Origin: Porticoccaceae bacterium
GTDB lineage: Bacteria > Pseudomonadota > Gammaproteobacteria > Pseudomonadales > Porticoccaceae
Assembly (NCBI GenBank): GCA_029252555.1
Contig: JAQXBF010000028.1
Location: 1 to 56,620 of the forward strand
DNA length: 56,620 bases
Reading direction: 5' to 3'
The notes beneath the pieces were generated by a model. It was not told where the DNA came from. It was given only the letters and a program-made list of their open reading frames with translations, and did no database searches. This document shows, one piece after another, positions 1 to 56,620 of the stretch (the stretch's first letter is position 1; each line of letters starts with the position of its first letter). The position numbers and the translations under genes were made by a program.

Positions 1-19
1 CGTGAAAGCATTTTCTCTT

Positions 20-95
20 TGGTGGGTGGTACAGGGATTGAACCTGTGACCCTCGCCTTGTAAGGGCGATGCTCTACCAGCTGAGCTAACCACCC
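20..95 (-). tRNA. tRNA-Val (anticodon TAC)
   Basis: Read on the minus strand, a 76-nt cloverleaf begins GGGTGGT and ends ACCACCC-A-CCA, so the acceptor stem is a perfect 7 bp and CCA is encoded. The anticodon loop CTTACAA on a 5-bp stem gives anticodon TAC, which reads GTA (valine). The T-arm holds the usual GGTTCAATCCC loop. Confidence 0.96.
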
Positions 96-216
96 CCTGA
101 GAGAGCGACGCATTCTACCGAACTGAAGGTGGCTGTCAAACTTTTTCTGGTGCTATATACATATCAGGTCCGCGGCCCTAATATACCGCCTTTTTTAGAG
201 GGTTTTTTAAGCAAAA

Positions 217-570
217 ATGCAGATTTACAAAGAGTTTAGTATCGAAGCTGCGCATCGGCTACCCAATGTTCCAGAAGGGCACAAATGTGCTCGTCTTCAT
301 GGTCATTCATTCCAGGTGACCATTGAGGTTGAGGGCCCTGTAGGGGAGGAATCGGGTTGGATAATGGATTTTGGTAATATTAAAGCGGCATTTGCACCAA
401 TTTATAACAAGTTAGACCACCATTACCTCAATGATATCGAAGGTTTGGAAAACCCCACCAGTGAAAATCTCGCAATGTGGATCTGGCATAAGCTTAAGCC
501 GGCGTTGCCCGAACTATCGTGCATTACCATCAAAGAAACCTGTACCAGTGGCTGCACTTATCGCGGCTAG
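217..570 (+). CDS. queD: 6-carboxytetrahydropterin synthase QueD
   Basis: This 117-residue protein belongs to the PTPS/QueD family. It converts 7,8-dihydroneopterin triphosphate to 6-carboxytetrahydropterin, an early step of preQ0/queuosine synthesis in the cytoplasm. Visible zinc ligands are His13 in the AAHRL motif and His28 and His30 in LHGHS. Cys24 lies where the family's catalytic cysteine sits, and the PTSENLA segment and the KET motif near the C-terminus are also present. The length is normal for bacterial QueD. No other queuosine gene is nearby. Its last four bases overlap the end of the convergent transporter gene. I looked for a preQ1 riboswitch in the leader and saw none. Confidence 0.93.
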
Positions 571-1766
571 TGGCGTGATGCTGCTATCTGCTGAGTTTTG
601 ATACGCTCCCAGACTAATACTCCCAGCATCAATGTGATCGGAATCAGGCAGCCAAGAAGCATCTGCTGCCAGCTAATCAGATTAATCACCCAGCCTGCAC
701 CCAGGGCTGCCACAGACTGCAGTGAAAAGACCATAAAATCATTCATCGCCTGAACCTTGAAACGGTCACTGGCACTATGAGTGCTGGGTAGTAGAGAAGT
801 GCCGGCGACAAACAGGAAGTTCCAGCCCACGCCGAGCAGTACTAGTTGCAGCCAGAAGCCGCTGACGCTGGTATCGGCAAAACCAATTACAATAGTTGCA
901 CAGTAGCAGGCTAGGCCTAACAGCATCATGGCTCTGGTATCAAGGTATCTAAATAGCAATGGCGCAATAAAGGAAGGCATAAACATGGCTGCAATGTGGC
1001 TTTGAATCACCCATTTTGTGTCAACTAATGAATGGCCATGGAAATGATGCATGCTAATGGGCGTGCCCGTCATGACAAATGACATGATAACGTAGGCTAT
1101 GGCGGCGCTGGCTATGGCTAGGCAAAGGGAGGGGTTGCGCAGTAACTGTCTTGTCGAAGTGGCCGTTTTCTCAGCAACCACCTCAGTCATGGCTGCTGGT
1201 TTGTACAAGCTGAGCAACAGCCCACCCATCAGAATGCAGATTGCGGCCAATAAAAATGACCCCTGATAATCAGTCGCGGTAAGTTGTCTACCAATGACGG
1301 CCAGTTCTGGGCCAACAAATGCAGCTATGATGCCGCTGGCCATCACCATAGATGCTGCAGTGGCACTGTGCTCCACAGCAACCGACTCCATGGCAGCAAA
1401 TCTGGTCTGCAATACCGCTGCGTTGCAGGACCCCAGTATTAATGCCGCTATGCAAAACAGGGTAAAACTTTGTAGCTGCAGCGCAATGATGGCGACGCCG
1501 CAGGTTAGCACGGCAACCATCATAAACAGCAGCAAGCCTTTCTTGCGGCCCAATGTGCGCATACATTGGGTAACCGGAATCACTGCAGCGGCAGTACCTA
1601 CAATCATCAGCGCTATAGGTGCTGTAGCCCAGTCAGCGGAAGGCGCTAAATAGGTGCCCGCCAGGCTACCAGCCAGCAACATTAGGGGGATTACTGAGCC
1701 CGCCAACGCACTGCTAATACTGAGAACCCATACATCTTTAAAGCCTGCGGACGAAAATATATTCAT
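567..1766 (-). CDS. Major facilitator superfamily transporter
   Basis: This 399-residue protein is highly hydrophobic, with about twelve predicted membrane spans and short loops, as in the MFS. A basic stretch after the second or third span ([10 protein letters not shown]) matches the usual cytoplasmic loop 2-3 signature, and a charged central loop near residue 195 (ending [11 protein letters not shown]) separates two six-span halves. It is a probable inner-membrane proton-coupled permease or exporter, but the sequence does not reveal the substrate. It is a single gene, convergent with queD and divergent from the acyl carrier protein gene, with about 177 bp between the divergent starts. Confidence 0.8.
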
Positions 1767-1943
1767 GTAATGATTCCTGGTTGATTAGCTGCAGCGCTCT
1801 TATTATTTTGCGAAAAGACGGATTCTAGACTACTTTTATTATATCAGATGCAGTTATTGCCATATTTGATTCGGCCATTGAAAACGATGAAATATTGGTC
1901 CGGAACATGATTCTGACAATCATAAAATAAGAGACTAAACATT

Positions 1944-2270
1944 ATGGACGATACCAATCAGTTGACGGTTAAAAAGACCGTATGCGAATTTATCAGCAAA
2001 AATCCCGCCGTAAAATCTAATCATATCCAAGTCGATATGGCGCTGGCAGACCTCAACGTCGATTCCTTGGAAAAATTATCCATTGGTATGGATTTAGAGG
2101 AAGAATACTCTATCGAGTTTATTGATGAAGAGATCGAAGCTTTTGTTACTGTCGCCGATGTGATTGTGCCTGTCGAGGTGGCACTTGCCGCTAAAGCGGC
2201 TTCTCAGGTTAAGCCAGTGCTCGCGCAACACCTGCAAGACCAAGCTCCAGAGAGCCACCACTCCGCGTAA
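1944..2270 (+). CDS. Acyl carrier protein-like protein
   Basis: This 108-residue acidic protein carries the carrier-protein signature NVDSLEKL, with Ser41 as the expected 4'-phosphopantetheine attachment site. Helices follow that match ACP helices II and III (MDLEEEYSIEFIDEEIEAFVTVADVI). The body is the usual ~80 residues, with a ~25-residue C-terminal tail rich in Ala, Gln and His that standard AcpP lacks. It stands alone and not in a fab cluster, so it is more likely a specialised carrier for an unknown acyl chain than the main fatty-acid ACP. No partner acyltransferase or ligase is adjacent. Confidence 0.82.
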   Translation: MDDTNQLTVKKTVCEFISKNPAVKSNHIQVDMALADLNVDSLEKLSIGMDLEEEYSIEFIDEEIEAFVTVADVIVPVEVALAAKAASQVKPVLAQHLQDQAPESHHSA

Positions 2271-2384
2271 ATAATAAAGAGCTAGCGCAGCAGTAATCTG
2301 CCGCGCTAGCTTTGACTGCGGTATACTCTTGACCGTCAAACCGCTGCGCAAAAGTAGTCTAATTCAGGTCAGAGAGTCTAATTA

Positions 2385-3221
2385 ATGGTAGAAATCGGTA
2401 CATTTAATCATCTTGAGGTTGTTAAGCAGGTCGACTTTGGGGTCTATGTCGATGGTGGCGAGCTGGATACGATCTTGTTACCCAAGCGCTATGTCCCGGT
2501 AGGCTGTGAGATAGGTGACTGGGTTGATGTATTTCTCCATTTCGATTCCGATGACCTTCTTATTGCAACCACTGAGAAGCCTAAGGTTCAGGTAGGCGAC
2601 TGCGAAATGCTGACCGTGGTTGATATTAATCACGCGGGTGCCTTTATGGATTGGGGACTGCCCAAAGATTTACTGGTTCCGTACAACGAGCAGCAAAAGC
2701 CAATGAAAGTCGGCTATTCCTATGTTGTCCATGTGTTTCACGACCAACAGTCTGATCGAATTGCCGCCTCTACCAAGCTCAACCACCATCTAGACGAAGA
2801 GACTGTTTGGCTAAAACCTCGCCAGGCTGTCAATTTATTGATTGCAAGCCGCACCGAGCTTGGCTACAAGGCGGTGATAGACAATAAGTATTTGGGGCTT
2901 ATTTTCCGTGGAGATGCTTTTCGACCGCTTAAGATTGGTGAACGAATACCCGGCTTTGTAAAAAGCATAAGGCCTGATGGCAAGATTGATCTGTTGATTT
3001 CTCAAGCAACTCTGCAGGGTGATCATGAGCTGGGTGAGCAGATTATTCGTTATTTGCAGGAGGCGGGCGGAGAGTCTTCGCTCTCCGATAAAAGTGAGCC
3101 TGATGATATCTATCGCGCGTTCAAGGTTTCCAAGAAGAAATACAAGCAGGCCTTGGGTACATTATATAAGAGCCATAAAATTGTGATCGAACCCGGAAAA
3201 ATAAAACTTATTAATGCATAA
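2385..3221 (+). CDS. CvfB-like S1 RNA-binding protein
   Basis: This 278-residue protein looks like the CvfB/YitL family. An N-terminal S1-like beta-barrel (about residues 1-65, GTFNHLEVVKQVDFGVYVDG) is followed by a second barrel (about 68-130), a third S1-like region (about 145-210, with DGKIDLLISQ) and a short winged-helix-like C-terminus (about 235-278, DDIYRAFKVSKKKYKQALGTLYK). The family binds RNA; in Staphylococcus CvfB affects virulence gene expression, but its role in Gammaproteobacteria is unclear. It is transcribed in the same direction as the ACP gene, 114 bp downstream, possibly from its own promoter. Confidence 0.85.
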   Translation: MVEIGTFNHLEVVKQVDFGVYVDGGELDTILLPKRYVPVGCEIGDWVDVFLHFDSDDLLIATTEKPKVQVGDCEMLTVVDINHAGAFMDWGLPKDLLVPYNEQQKPMKVGYSYVVHVFHDQQSDRIAASTKLNHHLDEETVWLKPRQAVNLLIASRTELGYKAVIDNKYLGLIFRGDAFRPLKIGERIPGFVKSIRPDGKIDLLISQATLQGDHELGEQIIRYLQEAGGESSLSDKSEPDDIYRAFKVSKKKYKQALGTLYKSHKIVIEPGKIKLINA

Positions 3222-3596
3222 ATTTATGTCGTTTTAATCGGCAAAACCTACCGACTTTGTGCACCGCTGTATATAAGCACTAATAGCCAAAATAAGACCT
3301 TATTCCCAAGAATGGCTGTGAAGACGTTAAATACCCTATATACTATTTGCCACTTGTGGTGCATTAAGATTTAACGGTTACATAACAGTGAGCCTTTGAA
3401 GGTTGAAGATTTTTCTGCTTAATAAGAATATTTTATTAAAGGATTTGGTTTATTAATTTGTGTCTCTCACTCTACTGGGTGAGTATCAGTAAGTGGTAGC
3501 TCGAAAACATGGCTAAGTTGTATTTAAAAACAGTGAAAGCTGAATAGAAAAAGGCCAGCATCAAGAAAATTTTAATGTCTAATTGGGGAGTAACCT
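3222..3596. other. Intergenic leader of the TonB-dependent receptor
   Basis: This is 375 bp of AT-rich non-coding sequence. It ends with a good ribosome-binding site (GGGGAG, 3584-3589) just before the receptor ATG. I see no long ORF, RNA gene or convincing Fur box. A short inverted repeat (CTCAC...GTGAG) lies near 3467-3483. The long leader would fit a regulated receptor promoter, but no operator can be named. Confidence 0.5.
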
Positions 3597-6239
3597 ATGT
3601 TTCGAAAAACGAAAGTAAACCGAGCTGTTATCTCGGTGATTGCCGCAGGTATTGCTGCAAGCACTGCAGGTGTCGCCGTCGCTGAAGGAATGCTAGAAGA
3701 GATTGTGGTCACGGCGACTAAGAAATCTGCCAGTATGCAAGATATTCCGGTTGCAGTTCAGGCCATGACAGAAGAGTCGCTTGAGGAGCAAAATGTCACA
3801 AGCTTTGAAGATTATGTTAAATATCTTCCCAGTGTAAACGCTGGTGGCCGTGGCCCTGGCCAGAACGAAATTTATATCCGTGGTGCAGCTGTTGATGCGA
3901 TCAACATTTCTGTTGCTGAATCACAGGGTTCGGCGCCGAACGTTGCACTTTACTTGGATGAGCAGCCAGTTACTGCTGGTGGTCGTAACCTAGATGTTTA
4001 TATCACTGATATGGAGCGTATTGAGGTTCTTCCTGGACCCCAAGGTACTCTCTACGGTGCCAGTTCACAGGCTGGTACAGTTCGTTTGATTACCAACAAG
4101 CCTGTTATCGACGAGTTCGATGCTAGCCTCTCCGCTGGTTATGCAAGCACTTCAGGCGGCGAAGACAGCAACAAAGTTGAAGCGATGATCAATATTCCGC
4201 TGATCGAAGGCAAATTGGCAGTTCGCGCTGCGGTTTACTCCGACAATAAAGGGGGTTACATCGACAATGTTGAAGGTACTTTTACTGCAAGCAGCGCACT
4301 TAACCCAGCCTATCCTGGCGACTCGGTAAGCTTTTCCGAGGGTCATATCTTTGGTAACGGTACAGTAGTGGGTGAGGGTGGCGTTACTATCCCCGTAAAC
4401 TACACAACTGCGACAAGCTCAGCGCTGGTTGAAGATGACTTCAATGATGTGTCTTACCAGGGTATGCGCTTGGGTGCTAAATACCTGATTAGCGACGATT
4501 GGTCAGCGCTGGTCCAGTTTACTCAGCAGTCTTTGAAGACTCAGGGTGTATTTGACTATGACGAATCACTTGGTGACCTTAAAGTTGCTCGTTTCACTGA
4601 AGATTCATTGGAAGACGAGTTCACTCAGTTTGCATGGACCTTGGAAGGTCGTGCTGGTGCCCTAGATGTGGTTTACACCGGTGCTTACCTCGATCGTGAA
4701 GTTTCACAGCGTTTGGACTACACCGGTTACTCAAATATTGGTGCCTATATTCCTGGCTACCAGTGTGAGTACCTAACTGGTTCTTACTACCACGGTTTAG
4801 ATATTGGCCAAGCCAACTATAGCTGGGATCCAACTCTTAGCGGTAATACTGGTGTGATCGAATGTGGTAACCCAGCAAATAACTTCAATGCAGAAAACGA
4901 AAATACTCGTATGACTCACGAATTCCGTGTTTCTACTGACCCAGATGCGGCTGCTCGCTTCACTGGTGGTGTTTTCTACGAAGATGCTGAAATCCTTCAC
5001 GTAGGTAACTTCAACTACATGGGCCCAGCAGAAGCAGGCTTCACGCCTATCGATATCAATCTGAACTCTTCACTAGATGATGCCGCCGCGAATGCTCGCG
5101 GTCTGGTTAGCCCAGCGACTCAGTTCCGTAACGATAACCACCGTAACGAAGAGCAGATCGCTGTCTTCGGTGAACTTTCCTATGACCTCAGCGAAACGCT
5201 GACCGTTGCCGCCTCAGCTCGTTACTACGATCTGGAGTATGGCTTCACCGGTTATGGTGCATGGCGTTATGGTAACCGTCCTCTGTTTATCGATGACGCT
5301 GATCCCACCAATGACGTGATTCCAAATGTTACTGGTGGTCGAGATTACGCGCAGAAGTTTAATGTTCTGCAGCCAATCAGCACTACTGATACCATCACTA
5401 AGTTCACAGTTACCTGGACGCCTAACGAAGACATGTTGTTTTATATGACTTCTTCTGAAGGTTACCGCCCACCAGGATTCAACCGTGGTGCGGCCCAGAA
5501 AGGTACCTACAGTGGGACTGACTGTGTGGATGTTCCAGCGAAAGATAATGGCTTCCCTGGATACTGTCTGCCTTACAAGTTCGATTCAGATACTCTGGAG
5601 AACCTCGAGCTTGGTTGGAAACTGACCCTGATGGACGGCGATATGCGTCTTAATGGCTCGCTTTACCAAATCGACTGGAACGACATTCAGGTGTCTCAGT
5701 TTGACTCACAGAACATTTCTATCTTCACCATCGTAGATAACGGCGGTGACGCTGAGATCACTGGTCTTGAAATGGATATGGTTTGGGCAGTTAGCGACAA
5801 TCTGACTCTGTTCGGTGCAATGTCTTACAACGATACTGAGCTGGTTCGAGTAGACCCAGGTTTCTCTTTCGTTGTTCAAGACGAAGGCCGTCCTTTGCCT
5901 CTTACTCCTGAGTTCCAGGGTAATCTGCGCGCGCGTTACAACTGGGATATGGCGAACGGAATGGAAGGCTTCTGGCAGCTGGGTGGCAAGTACTCCGGTG
6001 AAGCACTCAACTCAATCGTTGATACTAACGAAGAGCCAAACACCATGCAGGACAGCTATGTTGTTATGGATGCTGCCGCTGGCGTAACCACTGATGCAGG
6101 CTGGGGTGTTGAGTTGTATGTTAGCAACCTAACTGACGAACGTGCACAGTTGCACATCAACCGTCAGGACTTCTTGGAAAGAACAACCACCAACCGTCCT
6201 CGTACAATTGGTATGCGCTTCAACTACGACTTTAACTAA
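3597..6239 (+). CDS. TonB-dependent outer-membrane receptor
   Basis: This 880-residue protein has an N-terminal signal peptide ending about residue 29 (VAVA/EG), then a TonB-box-like EEIVVTATKK. A plug domain follows (about 45-160, with DIPVAVQAMT, NEIYIRG and the GPQGTLYG motif), then a long beta-barrel of alternating aromatic strands ending IGMRFNYDFN. It imports a large or scarce substrate across the outer membrane using TonB energy. The subfamily resembles the 'EEIVVTATK' receptors that are abundant in marine Gammaproteobacteria; the ligand cannot be told from sequence. Codon use is markedly biased to GGT, CGT and AAC-type codons compared with neighbours, suggesting high expression. A strong terminator follows. 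Confidence 0.93.
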   Translation: MFRKTKVNRAVISVIAAGIAASTAGVAVAEGMLEEIVVTATKKSASMQDIPVAVQAMTEESLEEQNVTSFEDYVKYLPSVNAGGRGPGQNEIYIRGAAVDAINISVAESQGSAPNVALYLDEQPVTAGGRNLDVYITDMERIEVLPGPQGTLYGASSQAGTVRLITNKPVIDEFDASLSAGYASTSGGEDSNKVEAMINIPLIEGKLAVRAAVYSDNKGGYIDNVEGTFTASSALNPAYPGDSVSFSEGHIFGNGTVVGEGGVTIPVNYTTATSSALVEDDFNDVSYQGMRLGAKYLISDDWSALVQFTQQSLKTQGVFDYDESLGDLKVARFTEDSLEDEFTQFAWTLEGRAGALDVVYTGAYLDREVSQRLDYTGYSNIGAYIPGYQCEYLTGSYYHGLDIGQANYSWDPTLSGNTGVIECGNPANNFNAENENTRMTHEFRVSTDPDAAARFTGGVFYEDAEILHVGNFNYMGPAEAGFTPIDINLNSSLDDAAANARGLVSPATQFRNDNHRNEEQIAVFGELSYDLSETLTVAASARYYDLEYGFTGYGAWRYGNRPLFIDDADPTNDVIPNVTGGRDYAQKFNVLQPISTTDTITKFTVTWTPNEDMLFYMTSSEGYRPPGFNRGAAQKGTYSGTDCVDVPAKDNGFPGYCLPYKFDSDTLENLELGWKLTLMDGDMRLNGSLYQIDWNDIQVSQFDSQNISIFTIVDNGGDAEITGLEMDMVWAVSDNLTLFGAMSYNDTELVRVDPGFSFVVQDEGRPLPLTPEFQGNLRARYNWDMANGMEGFWQLGGKYSGEALNSIVDTNEEPNTMQDSYVVMDAAAGVTTDAGWGVELYVSNLTDERAQLHINRQDFLERTTTNRPRTIGMRFNYDFN

Positions 6240-6270
6240 TAGTTAAAATTCGTTAACTCGAAGTATCAGG

Positions 6271-6298
6271 AAAGGCGAGCTTAGGCTCGCCTTTCTTG
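6271..6298 (+). terminator. Rho-independent terminator after the TonB receptor
   Basis: A perfect 10-bp stem (AAAGGCGAGC / GCTCGCCTTT) closes a TTAG loop and runs into a T-rich tract. It ends the receptor transcript, so the sulfotransferase gene downstream must have its own promoter. Confidence 0.9.
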
Positions 6299-6382
6299 TA
6301 TTGGCGGTGAGACACATTATCGGTATGACTCTATACTTCATAAGTTATAAATTCATACACAGTTTAGGTAACGGGAAACTCT

Positions 6383-8422
6383 ATGTTTGGCAGCGATCAA
6401 ATTGATCACAACAATCAAGCGTCAAAACTCTCAGCTGGGGAGGCATCAGAGCTATTGTCTCGAGGCAAAGCACTACTCCAATCTGGCGAATTTGCTGATG
6501 CCGAAGAGGTTATGGCGCAGCTCTTAGCCGATTATCCCAACCATTCTGAGGCGTTATATTTTATTTCTGTGGCCCAGCGATTTAGAGAAAACTATGAGGG
6601 TGCGCTGGGTTCCCTACAAAAATTAATTGAGATTGAACCGACTTATGGTCGTGCTTGGCAAGAGCGAGGCCATGTTTTTATGGCCTGCAATAACAGTGCT
6701 GAAGCTCGCTCTGCCTTTCAACAGGCAGCTACCCATAACAGCAGCTTAATTGCCAGCTGGCAGATGTTGGCCAGACTCACGGACCCTGAGGTAGATGAAA
6801 AAGCCCACGAGTATTTTAGCGACCAGTATCAACGTCTTGCGGCCCTTCCACCGCAGCTTTTAGGCGTAAGAAATTTGATGGAAGAGGGCAAGCTGTCAAA
6901 GGCCGAGCAGTTGTGCCGAAGCTTTCTGCAAAAGCAGCCAAAAAATATTGAAGCCATGCGGCTATTGGCTGACTTGGGTGTAAAGACTCATGTCCTGGAC
7001 GATGCAGAATTTATTCTCGAAAGTGCATTGGTTTACGAGCCAGATAATAAGTTAGTGCGTTTTGACTATATGAATGTGCTTTACAAGCGGCAGAAATTTG
7101 AGCTCTGTATGGAACAGGCGCAGATACTCTTAGATGCCGAGCCAGATAATAATAAATATCGTTTTTCCTATGCAAATCAATGTGTTGCGGTAGGGCGGTT
7201 TGACGAGGCTTTGGCTCTTTACGATGAGTTCGTTGCGGCTGACCCCAGTGCCGCGCCTGCCCATTTGCTGAGAGGTCACACCTTAAAAACTATAGGCCGC
7301 ATAGATGAAGCGGTTGAGGCCTATCGCTCTGTCTATCGTGCTAAACCAGATTTTGGCGATGCTTTTTGGAGTCTGGCCAATCTTAAAACCTATCAATTTG
7401 AAGATGCAGAAATTGACCAAATGCGTGAGTATCAGCAATCTGATGCCACAGGTCTGGACGATAAAATTCATCTTAGTTTTGCTCTCGGCAAAGCAATGGA
7501 AGATGCCAAAGATTATGCTGCGGCCAGTGATTACTATGTCACTGGCAACCAGCTGAAGAAAGAGGACGTTCAGTACGACAAAGAACGTATGGCCTATAAG
7601 CTGTCTTTGCAGAAAAAGTTCTGTACAAACGAACTGTTTGAAAAGTTTGGTCAGTCTGGTTGCCCAGCAGCAGACCCTATTTTTATTGTCGGGTTACCTC
7701 GCGCTGGCTCTACGTTGCTCGAGCAGATACTGGCTTCTCATTCCATGGTGGATGGTACCTTGGAATTAAATAATATTCCGGCGATAGCCCATCGCCTAAA
7801 TGGCCGTCGCACTGTCTATGAAGAGCCAAGATACCCCCAGGTACTGGCACAGCTAACACCAGAAATTGCTGAAAAGCTTGGGCAAACCTATATCGATGAA
7901 ACCCAAATTCATCGTGAGGGGGCCCCGTATTTTATCGACAAGATGCCGAATAATTTCCGCGATATTGGTCTTATCCAAATGATTTTGCCTAACGCCAAAA
8001 TCATTGATGCTCGTCGCCATCCCATGGCCTGCTGCTTCAGTGGGTTTAAACAGCTTTTTTTTGAGGGCCAAGAATTTACCTATGGCCTTGAAGAGGTCGG
8101 TACCTATTATCGGAACTATGTAGAGCTGATGGATCATTGGGATACTGTTCTGCCCAACAAGGTTTTGCGTGTTCAATACGAAGATGTGGTGGCAGATCTG
8201 GAGACCCAGGTGCGGCGCATTCTAGACTACTGTGGCCTGCCATTTGAAGAGAGCTGCGTTAGTTTTCATAAGAATGAGCGCTCCGTGAGAACCCCAAGTG
8301 CAGAGCAGGTGCGCCAGCCAATTTATACCAGTGGCTTGGAGCAGTGGAGGAACTTTGAAGATAGCCTCAGCCCCCTTAAAGAGGCTCTTGGCCCAGTGCT
8401 GGATTTATATCCAATCCAATAA
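6383..8422 (+). CDS. TPR-sulfotransferase fusion protein
   Basis: This 679-residue two-part protein has about ten tetratricopeptide-type helical repeats in residues 15-400 (for example AEEVMAQLLADYPNHSEALY and ALALYDEFVAADPSAAPAHL). A sulfotransferase domain follows from about residue 428. FIVGLPRAGSTLLEQIL at about 431 is the 5'-phosphosulfate-binding loop for PAPS, and VLRVQYEDVVADLE near 590 fits the 3'-phosphate region. No signal peptide is seen, so it is probably cytoplasmic or membrane-associated. Similar fusions in marine proteobacteria often lie next to TonB receptors, as here, but their acceptor is unknown. Protein tyrosine or a glycan are possible acceptors. Confidence 0.87.
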   Translation: MFGSDQIDHNNQASKLSAGEASELLSRGKALLQSGEFADAEEVMAQLLADYPNHSEALYFISVAQRFRENYEGALGSLQKLIEIEPTYGRAWQERGHVFMACNNSAEARSAFQQAATHNSSLIASWQMLARLTDPEVDEKAHEYFSDQYQRLAALPPQLLGVRNLMEEGKLSKAEQLCRSFLQKQPKNIEAMRLLADLGVKTHVLDDAEFILESALVYEPDNKLVRFDYMNVLYKRQKFELCMEQAQILLDAEPDNNKYRFSYANQCVAVGRFDEALALYDEFVAADPSAAPAHLLRGHTLKTIGRIDEAVEAYRSVYRAKPDFGDAFWSLANLKTYQFEDAEIDQMREYQQSDATGLDDKIHLSFALGKAMEDAKDYAAASDYYVTGNQLKKEDVQYDKERMAYKLSLQKKFCTNELFEKFGQSGCPAADPIFIVGLPRAGSTLLEQILASHSMVDGTLELNNIPAIAHRLNGRRTVYEEPRYPQVLAQLTPEIAEKLGQTYIDETQIHREGAPYFIDKMPNNFRDIGLIQMILPNAKIIDARRHPMACCFSGFKQLFFEGQEFTYGLEEVGTYYRNYVELMDHWDTVLPNKVLRVQYEDVVADLETQVRRILDYCGLPFEESCVSFHKNERSVRTPSAEQVRQPIYTSGLEQWRNFEDSLSPLKEALGPVLDLYPIQ

Positions 8423-8454
8423 AAATATTTATAAATGCTTTATGGGAGTGATCT

Positions 8455-9471
8455 ATGACTGCAACTAATATGACTGAGCGCGAGGTGCAGGCGCTGGTTG
8501 AAGACTGCCTCACAGTCAATGGCTGTGATAATGAAAATGCCGCTGCGGTGGCTCGGACCATTGCCGCGGCTGAGCGGGATGGCTGCGCCTCTCACGGGCT
8601 TTTCCGTATGCCAGGCTACATCGCTTCCTTGCGCAGTGGCAAGGTCAATGGCAACGCCAAGCCATCGGTGAGCAGAATATCTGCATCAGTGATTCGGGTA
8701 GATGGCGACTATGGTTACGCACCTCTGGCGTTGGAAGCTGGCCGTGAAGCACTGATAGAAGCAGCGCGAGAAAATGGTATAGCTGCTATGGCATTGGTTA
8801 ATGTGCATCATTTTGCGGCCCTGTGGGTTGAAGTTGAGCCCATTGCCGAAGCCGGTTGCGCGGCAATGGCTTTCACTACCTACAAGCCAGCGGTTGTTCC
8901 CGCTGGTGCCAAGCAGCCATTGTTTGGTACCAACCCAATGTGCTTTGGCTGGCCTCGAGGGGATCAGCCGCCAATGGTATTTGATCAGGCCTCTGCCTCA
9001 ATGGCTCGGGGCGAAGTTATGATTGCCGCTCGCGATGGTCATACTGTTCCTCTGGGCACAGGTGTGGATGCCGAGGGCAACCCGACCACCGATCCGCAAA
9101 AGATTATTGATGGGGGTGCCTTATTGCCCTTTGGAGGGCATAAGGGTTCGACTATTGCTATGATGATTGAGCTGCTAGTAGCGGGTTTGACCGGTATGGA
9201 CTTCAGTTTTGAAGCCCAGAAAAATGATAATAATGATGGTGGCCCACCCAATGGTGGCGAGTTTATGTTGGCGATTGATCCCAGCCGCTTTGGTGATGCT
9301 GACAACTGGTTGCAGCATTCGGAACTATTTCTCCAGCGATTGACCGGAATGGAGGGCGCGCATGTGCCCGGTAATCGACGCTATGCTAATCGGGCTAAAA
9401 CCGCAGCGCAGGGAATCGCAGTTTCTGACGCATTGCTGGCAAGCTGCAAAGACTTTCTCAAACCCCAGTAG
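8455..9471 (+). CDS. Ldh/malate-lactate dehydrogenase family oxidoreductase
   Basis: This 338-residue protein belongs to the type-2 malate/L-lactate dehydrogenase (Ldh) family, an NAD(P)-dependent fold distinct from classical Rossmann dehydrogenases. Family signs are the N-terminal EREVQALVEDCLTVNGCDNENA helix pair, the DGCASHGLFRMPGYI motif with its conserved SHG, the NVHHFAALW region, the FGTNPMCFGWP loop and LLPFGGHKGS near residue 224. Members reduce 2-oxoacids or cyclic imino acids such as delta1-piperideine-2-carboxylate. The substrate here is unknown, but the neighbouring aldehyde dehydrogenase and dipeptidase homologue suggest amino-acid-derivative catabolism. A clear GGGAG ribosome-binding site precedes the ATG, 32 bp after the sulfotransferase gene. 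Confidence 0.87.
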   Translation: MTATNMTEREVQALVEDCLTVNGCDNENAAAVARTIAAAERDGCASHGLFRMPGYIASLRSGKVNGNAKPSVSRISASVIRVDGDYGYAPLALEAGREALIEAARENGIAAMALVNVHHFAALWVEVEPIAEAGCAAMAFTTYKPAVVPAGAKQPLFGTNPMCFGWPRGDQPPMVFDQASASMARGEVMIAARDGHTVPLGTGVDAEGNPTTDPQKIIDGGALLPFGGHKGSTIAMMIELLVAGLTGMDFSFEAQKNDNNDGGPPNGGEFMLAIDPSRFGDADNWLQHSELFLQRLTGMEGAHVPGNRRYANRAKTAAQGIAVSDALLASCKDFLKPQ

Positions 9472-9485
9472 TCTGAGAAAAGGGG

Positions 9486-10385
9486 CTAAGAGTTGCTGGT
9501 GGCATCGAGCATGGTTAATCCATGCTTCTCCATCTGTCGGGGTGTCTCGCGAATAATCGTCTCAATCATTGCCTCGGCCGCAGGTGATAGAGTCCAACCC
9601 TTGCGCGTGATGAGATAGATTTCTCGGACTTCAGTAGGAATAAGAGGCCTGGATACCAGATTTTGTGTGGATTTAGGAATCGCTAGCGAGGGCAATACCG
9701 AAACTCCGAGATTAGATTTCAACATGGCTAGCAATGTGGTGATATTGGGAAAGTCGAATTTAGACTCGCCGAAGTTCTCACGTATTCTCAGGGTTTGAGT
9801 AATCCCCGTATCCAAAAACGTGGTGTTCCCAAGTTCTTTGACATGCACATCCCCAGTTTTTTTCGCTAACTCATGATCCTTATGGCATATTAATTCTAGC
9901 TTATCGGCAAACAAAGGTTTAAATTCCAGTAATTTATTAGGTTTCCAGAGGCTGCCTAATCCAAAGTCCACCTCATTGCGTTCTACGCGTCGCTGGACAC
10001 CCTGAGAGCTATCGTCATCCAGATGCAGATGGATGCCCGGAAACTCATTGGCAAAGGTTTTAATAATATCGGGCAGGACATTGCTGGCGACAGAGGGAAC
10101 AATGGCCATACTGACGTGGCCGCTGCGGCGTTCAGCTGTGGCGCGCAAATCATAAATTGCACTATCGAAGTCGCGTACCAACCGCCGGGCTATGGGGATA
10201 AAATTTTCTCCTTCGGTGGTGGTGCTCACCTGTCTGGTTGTGCGCTCAAGCAGCTTTAGGCCAATAAATTCCTCAAGCTGTTTGATAGCGAGAGTGATCG
10301 CCGGCTGGGTGCGTGAGAGTTTCTCAGCGGCACCGTTAAAACTACCCTCTTCCGCCACAGTGATAAAAGTGCGTAGATGTCGCAA
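9486..10385 (-). CDS. LysR-family transcriptional regulator
   Basis: This protein of about 299 residues has an N-terminal winged helix (LRHLRTFITVAEEGSFNGAAEKLSRTQPAITLAIKQLE) and a periplasmic-binding-protein-like effector domain (about 90-295). The listed start is a TTG with no good ribosome-binding site. The frame stays open upstream, so the true start may lie a few codons earlier. It is divergent from the aldehyde dehydrogenase gene (about 180 bp apart) and convergent with the Ldh-family gene. It is therefore the natural candidate regulator of the aldehyde dehydrogenase/M19 operon. The effector is unknown. Confidence 0.87.
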   Translation of the reverse strand: MRHLRTFITVAEEGSFNGAAEKLSRTQPAITLAIKQLEEFIGLKLLERTTRQVSTTTEGENFIPIARRLVRDFDSAIYDLRATAERRSGHVSMAIVPSVASNVLPDIIKTFANEFPGIHLHLDDDSSQGVQRRVERNEVDFGLGSLWKPNKLLEFKPLFADKLELICHKDHELAKKTGDVHVKELGNTTFLDTGITQTLRIRENFGESKFDFPNITTLLAMLKSNLGVSVLPSLAIPKSTQNLVSRPLIPTEVREIYLITRKGWTLSPAAEAMIETIIRETPRQMEKHGLTMLDATSNS

Positions 10386-10568
10386 AGTTACATTTAAGTA
10401 GCTGATAATATTCTCTTTTTTATAATTATTAGTTGTTATATTGGGTCTGAGAATAAATTAATTAGCCTTATAAATCTATATAAACTTTTGATTAGATTTA
10501 TAGGTGGGGAAGTATAAAAATACGACGTATTGCATCAGTTAATGCTAAAAACCATAAGCGGAGTCAGT

Positions 10569-12014
10569 ATGAGTCAGGATTTACACAGCAACTATATCAA
10601 TGGTGAGTGGGTAGGTAGTTCAGCGGTCATTGAGAATATTAACCCCTCAGATACTAGCGACATAGTTGGGCGCTATGCCAAGGCGACCTCAGAAGACTGT
10701 CTGGCCGCCGTGGCGGCCGCCAATGCAGCTTTTGATGGCTGGTCTCAGAGTGCCCTAGAGCAGCGCAAAGCAGTGCTGGATTTTATTGGCGCTGAGCTAA
10801 TTGGCCGCAGTGGTGAAATTGGCGAGATTCTGGCGCGAGAAGAGGGCAAAACCCGCGCTGAGGCTGTAGGTGAGGTTTATCGCTCAGGGCAGTTCTTTCA
10901 ATACTATGGTGCCGAAGCATTGCGCCTAATGGGCGAGAACACCCAGTCTGTTCGGCCCGGTGTCGATGTTGAGGTTCACCGCGAAGCACTGGGCGTGATT
11001 GGCATAGTGACACCATGGAATTTCCCTATGGCTGTGGCTGCTTGGAAAGTAGCACCTGCACTGGCCTATGGTAACTCCGTGGTACTTAAGCCCGCCGAAC
11101 TTGTGCCGGGCAGTGCATGGATACTGGCAGAGATTATTAGCCGCAGTGGCCTACCTGAGGGCGTATTTAATTTGGTGATGGGCTCTGGCCGTGATGTGGG
11201 TGAGACCCTATGTACTTCACCCGATATTCAAGCGGTCACTTTTACTGGGTCGGTCGGCGTAGGTCGTCATATTGCCCGCAATGCCATCGACAATATGGCT
11301 CGCGTGCAGCTAGAAATGGGCAGCAAAAATGCGCTGGTGGTCCTGGATGATGCAGATATTGATCTAGCTGTGCAATCTGCCGTTGCTGGCGCCTATTTTG
11401 GTACTGGCCAAAAATGTACCGCCTCGTCAAGAATTATTGTGCAGGCCGGTATTCATGACGAATTTGTTGAAAAAATGACCGCTGCCGTGGGCAATCTAGT
11501 GGTTGGCCATGCCCTGGCCGAAGGCTCGCAGATTGGCCCGGTGGTCGATGGCCGCCAACTTCAGCAAAACCTAGAATATATGCAGATTGCTAAAGACGAG
11601 GGCGCTGAACTGGTGGTGGGTGGTGAAGCCCTGAGTATGGACAATGAAGGCTTTTACATGTCGCCAGCACTATTTATTAATACCAATAATCAGATGCGTG
11701 TTAACCGTGAAGAAGTGTTCGGCCCGATTGCCTGTATTATCAAAGTGGCTACCTATGAAGAGGCGCTGGAAGTATCCAATGACTCAGACTTTGGTTTGAC
11801 CTCGGGCATTATGACCAACAGCCTGGCTAATGCCGGCCACTTTAAACGCCATTCAAAATCCGGCTGTGTCATGGTCAACCTGCCTACCGCAGGCACTGAC
11901 TATCATGTGCCCTTTGGCGGTCGCAAAAATTCAAGCTACGGCCCCCGCGAGCAGGGTCAGTATGCGAGAGAGTTTTACACCATTATCAAAACTAACTACA
12001 GCAAGCCCTACTAA
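10569..12014 (+). CDS. NAD(P)-dependent aldehyde dehydrogenase
   Basis: This protein of 481 residues is counted from the second in-frame ATG, which gives the standard N-terminus; an upstream ATG at 10530 adds 13 unlikely residues. It has the full aldehyde dehydrogenase fold: GIVTPWNFPMA, the nucleotide-binding FTGSVGVG loop, general base Glu249 in LEMGSKN and nucleophile Cys283 in GQKCTASSR, 34 residues apart as in active enzymes. The LEMGSKNALVVLDDADIDLA form recalls 2-oxoglutarate semialdehyde (2,5-dioxovalerate) dehydrogenases, but the substrate is not proven. It is followed after 20 bp by the M19-like gene, so the two are likely co-transcribed. Confidence 0.88.
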   Translation: MSQDLHSNYINGEWVGSSAVIENINPSDTSDIVGRYAKATSEDCLAAVAAANAAFDGWSQSALEQRKAVLDFIGAELIGRSGEIGEILAREEGKTRAEAVGEVYRSGQFFQYYGAEALRLMGENTQSVRPGVDVEVHREALGVIGIVTPWNFPMAVAAWKVAPALAYGNSVVLKPAELVPGSAWILAEIISRSGLPEGVFNLVMGSGRDVGETLCTSPDIQAVTFTGSVGVGRHIARNAIDNMARVQLEMGSKNALVVLDDADIDLAVQSAVAGAYFGTGQKCTASSRIIVQAGIHDEFVEKMTAAVGNLVVGHALAEGSQIGPVVDGRQLQQNLEYMQIAKDEGAELVVGGEALSMDNEGFYMSPALFINTNNQMRVNREEVFGPIACIIKVATYEEALEVSNDSDFGLTSGIMTNSLANAGHFKRHSKSGCVMVNLPTAGTDYHVPFGGRKNSSYGPREQGQYAREFYTIIKTNYSKPY

Positions 12015-12034
12015 TCCGTGTTAAGGACAATGTG

Positions 12035-13027
12035 ATGAACAAAGATATGCTCCTTGTCGATGGGCTGCAATATGTTAATTGGAATCGAGAGCTTTTTGAA
12101 AAAGCCCAGCGCAGCGGTTTAAGTGCTATTCATGTGACCATTGCCTACTGGGAAAATATTCGCGAGACATTAGAGAATATTGGCAACTGGAATCGGCATT
12201 TTATTAATCATGCCGACCTGATTATGCCCATTCATCAGGCGTCGGATATTCTTGAGGCCAAGCGTCTGGGTAAAGTGGGTATTATTTTTGGTTTCCAGAA
12301 CTGCTCACCCATCGAAGACGATGTCAAAATGGTGCAGCTTTTGAAACAGCTAGGCGTGCATATTATGCAGCTTAGCTACAATAATCAGAGCCTGCTGGCC
12401 ACGGGCTGTTACGAAGAGCAGGACGGTGGTATCACTAGGTTTGGCCGCGAAGTCATCAAAGAGATGAACCGTGTGGGTATGATTATTGATATGTCCCATA
12501 GCGCTGAAAAGTCGACCCTGGAGGCCATCGAAATCTCCGAGCGGCCCATCGCTATTACCCATGCTAATCCAACTTTTTTCCACCCGGCACTGCGCAATAA
12601 ATCCGATACAGTGCTGCGGGCCATCGGCGAGTCACAGGGCATGCTGGGTTTTAGCATGTACCCATTCCATCTCAAGAATGGCTCTGACTGCACCCTGCAA
12701 GAGTTTTGCCAGATGATTTCCCAAACCGCCGAGATGATCGGTATTGACCGCATTGGTATTGGCTCTGATCTATGTGAGAACTGGGATTACTCCACTTTGG
12801 AATGGATGCGCAGCGGCCGCTGGACCATCGGCATTGATCACGGTGAAGGTTCCGCGGCCAATCCTTCCTGGCCCCGCCAACCCAACTGGTTTACAGGGTC
12901 AAAACATATGCTCACCGTGGCCCAGGGCTTGGAAGATGTTGGTTTTAACAATATCGATATCGAAAAAATCATGGGCCAGAACTGGCTGTCTTTTTTCGAG
13001 AAATCTTTTCCGAACTTACCTGTTTAA
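12035..13027 (+). CDS. M19 membrane-dipeptidase homologue with altered metal site
   Basis: This 330-residue protein is of the renal-dipeptidase (M19) family. ATG 12035 suits the AAGGA ribosome-binding site better than GTG 12032. Family features kept are FGREVIKEMNRVGMIIDMSH (His155), ITHANP (His176), the RNKSD motif and GIGSD. However, the N-terminal His-x-Asp zinc motif is replaced (VDGLQYVNW, Leu11 and Tyr13), and the bridging glutamate is Gln88 (FGFQN). From memory, M19-like proteins near glycine-betaine/dimethylglycine catabolic genes in Pseudomonas (PA5396 type) share the WNRELFE and GFQN patterns, so this is probably that subfamily and may not be a peptidase. It forms an operon with the upstream aldehyde dehydrogenase. 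Confidence 0.84.
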   Translation: MNKDMLLVDGLQYVNWNRELFEKAQRSGLSAIHVTIAYWENIRETLENIGNWNRHFINHADLIMPIHQASDILEAKRLGKVGIIFGFQNCSPIEDDVKMVQLLKQLGVHIMQLSYNNQSLLATGCYEEQDGGITRFGREVIKEMNRVGMIIDMSHSAEKSTLEAIEISERPIAITHANPTFFHPALRNKSDTVLRAIGESQGMLGFSMYPFHLKNGSDCTLQEFCQMISQTAEMIGIDRIGIGSDLCENWDYSTLEWMRSGRWTIGIDHGEGSAANPSWPRQPNWFTGSKHMLTVAQGLEDVGFNNIDIEKIMGQNWLSFFEKSFPNLPV

Positions 13028-13045
13028 CCCTTGAGGCCAAGTAAA

Positions 13046-13075
13046 AAAACCGTCACAAATTGAGGCGGTTTTATT
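13046..13075 (+). terminator. Terminator after the aldehyde dehydrogenase/M19 operon
   Basis: The stem AAAACCGTC / GGCGGTTTT (7 perfect bp plus a G-T and a C-G pair) closes a 9-nt loop and is followed by TTATT. It separates the two-gene operon from the 588-residue gene, which begins 136 bp later. Confidence 0.75.
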
Positions 13076-13210
13076 CGTAAAAGTGAGATGTCGCAACTGC
13101 GTTTTCAGTGTCGCTTTTAATTAAGTCGCTACGGATAACTGCGCCTACAATACCCGAAAATAGGCCCCATATCGGGGTTCAAAATCAACTGAGCCAATGG
13201 GGTAAAGCCT

Positions 13211-14977
13211 GTGCGGTCGGATCATAATTCAGCTGGCAAAAATAGTCACCCCATTAGCGCTGCGCTGCCCCTGCGTCCTGCTAGTCAGGTTATGCAACTG
13301 GACCGCTTGGGTAGCTTTCATCAGTCGCGCCTTAGCTTCATGCGCACCCTGGTGAGACGCATGGTGCAAGAAAACTGGCAGATAAATAGCACCGTTTTTG
13401 ATCTGGACACAGAGGGCTATGGCACCGTAGTCTATGAAGTGAAAGCCAAATACGGCACCTATAGCTATGTGTTGTTCTCCCATTACCTCGCCCCGGAAAA
13501 TCGCAATGATCGCGTGATTGCTGACCAGTGGGATCTGACTATGGCCCTGTGTGAAGGCACTGTGGATACAGAGCAGTTAGCGTTTTTGCGCAACAATGTG
13601 CCCAAGCAAGAAGCAGGGCGTGTCGATTCCCGAGTGTTTGTTTTGTCCAGAGGTAATCGCAGCGGCCGCACCTTTGAATATGTAGTGGATGAACTGGCCC
13701 AAGGCCGTCAGCCCGATGTTGATGTAATTGCCGAGGTGGGTTATCTGTATCGCACCACCGCGGCCTATGGTAGTGGCAAATTAGGTATGGCCGACTGGGA
13801 AAAGGTTCGCACCAAACACCGCGACTTTGCTCGCCCGTTCGCAGCAGAGATGTTTACCTGTTTTATGTTGCGTCATTTTAGTTTGCAGCACGCCGACTAT
13901 ATTGCCGCCCAGCGGGCGCCAAAAACTGCAGTGCAGCTGGATGATGATATCAAACGCTATTTTGGTATTGGCAACTCCACTGGTTTGGGCATGGCACCAT
14001 TTTTGATCAACCACCCACTGCTGATTAATCAGTGGATTGAGCAGCGTGAAACCGCTCTAGCTCGAGCTAAAGTTGCTGGAGCCGATGGTATAGATTCTGT
14101 GATACTAGAACGATTCCAAATTGCTACCGATAGGGTTATTCAGCATTTGGGTGAGATTATGACTGGGGATGTTCAGCAGAATATTTCTAATGCAATGGTT
14201 CGCCAAGAGCTTCAAGAATTGAGCCAGTGGCTGCTTGATGAAGGTGCCAGTATTGTTTCCAGTCGTTACAACTGGGCAGAGTTGGCACACTACGCCGAGC
14301 AGAGTTGGCGGGTTGAAACTCAGGAAGTGATCAACACTATGCTGATAGAACTCTATCCAGAGTTAGTGGATGAGCTCGAAGAATTGATGGCTGTCGATGA
14401 AGATCAGCATCTGATTCCCCATATGTCATTATGGGAATTGCGGGGGCTGATAGAGGATAAATATGACTGGGCACTGGCGATCGATTTTTCCCAGCCCGAT
14501 GCTCAGGGTTCTTTCTGGTATCGCTCCCAAGAGAAGATGGAACCCCGTCTGGGACAAACCCATATTGATATGGGCGTGGAAAAGCAGATGCCTCTGGCGA
14601 TTGGTCGCATGGTGCGAGAGTGCTATAACGAAGTCTGCGCTTATATGGTAGAGTTTCCCCAGCAGGACGTTGCTCATTTTATTCTTCAGCAACCCAATTT
14701 AAGTGGTGCGATCAGCCGTATTCAAACTATGGCCCAGAGCCATTATGGGGATATTCGGGAGAATCTGGTTCACAGCGATGTACTGCCCATTCATCTGTTA
14801 CGCTGCAAATTATCCTTTTTTGGCGTCAGCAAATTTGACCCGCGCTCACGGCTTTGGGTGCGCAACACCATGTTTCAGGGCGCACCCCTAATCAGTGATT
14901 TTGATAAGCCCTTTATGGACGATTGGCAGTTTCCGATTAAACCCGTGCTATCCAAAAGCATAGATTCTGACCGCTAA
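13211..14977 (+). CDS. Uncharacterised 588-residue protein
   Basis: I do not recognise a named family. The GTG start is preceded by GGGG at good spacing; the next in-frame ATG would remove 27 residues. No signal peptide or membrane span is visible, so it is probably cytosolic. The sequence is rich in Trp, Tyr, Arg and Glu. Conspicuous stretches are GYGTVVYEVKAKYGTYSYVLFSH (about 75-98), FGIGNSTGLGMAPFLINHP (about 250-268), a helical Gln/Glu-rich middle, and a C-terminal FGVSKFDPRSRLWVRNTMFQGAPL. It is followed after 3 bp by the DUF3726-like gene, so the two are surely one operon. The setting next to dehydrogenases suggests an enzyme or assembly factor in the same pathway, but no function can be assigned. 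Confidence 0.8.
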   Translation: MRSDHNSAGKNSHPISAALPLRPASQVMQLDRLGSFHQSRLSFMRTLVRRMVQENWQINSTVFDLDTEGYGTVVYEVKAKYGTYSYVLFSHYLAPENRNDRVIADQWDLTMALCEGTVDTEQLAFLRNNVPKQEAGRVDSRVFVLSRGNRSGRTFEYVVDELAQGRQPDVDVIAEVGYLYRTTAAYGSGKLGMADWEKVRTKHRDFARPFAAEMFTCFMLRHFSLQHADYIAAQRAPKTAVQLDDDIKRYFGIGNSTGLGMAPFLINHPLLINQWIEQRETALARAKVAGADGIDSVILERFQIATDRVIQHLGEIMTGDVQQNISNAMVRQELQELSQWLLDEGASIVSSRYNWAELAHYAEQSWRVETQEVINTMLIELYPELVDELEELMAVDEDQHLIPHMSLWELRGLIEDKYDWALAIDFSQPDAQGSFWYRSQEKMEPRLGQTHIDMGVEKQMPLAIGRMVRECYNEVCAYMVEFPQQDVAHFILQQPNLSGAISRIQTMAQSHYGDIRENLVHSDVLPIHLLRCKLSFFGVSKFDPRSRLWVRNTMFQGAPLISDFDKPFMDDWQFPIKPVLSKSIDSDR

Positions 14978-14980
14978 ATC

Positions 14981-15712
14981 ATGAAAGTTTCGCGCAATGA
15001 ATTAACGGCTTCCCTCAAGAAGGCGTTCGAAGGCTTGGGCTTCTCTGTGGGAGACTATCAGGATGCCGCGGCTATGGTTATCTGGTCCCAGATGCATGGC
15101 TTTAATGGCCTCAAGCAGTTACAGCATGCCTTGCCATATCTTAATAATTGCCTTTGCCTGCACGCAGAGCTGATCAGAAATGGCCATTATCAGGCGCTGC
15201 TGAATGGCCAGGATAGTTCTATTTTGCTCAGCGGTAGCCAAACAGTGAGATTAGCCTGCGCTCTGGCGCGCCAGTATGGCAGTGGTTTTGTGCAGCTAGA
15301 CAATTGCCGCAACCGCAGGTTTATTATCCAGCGACTGGTAAGTGCGGCTCAGTCTGGATGCGCATTGGCAGCTTATTGGGAGCAGGGAAGTACCGGCTTT
15401 AAAGTCACTATTCAGCCTTACGACAAGCAACCTGAGTACGCTCAATACTCTCTGCCGAAAGAGACAGTGAACCAGTCGTTAATGATCTTTTCCGGCACAG
15501 ATTTGGCAATGGTAGAACAGCAATTTTCTAAGCAGGTTAGCTTGCACTCAGATCCACAGATCAACTCATCCGAAGCTATGCTTGATAGCTACAATAATTC
15601 TCTAGAGCAAGGCATAGAGATTGACGAAACCCTTTGGCATGAACTTGATAACCTGGTGGCTAGGGTATTGGTCGAGTCCACAGAGAGCTCAAGAGCCGGT
15701 GCCGGCGACTAG
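14981..15712 (+). CDS. DUF3726-like hypothetical protein
   Basis: This 243-residue protein starts MKVSRNELTASLKKAFEGLG, followed by DYQDAAAMVIWSQMHGFNGLKQL. From memory this matches the N-terminus of DUF3726 proteins, which also resembles the first helices of the Ldh family. No known catalytic motif is visible. It is joined to the 588-residue gene (3-bp gap), and the two probably act together. The C-terminus is acidic and Ser-rich and possibly disordered. The nearby stand-alone Ldh-family oxidoreductase gene is a possible functional partner. The family assignment is moderate and the function is unknown. Confidence 0.66.
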   Translation: MKVSRNELTASLKKAFEGLGFSVGDYQDAAAMVIWSQMHGFNGLKQLQHALPYLNNCLCLHAELIRNGHYQALLNGQDSSILLSGSQTVRLACALARQYGSGFVQLDNCRNRRFIIQRLVSAAQSGCALAAYWEQGSTGFKVTIQPYDKQPEYAQYSLPKETVNQSLMIFSGTDLAMVEQQFSKQVSLHSDPQINSSEAMLDSYNNSLEQGIEIDETLWHELDNLVARVLVESTESSRAGAGD

Positions 15713-15757
15713 AGAGTAATCACGACGACTCTAATAAAACGCATCCCTTGAGCTGAT

Positions 15758-16654
15758 CTATTCTGCCCAATCAAGCCCAGCCTGATCAATTAACCAGAGC
15801 TGAAATGCTTCAACGTGTGGCCGCACAGGCCTATTCGAAGGTGTCGCTAGAAAAAACGATTCCGAAGTCCCGGTGGTCTCAGAAAACGGCGTAATCAAAC
15901 GCCCGTTCTCTAACATTGGAGCAATTAACGAAGTGCGCCCTAGTGCCACTCCATGGCCCTGTGCCGCCATCTCCATCGCCGTCATCAACGAATCAAAATG
16001 AATACCTTGGGAGGCATCAATGCTGTGATAGCCAAGCTGTTTGAGCCAGTAACCCCAACCCTCCTCATAGCCAATAACATGAAGCAACGTGTAATCAATA
16101 AGATTCTCAGGGTTGCTAGGAGGGGGACGATCATCCAGTAATACCGGGCTGCATACAGGAACAAGCTCATCCCAAGTTAGACGATTGCTGGCAAAGCCAG
16201 GCCATATACCTTTGCCATAACGTATTTCCACATCCGCCTCTTTATCCTGGCCAGCCACCCAAATATTACTGGTAAAACGCAGATCAATGTCTGGATGTTG
16301 CCGACGAAAGTCTGCCAGTCGCGGAGCCAACCAAGTATTAAAGAACACCAGATTAACCCGCACAGTTAAAGTATGGCTGCGCTCTTTACCGAACACCTCA
16401 TCTGTCACCAGCGCCAGTTTTTCAATCGACTCACGCACACCCGGAATGTAGGCTCTGCCAGCATCAGTAAGCTCAAGCCCCCTTGGCAAACGGATAAAAA
16501 GCGCGCAGCCAAGTTTTGTCTCCAGCCCCTTAATTTGCTGGCTCACTGCCGCTTGAGTCATATGAAGTTCGGCCGCCGCCTGAGTAAAATTTAGATGACG
16601 TGCAGCGGCTTCAAAAGAGCGAAGCCAATTTAAGGGGGGTAATCTTTTTTTCAT
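15758..16654 (-). CDS. LysR-family regulator, GcvA-like
   Basis: This 298-residue LysR-type regulator begins MKKRLPPLNWLRSFEAAARHLNFTQAAAELHMTQAAVSQQI, the opening typical of the GcvA-like branch. The effector-binding domain spans about 90-295. It is transcribed in the same direction as the IclR gene, 27 bp downstream of it, so it may be the last gene of the dddTBC-iclR operon. It could equally act on the convergent 588-residue/DUF3726-like pair. The target and ligand are unknown. Confidence 0.87.
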   Translation of the reverse strand: MKKRLPPLNWLRSFEAAARHLNFTQAAAELHMTQAAVSQQIKGLETKLGCALFIRLPRGLELTDAGRAYIPGVRESIEKLALVTDEVFGKERSHTLTVRVNLVFFNTWLAPRLADFRRQHPDIDLRFTSNIWVAGQDKEADVEIRYGKGIWPGFASNRLTWDELVPVCSPVLLDDRPPPSNPENLIDYTLLHVIGYEEGWGYWLKQLGYHSIDASQGIHFDSLMTAMEMAAQGHGVALGRTSLIAPMLENGRLITPFSETTGTSESFFLATPSNRPVRPHVEAFQLWLIDQAGLDWAE

Positions 16655-16681
16655 GACAATCTTCTTCGTGTTGCCTATTAA

Positions 16682-17446
16682 TTACTCTGGGTCATCGATC
16701 AGCTGCCCAAGGCTCTTCGCTGCGTTTTGCAAAATAGGGGTGTAACCCATAAGCTCATCAAAGCTTTTGCGAACCACCGGAGCATGGGTAAACAAACAGG
16801 CACAGAGTTTACCGCTGCTATCAGATACCGGCACAGCGCAGGCCACCATACCATCGACAAACTCTTCATTGTCTGTTCCAACGCGACTTGTTTTTATCTG
16901 CTGAAGCTCCATTTCTAGGCTGTCTGCATCAACAATGGTGTTGCGTGTGTACTGCATTAGAGGCAGCTGATTGATAATGCGCAGGCGCCGCTCTTTGATC
17001 AGCGAGCTCAGATAAAGTTTACCGCTGGCCGTGCACCAGGTAGGCGTATGACTACCCACCTGCAGATGCATTTGCAGAGGCCAATCAGACTGAACGCGAT
17101 CGTAGTAAACCATCTCGGTACCATTGGGCACGGCAATACCGCAGGTCTCGCCAATCTCTTCGGTAAGAGTTTGTAAAATAGCCCGGCGCAATGAGCTAAA
17201 GCGCTCACTGTGCAATACACCCCACGCGAGGCTGTGCATTTTGGCACTGGGAACAATCAGTCCACGCATATTGGTCTGCACAAACCCATCGCCCTCCAAC
17301 TGATTAAGCAAGCGATGGATACTGGGTTTGGGGATATCCAACTGGCAGGTTAAATCTGCCGGCGACAAGGGTCGCTCGGCCTTGGATACCGCTTCGATAA
17401 TCTGCATTACCCGGCTGACCGCCGAGCCTTTTTCTCTGCTAGTCAT
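16682..17446 (-). CDS. IclR-family transcriptional regulator
   Basis: This 254-residue protein has an N-terminal winged helix (SRVMQIIEAVSKAERPLSPADLTCQLDIPKPSIHRLLNQLE) and a C-terminal effector domain with CGIAVPNGTEMVYYDRVQSDWPLQ and a GMVACAVPVSD segment typical of IclR. It lies 26 bp downstream of dddC on the same strand, so it is very likely co-transcribed with dddT-dddB-dddC. It could sense DMSP, acrylate, 3-hydroxypropionate or a related C3 acid. Characterised DddD clusters usually carry a LysR-type regulator, so an embedded IclR is a variation. Confidence 0.89.
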   Translation of the reverse strand: MTSREKGSAVSRVMQIIEAVSKAERPLSPADLTCQLDIPKPSIHRLLNQLEGDGFVQTNMRGLIVPSAKMHSLAWGVLHSERFSSLRRAILQTLTEEIGETCGIAVPNGTEMVYYDRVQSDWPLQMHLQVGSHTPTWCTASGKLYLSSLIKERRLRIINQLPLMQYTRNTIVDADSLEMELQQIKTSRVGTDNEEFVDGMVACAVPVSDSSGKLCACLFTHAPVVRKSFDELMGYTPILQNAAKSLGQLIDDPE

Positions 17447-17472
17447 AATTGTAAGCTCGTCACAGCTTTAAT

Positions 17473-18969
17473 CTAACTCATGGCTGGCATAGAGAACTGA
17501 GCACCTTCACGCACACCAGCCGAAGGCCAGCGCTGAGTGATGGTTTTGCGCTTGGTATAGAAGCGCACAGCATCCGGGCCATAGGCGTGCAGATCACCAA
17601 ACAGCGAACGCTTCCAACCACCAAAACTGTGATAGGCCACGGGCACTGGCAGCGGGATATTGATGCCCACCATGCCAACCTGAATATGGTCAGAGAAGTA
17701 GCGCGCCGCTTCACCATCGCGGGTAAAGATACAGGTGCCATTGCCGTATTCATGGTTATCAATCAGATCCATGGCCACCTGCATGCTGTCTACTCGAACC
17801 ACTTGCAATACAGGGCCAAAAATTTCAGCATTGTAGCTATCCATCTCCGGAGTTACGCGGTCGATTAATGTGCCGCCCACATAGAAACCATTTTCATAGC
17901 CATCAATACTGGGGTTGCGGCCATCTACCACAATATCAGCGCCTTGCTGTTGCGCACTGTCGATATAGCCAAACACCTTGTGCTGATGCTGTTGCGTAAT
18001 CACCGGTCCAAAGTCATTGTCAGCATCATGGCAGGGGCCAATCTTTAAGCCTTTCATGGCTTCCTGCATTTTGCTGACCAGTGCATCTGCTGCAACATCA
18101 CCAACGGCCACGGCAACTGACAGGGCCATACAGCGCTCACCGGAGGAACCAAAGGCCGCGCCAAGAAGTTGCGCCACAGCATTGTCCATATCGGCATCGG
18201 GCATCACGATCGCATGGTTCTTAGCGCCACCCAGTGCCTGACAGCGTTTGCCATTGGCATTAGCGGTGCTGTAGATATATTCTGCGATAGGCGTGGAGCC
18301 CACAAAGCTCACGGCCTTAATGCGCTCGTCGTTGAGCAATGTGTCCACTGCTTCTTTATCGCCATTGACCACATTCATCACACCATCAGGTAGGCCTGCT
18401 TCTATCAGCAGCTCAGCAATAAACAGGGTGGAGCTGGGGTCGCGCTCGGAGGGCTTAAGAATAAAACAGTTACCGCAGACAATGGCCATAGGGAACATCC
18501 AAAGGGGTACCATCGCGGGGAAGTTAAATGGTGTTATGCCCGCCACCACACCCAGAGGCTGAAACTCACTCCAGGAGTCGATATTGGGGGCAACATTTTT
18601 GCTGTGCTCGCCTTTTAGCAGTTCTGGTGCGCAGCAGGCATATTCGACATTCTCAATGCCGCGCTGTAATTCACCGGCTGCGTCATGGGAGATTTTGCCG
18701 TGCTCTTCGCCAATAAGTGCGCAGATTTTATCGGCATTTTGTTCCAGTAAATCTTTAAATTTAAACATAACTCGAGCGCGTTTAATGGCTGGCGTATTAC
18801 GCCATTCGGGATAAGCTGCCTGGGCCGCTGCAATGGCATTTTCAACGGTTGTTTTAGAGGCCAGAGCCACCCGCTTGCTGATATCACCAGTGGACGGGTT
18901 GTAAACATCCTGAGTGCGTTGGCTCTCTGTTGTTATCTGGCCGTTAATTAAATGTCCTACTACTGTCAT
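17473..18969 (-). CDS. dddC: CoA-acylating (methyl)malonate-semialdehyde dehydrogenase, DddC
   Basis: This 498-residue protein of the MmsA branch of aldehyde dehydrogenases has GVVAGITPFNFPAMVPLWM, FVGSTPIAEYIY, catalytic cysteine in SSGERCMALSV, and the EIFGPVLQV region. MmsA-type enzymes form acyl-CoA from semialdehydes. In DddD-type DMSP catabolism, DddC turns malonate semialdehyde into acetyl-CoA and CO2. The good GAGGA ribosome-binding site sits at the start, 45 bp after dddB. The gene set dddT-dddB-dddC and divergent dddD supports this role over valine degradation, although the enzyme alone could do either. Confidence 0.87.
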   Translation of the reverse strand: MTVVGHLINGQITTESQRTQDVYNPSTGDISKRVALASKTTVENAIAAAQAAYPEWRNTPAIKRARVMFKFKDLLEQNADKICALIGEEHGKISHDAAGELQRGIENVEYACCAPELLKGEHSKNVAPNIDSWSEFQPLGVVAGITPFNFPAMVPLWMFPMAIVCGNCFILKPSERDPSSTLFIAELLIEAGLPDGVMNVVNGDKEAVDTLLNDERIKAVSFVGSTPIAEYIYSTANANGKRCQALGGAKNHAIVMPDADMDNAVAQLLGAAFGSSGERCMALSVAVAVGDVAADALVSKMQEAMKGLKIGPCHDADNDFGPVITQQHQHKVFGYIDSAQQQGADIVVDGRNPSIDGYENGFYVGGTLIDRVTPEMDSYNAEIFGPVLQVVRVDSMQVAMDLIDNHEYGNGTCIFTRDGEAARYFSDHIQVGMVGINIPLPVPVAYHSFGGWKRSLFGDLHAYGPDAVRFYTKRKTITQRWPSAGVREGAQFSMPAMS

Positions 18970-19014
18970 TGTTGTGTCCTCAAAAAATTGTCTTAACTAT
19001 TTAGTGGCTCTGTG

Positions 19015-20172
19015 CTACCAAAGCTTGCGATAGATTTCGATAATCTCATCGGCACTGGGCACCCGTGGATTATTACCCGGTGAGCCAGAGGCTAATGCTT
19101 GCTCTGCCATCACTGGAAGGTTGTTAAAAAATTGGTCGCGTTCAATGCCAAACTGCTCGAGAGTGGGCACCTGTAGTTCTTCATTGATGGCATAGAGTTC
19201 AGCCATTAATTTACTATTGGCGCTCTCGTCACTGTCATCCTCATTGGCTACGCCCATAGCGCGAGCACAGTCTGCATAGCGCTCAGGCGCGGCAGGAATA
19301 CTGTACTCAGTCACCATTGGCAGCAGCATGGCATTAGAGAGCCCATGGGGCACATGATAGAAAGCACCAATTGGCCGCGACATACCGTGCACCAAGGCCA
19401 CAGACGCGTTGGAGAAGGCGACACCGGCTAGAGTGGCACCAAGCATCATTTCTTCCCGCGCTTTTTGGTTACTGCCATCATGGAAAGTTTTGCGCAGATT
19501 GGGCGCCAGTAGTTTCATGGCTGCTATGGCTTGGCTGTCGCTGTACAGGCTAGCCTTTTTGCTGACGTAGGCTTCCATGGCATGCGTCAGGGCATCAATA
19601 CCGGTGTCCGCAGTGGTTCTTGCGGGCAGGCTTAATGTCAGGCTGTAGTCCACCAATGCAGCGGTGGGCATAAAGCCAATACCCACGCAGAGCATTTTTT
19701 CGTCATTGGTTTCATCGGTAATAATTGTCACCTTGGTGCACTCGGAGCCCGTGCCTGCGGTGGTGGGAATCGCAATGATCGGCAGGCCCGGCTCATTCAC
19801 CACGCGGGGGAATTTATAGTCACGCATCACGCCACCGTACTTACCCAAAATAGCAATGGCCTTGGCGCTGTCGATGGGGCTGCCGCCGCCAATCGCGATA
19901 ATGCTGTCGTAGTTCCCATCACGCACTTTGTCCACGCCAGCCTGAATTGAGCTTACCGTCGGCTCTGGCACCGTGTCTTGAAACACATCCGATGAAATAG
20001 AAGCAGCTTCAAGGCTTTCTTGCAGGCTGGCCACATAACCCAGCTCTACCATCATGGCATCAGTGACAATTAAAGGCCTCTGGCAGTTCAGGCTATTCAG
20101 GATGCTGCCAGCCTCGTTACTGGCGCCATCGCCCACTTGCAAAATGCGCGGCAGAATTATTTGTGTCGACAT
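19015..20172 (-). CDS. dddB: Iron-containing alcohol dehydrogenase, DddB
   Basis: This protein of 385 residues is counted from ATG 20172, which has a GGGAG ribosome-binding site; the upstream GTG at 20178 is less likely. It is of the Fe-dependent alcohol dehydrogenase family: the NAD-binding GGGSPIDSAKAIA motif, TTAGTGSECT, and the metal-binding region DALTHAMEAYVS ... VHGMSRPIGAFYHVPHG. In DddD clusters DddB oxidises 3-hydroxypropionate (the product left after DMS release) to malonate semialdehyde. The start lies 2 bp after the dddT stop, so translation is probably coupled. Identity rests on family plus context. Confidence 0.87.
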   Translation of the reverse strand: MSTQIILPRILQVGDGASNEAGSILNSLNCQRPLIVTDAMMVELGYVASLQESLEAASISSDVFQDTVPEPTVSSIQAGVDKVRDGNYDSIIAIGGGSPIDSAKAIAILGKYGGVMRDYKFPRVVNEPGLPIIAIPTTAGTGSECTKVTIITDETNDEKMLCVGIGFMPTAALVDYSLTLSLPARTTADTGIDALTHAMEAYVSKKASLYSDSQAIAAMKLLAPNLRKTFHDGSNQKAREEMMLGATLAGVAFSNASVALVHGMSRPIGAFYHVPHGLSNAMLLPMVTEYSIPAAPERYADCARAMGVANEDDSDESANSKLMAELYAINEELQVPTLEQFGIERDQFFNNLPVMAEQALASGSPGNNPRVPSADEIIEIYRKLW

Positions 20173-20174
20173 AA

Positions 20175-21737
20175 TCACTCCCCAGTTTTAGTCTCTAGTG
20201 TTTGGGCCCCAGGGCTTTGACCCTCGGCATATAGAGATTTACACAGGCCAACAATGGCCAAAATAAGCACGAATGAAAAAGGTAGTGCTGCGGCAATAGA
20301 AGCGGTCTGCAGCGCATTAAGCCCGCCGGCAAACAACAGGACTGCGGCGACGGCACCAATGGCCAAACCCCAGAAAATACGCAGTCGTGCACCCGGATTG
20401 TTGTCACCCATAGCCACTAATGTACAGATAACTAATGTCGCAGAATCTGCGGAGGTGACAAAGTAGGTGATCAACATAAGGGTACAGATACTGGCCATAA
20501 CACCTGTTAGCAATGCACCTAAATCCATGAGCTCAATCGTTTTAAATAATGCGGTGGTGCGATCAGCATTTACTGCTTCAACTATTCCGCCATTGCCAAA
20601 TAATTCGATATACATCGCCGTATTACCAAATAACGTAATCCAGATAATTGTCAGTATTGTCGGTGCACCGATCACCCCCACAAGAAATTCTCTGATAGTA
20701 CGACCGCGGGAAATACGAGCGATAAAAATACCGGTAAAGGGAGACCAGGCCAGCCACCAGCCCCAGTAAAAAATAGTCCAGTCTCTCTGCCATTGGCTGT
20801 GTTCTTGGGGTGCAAGCCAGACGCCAAGCGCCGGAGCATTGGCCAGATAGTCCAGCAGATTGTCAGCCAAAGAACTGACCAAATAGGCTGTTGGCCCAAA
20901 GATAAAAAACAGGGCCAGAATTAGCATGGTCAGCTGCATATTTAATTCGCTGAGAATACGGATACCACGATTTACACCAGTTAAAACAGAGAAAGTCGCG
21001 ACCACAGTAATAATCATGATCAAGATAATCTGCGTGGAGACGCTGATATTGAAGCCCAATAAATAGCTAATACCTGCGTTCAGTTGCTGGGCACCCAGCC
21101 CCAGAGAAGTGGCAATACCAAAAACCGTGCCCAGTACCGCCAACAGGTCGGCGATATGACCTATCGGGCCATTAATGCGATCACCAAAAATAGGGTAGAG
21201 CGCCGAGCGAATTGATAGGGGTAGCCCTTTGCGATAGGTAAAATAGGCAAAGCACATCCCGAGCAGGGCATAGAGCGCCCACCCGTGCACGCCCCAGTGA
21301 AAGATTGTGATACGCATGGCGGCTTGCGCAGCTTCCGAGCCCATGGCTTGGGCATCAGTAATAAATGGGTTGCTCTGCAAATAATAGGCGGGTTCAGCAA
21401 TGCTCCAGAACAGAATACCAATGCCAATACCGGCACCGAACAACATAGAGAACCAGGCAAAGTAACTAAATTCTGGCTTATCCGAATCTTTACCCAGTCG
21501 AATAGCACCGTATTTGCTAAACACCAAACCTATGGCCAGCAACAAAAACAGATTCATCAGACTGATGTAGTACCAGCTAAATTCGGCGTCAATAAAATCT
21601 CGCGCTGAGCTGTATAGAGCACCAGTCGCAATTGGATTAATCAGGGTAAACAAAACAAAGGCTGTAACTAAAACAGCAGAACCTATAGCCATCACAGGGT
21701 GAGAGTCTGGCAAAAGTCCAGAGTTTGTTGTGGGCAT
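20175..21737 (-). CDS. dddT: BCCT-family transporter, DddT
   Basis: This protein of 520 residues is counted from ATG 21737; the longer frame to 21830 adds 31 residues with no family match. It belongs to the betaine/carnitine/choline transporter family, with about twelve membrane spans. The signature segments FHWGVHGWALYALLGMCFAY and YWGWWLAWSPFTGIFIARISRGRTIREF supply the aromatic substrate box. BCCT carriers import quaternary ammonium or tertiary sulfonium osmolytes. Beside dddD and dddB this is the DddT-type DMSP uptake system. Glycine betaine could be a second substrate, which would suit the nearby sarcosine oxidase operon. Confidence 0.9.
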   Translation of the reverse strand: MPTTNSGLLPDSHPVMAIGSAVLVTAFVLFTLINPIATGALYSSARDFIDAEFSWYYISLMNLFLLLAIGLVFSKYGAIRLGKDSDKPEFSYFAWFSMLFGAGIGIGILFWSIAEPAYYLQSNPFITDAQAMGSEAAQAAMRITIFHWGVHGWALYALLGMCFAYFTYRKGLPLSIRSALYPIFGDRINGPIGHIADLLAVLGTVFGIATSLGLGAQQLNAGISYLLGFNISVSTQIILIMIITVVATFSVLTGVNRGIRILSELNMQLTMLILALFFIFGPTAYLVSSLADNLLDYLANAPALGVWLAPQEHSQWQRDWTIFYWGWWLAWSPFTGIFIARISRGRTIREFLVGVIGAPTILTIIWITLFGNTAMYIELFGNGGIVEAVNADRTTALFKTIELMDLGALLTGVMASICTLMLITYFVTSADSATLVICTLVAMGDNNPGARLRIFWGLAIGAVAAVLLFAGGLNALQTASIAAALPFSFVLILAIVGLCKSLYAEGQSPGAQTLETKTGE

Positions 21738-22113
21738 AGGTGCAATTCTCCGTTTATTTTGGTTTTGAATAATATTATCTAAAACGATACAAAACATATT
21801 GTTATTCATATAAAACCCTAGTGCAACCAATAATTATTTAGCTGTTCTTGCCACTCACAGCCCACCGCCATTAATAAAACCATGCCTGGCCATAAATCCA
21901 GTGATGGCAGCGCCTGGAGCCAAGTTAAATAATCTATAGCAATAAAAAAAACCATACCTTAGGGGCATTATTTGTTGCTGGTCTGGGCCCCAATTGGTTT
22001 CTATGATCGAGGCATAACGCAGGGGTCAGACGCTGCTAAAAACATAGTGTAAAAAGCTATATCAATTATAAAAAAAGCAGGTCGCAGACCGCAGATATAT
22101 CAGGGTAAAAGAA
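21738..22113. promoter_or_regulatory. Divergent control region between dddT and dddD
   Basis: This 376-bp non-coding stretch must hold promoters for both dddD (plus) and dddTBC-iclR (minus). Only a weak AGGG ribosome-binding site before dddD and AT-rich stretches are obvious. A GGGGC...GCCCC inverted repeat lies near 21961-21990, and small AT palindromes (AATAATATTAT) lie near 21767. These are candidate operator sites for the local LysR or IclR proteins, but none can be assigned from sequence. Confidence 0.5.
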
Positions 22114-24750
22114 ATGGAAAAACAGGCTCAGCTACCCCTTGAAGGGGTTCGAGTTGTCGACTTCGGTCAGCAGATTGCTGGCCCAGCCGTGGCTATGGTA
22201 ATGGCAGATTTAGGTGCCACCGTAGTGCATATTGACCCACCCTCTGGGCCCCAGTGGAAGCATCAGGCTAATGCTATTTTAAATCGCAATAAAAGCAGCC
22301 TATCACTGGATCTAAAAACCCGGGAGGGTTTCGATCAGGCTATGGAGCTTATTGACCATGCGGATGTGGTGATTGAATCATTTCGTCCAGGGGTAATGCA
22401 GCGTCTGGGTATCGACTTTGCCAATCTGCGCGAACGGCGCCCTGAGTTGATCACATTATCGGTGCCAGGCTTCGCTAGCAATGATCAACTGCGCAGCCAA
22501 TGGAAAGCTACTGAAGCCGTGGTTGCAGCAACCGCTGGTGCATTTACTGATATGGGCTTTAATCGAGTTCTTATGGGCTTGAACCCCTGCTTCTCACCAC
22601 TGCCTCTGGCCTCGTCTTACACCATTACCTTGGCCGCTAGTTCAGTGGTATTGGCACTGCTGGGGCGGGAGAAATCGGGCTGCGGTGACAGTATAGAAGT
22701 ACCAGTGATTGCCGCAATGATGGAAGGCCTGTCTTATAACTCCTATCAGGTGGCCGATCTGCCTGAGCGCTATAAGACCATGCGCGAGTTAGAGATTGAT
22801 CGCCGTCGCGCTAATAATATTGATTTTGACCTTAGCTACGAAGAGCTTCAGGAATATTTAGACCCGTTTTATCGCACTTATGAATGTGCCGATGGCCGCA
22901 TGTTTTACATCGTCTGCCCCTCTCACCGCAATCATGCCCGCCGCTGTTTAGAAGTGCTGGGTCTATATGAGGAGGTGATGGCCGAGGGCATGCCAGAAGT
23001 GACGAATCTCCATCTGCCAGTGAGTGAGTGGGAGGGCGAGAGCTCTCTGGGTGTCTACCCGTTGCCAAAGCGTTGGGCAGATATTATCTCGGCGAAAATA
23101 AAACTGGTGATGCTGACCAAGACATCTTCTGAATGGGGTTTGATTTTTGGTGAAAGTCAGATTCCCGGTGCCCCCCATAGAACCACCAAAGAGTGGGTCA
23201 ACAGCAAACACTGCAATGAGGCTGGACTGATCGTTGAGGTAAATGACCCAGAGTACGGTTTAATGAAACAGCCTGGTCCGGTGGCCTGGTTAGAAGAGTC
23301 TGCCCATAGGATGCTAGCCCCGTCTGCGCGCAGGTTTGTCTCTTTTGATCAGGCCCTGACCGAGCTGGCTTCTGTATCGAGACCAGCTATTAATGCCCTG
23401 CAAGAGCAGGCACCCGCACAACAAAAAGCCCAGGTAAAGCAACGAGCGGCCTGGCTTGATGGCCTGCGTGTATTGGATTTAACCAATGTGATCGCCGGGC
23501 CCCATTCCACCGCATTTCTCGGGCGCTTTGGTGCCGAAGTGATCAAGGTAGAGCCGGTGGTGCCAATGTATGACCCACTGATTGGAACATTATTTGCTTT
23601 TCAGGCAGATATGGGTAAAAGCAGCGCACTGATTGATATTAATACGGGAGAGGGGCGAGACGCCTTTAATCGCCTTGTGCGCTATGTTGATATAGTCGTG
23701 ATCAATGCACCAGAGCGGCAGATGAAACCATTGGGGCTAGATCACGAAACTCTGCAAGCGATTAATCCCGGTGTGTTGTTCTGCCGTCTTGACTGTCTGG
23801 GTGGGCCAATGCCTGCGCAGAAAACTAACTATATTGGCTACGACGATATTATTCAGGCCAATAGCGGCATTATGAGTCGCTTTGGTGGTGCCGCTACGCC
23901 AGAAGAGCATGCCCATCTGGGTACTCTGGACGTTAACTGCGGGTTTGCTGGCGGTCTGTCAATGGCCGTGGCCCTATATCACAAGGCTAAAACCGGATCA
24001 GTTAGCCGCGCGCGCACCTCTCTGTCGGCGGTAACTAATTTAGCGCAATTACCATTTTGCTTTGACTATGCAGGCTTAAAAAACTTTAACGAGCCCTCGG
24101 GTCGGCAGGCTATGGGTAACCATGAGCTATCGCACTTTTATCAGACCGGCGACGATTGGATTTTCCTCGATGCAGAGCAATCTGATCTGTCTGCTCTGGA
24201 AGATATTCAGGGGCTGCAAGGGATATCCACCACTGCAGATATTCAGGTATTTTTAACCGTGGCATTCCAGCAGGCATCGTCAGAAAAGTGGATGGAGCGA
24301 TTAATAGCCGCAGACATGGCAGCGGCTCAGCCTGTCTCTATCGAGACCTTGCGCCAGCAATACAGTCGCGTGGCCGATGGTACTGTGGGCCTCGAGCGCG
24401 GTAGCTTTGCGTTTTCTATCTACCCGGATCACCCTAGCGGGCATGAGTTAACACAGATCGACCATTATGCGATTCGCCCAACTCATGGGCGTATTGATGC
24501 GGTTAGCCCAACCGAAGCCCATGGCCACTCCACCCGCAAGATTCTAGCTGCCCTGAGCTATAGCGACGTGCAAATTGATTCAATGTTGGAGCGGGGTATA
24601 GCGGGCTTGGCTTGGGGTAAAACCTATCTGCCCGCAGATTCATTGGGCCAGCCCATGCCAGAGTTAGATGGACTTTTCAGCGCAGTGAATACAGAGGGTG
24701 TAAGTTGGGTCGATACCGAGCCGACCGATGGAGATATCTTCATTACATAG
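22114..24750 (+). CDS. dddD: DMSP CoA-transferase/lyase DddD
   Basis: This 878-residue protein is made of two class III (CaiB-type) CoA-transferase domains: residues about 1-420 (LPLEGVRVVDFGQQIAGPAVAMVMADLG) and about 446-860 (LDGLRVLDLTNVIAGPHSTAFLGRFG), joined by a Gln/Ala linker. DddD transfers CoA to DMSP and releases dimethyl sulfide, leaving 3-hydroxypropionyl-CoA. Asp606 in HLGTLDVNCG is the expected catalytic Asp of the second domain, close to Asp602 reported for Marinomonas DddD. The tandem domain form, length, and neighbours dddT, dddB and dddC together make the call strong; carnitine CoA-transferase is normally a single domain. Its last 87 bp overlap the convergent DksA-like gene. 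Confidence 0.92.
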   Translation: MEKQAQLPLEGVRVVDFGQQIAGPAVAMVMADLGATVVHIDPPSGPQWKHQANAILNRNKSSLSLDLKTREGFDQAMELIDHADVVIESFRPGVMQRLGIDFANLRERRPELITLSVPGFASNDQLRSQWKATEAVVAATAGAFTDMGFNRVLMGLNPCFSPLPLASSYTITLAASSVVLALLGREKSGCGDSIEVPVIAAMMEGLSYNSYQVADLPERYKTMRELEIDRRRANNIDFDLSYEELQEYLDPFYRTYECADGRMFYIVCPSHRNHARRCLEVLGLYEEVMAEGMPEVTNLHLPVSEWEGESSLGVYPLPKRWADIISAKIKLVMLTKTSSEWGLIFGESQIPGAPHRTTKEWVNSKHCNEAGLIVEVNDPEYGLMKQPGPVAWLEESAHRMLAPSARRFVSFDQALTELASVSRPAINALQEQAPAQQKAQVKQRAAWLDGLRVLDLTNVIAGPHSTAFLGRFGAEVIKVEPVVPMYDPLIGTLFAFQADMGKSSALIDINTGEGRDAFNRLVRYVDIVVINAPERQMKPLGLDHETLQAINPGVLFCRLDCLGGPMPAQKTNYIGYDDIIQANSGIMSRFGGAATPEEHAHLGTLDVNCGFAGGLSMAVALYHKAKTGSVSRARTSLSAVTNLAQLPFCFDYAGLKNFNEPSGRQAMGNHELSHFYQTGDDWIFLDAEQSDLSALEDIQGLQGISTTADIQVFLTVAFQQASSEKWMERLIAADMAAAQPVSIETLRQQYSRVADGTVGLERGSFAFSIYPDHPSGHELTQIDHYAIRPTHGRIDAVSPTEAHGHSTRKILAALSYSDVQIDSMLERGIAGLAWGKTYLPADSLGQPMPELDGLFSAVNTEGVSWVDTEPTDGDIFIT

Positions 24751-25008
24751 GCTGCAATAACCATAGTCGCCAGAATTAATACGGGCCAACGCCCCTGAGA
24801 TTCTGACTAATTGCTGCTGGCGGCGGCGGGAGGCTTCCTGGGCCATCTGTGCCCCTTGCATCGCATCTATTCTGGATAGCCTGCCCACCATAGATTGGTC
24901 CAGTTCCACTGGCTTGCAAGCCTCAGCCGACATCGCCTCCAAGTCTCGAAGTTCTATTCTTAACGCCAGCAGGCGCTGGCGAAACCCCTCTTGCTCCGAC
25001 CTGTTCAT
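24664..25008 (-). CDS. DksA/TraR-family zinc-finger protein
   Basis: This 114-residue protein has a helical N-terminal part and a four-cysteine zinc finger (Cys85, Cys88, Cys106, Cys109) in GYCSLCNEDISIGRLGIDPTYTLCIHC. It belongs to the short TraR/YbiI-type DksA relatives, which can bind the RNA polymerase secondary channel. It lacks an obvious DxxDxA acidic pair at the coiled-coil tip, so DksA activity is uncertain. The ATG overlaps the stop of the LysR gene (TAATG), so translation is coupled, and its 3' end runs 87 bp into the antisense end of dddD. Confidence 0.85.
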   Translation of the reverse strand: MNRSEQEGFRQRLLALRIELRDLEAMSAEACKPVELDQSMVGRLSRIDAMQGAQMAQEASRRRQQQLVRISGALARINSGDYGYCSLCNEDISIGRLGIDPTYTLCIHCAEKSI

Positions 25009-25985
25009 TAGATTGGGGGCATTTCGGTTATGGCGCAGGCCTGTTGTTCAAGCCAGGGAGCAATATCAATTAATTGGGGCACTATTTCATCGCTGTAGAT
25101 AGAGCGGCAGATACCGGCGATTTGCTCTGGCAAGCTGGCGAGTTCATTTTGGCGGCACAGCATAGTGAGATGGCGAGCATTGGAACCATTGGCTAACTGC
25201 AGCACGCGGCAACCGTTGAGTAATTCAGGATAGCGCACCAGACAGAGCCCAGTGGTGATAGCCCAGCCCTGGCCAGATTGCACAAAGCGCAATAATGTCT
25301 GAGTACTATCCAATTCATAGGTAGTCTGTAATTGAATATTCAGGCGTCGCGCAATCAAATCTGTAAGAGCACCGAGCCGCGACTGTCTGGTGTAGCGGAT
25401 AAAAGGGATATTATCTGCTAACCAAGAGGGACTTGCCGACCCCGCCTCGGTATATTTTTCCGGCACAATCATCACAAAGGGATCACGCAGAAGAGGGTAG
25501 CGTTGCAGTTCAGGATGTTCATCAATCGGGTCACTGGTGATCAATATATCCAGGTCGCGATTTAGCAAATCTTGGGACAGAGACGACCCCAGTCCGGTGC
25601 GCAGGGTTAGCCTGGAAACAAAGGGATTAAGCTGCTGCATAAGCTGCAAACCGGCCACATCACAGAATGAATCGACCATGCCCACCTTTAAGGGTAGCAA
25701 GCCACCTTTCGCTGTCAAACGCACATCGGCCAGCATACGCTGAGTATCATTAACAATTTGTTGGGCGTAATCTTTCAGTACCTGGCCGCTGGGGGTCAGC
25801 TTGATAGGGCGAGAGCGAGTGACAACCAGCTGGGTTTCAGTTTGAAGTTCCAGCTGCTTAATCGTTTGTGACACAGCAGACTGGGTAATGCCCAACCGCT
25901 CTGCGGCCTGAGTTAAGGTCTCGGATTCCGTGACTGCGGCAAAAATGCGCAGGGCACCGATTTCTATATTCTTATTATTTTTCAT
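25008..25985 (-). CDS. LysR-family regulator of the DMSP/sarcosine region
   Basis: This 325-residue LysR-type protein has a winged helix in residues 8-67 (ALRIFAAVTESETLTQAAERLGITQSAVSQTIKQLE) and an effector domain from about 95. LysR regulators (DddR) activate dddD in Marinomonas, so this is the best candidate for the DMSP regulator, although it is separated from dddD by the coupled DksA-like gene. It also lies only 48 bp downstream of soxG on the same strand and could be read through from the sarcosine oxidase operon. Which promoter it controls is open. Confidence 0.86.
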   Translation of the reverse strand: MKNNKNIEIGALRIFAAVTESETLTQAAERLGITQSAVSQTIKQLELQTETQLVVTRSRPIKLTPSGQVLKDYAQQIVNDTQRMLADVRLTAKGGLLPLKVGMVDSFCDVAGLQLMQQLNPFVSRLTLRTGLGSSLSQDLLNRDLDILITSDPIDEHPELQRYPLLRDPFVMIVPEKYTEAGSASPSWLADNIPFIRYTRQSRLGALTDLIARRLNIQLQTTYELDSTQTLLRFVQSGQGWAITTGLCLVRYPELLNGCRVLQLANGSNARHLTMLCRQNELASLPEQIAGICRSIYSDEIVPQLIDIAPWLEQQACAITEMPPI

Positions 25986-26033
25986 GGCTCGCCACTCATG
26001 TTACGCAGTATAGGCCAAGCCGTTATGGGGGCG

Positions 26034-26735
26034 TTACCTATCTGCGGCAAGAGTTCTCAGTGCTGCGACACCAATGGCAACGCCCTGATACTCCTCCATC
26101 GCATCCAAAAGGCAGTCCCAGAGGAATTCTGTAGAGGTGATATCACTAAAAATATAGAAACAGGGTGTGCTAGCTAAATCATGGCGCACAATCACGGCAT
26201 TGATTTTGGCCAACGAGGTCTGAGCCACCTGACCCTCGGCAAACTTATGGGTGCGCAAATCTACACCACAGACTTTGGAGAACATCTCTGCCGCTGCCCC
26301 ACCAGTGATTGCTAACCAACTATGGCTGTCGGCCCGGGGCAGAGAATAGGTCTGGGAAGCCTCAGGCTGTTTGTTGAGATGGTCGACAGTAGAACCTGTA
26401 GCCATTAAATCAGAGACAACTAAAAGTTCTTGGTGAGATAATTTAGCAACCATTGTGCCGTCTGTTTGCAGCACCGCAGTATTGGGCTGATCTGGCAGCT
26501 TGACCCCCTGACTAGCGACCCAAGCCAGCGCACCGGCACCTTTAAAACCAGTGCGCGGCAACGTCGATAAATCAGCGATGCCCAGATTAGCGGCGAGCAG
26601 TGCTTCCATAGAGGGCTCGGCATAATGGCTGACTAATATGGCTTTGCCAGTCTGTTCAAACTGTGCCTGCAGTCCAGTATGACGGCGATAAATGGGGCTG
26701 CGACGCAGTGCCTGAGTTGGAGATGGTTCAGTCAT
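26034..26735 (-). CDS. soxG: Sarcosine oxidase gamma subunit
   Basis: This 233-residue protein matches SoxG, the smallest GcvT-fold-like subunit of heterotetrameric sarcosine oxidase. Segments such as ILVSHYAEPSMEALLAANLGIADLSTLPRTGFKG, the late LTGGAAAEMFSKVCGVDL-type region and the C-terminal TEFLWDCLLDAMEEY fit the family. It is the last gene of purU-soxB-soxD-soxA-soxG. A GGAG ribosome-binding site overlaps the soxA end, and only 2 bp separate the genes. The enzyme oxidatively demethylates sarcosine to glycine, giving methylene-THF and H2O2. Confidence 0.87.
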   Translation of the reverse strand: MTEPSPTQALRRSPIYRRHTGLQAQFEQTGKAILVSHYAEPSMEALLAANLGIADLSTLPRTGFKGAGALAWVASQGVKLPDQPNTAVLQTDGTMVAKLSHQELLVVSDLMATGSTVDHLNKQPEASQTYSLPRADSHSWLAITGGAAAEMFSKVCGVDLRTHKFAEGQVAQTSLAKINAVIVRHDLASTPCFYIFSDITSTEFLWDCLLDAMEEYQGVAIGVAALRTLAADR

Positions 26736-26737
26736 GA

Positions 26738-29635
26738 TTACAACTCCTGGCGGGCCGTTTGTGGGTCATAAAATGGCAGAGAAACGACATTGGCCTGCAC
26801 TAGCATACCGCCAGTGGATCGAATCGTAATCTGGCTACCGGCTTTCGCGACTTCAGGATGCACATAGGCCAGCCCAATAGGTTTACCCAGACTAGGTGAA
26901 TAGTTACAGGAAGTCACCCGACCAGTCATCTGTTCCCCATCAAGCACCAGATGGCTCTCCATTGGGATTGGTGCTTTTGAATCTGTGACGACAAAACCCA
27001 CCAGGCTTCTCATAGGCGCTTTCATTTCCAGTTCAGCAATAGTTCGGCCACCCACAAAGAATGGTTTCTTCTGCGATACAGCCCAGCCCATTTGAACTTC
27101 CATAGGGTTGGACATAGCATCTGTGTCCTGGTTAATTATAATATGGCCTTTCTCCAGACGCAGAATACGCTGAGCCTCAATACCAAAGGGTTGCATATTG
27201 ACCTCTTGGCCAGCGGCCATCAAAGCATCCCATAGTGCTTCGCCAAATTGCTGGGGCACATGTACTTCGTAACCCAGTTCGCCGACAAAACCCACGCGAA
27301 TTAATCGCGCCGCGATACCTGCGACAGAGCCTTGGCGAACACCCATATAGGGGAAAGCTTCGGCAGCCAGATCAATGTCAGAGCAGACTTTAGCAAGCAC
27401 CTGTCGCGCTTTTGGCCCGGCAATATTAACGCCGCAGTAGGCTGAGCTGACGTTGGCGATATCCACATCCAGACGCCATTGGGCATTCCACTTAAGCATG
27501 TTCTGATAGACGCGATCTACACCGCCAGTGGTGGCAGTCACATAATAATGTTGATCGCTAAAACGACAGGCCACGCCATCATCAATTATCACCCCGGCCT
27601 CATTGGTCAGCAGAGCATAGCGGGCTCGTCCTACGGATTGTTTTACAAAACCAAAGGTGTAGATTCGATTGAGAAATTCACCCGCATCAGGGCCGCGAAT
27701 TTCAAGGCCACCCAGAGTTGAGACATCGACCAAGCCAACATTGTTACGAACATTGGTAACTTCAGCATTAATGCAACTGTCGCGATCAGCAACGGCGCCA
27801 TAATAAGCGGGTCGATACCAGGTACCAGCCTGCAACATCTGAGCGCCAGCCTCGAGATGGCGATAATGCATGTTACTGCGGCGGGCAGGGTAAAAACTGC
27901 GCCCAGCACTATGACCTAAATGCTCAGGGGCAAAGGGCGGCCGCGCTGTGGTTACACCGGTCTCTGCCACTGTACGGTTTGTTGCCGCAGCCACCAACCT
28001 GGCGGCCGCCAGCGCAGAATGGCGGCCCTGGGAGGGGCCCATACCACAAGTTGAGTAGCGCTTCACCAGCTGAATATGCTCATACCCATCGCGGGTAGCA
28101 TTAACAATATCTGCAATGGTTAAATCTTCATCGAAGTCGACAAATTCCTTGCCTTTTGGATGGGCGAAAATAGGCCAGCTATGATTAGGGCTGTGGGATT
28201 CTTTGGTCATGGCATCTGGAATATCCGCCTCAGTAAAGCCCAGTGCATTGGTTGCAATAGTTGCGGCCCTTGCCCCTTCTTCTAAGCAGTTGCCAAGATC
28301 CCAGTAACTATCAACTGATCCGGCAATCTGTAGCCCATCTGGCAAATTGTTGAGGGTAAACATGGCTGACTTATCATCGTAGCTAAGCTGCCCGCCAGCC
28401 TGACAGGCAAGCTGATAAGTGGGAGTGTAACCAACAGCCATGCAGAGTAAATCACAGCGCACTGTCTCTCTCTGGGGCGCGCAAATTCCCGGGCTAATAA
28501 TTTTACGAATATCAACAGAGCTAATATGCCCGCGGCGCTGGTGTGCCGCAAACACTGCATAACCAGCTTTAATGTCAATGCCGCGTCTTTTTGCCGCCTT
28601 AGTTAGACCTGTAGATTTGGGTTTTTCACGCAGATCAACAATGGCCCTAACCGAGATATCAGCATCCATCAAATCCAGAGCATTGGCATAGCCATCGTCA
28701 TTGCCGGTGACAATCACCGCAGCGGTGCCCGGGCGGATACCATAGAGATGCATTAGGCGCTGGGCTGCGCTGCTCATCATCACCCCAGGCAGGTCGTTGT
28801 TATGAAAAACCGCTTGCTGCTCTAGTGCGCCGGTGCAAAGAATAGTCTGCTTGGCGCGCACCTTATAGAGACGCTTGCCGGAGATAATAGGCAGCCAGTT
28901 ATCGGCGAACCAAGCATTGACTACAGCATTCACCATGCAGGTGATATTACTGTTTGCGGTTACCTCAAAAACAAGTTGGTCACGCACCTCTCTGGCGATA
29001 GTGCCCTTGGCATCCAGGCGAGCGTAGTTTAGTGAGCCACCTAGTACCGGGTTTTCATCGACCAGCAGCACTTCACAACCATCCACAGCAGCAGTGAGTG
29101 CCGCTTGCATTCCGGCGGGGCCTGCACCAACCACGACCACATCATAGAACTTGTATTGCTTGTCATAATAGTCAGGCTCTAGCTGTTGGTTGATCACTCC
29201 CAGACCGGCTTTTTTACGAATCAGTGGCGCCCATTTTTCCCAAATTCCCCGAGGTTTAAAAAAGGCTTTGTAGTAGAAACCCACCGGCAAAAATCTTGAA
29301 AACAGCCCCAGCAAGGCACCGCGGTCATGTACCAAACTGCCACTGTAGTTTTGCCCCATTACCACTAGGTTAGGGGTTATTAGTTCTTTATCCGCCAAGG
29401 CATTGGGGTTGGAGGGCAACTGCACCATGGCATTGGCATCTTGCCCCGCCATAGTCAGTAAACCCCGAGGGCGATGATATTTAAATGAGCGACTCAGCAA
29501 CCACTGATTATTGGCAGCCAGTGCACTGGCAATACTGTCGCCTGCAAACCCATTGAGGTTTTTATTTTCAAAGCTAAAACGTACAGGCTGGTCGCGATCG
29601 ATCAGTAAACCGAAGGGAGCGGGCAGTCGCTTCAT
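26738..29635 (-). CDS. soxA: Sarcosine oxidase alpha subunit
   Basis: This 965-residue protein starts RDQPVRFSFENKNLNGFAGDSIASALAAN, the 2Fe-2S-ferredoxin-like N-terminal part of SoxA. It continues with an NAD-binding pyridine nucleotide-disulfide oxidoreductase core (VVVGAGPAGMQAALTAA, about 168-184), a cysteine-containing middle, and a C-terminal GcvT-type tetrahydrofolate domain (about 600-960, NVGLVDVSTLGGLEIRGPDAGEFLNRI). Length and order match known heterotetrameric SoxA. It overlaps soxD by an ATGA junction, so translation is coupled. Confidence 0.95.
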   Translation of the reverse strand: MKRLPAPFGLLIDRDQPVRFSFENKNLNGFAGDSIASALAANNQWLLSRSFKYHRPRGLLTMAGQDANAMVQLPSNPNALADKELITPNLVVMGQNYSGSLVHDRGALLGLFSRFLPVGFYYKAFFKPRGIWEKWAPLIRKKAGLGVINQQLEPDYYDKQYKFYDVVVVGAGPAGMQAALTAAVDGCEVLLVDENPVLGGSLNYARLDAKGTIAREVRDQLVFEVTANSNITCMVNAVVNAWFADNWLPIISGKRLYKVRAKQTILCTGALEQQAVFHNNDLPGVMMSSAAQRLMHLYGIRPGTAAVIVTGNDDGYANALDLMDADISVRAIVDLREKPKSTGLTKAAKRRGIDIKAGYAVFAAHQRRGHISSVDIRKIISPGICAPQRETVRCDLLCMAVGYTPTYQLACQAGGQLSYDDKSAMFTLNNLPDGLQIAGSVDSYWDLGNCLEEGARAATIATNALGFTEADIPDAMTKESHSPNHSWPIFAHPKGKEFVDFDEDLTIADIVNATRDGYEHIQLVKRYSTCGMGPSQGRHSALAAARLVAAATNRTVAETGVTTARPPFAPEHLGHSAGRSFYPARRSNMHYRHLEAGAQMLQAGTWYRPAYYGAVADRDSCINAEVTNVRNNVGLVDVSTLGGLEIRGPDAGEFLNRIYTFGFVKQSVGRARYALLTNEAGVIIDDGVACRFSDQHYYVTATTGGVDRVYQNMLKWNAQWRLDVDIANVSSAYCGVNIAGPKARQVLAKVCSDIDLAAEAFPYMGVRQGSVAGIAARLIRVGFVGELGYEVHVPQQFGEALWDALMAAGQEVNMQPFGIEAQRILRLEKGHIIINQDTDAMSNPMEVQMGWAVSQKKPFFVGGRTIAELEMKAPMRSLVGFVVTDSKAPIPMESHLVLDGEQMTGRVTSCNYSPSLGKPIGLAYVHPEVAKAGSQITIRSTGGMLVQANVVSLPFYDPQTARQEL

Positions 29636-29934
29636 GATTGACTCCCAATATCTGGGGCAACAAAGTCGACGCGCTGATTGAATATTTCGCTGGTATCAAA
29701 GGTGCGAATAACTTGGTCTGTGATGGTGTTGCGCTCCGCTAAAAACCAAAATGAGCTGGCAGTGTGACACCACCATTCGGTGACAACACCAGCTGCGTTA
29801 TCATGGAAAAATACATGCTCAGCCCAGCGCCTCGGGTTGGTGGTATTGGGGTCTGGCATGGGATGATATTCCCCGCCATAGGTAAATTCAGAAATATTGC
29901 GTTGGCCATTGAGAGGGCAGGTTAATAGCTTCAT
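29632..29934 (-). CDS. soxD: Sarcosine oxidase delta subunit
   Basis: This 100-residue protein starts MKLLTCPLNGQRNISEFTYGGE, the family opening; Cys6 is in the place of the zinc-binding cysteines. WWCHTASSFWFLAERNTITDQVI is the usual C-terminal motif. SoxD is the small zinc-binding subunit of heterotetrameric sarcosine oxidase. The gene sits between soxB (11 bp upstream) and soxA (4-bp overlap), as in other soxBDAG operons. Confidence 0.93.
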   Translation of the reverse strand: MKLLTCPLNGQRNISEFTYGGEYHPMPDPNTTNPRRWAEHVFFHDNAAGVVTEWWCHTASSFWFLAERNTITDQVIRTFDTSEIFNQRVDFVAPDIGSQS

Positions 29935-29945
29935 TATCGTCGCCC

Positions 29946-31187
29946 TTAGTGGCTTGCGGCTGTCGCGCCAGCTTCATTAATTTGTTGGTAACGGTAAAAA
30001 CGCTCAAGCTCAAAAGGCTTGATGATCTCCGGCACCCTCTTGGTTGCGACCAGCTCAGCCATGGTGACACCACAAATTGGCGTCGCTTTAAAGCCCCAAG
30101 TACCCCAACCAGCATCCAGATAATAATTCTCTACGGGGCTCAATCCCATAATTGGGCTGTAGTCTGGGGTCATGTCAGTGGTGCCCGCCCACTGGCGCAA
30201 CATTCTTGCCTGCGATAAAAATGGGAACAGCTCCATCGCGGCTGCGCTTAGGGATTCACGCTGATCCAATGTGGCTCTGGTGTGATACAGCGGGTAGGGG
30301 TCTGAGCCTCCACCAATCACGAATTCACCTCTAGATGTCTGGTGCACATAAACATGCACATGGGGCGAACTCACATGGGGGGTTAAAACAGGTTTGTAGG
30401 GTTGAGTTACCATCGCCTGCAATGGGTAGCAGTGAATAGGAAGCGGAATTCCAGCTTTTTTCGCCACCACCGAACTGGCTCCGGCAACCGCCTGTACAAC
30501 AGCGCCACATTCAATATGTCCGCGGTTGGTTTTGACCCCAGTCACACGGCCCTTAGTAACCTCTATATCCTCTACTTCGGTGAGCTGGTGTAGCTCAACA
30601 CCCCGATCACAGGCCCCTTTTGCATAGCCCCAAGCGACAGCATCATGGCGGGCAGTAGCGCCATCGGCATGCCAGAGCCCTGCCATAATTGGAAAGCGGG
30701 ACTCTTCAGACATATTAAGGTTAGGCACCATTTCAGCGATGGCCTGGCGGTCAATAAGCTCTGAGCGAACGCCCATATGCTGATTGACCTCGGCACGCCA
30801 GCGGAAACTGCGAATAGCGGCGTCGCTGTGAGCTAACGTTAACTGGCCGCGGCTCTCCATCATTACGTTGTAATTAAATTCATTGCTCAGATTATTGTAG
30901 AGCTTGACCGATTCTCGATAAAAGCTAACGCCTTCTTCCGTCAGGTAATTAGAACGAATAACAGCGGTATTGCGTGCCGTATTGCCGCCGCCGAGATAGC
31001 TTTTTTCCAGTACCGCGACATTGGTGATGCCATGATATTTGGCTAGGTTGTAGGCAATGGCAGTGCCATGACCACCAGCGCCAATAATGACCACGTCATA
31101 ATGCCTTTTAAGCTCTTTTGCGGGAGTAAAATGATGTTGTGCAGGGTACTCACTGCTGAGTCCATACTTTAAAAGCCCAAAAGGCAT
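29946..31187 (-). CDS. soxB: Sarcosine oxidase beta subunit
   Basis: This protein of 413 residues is counted from ATG 31187, which is preceded by a strong GGGGGAGAGG ribosome-binding site. The longer open frame to 31310 runs 101 bp into purU and has no family match. It shows a DAO-type FAD-binding motif (VVIIGAGGHGTAIAYNLAKYHG) at about residue 33 and GYLGGGNTARNTAVIRSNY-like flavin contacts, as in SoxB. This subunit holds the sarcosine oxidation site with FAD and covalent FMN. The start lies 22 bp after the purU stop. Confidence 0.93.
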   Translation of the reverse strand: MPFGLLKYGLSSEYPAQHHFTPAKELKRHYDVVIIGAGGHGTAIAYNLAKYHGITNVAVLEKSYLGGGNTARNTAVIRSNYLTEEGVSFYRESVKLYNNLSNEFNYNVMMESRGQLTLAHSDAAIRSFRWRAEVNQHMGVRSELIDRQAIAEMVPNLNMSEESRFPIMAGLWHADGATARHDAVAWGYAKGACDRGVELHQLTEVEDIEVTKGRVTGVKTNRGHIECGAVVQAVAGASSVVAKKAGIPLPIHCYPLQAMVTQPYKPVLTPHVSSPHVHVYVHQTSRGEFVIGGGSDPYPLYHTRATLDQRESLSAAAMELFPFLSQARMLRQWAGTTDMTPDYSPIMGLSPVENYYLDAGWGTWGFKATPICGVTMAELVATKRVPEIIKPFELERFYRYQQINEAGATAASH

Positions 31188-31209
31188 AAACCTCTCCCCC
31201 GGTAAAGGG

Positions 31210-32088
31210 TCAACTTCCCATGAACACGACTGTTTTATTGCCGTCCAAAAAGACTCGTCGCTCGATGTGATATTTAACAGCTTTGGCGAGGGCCATGCAT
31301 TCATTGTCACGACCTACACGGACCAGCTGACTGGGCCCATAATTATGGTCAACTCGGGTGAGTATCTGCTCAATAATTGGGCCCTCGTCCAGATCAGAGG
31401 TAACATAATGAGCGGTGGCACCAATTACCTTCACACCCCGATCATAAGCCTGATGATAGGGTTTGGCACCCTTAAAGCCGGGCAGGAAAGAATGATGAAT
31501 ATTGATGCAGCGACCCGATAACTGCTGGGATAAATCATTTGATAAAATTTGCATGTAGCGGGCCAGCACAACCAGCTCGGTGCCGGTTTCGTCAACGATC
31601 TCCAGTACACGCTGTTCTTGCTGACCCTTAGTGTCTTTGGTGACCGGAAGATGAATAAAGCGGATACCTTCCCGCTCGACCATGGGGCGCAAATCTTGAT
31701 GGTTGGAGACTACCGCGGTGATCTCCATATTAAATTCACCTTTGCGCTGGCGATAAAGCAAGTCGTCAAGGCAATGGTCGTACTTAGACACCATAAGAAG
31801 TGTTTTAACAGATACATCCGGATTGTGGAACTGCCAGTCCATGCCAAATTTTTCCGATACCTCACTGAACTGATCACGCATATCTGCTATCGCTGGAGAC
31901 CCATCCTGAAGGCGAAAAACTGCACGCATAAAAAATTTGTCTGTCGACTCATCGTCGAACTGTTCAAGAGCGCATATATAGCATTCTCTATCGGCGAGAA
32001 AGCTGGTTACTGCAGAAACCACACCAGAGCCAGCGCGGCAGGTGCCGGTAAAAATATAATTATGAGCTTCTTGGGGCATGGTAGTCAT
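31210..32088 (-). CDS. purU: Formyltetrahydrofolate deformylase PurU
   Basis: This 292-residue protein has an N-terminal ACT-like regulatory domain (about 10-90, FTGTCRAGSGVVSAVTSFLADREC) and a formyltransferase-fold catalytic domain. Visible active-site features are the Asn-x-His pair in NIHHSFLPGFKGAKPYHQAYDRGVKVIGATAHYVTSDLDEGPII. PurU hydrolyses 10-formyl-THF to formate and THF, which removes C1 units released by sarcosine demethylation and regenerates THF for SoxA. Here it leads the operon before soxB; in Pseudomonas it lies at the other end. The start may be ATG 32088 or 32079. Confidence 0.94.
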   Translation of the reverse strand: MTTMPQEAHNYIFTGTCRAGSGVVSAVTSFLADRECYICALEQFDDESTDKFFMRAVFRLQDGSPAIADMRDQFSEVSEKFGMDWQFHNPDVSVKTLLMVSKYDHCLDDLLYRQRKGEFNMEITAVVSNHQDLRPMVEREGIRFIHLPVTKDTKGQQEQRVLEIVDETGTELVVLARYMQILSNDLSQQLSGRCINIHHSFLPGFKGAKPYHQAYDRGVKVIGATAHYVTSDLDEGPIIEQILTRVDHNYGPSQLVRVGRDNECMALAKAVKYHIERRVFLDGNKTVVFMGS

Positions 32089-32742
32089 CCTGAACGCCTA
32101 AATATTTTGTAAAAACCTGTGTGGGTGAGTAATCTCAAGATGACCCAAGGACCCCTACAACGCCGATGATGCATGGCGATTGCCTATTGGGTCAATGATT
32201 AGTTACGTCGTTAGTATTATTACTGATCACATAAAAATCTGCTAATAAACTAATTCCACAAGACGTTTATGCTAAAACGAATAGACATACAGGGTAGACT
32301 TTAAATTAAATGCTGAAAGACATTTATTAAACTGAATATTCAGCCTATTGAAGCAGTTAGCTTTAGTGCCAGTGGGTTATGTGTTTTTAAAAAAGCAGGC
32401 AGAGATATTATTGCAGCCCAGTTCCGTGAAGTTCATGTTAGCCAGCTTAAGCCTGCCAGACCACTCGTACTATCGCGGAACTCTGACATTTTAACACTTA
32501 TATTAATCCGTGCAGTGACAGCCTATCTTATTCCTAACTTATTCATGCAAGCTAAACTGGTTGAGAGCCAACTCAATTCGTTCGTTATTTACCCAATGAG
32601 TGATTTGTTTCAAGTTCGTGTGACGCTTCAAGTTTGGTAGGGATACCATATTTATTAGCTGTGCTGTCAGGTCGCTATCATACTATGTCTCCTTACTCTG
32701 AACTATCTGGAAATTCAGCGCTAAAAGCCCCATGATTGAGGC
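32089..32742. other. Long intergenic region with a start-less open frame
   Basis: This is 654 bp between purU and the divergent lipoprotein gene. Apart from the purU-side inverted repeat, plus-strand frame 32315-32637 stays open for about 107 codons (it contains KKAGRDIIAAQFREVH) but has no early start codon or ribosome-binding site. It may be a decayed gene fragment or chance. I see no RNA gene, CRISPR or transposon. Confidence 0.4.
32141..32194 (-). promoter_or_regulatory. Inverted repeat upstream of purU
   Basis: An 8-bp perfect inverted repeat (TGACCCAA 32141-32148 / TTGGGTCA 32187-32194) encloses a second one (CGCC 32161-32164 / GGCG 32175-32178). It lies 53 bp upstream of the purU start. 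It could be a dyad operator for the sarcosine operon or a folded leader RNA. It matches no riboswitch I know. Confidence 0.4.
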
Positions 32743-33348
32743 ATGACAATTTTTCGCCTGAGGGTTATTGCTCTTCTTTTTTTTCTAACTGGCTGTTCTA
32801 CTTACCAACCGAGTCAGGTCAATGACGTCTGTAGAATATTTTACGGTGAAACTGACTGGTATGAGGATGCACGTCGCTCGAGTAAACGTTGGGGCACACC
32901 TATCGGCGTTATGATGGCAATTATCAAACAGGAATCAACGTTTCAGGCCAAGGTGAGGCCCAATCGCCCCAAGTTTTTATTTATTCCTCTGCCACGCAAG
33001 TCTTCAGCCTACGGTTACGCTCAGGCCCAAGACCCCGCCTGGAATGATTATAGAAAGGATACGGGGAACTGGTCCCATGATCGCGACGATTTCGGCGATG
33101 CCATTAACTTTGTAGGCTGGTATACCAATATGACTCAGAAACGACTAGGCATCTCCAAATGGGACCCATACAAGCAATATCTGGCCTATCACGAGGGCTG
33201 GGGTGGCTATTCCCGAGGTTCTTACAATAAAAAGCCGCAGCTATTAACCGTGGCTAAAAAAGTCCAACGCACCGCCGAGAGCTACGGGGCACAACTACAA
33301 CAATGCAGTGCTAAGTTGGACAAGTCTGTGCGGGGCTGGTTTTTTTAA
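32743..33348 (+). CDS. Lipoprotein with lytic-transglycosylase-like domain
   Basis: This 201-residue protein has a short signal and a lipobox (LTGCS, Cys18), so it is a predicted lipoprotein. The body resembles SLT lytic transglycosylases: AIIKQESTF with Glu64 as the catalytic candidate, YGYAQAQD in place of the usual YGLMQI, and a later AYHEGWGGYSRG like the AYN-G motif. It would cleave peptidoglycan glycan strands. It is a small stand-alone gene, so a role in cell-wall remodelling is only inferred. Confidence 0.8.
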   Translation: MTIFRLRVIALLFFLTGCSTYQPSQVNDVCRIFYGETDWYEDARRSSKRWGTPIGVMMAIIKQESTFQAKVRPNRPKFLFIPLPRKSSAYGYAQAQDPAWNDYRKDTGNWSHDRDDFGDAINFVGWYTNMTQKRLGISKWDPYKQYLAYHEGWGGYSRGSYNKKPQLLTVAKKVQRTAESYGAQLQQCSAKLDKSVRGWFF

Positions 33349-33424
33349 GATTGTCGCGCTGGAGACATCGACGCTATGTTATTTTAAGTAAAATAAGAAT
33401 AATAAAAGAATTGAGATAGATGCA

Positions 33425-34885
33425 ATGCCCAATAATCATGTAGATGTCCTTATTATCGGTGCTGGCCTTTCTGGTATCGGTGCGGCCAGTCATTTAGAGC
33501 GTGAAGCGCCAAATAAAACTTACGCTATATTAGAAAGCCGCGCAGCGATGGGGGGAACCTGGGATCTTTTTCGCTACCCCGGCATAAGGTCAGACTCAGA
33601 CATGCACACCCTTGGCTATAGCTTTAAGCCTTGGAAGCACGAGCGCGCCATTGCCGATGGCCCAGCGATTCTCGACTATATTCGCGAGACCGCCAAGGAA
33701 TACGATGTTGAGAAACATATTCGCTACAATCATCGCGCCAGTAAAATTTCCTGGGACAGCGATAGCGCAACTTGGACGGTCACCGTTAAGCAAGAGGGAA
33801 AGCGCGCCAGTAAAATCACCTGCAACTTTATATATAGCTGCACCGGTTACTACAGATATGACAAAGGCTACACCCCAGATTTTCCCGGGGTAGAACAGTT
33901 TACAGGGCAAATGATTCACCCTCAGCACTGGCCAGAAAATTTAGATTACAGCAGTAAGAAAGTGGTGGTGATTGGCAGTGGAGCCACTGCCATTACGCTG
34001 GTACCAGAGATGGCTAAAACCGCTGCCCATGTAACCATGCTTCAGCGTTCCCCCACCTATGTGGTATCGCGCCCCGGGCAAGACCAGTTTGCGCTCAGGC
34101 TGGCAAAATATCTGCCACAAAAGACGGCCTATCTGATTACCCGGTGGAAGAATGTGACTATGCAGGCGCTGATTTTTCAATTTAGCAGGCGCCGCCCTGA
34201 AAAAATGAAAGAGTGGCTGCTGAAGCTGACACGCAGGGAACTGGGTAATAAGGTGGATGTAGACACCCACTTTAACCCCAACTACAACCCTTGGGACCAG
34301 CGGTTGTGTGTAGTGCCAGATAGCGACCTGTTTAGGTCCCTGCGCAAAGGCACGTCCAGCGTGGTGACAGACCATATCAAAAAGTTCAGCGAGACTGGTA
34401 TAGACCTGCAATCCGGGCTGAGGCTAGAAGCGGATATTGTTATCAGTGCTACCGGCCTTGAGCTGTTAGCTATGGGTGGCATGGAGATAGAGGTTGATGG
34501 TGATACCAAGCAGCTCCCTGATACCCTCGGCTATCGCGGCATGATGCTCAGTGATGTACCAAATTTTGTTCTTGCCGCCGGCTACACCAATGCCTCATGG
34601 ACATTGAAGTGCGACCTTACCAGCGAGTTTGTCTGTCGTATGCTTAACCGCATGGACAAAAAAGGGTTCCAGTACTGTGTGGCTCGCAACCAGAATTCAA
34701 AGATGGAACAGGTGGCGTTTTTGGATCTTGATTCTGGCTATGTGAATCGCTCAATTGATAAATTCCCAAAACAGGGTGCCAGGTCCCCTTGGAGGCTGTA
34801 TCAGAATTATCTATTGGATATTATCAGTTTGCGCTTCAGGGCAATGGGGGATAAAGAGTTGGAATTCGGGAGAGCGAAAGGATAG
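33425..34885 (+). CDS. Flavin-containing monooxygenase (Baeyer-Villiger type)
   Basis: This 486-residue flavoprotein has a first FAD Rossmann motif at residues 10-17 (GAGLSGIG), the GGTWDLFRYPGIRSDSD segment, and the Baeyer-Villiger/flavin monooxygenase fingerprint FTGQMIHPQHWP near residue 159. A second NADP-binding motif lies near 180 (VVVIGSGATAITLVPEMA). Such enzymes use NADPH and O2 to insert oxygen into ketones or oxidise N or S atoms. The substrate is unknown. No partner gene is linked, although S-oxygenation could be relevant near a DMS-producing cluster (speculation). Confidence 0.88.
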   Translation: MPNNHVDVLIIGAGLSGIGAASHLEREAPNKTYAILESRAAMGGTWDLFRYPGIRSDSDMHTLGYSFKPWKHERAIADGPAILDYIRETAKEYDVEKHIRYNHRASKISWDSDSATWTVTVKQEGKRASKITCNFIYSCTGYYRYDKGYTPDFPGVEQFTGQMIHPQHWPENLDYSSKKVVVIGSGATAITLVPEMAKTAAHVTMLQRSPTYVVSRPGQDQFALRLAKYLPQKTAYLITRWKNVTMQALIFQFSRRRPEKMKEWLLKLTRRELGNKVDVDTHFNPNYNPWDQRLCVVPDSDLFRSLRKGTSSVVTDHIKKFSETGIDLQSGLRLEADIVISATGLELLAMGGMEIEVDGDTKQLPDTLGYRGMMLSDVPNFVLAAGYTNASWTLKCDLTSEFVCRMLNRMDKKGFQYCVARNQNSKMEQVAFLDLDSGYVNRSIDKFPKQGARSPWRLYQNYLLDIISLRFRAMGDKELEFGRAKG

Positions 34886-35038
34886 ACACTAGACCTGTTT
34901 TGAATAGTAAAACAAGAATCTAGCCGTTTCTGTGATTAGGTAATGGCTTCTATGATTGTCCGAATAAAGAAGGACTGTCAAGAACCTGCGGCTGGTCGAA
35001 AAATTTAAGGCGCTTTTTGGCGATAACCCTACAGCTGA

Positions 35039-36574
35039 TTATTGCAACTTTTCAAGGGCTACTGGCAGTAGCCGCTCAACAAACTTACTGTAGGCCAGTG
35101 CTGAAGGGTGCAGTCGGTCAGGGGCTACCAGCATTGGGTCTTCTAACCCCTGCCTAGTGATATCCGTTATATAGACATAGGTTAGCCCATTCTCTTCACA
35201 ATAATTTCGCGCATAATCGTTAAGGAGGTCTATGCCCGAGCTTATGCTGAAAGGGTTTCTGAATTCGCCAAAGGGTGTAAAGGCATAATCTGGAATTGAA
35301 ACAACAGTGAGTTTGTTTGCATCCCCTCCAACAAAAGAAATTGCCGACTCTACTAACTCTATAAACTCTGCTTCATAGATTTCAAAAGGTCTGTTTTGAA
35401 CCTGATTGTTGACCCCGATAAGCAGCGTTACCAGATCAAAATCCGCAGCGGGATTTTCCGTCACAATGGCGGTTTTTAAGTCAGTGGTGGTCCATCCCGT
35501 TTTGGCAATAACCTGTAAATTAAGTGTATCTCGATCTGAGTATTCGAAAACCAGACTTTCTTTAAGCTGCTCTGGGAAGCTGCAGGTATCACAGACTGCT
35601 TGCCCAATCGTGTAACTGTCGCCGAGAGATAAAAGTTTAAGATTAAGCACATTGTCGCGATCCGTTGACCTGAAGAACGACCAAATAAGAGTATAGAGAC
35701 TGAAGCTTTCGCCGAAAGAAGTGCTGTGGCCTAGGTCTGCTGCAACGAAATACCGAATCTTTTTGTTATTCAGGCACCCGGTGAAAGTAAACTCCTCTAC
35801 AGGCTCCTCGCCCCAAACTCTGGTTCTGTTAGACGGAGCCATATCGCAGTTAAAATTTGACGCCCAATTTTCGGCACTTTCCTGAGCGGACATAAATATA
35901 TTTTCGGCAACTCCGGTTCCGCCGTTAAAGGGGACCAGATCATCCATGGCGCCATTAAACTGAAATACCGAAACCGCCTGATTGGGTACTAGCTGGCCCA
36001 AAGAGACTGTTTGCTGACTAATCAAGGGGGCGATCCCCGCAAACATTGATGTTTCTTTCGCTAGTTTATTCACGAGGCCAGCCCCGTTAGAGATGCCAAC
36101 CCCATAGACTTTATTTAAATTAAACCGCTCATCAGAGCCCAGGTTATTGACAATCAATGAGATAAAACTGACATCATCGGCGTTAGTCTCACCGTTGACA
36201 TTCCAGCGCTGATTGTACCCATCGGGGAAAATCCCAATAAATTTGCCAGAGTCGATGAGTTCTTCAATGTCTGGATTGTTGTTTAAATACTCCTCGCCAA
36301 ACCCACCGTCTCCATGGAAAAAGAGCACTGCGGGGTAATTTTTCTCTGCCAGAGTTTCAGGATACCGAATAAGGTAGGTGCGATCGACTCTCTGGCCATC
36401 AATAGTTTGTGTGACTTTATTTTGCCCTGAAACTGGAGGGGCGGCGGCAGCTGGAGTTGAAGTTACAGCCTGAGGTTGAGGGCTTGGAGTGGACGAACCG
36501 CCGTTACCACAGGCCGTTAGTAAAAGCAGATATAACAGAGCGACAGACTTCAACAGAGCTCCTTTATTGATCAT
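35039..36574 (-). CDS. Bifunctional lipoprotein: PHB-depolymerase-like esterase plus SGNH hydrolase
   Basis: This 511-residue protein starts with a lipoprotein signal (LLLLTAC, Cys22) and a Pro/Ala/Thr linker. An alpha/beta-hydrolase of the LpqC/feruloyl-esterase/PHB-depolymerase class follows (about 60-300), with LFFHGDGG and the nucleophile motif GISNG. A C-terminal SGNH/GDSL hydrolase (about 310-511) has GDSY (Ser in block I), GVNN (block III) and DRLHP (Asp-His pair, block V). Both catalytic sets look intact. It is probably a cell-surface esterase that splits ester bonds in a polymer or acetylated glycan. Its start overlaps by 11 bp the end of the small gene upstream. Confidence 0.85.
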   Translation of the reverse strand: MINKGALLKSVALLYLLLLTACGNGGSSTPSPQPQAVTSTPAAAAPPVSGQNKVTQTIDGQRVDRTYLIRYPETLAEKNYPAVLFFHGDGGFGEEYLNNNPDIEELIDSGKFIGIFPDGYNQRWNVNGETNADDVSFISLIVNNLGSDERFNLNKVYGVGISNGAGLVNKLAKETSMFAGIAPLISQQTVSLGQLVPNQAVSVFQFNGAMDDLVPFNGGTGVAENIFMSAQESAENWASNFNCDMAPSNRTRVWGEEPVEEFTFTGCLNNKKIRYFVAADLGHSTSFGESFSLYTLIWSFFRSTDRDNVLNLKLLSLGDSYTIGQAVCDTCSFPEQLKESLVFEYSDRDTLNLQVIAKTGWTTTDLKTAIVTENPAADFDLVTLLIGVNNQVQNRPFEIYEAEFIELVESAISFVGGDANKLTVVSIPDYAFTPFGEFRNPFSISSGIDLLNDYARNYCEENGLTYVYITDITRQGLEDPMLVAPDRLHPSALAYSKFVERLLPVALEKLQ

Positions 36575-36851
36575 GCTTTCTGCGCGTAATCGTCGTCTCT
36601 AAGCCGCCAGCTTGAAGGCGCTTATCAATTTCCTCCATTGATAAATAATCTAGGTCCCAATGATTGCAAAGATCATTTCTGTATCTTGTATGATCTTTAT
36701 CAGTAGAGTCTGACTTCTTTTTATTAAAATATTTGAGTAGGCGATCAGTAATATCCATGATATCAATACTATCGGACGCAATGATTGGATTGGTCGTATT
36801 CTGGGAACTGGTGCACCCGGAGGGATTCGAATAATATCTCTCAAGCTGCAT
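36564..36851 (-). CDS. Small hypothetical protein spanning the island boundary
   Basis: This frame of up to 95 residues has no recognised family. The first ~14 codons (RYYSNPSGCTSS) are written by the duplicated tRNA end at 36809-36831, so the present start was created by island insertion or is not used. A second ATG at 36758 would give 64 residues (MDITDRLLKYFNKKK...). The C-terminus is charged (MEEIDKRLQAGG ... TRRKHDQ). It overlaps the esterase start by 11 bp, so coupling is possible. It could be a gene cut off by the integration. Confidence 0.45.
   Translation of the reverse strand: MQLERYYSNPSGCTSSQNTTNPIIASDSIDIMDITDRLLKYFNKKKSDSTDKDHTRYRNDLCNHWDLDYLSMEEIDKRLQAGGLETTITRRKHDQ
36809..36831 (-). 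repeat. attL-like copy of the tRNA-Arg 3' end
   Basis: This 23-bp stretch is identical to 41293-41315, the last 23 nt of tRNA-Arg including CCA. No other part of a tRNA is here, which is the hallmark of site-specific integration at a tRNA 3' end. Confidence 0.88.
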
Positions 36852-36923
36852 AGCCAGTTTCTCTGTACACTAAAATATGATTGATTTATATGCTTTCATT
36901 GTCAATCACATTAAAAAAACAAT

Positions 36924-36945
36924 TGTGTGTACGTCTGTGTGTACA
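36924..36945 (+). repeat. Left copy of the 22-bp GTGTAC-type motif
   Basis: The block TGTGTGTACGT-C-TGTGTGTACA contains two GTGTGTAC units and matches 41214-41235 at 21 of 22 positions in the same orientation. It lies just inside the left island boundary. It is probably a binding or recombination site of the integrase. Confidence 0.65.
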
Positions 36946-36980
36946 CGTTGTTGCAAATTAAGGGCAGGGGGCCTCTATAT

Positions 36981-37050
36981 AGGGGGCGGGGGCAGCCGCC
37001 GAGTGCTTGTTATTGTTACTGTATCTGGGGAGATACTTAGAAGTCCATTT
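36981..37050 (-). repeat. Imperfect ~70-bp repeat, copy A (3' of the flagellin gene)
   Basis: This G-rich block followed by TTGTTATTGTTACTG, an AGATAC box and AAGTCCATTT matches 39676-39748 over about 70 bp with small gaps. It contains the hairpin GTATCT-GGGG-AGATAC (37021-37036). It sits 15 bp past the flagellin stop and may act as a 3'-end structure or recombination site. Confidence 0.65.
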
Positions 37051-37065
37051 GCTAATGAAGCCGTC

Positions 37066-39477
37066 TTACTTATCCCAATTAAGGATATCCATCACAACCT
37101 TAGCCTGCTGATTAGCCTGCGCCAACATAGCTGTAGCTGCCTGCTGAATGATCTGTGTTCTTGCTAATTCTGTCGTTTCTTTTGCGTAGTCCGCGTCATG
37201 AATCCTACTCTGTGATGCTTTGACGTTAGTTGACATAGTCGTAAGGTTATCTATAGCGTACTCAAGGCGATTCATCACCGCACCGTAGCTACCTCGCTGA
37301 CTGTCTATTTGTGTCATAGCTCTGTCGATTATAGCCAGCGACGTTGTTGCTGAGGCCGCTGAGGTGATCGCTGAAGGTGATACTGAGTCAGCGTAGTTGT
37401 TAGCATCTGCCTCTAGGATCACAGTGAGTCCTGATACAGAGTTACCATCCGCAAGACCAGTAATACTGATCACGCCAGAGCTCGCTGATGCGCCGCCATA
37501 CAGACCCGTTTGCGCAGCGATCTGTGAGGCCATAGAAGCTAGAAGAGCATCCAAGCCTTCTACCCCAATGATTCCCTGTACCTGTGTACCTCCGGCAACA
37601 TTGATGGTAATGCGGTCGCCTGTGACTAGGTTACGGTTGTTGAAGTCTAATTGGCTGATACCGGCGATATAGACGGTGGTGGTGGGCCAGTCAAAAATTC
37701 GGACGTGTCCGGCATTACTCCCATTGCCATCGTTGTTAGGCGCACCTATAGCAACTGCGCTGCCACTGGCGCTTATGCTAACGGAACTACCGTTGTTATC
37801 GGCTAGTGTCTCGGCGTCTATATCAGCACCGATTTGGACCCAAGAGTTCCCATTCCAGCGGTATAGACGTACATGGCCAGAACTGGAGCCACCGCCTGGC
37901 GCATAAGCATAGGCAGCACCTATCGCTAAAATGTTGCCATCATCGTTTAAGCTCACAGAGTCCCCACTGGCATCCATCATCTTTTCGCCGTCTATGTCTG
38001 ACCCAAGTTGTACCCATGCAGAACCGTTCCATGAGTAGACCCTGACATGACCTGAGCTAGTCCCATTGCCATCATTACCCTGAGCACTGATGGCAACTCT
38101 GCTGCCGTCGGAGTTGATGCTTACCGAGTAACCACTTTGATCCCAGGCTGCTTCCCCATCTATATCAGCGCCACGCTGTTCCCAGGCAGAACCATTCCAA
38201 ATATAGACACGGACCTGTCCGGAATTATTGCCATTTCCATCATTACCTGTTGCACCTATAGCTATGCTGTTTCCATCTGAACTAATGCTTAAAGATTCGC
38301 CACTTCTGTCGCCAGCGGCCTCACCATCTATATCGACGCCACGCTGACTCCATGTAGTACCATTCCAGTCAAAAACTCTCACATGTCCAGCTCGACTACC
38401 TGAGCCGTCATTTTCAGGAGCACCTACTGCAATTGTTTGCCCGTCATCACTAACCGCAACAGCGTCACCAAATGTGTCACCCGCGGCTTCGCTATCTATG
38501 TCAGAGCCCTGTTGCACCCAGGAGGATCCATTCCAGTGATAGACCCTTGCATGACCTGAGAAAGCGCCACTTCCAGCATTGTAATGAGCTCCAATTATCA
38601 AGGTGTTCTTATCTTGACTTAAGCCTACTGAGCCGGGGCCGCCACTGTTATTGTTAGTTGCCTCACCAGGTATATCAGACCCACGCTGAGTCCATGATGA
38701 ACCATCCCAGTCGAAGATTCTTACATGACCTGAGTTTGAGCCACCGTCATCGTTATGATCAGCACCGATCACGACTGTGTTGCCATCTGCGCTGATAAAT
38801 AAACCAGCACCACTCTTATCTTCGGCCGCTTCTCCATCGATATCAGCACCACGCTGAATCCATGCTCCAGTAACATTTAGAGTCTCGCTGGAGACTGGTG
38901 CAGTTGTCTGGGTCAGGGTTGGAGGCGTTGATGCATGAGTTACATATCCCATTTCTGTAGAAGTCCCGCCAAGCCGGTTGATGGAGAAGTTGCCCAGTGA
39001 GAAGTCAATAGTCTGTGATGCATTAGCGCCTACTTGAAGTGATGTAGCAGGGCCAAAATGAGAGCCATCAAGCAGATTTTCACCATTCCACTGGGTGTTG
39101 CTAAAGACGCTTTCTATCTCAGCTTTAAGCGCCTGATACTCTAAATCTAGAGACGATCTATCCTTGCTGGTATTGGTGTCATTGGCAGACTGGACAGACA
39201 GTTCTCGCATCCTCTGCAATATGTCCGTGACGCTTGCAACAGCTCCGTCTGCTGTTTGAACCATTCCAATAGCATCGTTAGCATTCTGGACAGCCTGATC
39301 CAATCCTCTGGCCTGACTGGTCATTCTTGAGGCGATAGCCAGTCCAGCGGCATCATCAGCGGCTGAGTTGATTCTCAGCCCTGTTGAAAGTCGCTGCATA
39401 GATTGCGCCATGGCTCGCTCGTTCTTAGCGAGGCTATTGGCGGCAATGCTTGCCGGTATGTTTGTGCCTATCTTCAA
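37066..39477 (-). CDS. Flagellin with an inserted FG-GAP-type propeller domain
   Basis: This 803-residue protein starts at TTG 39477 with MKIGTNIPASIAANSLAKNE. An in-frame stop lies two codons upstream, so this start is favoured. Residues 1-170 are a standard flagellin D0/D1 region (RLSTGLRINSAADDAAGLAIA) and the last ~110 are the matching C-terminal D1/D0 (SRIHDADYAKETTELARTQI ... ANQQAKVVMDIL). Between them, about residues 204-600, are seven ~56-residue repeats with DIDGEAA, a DG turn, AIGA and SGHVRVYxWNG, then a ~90-residue D2-like part. The repeats predict a seven-bladed propeller on the filament surface. No other flagellar gene is in the window, and the gene lies on a tRNA islet. Confidence 0.9.
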   Translation of the reverse strand: MKIGTNIPASIAANSLAKNERAMAQSMQRLSTGLRINSAADDAAGLAIASRMTSQARGLDQAVQNANDAIGMVQTADGAVASVTDILQRMRELSVQSANDTNTSKDRSSLDLEYQALKAEIESVFSNTQWNGENLLDGSHFGPATSLQVGANASQTIDFSLGNFSINRLGGTSTEMGYVTHASTPPTLTQTTAPVSSETLNVTGAWIQRGADIDGEAAEDKSGAGLFISADGNTVVIGADHNDDGGSNSGHVRIFDWDGSSWTQRGSDIPGEATNNNSGGPGSVGLSQDKNTLIIGAHYNAGSGAFSGHARVYHWNGSSWVQQGSDIDSEAAGDTFGDAVAVSDDGQTIAVGAPENDGSGSRAGHVRVFDWNGTTWSQRGVDIDGEAAGDRSGESLSISSDGNSIAIGATGNDGNGNNSGQVRVYIWNGSAWEQRGADIDGEAAWDQSGYSVSINSDGSRVAISAQGNDGNGTSSGHVRVYSWNGSAWVQLGSDIDGEKMMDASGDSVSLNDDGNILAIGAAYAYAPGGGSSSGHVRLYRWNGNSWVQIGADIDAETLADNNGSSVSISASGSAVAIGAPNNDGNGSNAGHVRIFDWPTTTVYIAGISQLDFNNRNLVTGDRITINVAGGTQVQGIIGVEGLDALLASMASQIAAQTGLYGGASASSGVISITGLADGNSVSGLTVILEADANNYADSVSPSAITSAASATTSLAIIDRAMTQIDSQRGSYGAVMNRLEYAIDNLTTMSTNVKASQSRIHDADYAKETTELARTQIIQQAATAMLAQANQQAKVVMDILNWDK
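37680..38868 (-). repeat. Seven tandem FG-GAP-type coding repeats inside the flagellin
   Basis: Seven units of about 165-175 bp are translated as W.Q.G.DIDGEAA.D.SG..VSIS.DG....AIGA..NDG.G..SGHVRVY.WNG. Units differ at many positions and in length (for example an AYAYAPGGG insertion in unit 6), so they are old, diverged repeats and not recent slippage. Confidence 0.88.
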
Positions 39478-39530
39478 GTCTTAATCCAATATCCCAAAAA
39501 ATGGTTATCAGAGAGGCGGACTTATTTCCG

Positions 39531-39551
39531 CGATCTCGCTACGCGAGATCG
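39531..39551 (-). promoter_or_regulatory. Perfect hairpin in the flagellin 5' leader
   Basis: A 9-bp perfect inverted repeat (CGATCTCGC / GCGAGATCG) with a 3-nt loop lies between the candidate promoter and the flagellin start, about 54 nt before the TTG. It could be a stabilising stem, a post-transcriptional control point or an operator dyad. Confidence 0.55.
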
Positions 39552-39588
39552 ACAGTGAAAATGACTTCTTTAGGTAAGTGGCAATAGG

Positions 39589-39615
39589 TCGCCGGCATTA
39601 GCCAAATAAACTTGA
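39589..39615 (-). promoter_or_regulatory. Candidate sigma-28 (FliA) promoter of the flagellin gene
   Basis: On the minus strand TCAAGTTT, an 11-nt spacer and GCCGGCGA match the FliA consensus TAAAGTTT-N11-GCCGATAA: 7 of 8 in the -35, 5 of 8 in the -10 with GCCG intact, and exact spacing. It would give a leader of roughly 100 nt. Confidence 0.6.
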
Positions 39616-39675
39616 GTTTGGCAGGAGTTTGCCACTTTGAAGCGGGTGAAATTGATATCTTAGGAAGGTTGTTTT

Positions 39676-39748
39676 AGGGGGGCGGGGCAGCCTGCTGAGG
39701 TGTTGTGATTGTTACTGGGGCTGCCCAGATACACTAAAAGTCAATTTT
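39676..39748 (-). repeat. Imperfect ~70-bp repeat, copy B (3' of the DUF3047-like gene)
   Basis: The partner of 36981-37050 lies about 50 bp past the stop of the DUF3047-like gene, so both cargo genes end in the same kind of sequence. This copy can pair GGGCAGCC with GGCTGCCC around a long loop instead of forming the short AGATAC hairpin. Confidence 0.65.
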
Positions 39749-39797
39749 TAGCTTTGACCAGAAAATCTGATGAGGCAGCACTGATTAAAAAAGAGGG

Positions 39798-40964
39798 CTA
39801 GAGAACCCTCAACATATCTTTGTTATGCAGAACAATATTGGCATATTTACATTCACCCTTATTGCGCTGGAAGGCGCTGTTGGCAATTAGCCAGACACGC
39901 ACAACGCGTGCAGGTGGCTCTCCCATATACTCTTTGTAATCATCAAAAAGATTTCTTCTCTCGTCTTTCCACTCTCCGAGGCCCTCTTTTCCGCTGCGAA
40001 TAACGACATGATATTCCTTGCCTTGCCAATTCGGCAGGGGGCAGTCATAACCTGTACCAATAGAGAGAGTACTGCTCCAGTAGTAAGTGATATCGCGACC
40101 ATTATCAAATTCAACCGCGATACTTAGGTAATCATGACTGGGAACCGTATCTTCGCGGAGTGTTGACGGTAGTTGATCGACACACCATTGCCAGCTTATT
40201 TCGGTAGTCTCATCTAAAACCATATCCACTTTTTTTTGCAGAATACCGGTGTCGCCCTGAGCTTGACAGTGGATACAGTCATCCGCGGTTTCCGAGCGTT
40301 GGTGATGAAAAATAGCACTTCTTCCAACGTTCCAAAGATAAGACCAACCTTTAGGCGTAGTGTCACCGACCTCTAGCCGGGCAATTTCAGATTTTAAATA
40401 GCCGTCAAAATCTCCACGACTGAGCATTTCGCGAAGACTCTGAATAGCCGATTCGTGCCAGCGAATAATCAAAATTCTTACCATACCACTAGAGATTTCA
40501 TAGACTTTGTCGTCCTGTTGGCGCTCTCCCTGCAGGTTTTCCCAATCGTTAGGAAAGTAATTGCCAAACTGCAGTGCACCATTTTCTTTGGCGATAAAGG
40601 AATGGCCATTCTGGGCCCCCCTAAATATCTCGCCATCGCCCACTCTAAACCACACCTGTAGCGCGGGACTCAACCAGATGTCCAGCGGTCTGCTGGCAAA
40701 TACTCGCCCAGCCATAAAGCAGCTAACCTCATCGCCTACTTGCAGGTTCGTGCCAGAGGCAACCCAAGGTGGTCGATTTCCCTGCATATCCAACCACTCA
40801 TAATCTTGAATCAACCCCTCAGGTGCCCGGTCTAATAGCCCCTGCATACCGGAAAAATACTTTTCCAGATCGGGTTCGGGGTCACTTTTTGATAGGAGTT
40901 TTCTCCCCATGGCGCGTAAAAAAAGAGTTGCTGCGACGCTTAAATCGTTAATCATTCCTGGCAT
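39798..40964 (-). CDS. DUF3047-like protein of unknown function
   Basis: This is a 388-residue protein. The C-terminal part (about 245-388) resembles DUF3047: ISWQWCVDQLP, a DYLSIAVEFDNGRDITYYWSS strand pair, WKDERRNLFDDYKEYMGEPPARVVRVWLIAN and a final IVLHN. The N-terminal ~240 residues carry no motif I recognise, apart from FMAGRVFASRPLDIWLSPALQVWFRVGDGEIFRG, which suggests a beta-sandwich. No signal peptide is evident. Position upstream of the flagellin gene on the same strand suggests the two were acquired together. DUF3047 has no established function. Confidence 0.66.
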   Translation of the reverse strand: MPGMINDLSVAATLFLRAMGRKLLSKSDPEPDLEKYFSGMQGLLDRAPEGLIQDYEWLDMQGNRPPWVASGTNLQVGDEVSCFMAGRVFASRPLDIWLSPALQVWFRVGDGEIFRGAQNGHSFIAKENGALQFGNYFPNDWENLQGERQQDDKVYEISSGMVRILIIRWHESAIQSLREMLSRGDFDGYLKSEIARLEVGDTTPKGWSYLWNVGRSAIFHHQRSETADDCIHCQAQGDTGILQKKVDMVLDETTEISWQWCVDQLPSTLREDTVPSHDYLSIAVEFDNGRDITYYWSSTLSIGTGYDCPLPNWQGKEYHVVIRSGKEGLGEWKDERRNLFDDYKEYMGEPPARVVRVWLIANSAFQRNKGECKYANIVLHNKDMLRVL

Positions 40965-41009
40965 AGATATTTCTCTGTATTGACGAAGCTATCTGATAAA
41001 ACAGGCAAC

Positions 41010-41195
41010 TTAGTTGGAGACTGCTGCGGCCACAGCTTTATCACTTTGTTTTAGTGAGATTTCTATAAAAGGCTTGGGGTAATGCTGTGCTAACTCTTTA
41101 GGCACGCGTCTGCGGTAGTAGTATGTATTTCTGTTGCCACGCTTAAATAAATATTTCATTGAGATGGTATAATTGCCGACGCTGCATTGGATCAT
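41010..41195 (-). pseudogene. Truncated tyrosine integrase (DUF6538-like N-terminus)
   Basis: This frame gives at most 61 residues; the likely start is the internal ATG at 41159 (MKYLFKRGNRNTYYYRRRVPKEL). From there, the sequence looks like the N-terminal DUF6538 module of tyrosine recombinases. The catalytic domain is absent: the frame stops at 41010 and no Arg-His-x-x-Arg-Tyr continuation is seen before the next gene. It lies next to the tRNA attachment site, as an island integrase should, and is taken as a dead remnant. Confidence 0.75.
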
Positions 41196-41200
41196 AACGT

Positions 41201-41251
41201 AAAAAGCCTCTAGTGTGTGTACGTTTGTGTGTACATGACTAAAGGCTTTTT
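41201..41251. repeat. Right copy of the 22-bp GTGTAC motif inside a hairpin
   Basis: The 22-bp motif occupies 41214-41235. It is flanked by AAAAAGCCT (41201-41209) and AGGCTTTTT (41243-41251), a perfect 9-bp inverted repeat that could also work as a two-way terminator. It lies between the integrase remnant and tRNA-Arg. Confidence 0.65.
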
Positions 41252-41292
41252 CGGCTAGAGCCCTTTATTGAAAAGGAATCTATCTACTAAAT

Positions 41293-41369
41293 TGGTGCAC
41301 CCGGAGGGATTCGAACCCCCGACCAAGTGGTTCGAAGCCACCTACTCTATCCAGCTGAGCTACGGGTGC
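41293..41369 (-). tRNA. tRNA-Arg (anticodon TCG), island attachment site
   Basis: A 77-nt minus-strand tRNA has acceptor stem GCACCCG / CGGGTGC, discriminator A and encoded CCA. The anticodon loop CTTCGAA on stem GGTGG/CCACT gives TCG, reading CGA. The last 23 nt (41293-41315) recur at 36809-36831, so this is the right end of the islet; the gene was kept intact by the integration. Confidence 0.94.
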
Positions 41370-41394
41370 GGTTTAAGCGGCATTGTAGCTTAAT

Positions 41395-41718
41395 TTATCG
41401 TTCCAGGTATTGCAGTTTGTCTGGAACACCATTCCATTCTTCGGCATCTGGCGGAGCGTCTTTTTGAACGGTGATATTGGGCCACACATCAGCGAGTTCG
41501 GCGTTTAGCTCTAGGAAAACTTCTTGGCCTGCTGGAATCTCGTCTTCTGCGAAGATGGCGTCCACAGGGCACTCTGGCTCGCATAGGGCGCAGTCAATGC
41601 ACTCGTCGGGGTGAATAACCAAAAAGTTAGGGCCTTCATAAAAGCAGTCTACTGGGCAGACTTCTACACAGTCTGTGTGTTTGCACTTAATGCAGTTGTC
41701 GCCAACAATAAAGGTCAT
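41395..41718 (-). CDS. fdxA: 7Fe ferredoxin FdxA
   Basis: This 107-residue ferredoxin has cysteine motifs [17 protein letters not shown] and [15 protein letters not shown], which bind one 3Fe-4S and one 4Fe-4S cluster, as in the Azotobacter/Pseudomonas FdxA type. The ~45-residue acidic C-terminal tail is normal for this group. It is a cytoplasmic electron carrier. It lies beside mutS on the same strand (123 bp apart), a pairing also found in Pseudomonas. Confidence 0.94.
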
Positions 41719-41841
41719 CGGTTACCACTCTTATCTGGTTGAGGTCATTCTGAGCGCGGCATTATAGCAGGAAGAATTCCCCTGTGAATGCATTGCTGAG
41801 CTTATTTGGTTCTATCTTACAAAGCATTGCCATGGCTTACG

Positions 41842-44418
41842 TTAGAGCAGTTTTTTTAGCTCATAAACCAGATCCAGTGCCTGCTTTGGAGACAGCTCGT
41901 CCGGACTTAGTGATTCCAGACGTTTTTGCAGTTCTGGGTTGACTGGCGGCAAAAATAGTTCTGCCTGGCTCGGTTGGGCATGGGGTTGTTGTGGCGGGCT
42001 AATCACTCCTGAGCTGCCTGCTTCCAGCAGGGCGAGTTCTTGTCGAGCCAGGTTTATCACGTCTCCTGGTATACCCGCCAGTTTGGCCACCTGGATACCA
42101 TAACTCTGGCTTGCGGGGCCATCCTGAACGCTATGTAAAAATACAATGCTATCGTTATATTCTGTGGCATCCAGATGCACATTTACCGTGCCCGCCACTT
42201 TCTCGGGTAGTGCGGTTAGCTCAAAGTAGTGAGTTGCAAACAGGGTAAAGGCTTTGACATTTTCTGCCAGATAAAAGGCGCAGGCCCAGGCCAGAGAAAG
42301 GCCATCAAAGGTACTGGTGCCGCGGCCTACTTCATCCATGAGTACCAAGCTGCGATCAGTGGCATTGTGCAAAATATTGGCAGTTTCCGTCATCTCCACC
42401 ATAAAGGTTGAGCGACCGCCGGCGAGATCATCGGAAGAACCTATCCGGGTAAAGATACGATCGACCAAACCAATTGTTGCAGATTCCGCGGGTACAAAAC
42501 TACCAATTTGAGCAAGCAGAACAATCAGTGCCGCTTGTCGCATATAGGTCGATTTACCACCCATATTGGGGCCGGTGATCACCAGCATTTTGCGCAGGTT
42601 ATTCATAATCAGGTCATTGGCGACAAAGGGGTCGCTAGACACCTGTTCTACAACAGGGTGACGGCCTCCCTCAAGATGAATGCCGGGCTCCATCTGAAGC
42701 ACCGGTTTACAAAAATTCAGGCTGTGGGCGCGTTCGGCCAATGTTGCCAATACATCGAGCTGAGAAATAGCAGCGGCGCAATTTTGCAGTGGGGCCAGAT
42801 CCTGATTCAAGGTTTCCAGTAGCTCTTCATAGAGATGTTTTTCACGACTCAGTGCACGGCTCTTGGCACTTAGAGCTTTGTCTTCGAATTCTTTTAACTC
42901 TGGGGTGATAAAACGCTCAGCATTTTTTAAGGTCTGGCGGCGAATATATTCTACTGGTGCTTGATCACTCTGGGCCCGAGAGATTTCAATATAGTAGCCG
43001 TGAACTCTGTTGTAGCCTACCTTAAGAGTGGAGATGCCTGTACTGGCTTTTTCTCGCTCTTCCATGGCCAGCAAAAATTCGCCGGCATTGGTATTCAGTG
43101 CTCTCAGTTCATCTAGTTCTTGATCATAGCCGTCGGCAATAACGCCACCATCGCGAATGACCACCGGTGGGTTTTCCAATATGGCAGCAGAGAGTAGTTG
43201 GACTAAATGGGGCAGGGGTTTGGCGTCGATTGCCAGTTGCTGCAGATGGGAAACTTCAGCGCCTTTTAGCTCGCTGGCGATTTGTGGCAACACGGCGAGG
43301 GAATCCAGTAACCGAGTTAAGTCTCTTGGGCGGGCAGAGCGCAGAGCAACTCTGGTAAGGATCCGCTCCATATCACCCACTTGCTTCAGGTGGCCATGGA
43401 GAGACTCGTAGAGATAATTGTCTTGTAGCTCAGAGATAGTATTTTGGCGCGCCTCAAGGGCAATCAGGTCCTGCAATGGCCGATTTAGCCAGCGGCGCAG
43501 CAGTCGGCTGGCCATACTGGTTGCACTGTTATCCAGTACATCGAATAATGTGTTTTCCTGGCCACCGGCCAAATTGGTATCCAACTCCAGATTACGCCGG
43601 CTGGCAGCATCTAGGGCGACGCTGTCTTCGCGATGTTCAGCGCTAATACTGCGGATATGAGGCAGGTGATTGCGCTGAGTGTCTTTGGCATATTGCAACA
43701 GGCAGCCTGCTGCACTGAGGCCTATAGGCAAATGGTCACAGCCAAAACCATTGAGATCTTTGGTGCCAAATTGTTTGTTGAGTAGGCGCTGGGCGCTATC
43801 GATATCAAATTCCCAGGGCGGCCTATGTCTTATGCCGATATGGTGCTCTAGAAAATCGAGGCTTGGCATGTCATCAGACATTAACAGCTCAACTGGGTTT
43901 AGACGCTGAAGTTCTGCATGCAGTTCGTCAGAATTATCCAGTTGCAATAGTTGGAACCGACCACTGCTCATATCCAGGGTGGCAATACCAAACTGACTGT
44001 CGCAATGATTAATAGCCGCGAGCAAGTTGTCGCTGCGATCGTCGAGCAGAGCTTCATCGGTGAGGGTGCCAGGCGTTAAAACACGCATTACAGCGCGCTC
44101 AACTGGGCCTTTGCTTGTTTCTGGGTCACCAATCTGTTCACAAATAGCGACCGAAAGGCCCTGTTTGACCAGCTTGGCAAGATAGCCCTCTGCCGCATGA
44201 TAGGGTACGCCACACATGGGGATAGGATTGCCATTGGTCTTGCCTCTAGCCGTAAGCGTAATGTCTAATAGCTGGCTTGCCTTTTTTGCATCGTCGAAAA
44301 ATAGCTCGTAGAAATCTCCCATGCGGTAAAAAACAATATCATTGGGATGTTCGGCCTTGATGCGCAAATACTGCTGCATCATTGGTGTGTGTTGGCTGGT
44401 TTCGGCGGTTGTGGTCAT
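41842..44418 (-). CDS. mutS: DNA mismatch repair ATPase MutS
   Basis: This 858-residue protein is of full MutS length. It opens with the mismatch-recognition domain containing [15 protein letters not shown], whose Phe-x-Glu type motif contacts the mismatch. Connector, lever and clamp domains follow, then an ABC ATPase with Walker [10 protein letters not shown] near residue 617, the STFMVEMTE signature, Walker [17 protein letters not shown], and a C-terminal tetramerisation part. MutS recognises mismatches and recruits MutL. The gene ends 123 bp before fdxA on the same strand. Confidence 0.98.
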
Positions 44419-44664
44419 AGGGCCTAAATTGATAGGTTGTCTGTCGTTAAATAGAGGCTTAGTTTAGACCAAACTGATCGCTATAGCCTATTGAAATAGG
44501 CGGTATTGACTTGGAAATCTGATATTTTCCAGCAACTAAAGGCAGAACTGCTGACGATTGTTATAGCAGCAGAGTAATGCTAAATTAAAGTTTTAAGGCG
44601 CTGGTAGGACTTAACTGGCCGCCTACCGAGAACAAATATAGTCAGACAGACTTGGGGGAAGAAT

Positions 44665-45357
44665 ATGAGCGAAGCAGTAGCAGTAACGATTGAAAATGGC
44701 GTGGCCACTATTGCAATGGATGATGGCAAAGCCAACGTCTTGGGCAATGCTATGTGGGATGAGCTTGAGGCAGCATTTGACCGGGCCGAAGAGGCTGGCG
44801 CTGTGGTGATTCTCAAGGGTCGCGCAGGTATATTCTCCGGTGGTTTCGACCTTAAAGAGATAGGCAAAGGTGCCCAAGAAGCGATTACATTGACATCGAG
44901 AGGGTCAAAGATGGCCCGGCGTATTCTGTCCTTTCCAACACCGGTTATTGGCGTATCCCCCGGCCACTGTATCGCCATGGGTGCTTTTTTGATGCTGGCC
45001 TGCGACTATCGCATCGGTGCTTCTGGAGACTTCAAAATAGGGCTTAATGAATCAATGATTGGCATGACTATGCATCATTTTGGCATTGAATTGGCGCGCT
45101 ATCGCATCCCACTGAATTACTTTAGCCGCGCGGTTATTAATGCGGAGATATGGAATCCCGAAGATGCAATTTCTGCCGGTTTTTATGACCGTATTGCTCC
45201 CTTGGAGCAGCTTGGGAAAGCTGCAGACATGGCCGCAGAGATGTTCGGTAACTTAGATATTGGCGCTTTTAAAGGCACCAAGAACAAGTCGCGCAAAGAA
45301 TTTCTGGCGCTGTTAGACCAGTGCATTGAGACAGATCTTATCCTGCCTATCTCTTAA
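44665..45357 (+). CDS. Crotonase/enoyl-CoA hydratase family protein
   Basis: This 230-residue protein has the crotonase fold: ILKGRAGIFSGGFDLKEI for the first oxyanion-hole strand and SPGHCIAMGAFLMLACDYRIG for the second. The usual catalytic Glu positions are hard to assign: GLNESMIGM holds one Glu, and the first is not obvious. It is short for the family, which usually runs 255-260 residues, and the C-terminal helices are reduced. It may be a hydratase, isomerase or thioesterase. The ribosome-binding site is GGGG-AAG just before the ATG. It is a single gene divergent from mutS. Confidence 0.85.
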   Translation: MSEAVAVTIENGVATIAMDDGKANVLGNAMWDELEAAFDRAEEAGAVVILKGRAGIFSGGFDLKEIGKGAQEAITLTSRGSKMARRILSFPTPVIGVSPGHCIAMGAFLMLACDYRIGASGDFKIGLNESMIGMTMHHFGIELARYRIPLNYFSRAVINAEIWNPEDAISAGFYDRIAPLEQLGKAADMAAEMFGNLDIGAFKGTKNKSRKEFLALLDQCIETDLILPIS

Positions 45358-45443
45358 TCTCAAAACCCACAATATTTAGCCAAGAGCCTTTCGCGCACCA
45401 AAAGTGTGCGGAGTATTTTTCGCTGCATGCTATACAGACACTA

Positions 45444-45718
45444 CTGCTTAATAGAGAGCCGGGCGCATTGGAATGTGCCGGGGCCAAACTGTCTCTATTC
45501 GCGCTTAACAATTCGGTACTATAGAGTTCACGACTCAGACTGTAGATCACCCCAGTGGCATGTTTATCATGCTTACAGATGGAGTCACCGATGTCATGAA
45601 CGAAATGGACCAGCCCACTGCCTTTTGTCGCACTCGCCTGATGCGCCTGATCGAATCCATGGACACCTCGAACCCACATCAGGTTGTGAATCAGATTATG
45701 CAAGCGGTCGATGAATAG
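45444..45718 (+). pseudogene. Decayed PP2C/SpoIIE-type phosphatase fragment
   Basis: Two frames together resemble the C-terminal end of a SpoIIE/RsbU-type serine phosphatase. First comes LECAGAKLSLFALNN (frame at 45444), then after a frameshift and a stop comes FIMLTDGVTDVMNEMDQPTAF ... RTRLMRLIES from 45560 to the TAG at 45718. LTDGVTD is the metal-binding DG motif of the family. The N-terminal part is gone. This is the remnant of a signalling phosphatase, between crotonase and pncC. The rest of 45358-45922 holds nothing I can name. Confidence 0.6.
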
Positions 45719-45922
45719 AAAGGTGCTGGTGCTTAGCGCGATGATCTGACATTGTTAGCCTTATATATTGATGAATAAAAGCGTTTCGACCAAGACCATA
45801 TCTCATCCCCTAACCTCAGCTCAGAGCCACAATATAAACCTGATGAAGCCACAGTAGTCTCGTAATATTTATTTACAGAGAAACAGCTACCCGCTCCCAT
45901 AAAAGCGAGATACACTCTGTCG

Positions 45923-46420
45923 ATGAACCCAGATATTTATCATCTCGCAGCGCAGGTTGGAGAAGCCCTTGCCCAGCACAGTGGCACAGTAACATTTGCT
46001 GAATCCTGTACCGGTGGTGGAGTTGCCCATGCTGTTACAGCAGTGCCCGGCAGTTCCGCTTGGTTCGGCGCTGGTTTTGTGACCTATGCTAATAGTGCTA
46101 AACACCGAATACTGGGGGTGTCTGAAGGACTTCTCAAGTCTCAGGGCGCAGTCAGTGAAGCGGTGGTTGTGCAAATGGCCGAGGGCGCGATCGCTGCTTC
46201 AGGAGCTGACTTCGCTGTGGCTATTAGTGGTATTGCCGGCCCCGGGGGTGGCACTGATGACAAGCCGGTGGGAACAGTGTGGTTTTGCTGGGCTGGTCCC
46301 CAAGGTACGGTTACTGAAAAGCATCAGTTCTCTGGTGACCGCAGCCAAGTGCGTGAGCAGGCCATCACAATTTCTTTAAAACAACTGTTGCATCAGATTA
46401 CTGGATATTATACTGTATAA
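45923..46420 (+). CDS. pncC: Nicotinamide-nucleotide amidohydrolase (CinA C-terminal domain)
   Basis: This 165-residue protein matches the stand-alone CinA C-terminal domain (PncC), which deamidates NMN to nicotinate mononucleotide. Motifs are VTFAESCTGGGVAHAVT with the catalytic Ser, GFVTYANSAKHRILGV, and ISGIAGPGGGTDDKPVGTVWF. It lies directly upstream of recA, the usual gammaproteobacterial order. Its stop codon lies within the LexA box of recA, so the recA promoter is embedded in its 3' end. Confidence 0.93.
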   Translation: MNPDIYHLAAQVGEALAQHSGTVTFAESCTGGGVAHAVTAVPGSSAWFGAGFVTYANSAKHRILGVSEGLLKSQGAVSEAVVVQMAEGAIAASGADFAVAISGIAGPGGGTDDKPVGTVWFCWAGPQGTVTEKHQFSGDRSQVREQAITISLKQLLHQITGYYTV

Positions 46421-46428
46421 CCATACAG
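46388..46428 (+). promoter_or_regulatory. recA promoter with LexA (SOS) box
   Basis: A -35 TTGCAT (46388-46393), a 17-nt spacer and -10 TACTGT (46411-46416) form a good sigma-70 promoter. The LexA box CTGT-N8-ACAG spans 46413-46428 and overlaps the -10, near the Escherichia coli consensus. recA is therefore expected to be SOS-regulated. Confidence 0.9.
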
Positions 46429-46484
46429 CTACTGATTAAGTAACCAGTATCTAAAAAATACCGCAAATCATCGAGGATACAAAT

Positions 46485-47528
46485 ATGGACGCCAATAAAT
46501 CAAAAGCACTAGAGGCAGCACTGGGTCAAATCGAACGACAGTTTGGTAAAGGTACAGTTATGCGTATGGGTGAGGGAGGCCGTCAGGCAGTCCCCGCCAT
46601 CTCAACCGGCTCTCTGGGCTTGGATATTGCACTGGGCATCGGCGGCCTACCCAAGGGTCGAGTAGTTGAAATCTATGGCCCTGAGTCCTCAGGTAAAACC
46701 ACATTGACGCTGCAAGTGATTGCCGAAGCTCAAAAAGCAGGTGGCACCTGTGCCTTCATCGATGCAGAGCATGCCTTGGATCCGGTGTATGCAGAGAAGT
46801 TGGGGGTTAAAGTTGATGATTTGATTGTTTCCCAGCCAGACACCGGTGAGCAGGCCCTCGAAGTGACTGATATGTTAGTTCGCTCAGGCGCGTGTGATGT
46901 GCTGGTGGTAGATTCGGTAGCAGCATTGACACCCCGCGCTGAAATTGAAGGCGAAATGGGCGACCATCATGTTGGCCTTCAGGCTCGCCTAATGTCGCAG
47001 GCACTGCGGAAGCTAACGGGCAATATCAAAACAGCTAACTGCCTGGTTATCTTCATCAACCAGATTCGTATGAAAATTGGTGTTATGTTCGGTAATCCAG
47101 AGACAACTACTGGTGGTAATGCGCTGAAATTTTACTCCTCAGTGCGCTTGGATATTCGACGAATTGGCGCGGTTAAAGATGGCGATGAGATTGTGGGTAA
47201 CGAAACCCGAGTCAAGGTAGTTAAAAACAAAGTGGCACCACCCTTTAAGCAGACAGAATTCCAAATTCTCTATGGCCGAGGTATCAACCGCAACGGTGAG
47301 TTGGTTGACCTGGGTGTCAAACATGGCCTAGTGGATAAGTCAGGCGCCTGGTATGCCTATAAGGGCAATAAAATTGGTCAAGGTAAAGCCAATGTCGGTG
47401 TATTCCTCACAGAGAACCCAGAGATTGCAGCTGAAATCGAATCTCAGATTAGAGCGAAAGAGCTGGGTAGTTTGACTCCGGAAGCGGAAGCGCCAGAGGC
47501 TCCAGAGGAAGGTTTCACTGAACAGTAG
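46485..47528 (+). CDS. recA: Recombinase RecA
   Basis: This 347-residue protein is nearly identical in plan to other RecA proteins. Walker A is GPESSGKT (65-72), Walker B lies in the [24 protein letters not shown] region, L1 and L2 loops are present, and the C-terminal tail is acidic ([15 protein letters not shown]). It drives homologous recombination and LexA self-cleavage. The GAGGA ribosome-binding site and the upstream LexA box fit SOS control. A terminator lies downstream, before recX. Confidence 0.99.
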
Positions 47529-47575
47529 ACTGGGCTTGGCATCAGCACGGCAGCATGCGAGTGTAGGCTGCGACC

Positions 47576-47603
47576 AAAAAAGCGCCCAAGTGGCGCTTTT
47601 TTT
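47576..47603 (+). terminator. Terminator after recA
   Basis: The stem AGCGCC / GGCGCT, extended by A/T pairs, closes a CAAGT loop and is followed by eight T. It should end most recA transcripts, leaving recX with read-through or its own promoter. Confidence 0.88.
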
Positions 47604-47742
47604 ATAGGTTATCTATTTCCTACGGAGGTTGCTATGATTTTGGCGGCCTATAGATGTATTTCAATCAATTCGCAATGGCTTCTAAGGGTAATGGCAACGG
47701 CGTTCAAATAGTCTGGCAATAGCATTACATCAGGATAGAGAA

Positions 47743-48219
47743 ATGAAAAAACAAGACGAGGTCTTTACTCCTGCCAGAATTCGCTCTGCTGCGATGGATT
47801 TATTAACCGGGCGTGAATTTTCCCGTGTCGAGCTGGCGAAAAAATTAGCTAAGCGTTTTGATTCTGATCCTGCGATTGACGCTGAATTGGACAGGCTACA
47901 GGACGAGGGCCTGCAGTCAGACCAGCGATTTACCGACGCGTTTCTGCGATCCAGAGTCTACCGAGGCCATGGCCTCACCCGCATTCGCATGGATATCCGG
48001 CAAAAAGGTATCAAAGACGACTTGTTTAATGCCGCTGTTGAAGAGTCTGAAACCGACTGGTTCAGTCTGGCTCGAGACGTAGCTGAACGGAAATTTGGCC
48101 ACAGCCAAGCTACAGAGCAAAAAGATAAAGCCAAGCGTATGCGGTTTTTGCAGTATCGCGGCTTTAGTTTTGACCAGATTAAATACGCGTTATCTGGCGC
48201 AGATATAGATGAATTTTAG
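47743..48219 (+). CDS. recX: RecA regulatory protein RecX
   Basis: This 158-residue protein is made of repeating three-helix units typical of RecX (ARIRSAAMDLLTGREFSRVELAKKL; DRLQDEGLQSDQRFTDAFLRSRVYRGHG; the MRFLQYRGFSFDQIKYAL unit). RecX binds RecA filaments and limits RecA activity. It lies 214 bp after recA behind the terminator, as in related genomes. Its end overlaps by 4 bp the convergent hydrolase gene. Confidence 0.94.
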   Translation: MKKQDEVFTPARIRSAAMDLLTGREFSRVELAKKLAKRFDSDPAIDAELDRLQDEGLQSDQRFTDAFLRSRVYRGHGLTRIRMDIRQKGIKDDLFNAAVEESETDWFSLARDVAERKFGHSQATEQKDKAKRMRFLQYRGFSFDQIKYALSGADIDEF

Positions 48220-49217
48220 CCGTTACCCTTATGCAGGTAGCCATCAAATAACTCCACCATTCTGGGCTCCATATAGCTATGGGCTTTCATATTCAAAATA
48301 AACCCGCAATGGCCACCATAGTCGTATACCTCTAGGTTAAGCTTGTCTGGGCAATTAATTTTATGAATATCTTCTACTGGGATAATGGGATCATCGGATG
48401 CCGTTATAAGATAGGCTGGGATTTTTAGCTCACTGAGCCTATCACCGGTTAAAGCATAGGATCTGAAGTAGCTGTCGGCATCCTTAAAATCTGTATGTCT
48501 GGGCACAAAAAACTCATTTAACTGGGCAAAGCTTTTGGCTCCCTCAAGCTCAGGCCCAAAATCATATTCTGGGAAATGAACAAGCTTTTTGCGCAGAGAC
48601 TGGGTCCAGCGATACATAAAGTATTTTCGGTAGATAAACGAGCCCTTATTTAATGCAGCCATCGCGTTGACTGGATCCACTGGGGGCGAAATGGCTACTG
48701 CGGCCTTGAGCCCTAAAGCCGCACCTCGATCAGCCGCAATTCGCAAAGTGAAATTTCCTCCTAGAGAGAAGCCGACCAGAAAGACTGACTTATAGCTGTG
48801 TTGGCCCAGAAAACTCTCAATAGCATCTCCCACCTCACCGATCATCGTTGAGTTAAACAGCTCTTTATTGAGATGCTGAGTGTCACCGTGATCGCGCATA
48901 TTAAGCCTCAGTACATCATAGCCATGATCGAGTAGATATTTGGCGGTGGTAACCTGATAGGCCGATTTGCTGGAACCCTCCCAGCCATGAATCATCACTA
49001 CCAATGCCTTGTTGGCGGCAGCCTTTTTCTCGGTGCTGTAGTCAAATTCGGCTGCCAGCCTGACACCATCTGGAGTGGTTAGAATGAGTGCTTCCGAATT
49101 AAGCGATTCTGCCAATAGATTGGCCCTGCGTTTACGAGGCCCGACACTGTTCAACGCACTTTGAATATGTGGGTGGCGCAAATAAAAAGGTGGGGTAAAT
49201 CGTTGTTGTGCAGTCAT
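48216..49217 (-). CDS. YheT-family alpha/beta hydrolase
   Basis: This 333-residue alpha/beta hydrolase of the YheT/ABHD1-3 type has an opening FTPPFYLRHPHIQSALNSVGPR, MIHGWEGSSKSAYQ for the oxyanion-hole loop, and the nucleophile elbow GFSLGGNF. A late Asp lies in SDDPIIPVED and a His near GGHCGF, completing a Ser-Asp-His triad. It is a probable carboxylesterase; the substrate is unknown. It converges on recX and is divergent from the small secreted protein gene. Confidence 0.9.
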   Translation of the reverse strand: MTAQQRFTPPFYLRHPHIQSALNSVGPRKRRANLLAESLNSEALILTTPDGVRLAAEFDYSTEKKAAANKALVVMIHGWEGSSKSAYQVTTAKYLLDHGYDVLRLNMRDHGDTQHLNKELFNSTMIGEVGDAIESFLGQHSYKSVFLVGFSLGGNFTLRIAADRGAALGLKAAVAISPPVDPVNAMAALNKGSFIYRKYFMYRWTQSLRKKLVHFPEYDFGPELEGAKSFAQLNEFFVPRHTDFKDADSYFRSYALTGDRLSELKIPAYLITASDDPIIPVEDIHKINCPDKLNLEVYDYGGHCGFILNMKAHSYMEPRMVELFDGYLHKGNG

Positions 49218-49340
49218 ATATGGTTAATGGATTATTTCTGAATTTTTTAGTGATTACTGAACCGCACATAATAACTGCGGCCGAACTGTAAGACCAATGA
49301 ATTTGGTTATTCAGGAAGGTATAGTATCAAGGAGATCAGG

Positions 49341-49808
49341 ATGATTAAGATACTGCAGTTATCTGCAATAATAACGACAATATTTCTATCTGTATCTCCA
49401 TTCGCTGCGACAGGGGACAATCCCTTCCCAGAAGAGCAGATTGAGGCTGAGTTAGTTACCCCAGACCTGTCTATTGTCGAACGCATGTGGGCGATTGAGT
49501 CGATTGATTACAAAAAGTGGAGCATTTGCAGCGGGTGCATCAACACGGGCCGTATAAGCAGAATTAGGCTTTTAGACTATAGAACCGCAGTCATCAAGCT
49601 GCTGGGTAAGAAAAAAGCCATACTTAGCTTGGCAACTAGCTGTCCAGGTATAAAGAAACATGGCTTCTCCTATGTCAGCAATGGCCAGAGGCTCTGTACC
49701 AGACATACCCGTTTTGAGGTGCTCGGTGGAAGCTATGCCTGCAAGGTGGCGTCCATAAGCCCTTACTTGGAGTTAGAAGACCCGCCAGAGCAGCAAGAAT
49801 TTGATTAA
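49341..49808 (+). CDS. Secreted DUF6491-like protein, copy 1
   Basis: This 155-residue protein has a cleavable signal (about residues 1-23, SVSPFAATG) and an exported ~130-residue body. VERMWAIESIDYKKWSICSGCINTGRISRIRLLDYRTAVIKLLGKKKAIL ... LCTRHTRFEVL matches the DUF6491 pattern as I remember it. Cysteines at the CSGC pair and later positions could form disulfides in the periplasm. It has a paralogue 77 bp downstream. The function is unknown. Confidence 0.72.
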   Translation: MIKILQLSAIITTIFLSVSPFAATGDNPFPEEQIEAELVTPDLSIVERMWAIESIDYKKWSICSGCINTGRISRIRLLDYRTAVIKLLGKKKAILSLATSCPGIKKHGFSYVSNGQRLCTRHTRFEVLGGSYACKVASISPYLELEDPPEQQEFD

Positions 49809-49885
49809 TTTAGCGATTTTTACTTGCTTCTGCCTGAGGTTTTAGCTTTTCATAGTAGCCTCTAAGGTTTGCTGAGAGTCGCTAA

Positions 49886-50326
49886 ATGAAGTTAGTAAAG
49901 CTGTGCCTTCCCCTAGTCCTAATGTCGGCTTTAGCCGGTCTCACCTATGCCGAGGAAACTCCGGTCGAACAAGAGGGCGAGTCTAGCTCGGTGGTAGATC
50001 GCATGAAGGCTATTGACGGGGTCAATCCGAAAAGTTGGGGTATCCGCAATAACTGTATTGCTGTTTCAAGAATTCGTGGTATCAACTTTAGGGATGATCA
50101 GTCGGCAATTGTCGATGTGGGCCGGGGTAAAGAAGTTCTGTTGCGGCTAAAAAGCGAATGCAATGGTATCAAAATCGAAGGGTACATGTACAAGCCGCGG
50201 GGCATTCGTCTCTGCGCTCGCTACGACTATCTAACTCTACTAAGAAGCAGACGAATATGTCATATCGCCTCATTTGAGCCCTATTTAGTGGTTGAAGAGC
50301 CCGAGAACGAGGAAACTCAGCCATGA
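49886..50326 (+). CDS. Secreted DUF6491-like protein, copy 2
   Basis: This 146-residue paralogue of the previous protein has a signal peptide ending near residue 22 (GLTYAEE) and the same core: VDRMKAIDGVNPKSWGIRNNCIAVSRIRGINFRDDQSAIVDVGRGKEVLLRLKSECNGIKIEGYMYKPRGIRLCARYD. The two share the RM.AI, K.WGI/SI, RI.RI and LC.R positions. It overlaps by 4 bp the M23 peptidase gene start, so it is probably co-translated with that gene. A role in the envelope is inferred from export only. Confidence 0.72.
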   Translation: MKLVKLCLPLVLMSALAGLTYAEETPVEQEGESSSVVDRMKAIDGVNPKSWGIRNNCIAVSRIRGINFRDDQSAIVDVGRGKEVLLRLKSECNGIKIEGYMYKPRGIRLCARYDYLTLLRSRRICHIASFEPYLVVEEPENEETQP

Positions 50327-51153
50327 CAGGCTCCCGAGTAGTTTTAGCCGCGCTGTTTATAAGTTGTTTTAGTCTAGGTGCAGGCCTGCAGGCGAGCCCG
50401 CTTACGCTCAAAGGTAGTTTGCAGCAAGGGGGACTTTTATTGGGCACAGTTGAAGCGGGTTCCAGTGCTTATTATCGAGGGCAGTTGCTGCCAATTACCG
50501 CTAATGGCCAATTCTTATTGGGGCTGAGTCGAGATGCTCCCAGTGGCATTGAGTTGCGAGTTGTCGACCCTGCGGGTATGCAAATCGTTCAGACGTTTGC
50601 GGTGGCAAAACGGGAATATCGCATTCAACGGGTCAATGGCGTGCCGTCGAAAACGGTCACCCCAGCTGAGGCCGATCTGGCTCGCATCCGCAATGACTCC
50701 GCAATGGTAAAGTCTGCTCGCAAAGAGATTACCACCAGAGTGGATTTTCTCGATGGTTTCCAGCTACCTCTGAATGGTCCCGTGACCGGTGTCTATGGAA
50801 GCCAGAGGTTCTATAACGGTGTGCCTAAAAGCCCTCATTATGGCATCGACTATGCCGCTCCCACTGGCACCGAAGTGCTGGCACCTGCAGCTGGTGTAGT
50901 TCGACTGGCCCATCGCGATCTGTTTTACTCTGGTGGTACCTTGATTGTTGATCATGGCCACGGCCTTAGTTCTAGCTTCTTGCATCTAAGTGATATTCTT
51001 GTGGCAGAAGGTACGCAGGTTCGCCGCGGCCAGCCCATCGCCAAAGTTGGGGCAACAGGAAGAGCTACTGGGCCTCATTTAGACTGGCGTATGAACTGGC
51101 ATAAAGAGCGAGTTGATCCCCAGTTGGTTCTTGAGACATTACCCGTCCAATAG
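50323..51153 (+). CDS. M23-family peptidase (LytM-like)
   Basis: This 276-residue protein has a signal peptide (about 1-25) and an N-terminal beta-rich part. The M23/LytM domain (about 155-265) has HYGIDYAAPTGTEVLAPAAGVV with zinc ligands His and Asp, SSFLHLSD with the catalytic His, and GPHLDWRMNW where other members have GPHLHF. The last zinc ligand position is thus Asp, not His; I recall this form in other Gammaproteobacteria. It probably trims peptidoglycan peptides or acts as an amidase activator. It starts inside the end of the DUF6491-like gene. Confidence 0.85.
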   Translation: MTGSRVVLAALFISCFSLGAGLQASPLTLKGSLQQGGLLLGTVEAGSSAYYRGQLLPITANGQFLLGLSRDAPSGIELRVVDPAGMQIVQTFAVAKREYRIQRVNGVPSKTVTPAEADLARIRNDSAMVKSARKEITTRVDFLDGFQLPLNGPVTGVYGSQRFYNGVPKSPHYGIDYAAPTGTEVLAPAAGVVRLAHRDLFYSGGTLIVDHGHGLSSSFLHLSDILVAEGTQVRRGQPIAKVGATGRATGPHLDWRMNWHKERVDPQLVLETLPVQ

Positions 51154-51256
51154 TCTCTCCCCTGTAGACAACCCAAAATCCGGATATTTCGCCTTGGGCA
51201 TGGCGGTTTGGCTGGATTTTGCGTAAACTAACGCGGTTTTTTAACGGACAAAAACA

Positions 51257-51439
51257 GTGGATAAAAAACTACTTAGTATCTTGGTTTGCCCTGTGAGCAA
51301 GGCACCTCTCGAATACGACGAAGCAGCACAAGAGCTGGTTTGCCGAGCCAGCGGTTTGGCCTACCCAATTCGCGACGGTATTCCCGTGATGATGGAAACC
51401 GAAGCGCGGCAGCTAAATGCTGATGAAAAACTTAAATAA
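51257..51439 (+). CDS. Trm112-like protein
   Basis: This 60-residue protein starts at GTG with [29 protein letters not shown] and the [10 protein letters not shown] ending of the Trm112/YcaR family. The CPxxK position and the later Cys partly match the Trm112 zinc knuckle. Such proteins are small partners of methyltransferases. It is a single small gene between the peptidase and the HIT gene. The family call is good, the partner unknown. Confidence 0.87.
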
Positions 51440-51489
51440 CTGATGGCGCAGGCGGTTCACTGAGCTGCGCAGGCCCCGAGCATTAGATC

Positions 51490-51846
51490 ATGACAACAGC
51501 TACTTTATTTACACGCATTATCAATCGAGAGATACCGGCAGACATCCTCTACCAAGATGATCAGTGCATTGTAATAAATGATATTGCGCCCCAGGCACCA
51601 GTCCATATGCTGGTTATCCCCCGCCAGCCAATGCCCCGATTATCCGATGCCAGTCAGGACGATCGTGCTCTGTTGGGCCATTTGATGTGGGTTGCTGGCG
51701 AAGTGGCTCGGCAGCATGGTGTCGACGATGCATTCCGTTTGGTGGTGAATAATGGTGAAGATGCAGGGCAGACTGTATTTCATTTGCATCTCCATGTGCT
51801 GGCTAACAAAGGTAGCGATCAGACCTTCTCAGAAGCAAATTTATAA
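51490..51846 (+). CDS. HIT-family protein, HinT-like
   Basis: This 118-residue histidine triad protein ends with GQTVFHLHLHVLANK, which is the HxHxHxx nucleotide-binding triad, and opens FTRIINREIPADILYQDDQCIVINDIAPQAPVHMLVIPR, typical of HinT-type purine nucleoside phosphoramidases. It is probably cytosolic. The start is ATG 51490. It has no clear operon partner; the Trm112-like gene lies 50 bp upstream. Confidence 0.93.
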   Translation: MTTATLFTRIINREIPADILYQDDQCIVINDIAPQAPVHMLVIPRQPMPRLSDASQDDRALLGHLMWVAGEVARQHGVDDAFRLVVNNGEDAGQTVFHLHLHVLANKGSDQTFSEANL

Positions 51847-51892
51847 GTGGTTCAGCCCTGATGTCTGGGCCCACAACTGGAAATAAACAATC

Positions 51893-54490
51893 ATGAAAAG
51901 CGCCGAAATACGTGACGCCTTCTTAAGCTACTTTGCCAGCAAGCAGCATAAAATTATGCCTAGTAGCAGCCTGGTTCCCGGCAATGACCCAACGCTGTTA
52001 TTTACCAATGCCGGCATGGTGCAATTTAAAGACGTGTTTTTGGGCGAGGACAAGCGGGACTACAACAGAGCTGTCTCCTCCCAGCGCTGTGTGCGTGCTG
52101 GCGGCAAGCACAATGACTTAGAAAATGTGGGCTACACCGCCCGCCACCATACCTTTTTCGAAATGTTAGGTAACTTTAGTTTTGGCGACTATTTCAAGCG
52201 TGATGCGATAGCCTTTGCCTGGCAGTTCCTTACGGAAGTACTGGAATTACCCAAAGAGCGTCTTTGGGTCACAGTACATATCAGCGATGACGAAGCCGCA
52301 GATATCTGGGTGAATGAAATTGGTGTTGACCCTGCTCGCCTGTCGCGCCTTGATGAAGATAACTTCTGGCAGATGGGCGATACCGGACCCTGCGGCCCCT
52401 GTACGGAAATTTTTTGGGATCACGGCGAAAATATTCCTGGAGGCCCTCCAGGAAGTGAAGACGACGATCTGGATCGCTATATTGAGATATGGAATCTGGT
52501 GTTTATGCAGTTTGAGCGAGACAGCAGCGGCAAGATGACACCGCTCCCCAAGCCTTCCATAGACACAGGCATGGGTCTTGAGCGCATCGCCGCGGTTATG
52601 CAGGGCGTGCACAATAATTATGACATTGATCTATTTCAGCACCTGATTAAGTCAGCCGCTGGGGTTATTGGCTGTGCTGACCTAAAAGAAAACTCCTTAA
52701 AAGTAGTTGCAGACCATATTCGCTCCTGTGCTTTTTTGGTTGTTGATGGCGTGCAGCCCTCAAATGAAGGCCGTGGCTATGTGTTGCGCCGGATCATGCG
52801 CAGAGCATTGCGCCACGGCCATAACCTTGGCGCCAGTGGTAGTTTCTTCTATAAGCTCGTCGCCCCTCTTGCTGAGGTTATGGGAGAAGCCTATCCAGAG
52901 TTAGTAAGCATGTCCGACTTGATCGCCCACGTGCTGAAAAAAGAAGAAGAGCAGTTTACGCGAACCCTCGACAAGGGAATGGGTGTTCTAGAAGCTGGTT
53001 TAGCAGGGCTATCGGGCACCGTTTTACCGGGAGAATTGATCTTCCAGCTCTACGATACCTTTGGTTTCCCCACGGACTTAACCAATGATGTAGCCCGTGA
53101 GAAAGGCTTTAGTTTGGACATGCCTGGTTATGAGAAATGTATGGAAGAGCAGCGCACCAGAGCTCGCTCTGCCAGCCAGTTTGGTCTCGACTACAGCGAT
53201 AGTATTCGAGTTGAGGGCAGCACAGAATTTTGCGGTTATGAGACACTAGACAACAGTGCCAATGTGTTGGCGCTGTATTTGGCGGGTGAATCTGTAGACA
53301 GTGCCAGCGCAGACTCAGAAATTGTTGTGGTACTTGATAAAACTGTATTCTATGCGGAGTCCGGTGGGCAGGTAGGAGATTCGGGTTATTTACAGACAGA
53401 CTCAGGAAAAATTGAGATTGTCGACTGCCGCAAATCCGGCGATCACCATTTGCATATAGGGCGAGTGCTATCTGGTGAAATCACCTCGGGCCAACATATA
53501 ACCGCTAAAGTTGATGGAACTGTTCGTCAGGCGACGGCGCTCAATCACTCAGCCACGCATTTGATGCATGCAGCATTGCAGCAGGTGCTGGGTGAGCATG
53601 TCAACCAGAAAGGTTCATTGGTAAATAGCGAGAGGCTGCGTTTTGACTTCTCCCATAATGAAGCGGTAACCCCAGAGCAAATTCGTCAGATAGAACATAT
53701 TGTCAATGGCGAAATACTGCGCAACAGCAGTGTAGATAGCGAAGTGATGTCCATGGAGGATGCCAAAACCAAGGGTGCAATGGCACTGTTCGGTGAGAAG
53801 TATGGCGACCAGGTGCGAGTGCTTAGTATGGGTGGCGACTTCTCGGTAGAACTCTGTGGTGGCACCCATGTGTCAAGAACAGGAGACATAGGCCTGTTGC
53901 GTATCTCTGGTGAATCCAGTGTAGCCGCAGGGGTGCGCCGTATTGAGGCGGTAACCGGTGAAAAAGCCGTGGCACTCTGCGACGAACTGCAGGATACCAT
54001 TCACAATGTAGCGGCTGTAGTGCGAGCATCAGGGAGTAATGTTGCTGACAAGGTGCAGCAGCTAGTCGATGATAACCGCCGACTACAAAAAGAAATTGAT
54101 AACTTAAAGAGCAAGCTAGCCAATGCCTCTGGTTCCGACTTAATGTCGGGATTGCGTGATATTAAAGGCGTCAATGTACTATCGACTGTTGTCGAAGGGG
54201 CCGATGCCAAGAGCTTGCGCGGCGTGGCCGATCAGGTTCGGTCAAAGCTTGATAAGGGCATCTTCTTCCTTGCCGCAGTTGAGGGCGACAAAGCGGCACT
54301 AGTAGCCGGGGTGACCAACAATTTAACCGATAAAGTTAAAGCTGGTGACCTGCTAAAGCATGTTACAGCTCAGGTAGGTGGTAAAGGTGGTGGCCGGCCA
54401 GACATGGCTCAGGGTGCAGCTGGTGATGTCAGCGCACTGCCCGACGCGATGGAATCAGTCTATAGTTGGGTAGAGCAAAACCTCAACTAA
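51893..54490 (+). CDS. alaS: Alanine-tRNA ligase
   Basis: This 865-residue protein has the class II synthetase core at the N-terminus ([35 protein letters not shown]) and a helical tRNA-binding middle. The editing domain is marked by [17 protein letters not shown] and [13 protein letters not shown] (zinc ligands), and the C-terminal part by DhhA1-like [14 protein letters not shown] and [12 protein letters not shown]. It charges tRNA-Ala and edits Ser/Gly mischarging. Length and order are standard. It is followed by lysC and csrA, a typical gammaproteobacterial order. Confidence 0.98.
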
Positions 54491-54545
54491 GATCCAAGGC
54501 ATTTAGCTTTAAGGGTTAGATGGGGTTTAATTATGTGACTTAATA

Positions 54546-54581
54546 AAAGACCTAAACAAAGACCTAAACAAAGACCTAAAG
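54546..54581 (+). repeat. Three 12-bp tandem repeats upstream of lysC
   Basis: AAAGACCTAAAC occurs at 54546 and 54558, and AAAGACCTAAAG at 54570, ending 4 bp before the lysC ATG. No classic GGAGG is present there, so the array covers the ribosome-binding region. Its length could vary by slippage in 12-bp steps. Confidence 0.85.
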
Positions 54582-54585
54582 ACAG

Positions 54586-55821
54586 ATGAGTTTAATAGTT
54601 CAAAAATATGGTGGTACCTCAGTAGGTACCGTAGAGCGCATCCAAGCGGTGGCAGAGAAAGTGGCGAAAAGCCATCGACTCGGTTATCAGCTAGTGGTTG
54701 CAGTGTCCGCCATGAGCGGAGAGACCAACCGTCTTATTGGCATGGCCAAAGAGATTGATGCCGAACCCTGCCTGCGTGAAATGGATGTGTTAGTCAGTAC
54801 CGGCGAACAGGTCACCATCGCACTACTGTGTATGGCACTCAAGAATCAGGGAATTGAAGCTCGCTCTTACACGGGAGGGCAGGTACGGATTCTGACAGAC
54901 AATGCGCATGGCAAAGCACGCATTAGAGAAATTGATGGACACCGCATTGAAGCCGACCTAAGTGCAGGCCGAGTCGTTGTGGTCGCTGGCTTTCAGGGTT
55001 CAGACGAAGACGGCAATATCACCACATTGGGGCGAGGTGGTTCAGATACCACAGCCGTGGCGCTGGCCGCGGCACTAAAAGCGGATGAATGTCAGATTTA
55101 CACAGATGTTGATGGGGTCTACACCACCGACCCAAGAGTGGTTAGCCGTGCGCAGCGACTTGACAAAATTACCTTTGACGAAATGCTGGAAATGGCCAGT
55201 CAGGGTTCAAAGATACTGCAGATTCGCTCCGTTGAATTTGCCGGAAAATACAATGTACCACTGCGTGTAATGTCCAGCTTTGAAGAGGGCCCAGGCACGT
55301 TGATTTCTCTTGAGGATGATGATCAGATGGAAAGAGCAGTTGTTTCAGGTATAGCCTTTAATCGCGATGAAGCGAAACTCACAATCCGTGGTATTCCCGA
55401 TCAGCCGGGCGTCGCATATAAAGTGTTGGGCGCAATTAGTGCCGCCAATATCGAGATTGATGTGATTGTGCAGAATGTCGCCAAAGACAACTCCGCTACT
55501 ATCACCTTTACGGTCCATCGCAATGATCTTAATCAGGCAGAGAAATTACTCAATCAGATTGCGAAAGATTTGGGTGCTCAAGAGGTAGATGCAGATGACC
55601 GCATCGCCAAGGTGTCTATCGTAGGTGTTGGTATGCGCTCCCATGCAGGTGTGGCAGCAACTATGTTTGAAGCGTTGGCAGAGGAGGGTATTAATATTCA
55701 GTTGATTACTACCTCAGAGATCAAAATCACCGTGGTCATTGAAGAGCGCTATCTGGAATTAGCCGTGCGTGCGCTTCATTCTGGCTTTGATCTTGATGCT
55801 CCAGACGCTGAACAGGCCTAA
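54586..55821 (+). CDS. lysC: Aspartokinase LysC
   Basis: This 411-residue aspartokinase has KYGGTSVG (7-14) for the amino-acid-kinase nucleotide loop, VSTGEQVT, and a [19 protein letters not shown] region. Two ACT domains are at the C-terminus (about 265-405, [31 protein letters not shown] and [18 protein letters not shown]). It phosphorylates aspartate, the first step to lysine, threonine, methionine and diaminopimelate. The two ACT domains suggest feedback by lysine/threonine. It is the standard neighbour of alaS and csrA. An unusual tandem repeat replaces a normal ribosome-binding site. Confidence 0.97.
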
Positions 55822-55984
55822 TTCTTGGACAACACCTTTAAAAGCTGATAAATTCCGAACATCGTTTATGGCTAGTGACACGGCTGTAGGGGGATGTAGG
55901 CAGGACAGCCCACCTAATTACAGGGTGGATTAAGGACAAATACACCCACCATAGATTGGTAGGGCAGCAGTTTAGGAGCTTGCA

Positions 55985-56200
55985 ATGTTAATACTTACAA
56001 GAAGAGTTGGAGAGACTCTTGTCATTGGTGACGAAGTGACCGTAACAGTATTAGGTGTCCGAGGAAATCAGGTTCGATTAGGCGTCAATGCACCAAAAGA
56101 AGTCGCCGTTCATCGCGAAGAAATCTATCAGAGAATCCAAATGGAAAAAGGTGTAGAAAAAGCACCTTCAGCAGGAGATTCAGACGATAACAACCTTTGA
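55985..56200 (+). CDS. csrA: Carbon storage regulator CsrA
   Basis: This 71-residue RNA-binding protein begins [51 protein letters not shown], the full CsrA/RsmA core with the Arg44-type RNA-contact region. A short acidic tail (SDDNNL) follows. CsrA binds GGA in leader RNAs and adjusts translation and stability. The AGGAG ribosome-binding site is strong. The location between lysC and tRNA-Ser matches Pseudomonas and Escherichia coli. Confidence 0.97.
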
Positions 56201-56220
56201 TTTTCCCACCGATGTGATAT

Positions 56221-56250
56221 TATGCCGCCGCTGCTGCAGGGCGGCATAGT
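56221..56250 (+). terminator. Terminator-like hairpin after csrA
   Basis: A 9-bp stem (TATGCCGCC / GGCGGCATA) closes a 10-nt loop. The following T run is weak (GTTGTTTCT), so termination may be partial. Confidence 0.6.
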
Positions 56251-56299
56251 TGTTTCTAGGCATTGGTTAAACTTTAATAAAGAAGCAATAATTCGTCTT

Positions 56300-56318
56300 A
56301 AAAATGCACAGCATTTTT
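56300..56318 (+). terminator. Small hairpin before tRNA-Ser
   Basis: AAAAATGC / GCATTTTT makes an 8-bp stem on a 3-nt loop, ending in T's. It is a possible second terminator for csrA or a short structure in the tRNA-Ser leader. Confidence 0.5.
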
Positions 56319-56424
56319 GACGCACGACGGGCGTTCTCGAAGAGACAAGAAGCGAAAGCTTCACAGCAACGCGTGATCGGGCGCGACTGCAAGTTGGTTA
56401 GGAAATGCCGGACAACAAGTTTAT

Positions 56425-56515
56425 GGAGAAATGGCCGAGTGGCTGAAGGCGCGCCCCTGCTAAGGGCGTATACGTTAATAGCGTATCGAGGGTTCGAATC
56501 CCTCTTTCTCCGCCA
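56425..56515 (+). tRNA. tRNA-Ser (anticodon GCT)
   Basis: A 91-nt class II tRNA has acceptor GGAGAAA / TTTCTCC, discriminator G and encoded CCA, a long variable arm (TATACGTTAATAGCGTAT) and anticodon loop CTGCTAA, giving GCT (serine codons AGC/AGT). Such serine tRNAs are common integration sites. Confidence 0.95.
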
Positions 56516-56525
56516 AATAAAAATG

Positions 56526-56587
56526 TATTCCCATTCAAATCAATGAGTTAATGGTTTGAGTGGGAATATACCCCCAAAATTACCCCC
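56526..56587. repeat. Inverted repeat and paired TACCCCC boxes beyond tRNA-Ser
   Basis: A 17-bp imperfect inverted repeat (56526-56542 / 56552-56568, 15 of 17 positions matched) surrounds a 9-nt spacer. It is followed by two TACCCCC boxes (56569-56575 and 56581-56587). This dyad plus paired boxes beside a tRNA resembles integrase-associated sites; the window ends before any integrase could be seen. Confidence 0.55.
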
Positions 56588-56620
56588 AATAACTTCATCT
56601 TTACTCAGCAGCGCCAGTTC

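Follow-up and report, generated by a model that had tools for sequence, protein, structure and literature searches.

The gene on the minus strand at positions 37066-39477 of the window, the 56,620-nucleotide stretch analysed here from a marine SAR92-clade bacterium (Porticoccaceae), encodes a flagellin whose outer part is predicted to form a ring of seven blades that resembles the animal integrin head. On balance we favour reading it as a flagellin paralogue with a closed integrin-alpha-type FG-GAP_2 propeller and a small D2-like domain as outer domains, the heads being most likely multivalent binding modules. The architecture, the paralogues, the clade distribution, a palindrome in the leader and purifying selection in relatives were read from sequence, and the fold comes from prediction. 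The features are as follows (window coordinates).

37066..39477, minus strand: propeller flagellin gene, 803 aa, with a TTG start at 39477
38968..39477, minus strand: N-terminal D0/D1, residues 1-170, with Flagellin_N
37684..38862, minus strand: predicted seven-bladed FG-GAP_2 beta-propeller, residues 206-598
37363..37683, minus strand: small D2-like alpha/beta domain (strands and a helix in the model) between the propeller and the C-terminal D1, residues 599-705
37069..37362, minus strand: C-terminal D1/D0, residues 706-803, with Flagellin_C
39531..39551, no strand assigned: leader palindrome CGATCTCGC-N3-GCGAGATCG, 53 nt before the start codon
39589..39615, minus strand: sigma-28-like promoter TCAAGTTT-N11-GCCGGCGA, 13/16 consensus positions

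The 803-aa ORF is free of internal stops and bears ordinary flagellin D0/D1 parts at both ends, as a preliminary description made from the DNA alone had stated. Pfam places Flagellin_N at residues 3-139 (4.5e-44) and Flagellin_C at residues 714-799 (1.1e-24), both exceeding their curated cut-offs, and an adhesin without flagellin ends was thus rejected. The D0/D1 regions are complete and well conserved. The middle matches FG-GAP_2 (PF14312; 2.9e-25) with five individually significant stretches and a score of 88.6 bits against a curated cut-off of 23. The seven FG-GAP-type repeats of about 56 residues described there were recovered as W-x-Q-x-G-x-D-I signatures starting at residues 206, 262, 320, 376, 432, 488 and 546 (spacing 56-58); no more than one signature occurs in any of 2000 residue shuffles of the protein, which rules out a chance origin of the repeats. 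Flagellin models score up to 263 bits, compared with 97.8 for TIGR02550 FlgL (cut-off 127.2), and identity as FlgL was rejected because the flagellin models outscore it; among the 25 flagellin/FlgL models shown, none reaches its full-length cut-off, which is expected given the foreign middle. Pfam matched no enzyme, peptidase or lectin family on the protein (a DUF3860 match under its cut-off was ignored), and HExxH has zero occurrences in it, so that it does not qualify as a flagellinolysin or enzymatic flagellin. In an alignment the TTG start falls opposite ATG in two homologous 5’ ends of this genome, and five genes of relatives have TTG at that place too. A frameshift or chimera, the former raised at the outset as something that would overturn the reading, was rejected, since an equal architecture recurs in relatives, namely in the cultured SAR92 strain H231 (G019) and in AG-905-B21, which we take from its naming to be a single-cell genome.

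The fold was predicted with AlphaFold2, both for the full protein and, along the lines proposed in the preliminary description, for the propeller region. The full-length model (62 aligned sequences) has a mean pLDDT of 79, with ten-residue blocks at 181-690 mostly ≥85 (lowest 59, at 521-530) and D0/D1 blocks mostly 50-75, where the alignment is shallow. The propeller alone (residues 186-625) reaches pLDDT 88.3 and pTM 0.87. Foldseek returned both integrin-alpha propellers and flagellar filaments for the full model; for the propeller alone, integrins fill the first 21 rows (TM-score on the query up to 0.67), and after them come mainly G-beta chains and further integrins, G-beta TM-scores on the target reaching 0.72 within the 50 rows listed. 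In strand order, the first W-strand comes before blade 1 and the final blade has none of its own, which fits ‘velcro’ closure of the ring. The repeats, the pTM and the fold matches thus support seven repeated four-stranded blades and the one seven-bladed FG-GAP/integrin-type propeller that had been expected, with closure of the predicted ring judged from pTM, TM-scores and strand order. With the integrin alpha-subunit propeller the head shares the seven-bladed fold, and integrins are its nearest solved structures by Foldseek; it differs in its low identity to them (13-20% in the integrin rows), its PF14312 repeats and its place on a bacterial flagellin. The DxDxDG calcium motif of integrins is absent from the 803-aa protein, the looser Dx[DN]xDG occurring once, at residue 240, and we therefore liken the head to the integrin alpha fold and do not class it as a member. 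Searches for solved relatives by sequence found none, giving either arginase rows alone (E about 0.09) or no rows. With such a propeller on a flagellin, many copies of a binding-type domain probably line the filament.

Propeller folds include that of sialidase, which is six-bladed. Flagellins with functional inserts, mentioned in the preliminary description as known, are well documented: the available text of PMC5595980 gives 61 types of domain for the variable regions of flagellins, vWFA (21) and sialidase (10) being in the top ten, and the principle of inserts is thus not new. FG-GAP is not among the ten commonest flagellin domains of that study, and the word is absent from its main text. 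In the available sections of PMC6248924 ‘propeller’ is used once, for the flagellum itself. A literature search, covering titles and the openings of abstracts with few subscription journals, returned no report of a propeller flagellin, and we regard an integrin-type propeller as a new variant on the documented principle. Domain insertion into flagellins is possible without whole-gene transfer, according to the same available text of PMC5595980. Flagellinolysin, as described there, likewise has a folded domain in the flagellin variable region, which in our case too would be displayed on the filament; theirs is a metallopeptidase active on filaments, whereas ours is a predicted propeller without an enzyme family. 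Giant flagellins of marine gammaproteobacteria, known for thick filaments, also have a very large variable region, but their DE/DX inserts show no similarity to enzyme domains (PMC6248924, available sections), whereas the insert here is recognisable as an FG-GAP_2 propeller. The sheath flagellins of E. coli O157:H7 and Achromobacter similarly combine large outer domains with a conserved D0/D1 core; the authors could not identify convincing structural homologues of those domains (PMC8931119, in the part available), and the head in the window has them.

The window’s genome (2.30 Mb in 40 contigs, 97.5% complete) falls in the genus of SAR92 strain H231. Flagellin_N has no second match on the window’s contig, and none of ten neighbouring ORFs scanned (8 of the 40 listed ORFs of ≥130 aa and two shorter ones) is flagellar, two being without a family; to that extent the earlier statement that no other flagellar gene lies in the window holds. 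As to the flagellar regulon and other flagellins that the preliminary description had proposed to look for, another contig, C18, carries a flagellar cluster that includes FliA, FlhA, FliF, FliI, FliS, FliD, FlgE, FlgK and FlgL (NCBIfam), together with a plain 417-aa flagellin and a 5’-cut 501-aa flagellin. A second propeller flagellin with seven repeats lies at C5:2-2200, truncated by the contig start, and two more 5’ ends of the propeller flagellin type run off contigs C16 and C35. A 105-aa C-terminal remnant on C16 is bordered by the genes found on either side of the intact 1009-aa propeller flagellin in H231. With these paralogues, the window gene is a member of a small family. Several C18 proteins are long, with FlgE of 942 aa (L244:2433-5261), FlgK of 997 aa (L017:7092-10085) and FliD of 695 aa (L017:4060-6147), sizes that exceed the typical ones.

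The leader palindrome occurs on all eight 5’ ends that three genomes have of this propeller flagellin type. Allowing ≤1 mismatch, a scan of 50 genus genomes gave eight sites, in three genomes and each 53-54 nt before a propeller-flagellin start, with no site in the other 47 genomes and none away from such starts. Its arms never vary, and covariation thus cannot separate an operator from an RNA hairpin. An inverted repeat (arms ≥8, loop 3-8) was not found in the 250 bases upstream of L075, L079, L081 and the G042 669-aa gene. The putative promoter at 39589-39615 is called sigma-28-like against the usual consensus; its score is reached in the window by no other site at spacing 11 and by four more at spacing 10 or 12. 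Homologous leaders have a sigma-28-like match (11-13 positions) at the same place in five of eight cases, and in the remaining leaders (H231 1009 aa, H231 792 aa and the 1009-aa gene of Porticoccaceae UBA2002, G013) a match at that place is not among the best three. The plain 417-aa flagellin has a sigma-28-like site with 14/16 positions. A sigma-54 site upstream of the window gene was dropped, its GG-to-GC spacing being one base short by eye against the usual consensus.

Of the 112 genomes of the family, 12 have a match to the propeller at 1e-20, and 11 of these have ORFs that unite flagellin and propeller. Three propeller flagellins are encoded by H231 (1009, 797 and 792 aa), two by UBA2002 and two by G042, one of the latter cut. 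The twelfth matching genome, G044, has an 1856-aa protein (L053:2837-8407) with 21 W-repeats in three sets and without flagellin ends. For two of the 11, G143 and G135, only a form without the first D0 helix was seen. Flagellin-like proteins of 632-637 aa with the propeller and without that helix (L219:1594-3489, L221:47-1957, L218:1622-3532) are perhaps not assembled, or exported differently. The propeller was matched in 7 of 390 genomes of the order sample and 4 of 369 of the class sample; longer stretches from the seven matching genomes outside the family contained no ORF with flagellin ends, the ORF of G579 being 5’-cut by its contig. These genome searches took matches of 1e-20 or better (1e-10 in one search), and several genomes are drafts. 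A search of genome contigs found flagellin together with propeller in 9 of 79 loci; it took the best 80 of 212 relatives, so that it may have passed over flagellins whose heads have diverged. The preliminary description would have taken numerous known flagellins bearing this insert as a refutation; in what was searched, the insert was found in one bacterial family only.

The 1009-aa paralogues (L049:6628-9657, L064:5410-8436) have an extra domain of about 215 aa within blade 2, with no informative match in Pfam (whole protein) or PDB. Another genus of the family (NAT43, MED13, AG-905-B21, SP98) has flagellins of 1604-1608 aa with both flagellin ends present. In these giants (L079:5257-10080; L080, L081, L087; complete frames L252-L255) the propeller is followed by a second repeat array with the motif EF-x-V/I-N-T ... 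GGFVVxW, seven repeats of which were counted by eye in L079, and the same proteins also bear several D2-like repeats.

For the origin of the insert, we constructed a D0/D1 tree of 41 flagellins, 14 of them with a propeller and 27 ordinary ones, all from the window’s genus (26 from other genomes, one from the window’s own). Thirteen of the propeller flagellins group in a single clade with ultrafast bootstrap 91, in which 11 are joined at 100, and the G042 669-aa propeller flagellin pairs with a plain 286-aa flagellin of G042 (100). On the simplest reading the propeller insert was therefore probably gained twice; the G042 669-aa protein and its sister are long branches, and attraction between them is possible. 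Left out of the tree were the partial frames L224:2-1129, L230:1-768 and L232:1-684, the complete L234:2411-3289, the C5 and G042 524-aa pieces and the 632-637-aa forms. The propeller nearest to the window’s in BLAST (62% identity) belongs to a 1259-aa frame from Arenibacter, a bacteroidote, and the nearest flagellin propeller has 53% identity. In a weakly supported propeller tree (FastTree), 9 of 13 flagellin heads, including the window’s, cluster with one other protein (0.73), with the two heads of G042 falling elsewhere, outside this cluster. As the propeller tree is weak and disagrees with BLAST, the nearness to Arenibacter is no proof of recent transfer. Fold matches in BFVD include giant-virus proteins (a Micromonas virus among the sources) and phage proteins, one at 50% identity. 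Homologues from cyanophages, 32% identical across 47% of the query, bear the annotation of virion structural proteins. None of 60 viral loci carries flagellin ends, and a viral origin of the flagellin was rejected.

Heads and shafts have diverged to different degrees. Between the window protein and the 797-aa paralogue of H231, identity is 92% in the N-terminal D0/D1, 54% in the head, 79% in the D2-like domain and 83% in the C-terminal part; by these alignments the heads of paralogues are strongly different and the shafts alike. Between the C5 protein and the H231 797-aa protein, the heads are 88% identical with dN/dS of 0.05 (dS 1.3), and the two 1009-aa proteins give 0.09 across head and extra domain (dS 0.41), while the two 792-aa proteins are too similar for an estimate. 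Judged by these ratios, the heads of near-orthologues are under purifying selection. Synonymous sites are saturated in several distant comparisons, for which no ratio is claimed.

Binding to surfaces or glycans appears the likeliest role of the heads, as this type of propeller recurs in virion proteins and in proteins that look exported by eye, paralogues bear different heads on one kind of shaft, and the head of one paralogue has an additional domain. In this scheme FliA (sigma-28) would transcribe the gene, and the protein would pass unfolded through the flagellar type III channel, fold outside and polymerise through D0/D1 together with plain flagellins. Many propeller heads would then be on show along the filament as multivalent modules that bind glycans, particles or cell surfaces, and the paralogues would offer different heads for different ligands on a common shaft. 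The divergence of paralogue heads could reflect drift, replacement or antigenic change instead of ligand choice, and an orphan gene outside the flagellar cluster may encode a minor subunit or be unexpressed.

The strongest rival, which we nevertheless consider unlikely, is that the propeller, as an outer domain, serves mechanically or hydrodynamically by making the filament thicker or stiffer, without a specific ligand. Outer domains of flagellins elsewhere act mechanically and change filament shape (available parts of PMC8931119 and PMC6248924): two marine gammaproteobacteria owe thick filaments to giant flagellins (PMC6248924), and outer-domain sheaths alter motility (PMC8931119). The FlgE, FlgK and FliD of the window’s genome are likewise long, and flagellin frames of 627-723 aa in other members of the genus have no match to the window propeller, both of which speak for this rival. 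A mechanical role, however, has no need for the same integrin-type propeller to be acquired twice, nor for strong conservation between near-orthologues combined with large differences between paralogues. It is improbable that the heads are variable shields or decoys shifting under flagellum-binding phages or grazers. Such shifting would suit the greater difference of paralogue heads than of shafts, and a window head that has its nearest BLAST relative in a bacteroidote protein and not among the 12 other flagellin heads compared; the head dN/dS of near-orthologues, however, reveals no diversifying selection there, and the window head lies in the weak nine-head cluster, so that head replacement is not established. 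A minor, rarely expressed or decaying gene of no present function is very improbable: the orphan position, the TTG start and the C16 remnant, which stands where H231 and UBA2002 have an intact 1009-aa gene and indicates that propeller flagellin genes do get lost, are outweighed by the intact ORF, purifying selection in relatives, the conserved leader palindrome, a sigma-28-like site, and TTG starts in five intact genes of relatives.

Returning to the binding reading, a more elaborate version can be offered tentatively, and we would not be surprised to see parts of it fail. It holds that these are ‘tool-head’ flagella, whose paralogues have a common shaft, in one lineage their own leader element, and integrin-like propellers that can be exchanged, acquired on two or more occasions from a pool in which Bacteroidota proteins, phages and giant viruses also share; on the 1600-aa giants of the sister genus the propellers would be stacked with the second repeat array, and the filament would be a multivalent adhesive surface. 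If the filament does carry integrin-like heads, motility and attachment would be united in one polymer. It would also be natural proof that a 400-residue propeller passes the flagellar export channel and folds outside, and would be useful to display technology on filaments. The SAR92 clade is abundant in coastal seawater and strain H231 has been grown in the laboratory (PMC10746254, available text). The filament-head reading is directly testable, as H231, with three such genes, has been cultured.

Two minor observations concern individual records. Record L075 (4388 bp) is titled Flavobacteriaceae TMED48, but has a counterpart of equal length, with an ORF of the same size, in G147, a genome of the window’s family, and the title looks wrong. 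An FG-GAP_2-like ORF of 438 aa (L058:4922-6238) lies in a setting that by eye resembles phage structural genes, and cyanophage and Vibrio phage records contain repeats similar to those of this ORF.
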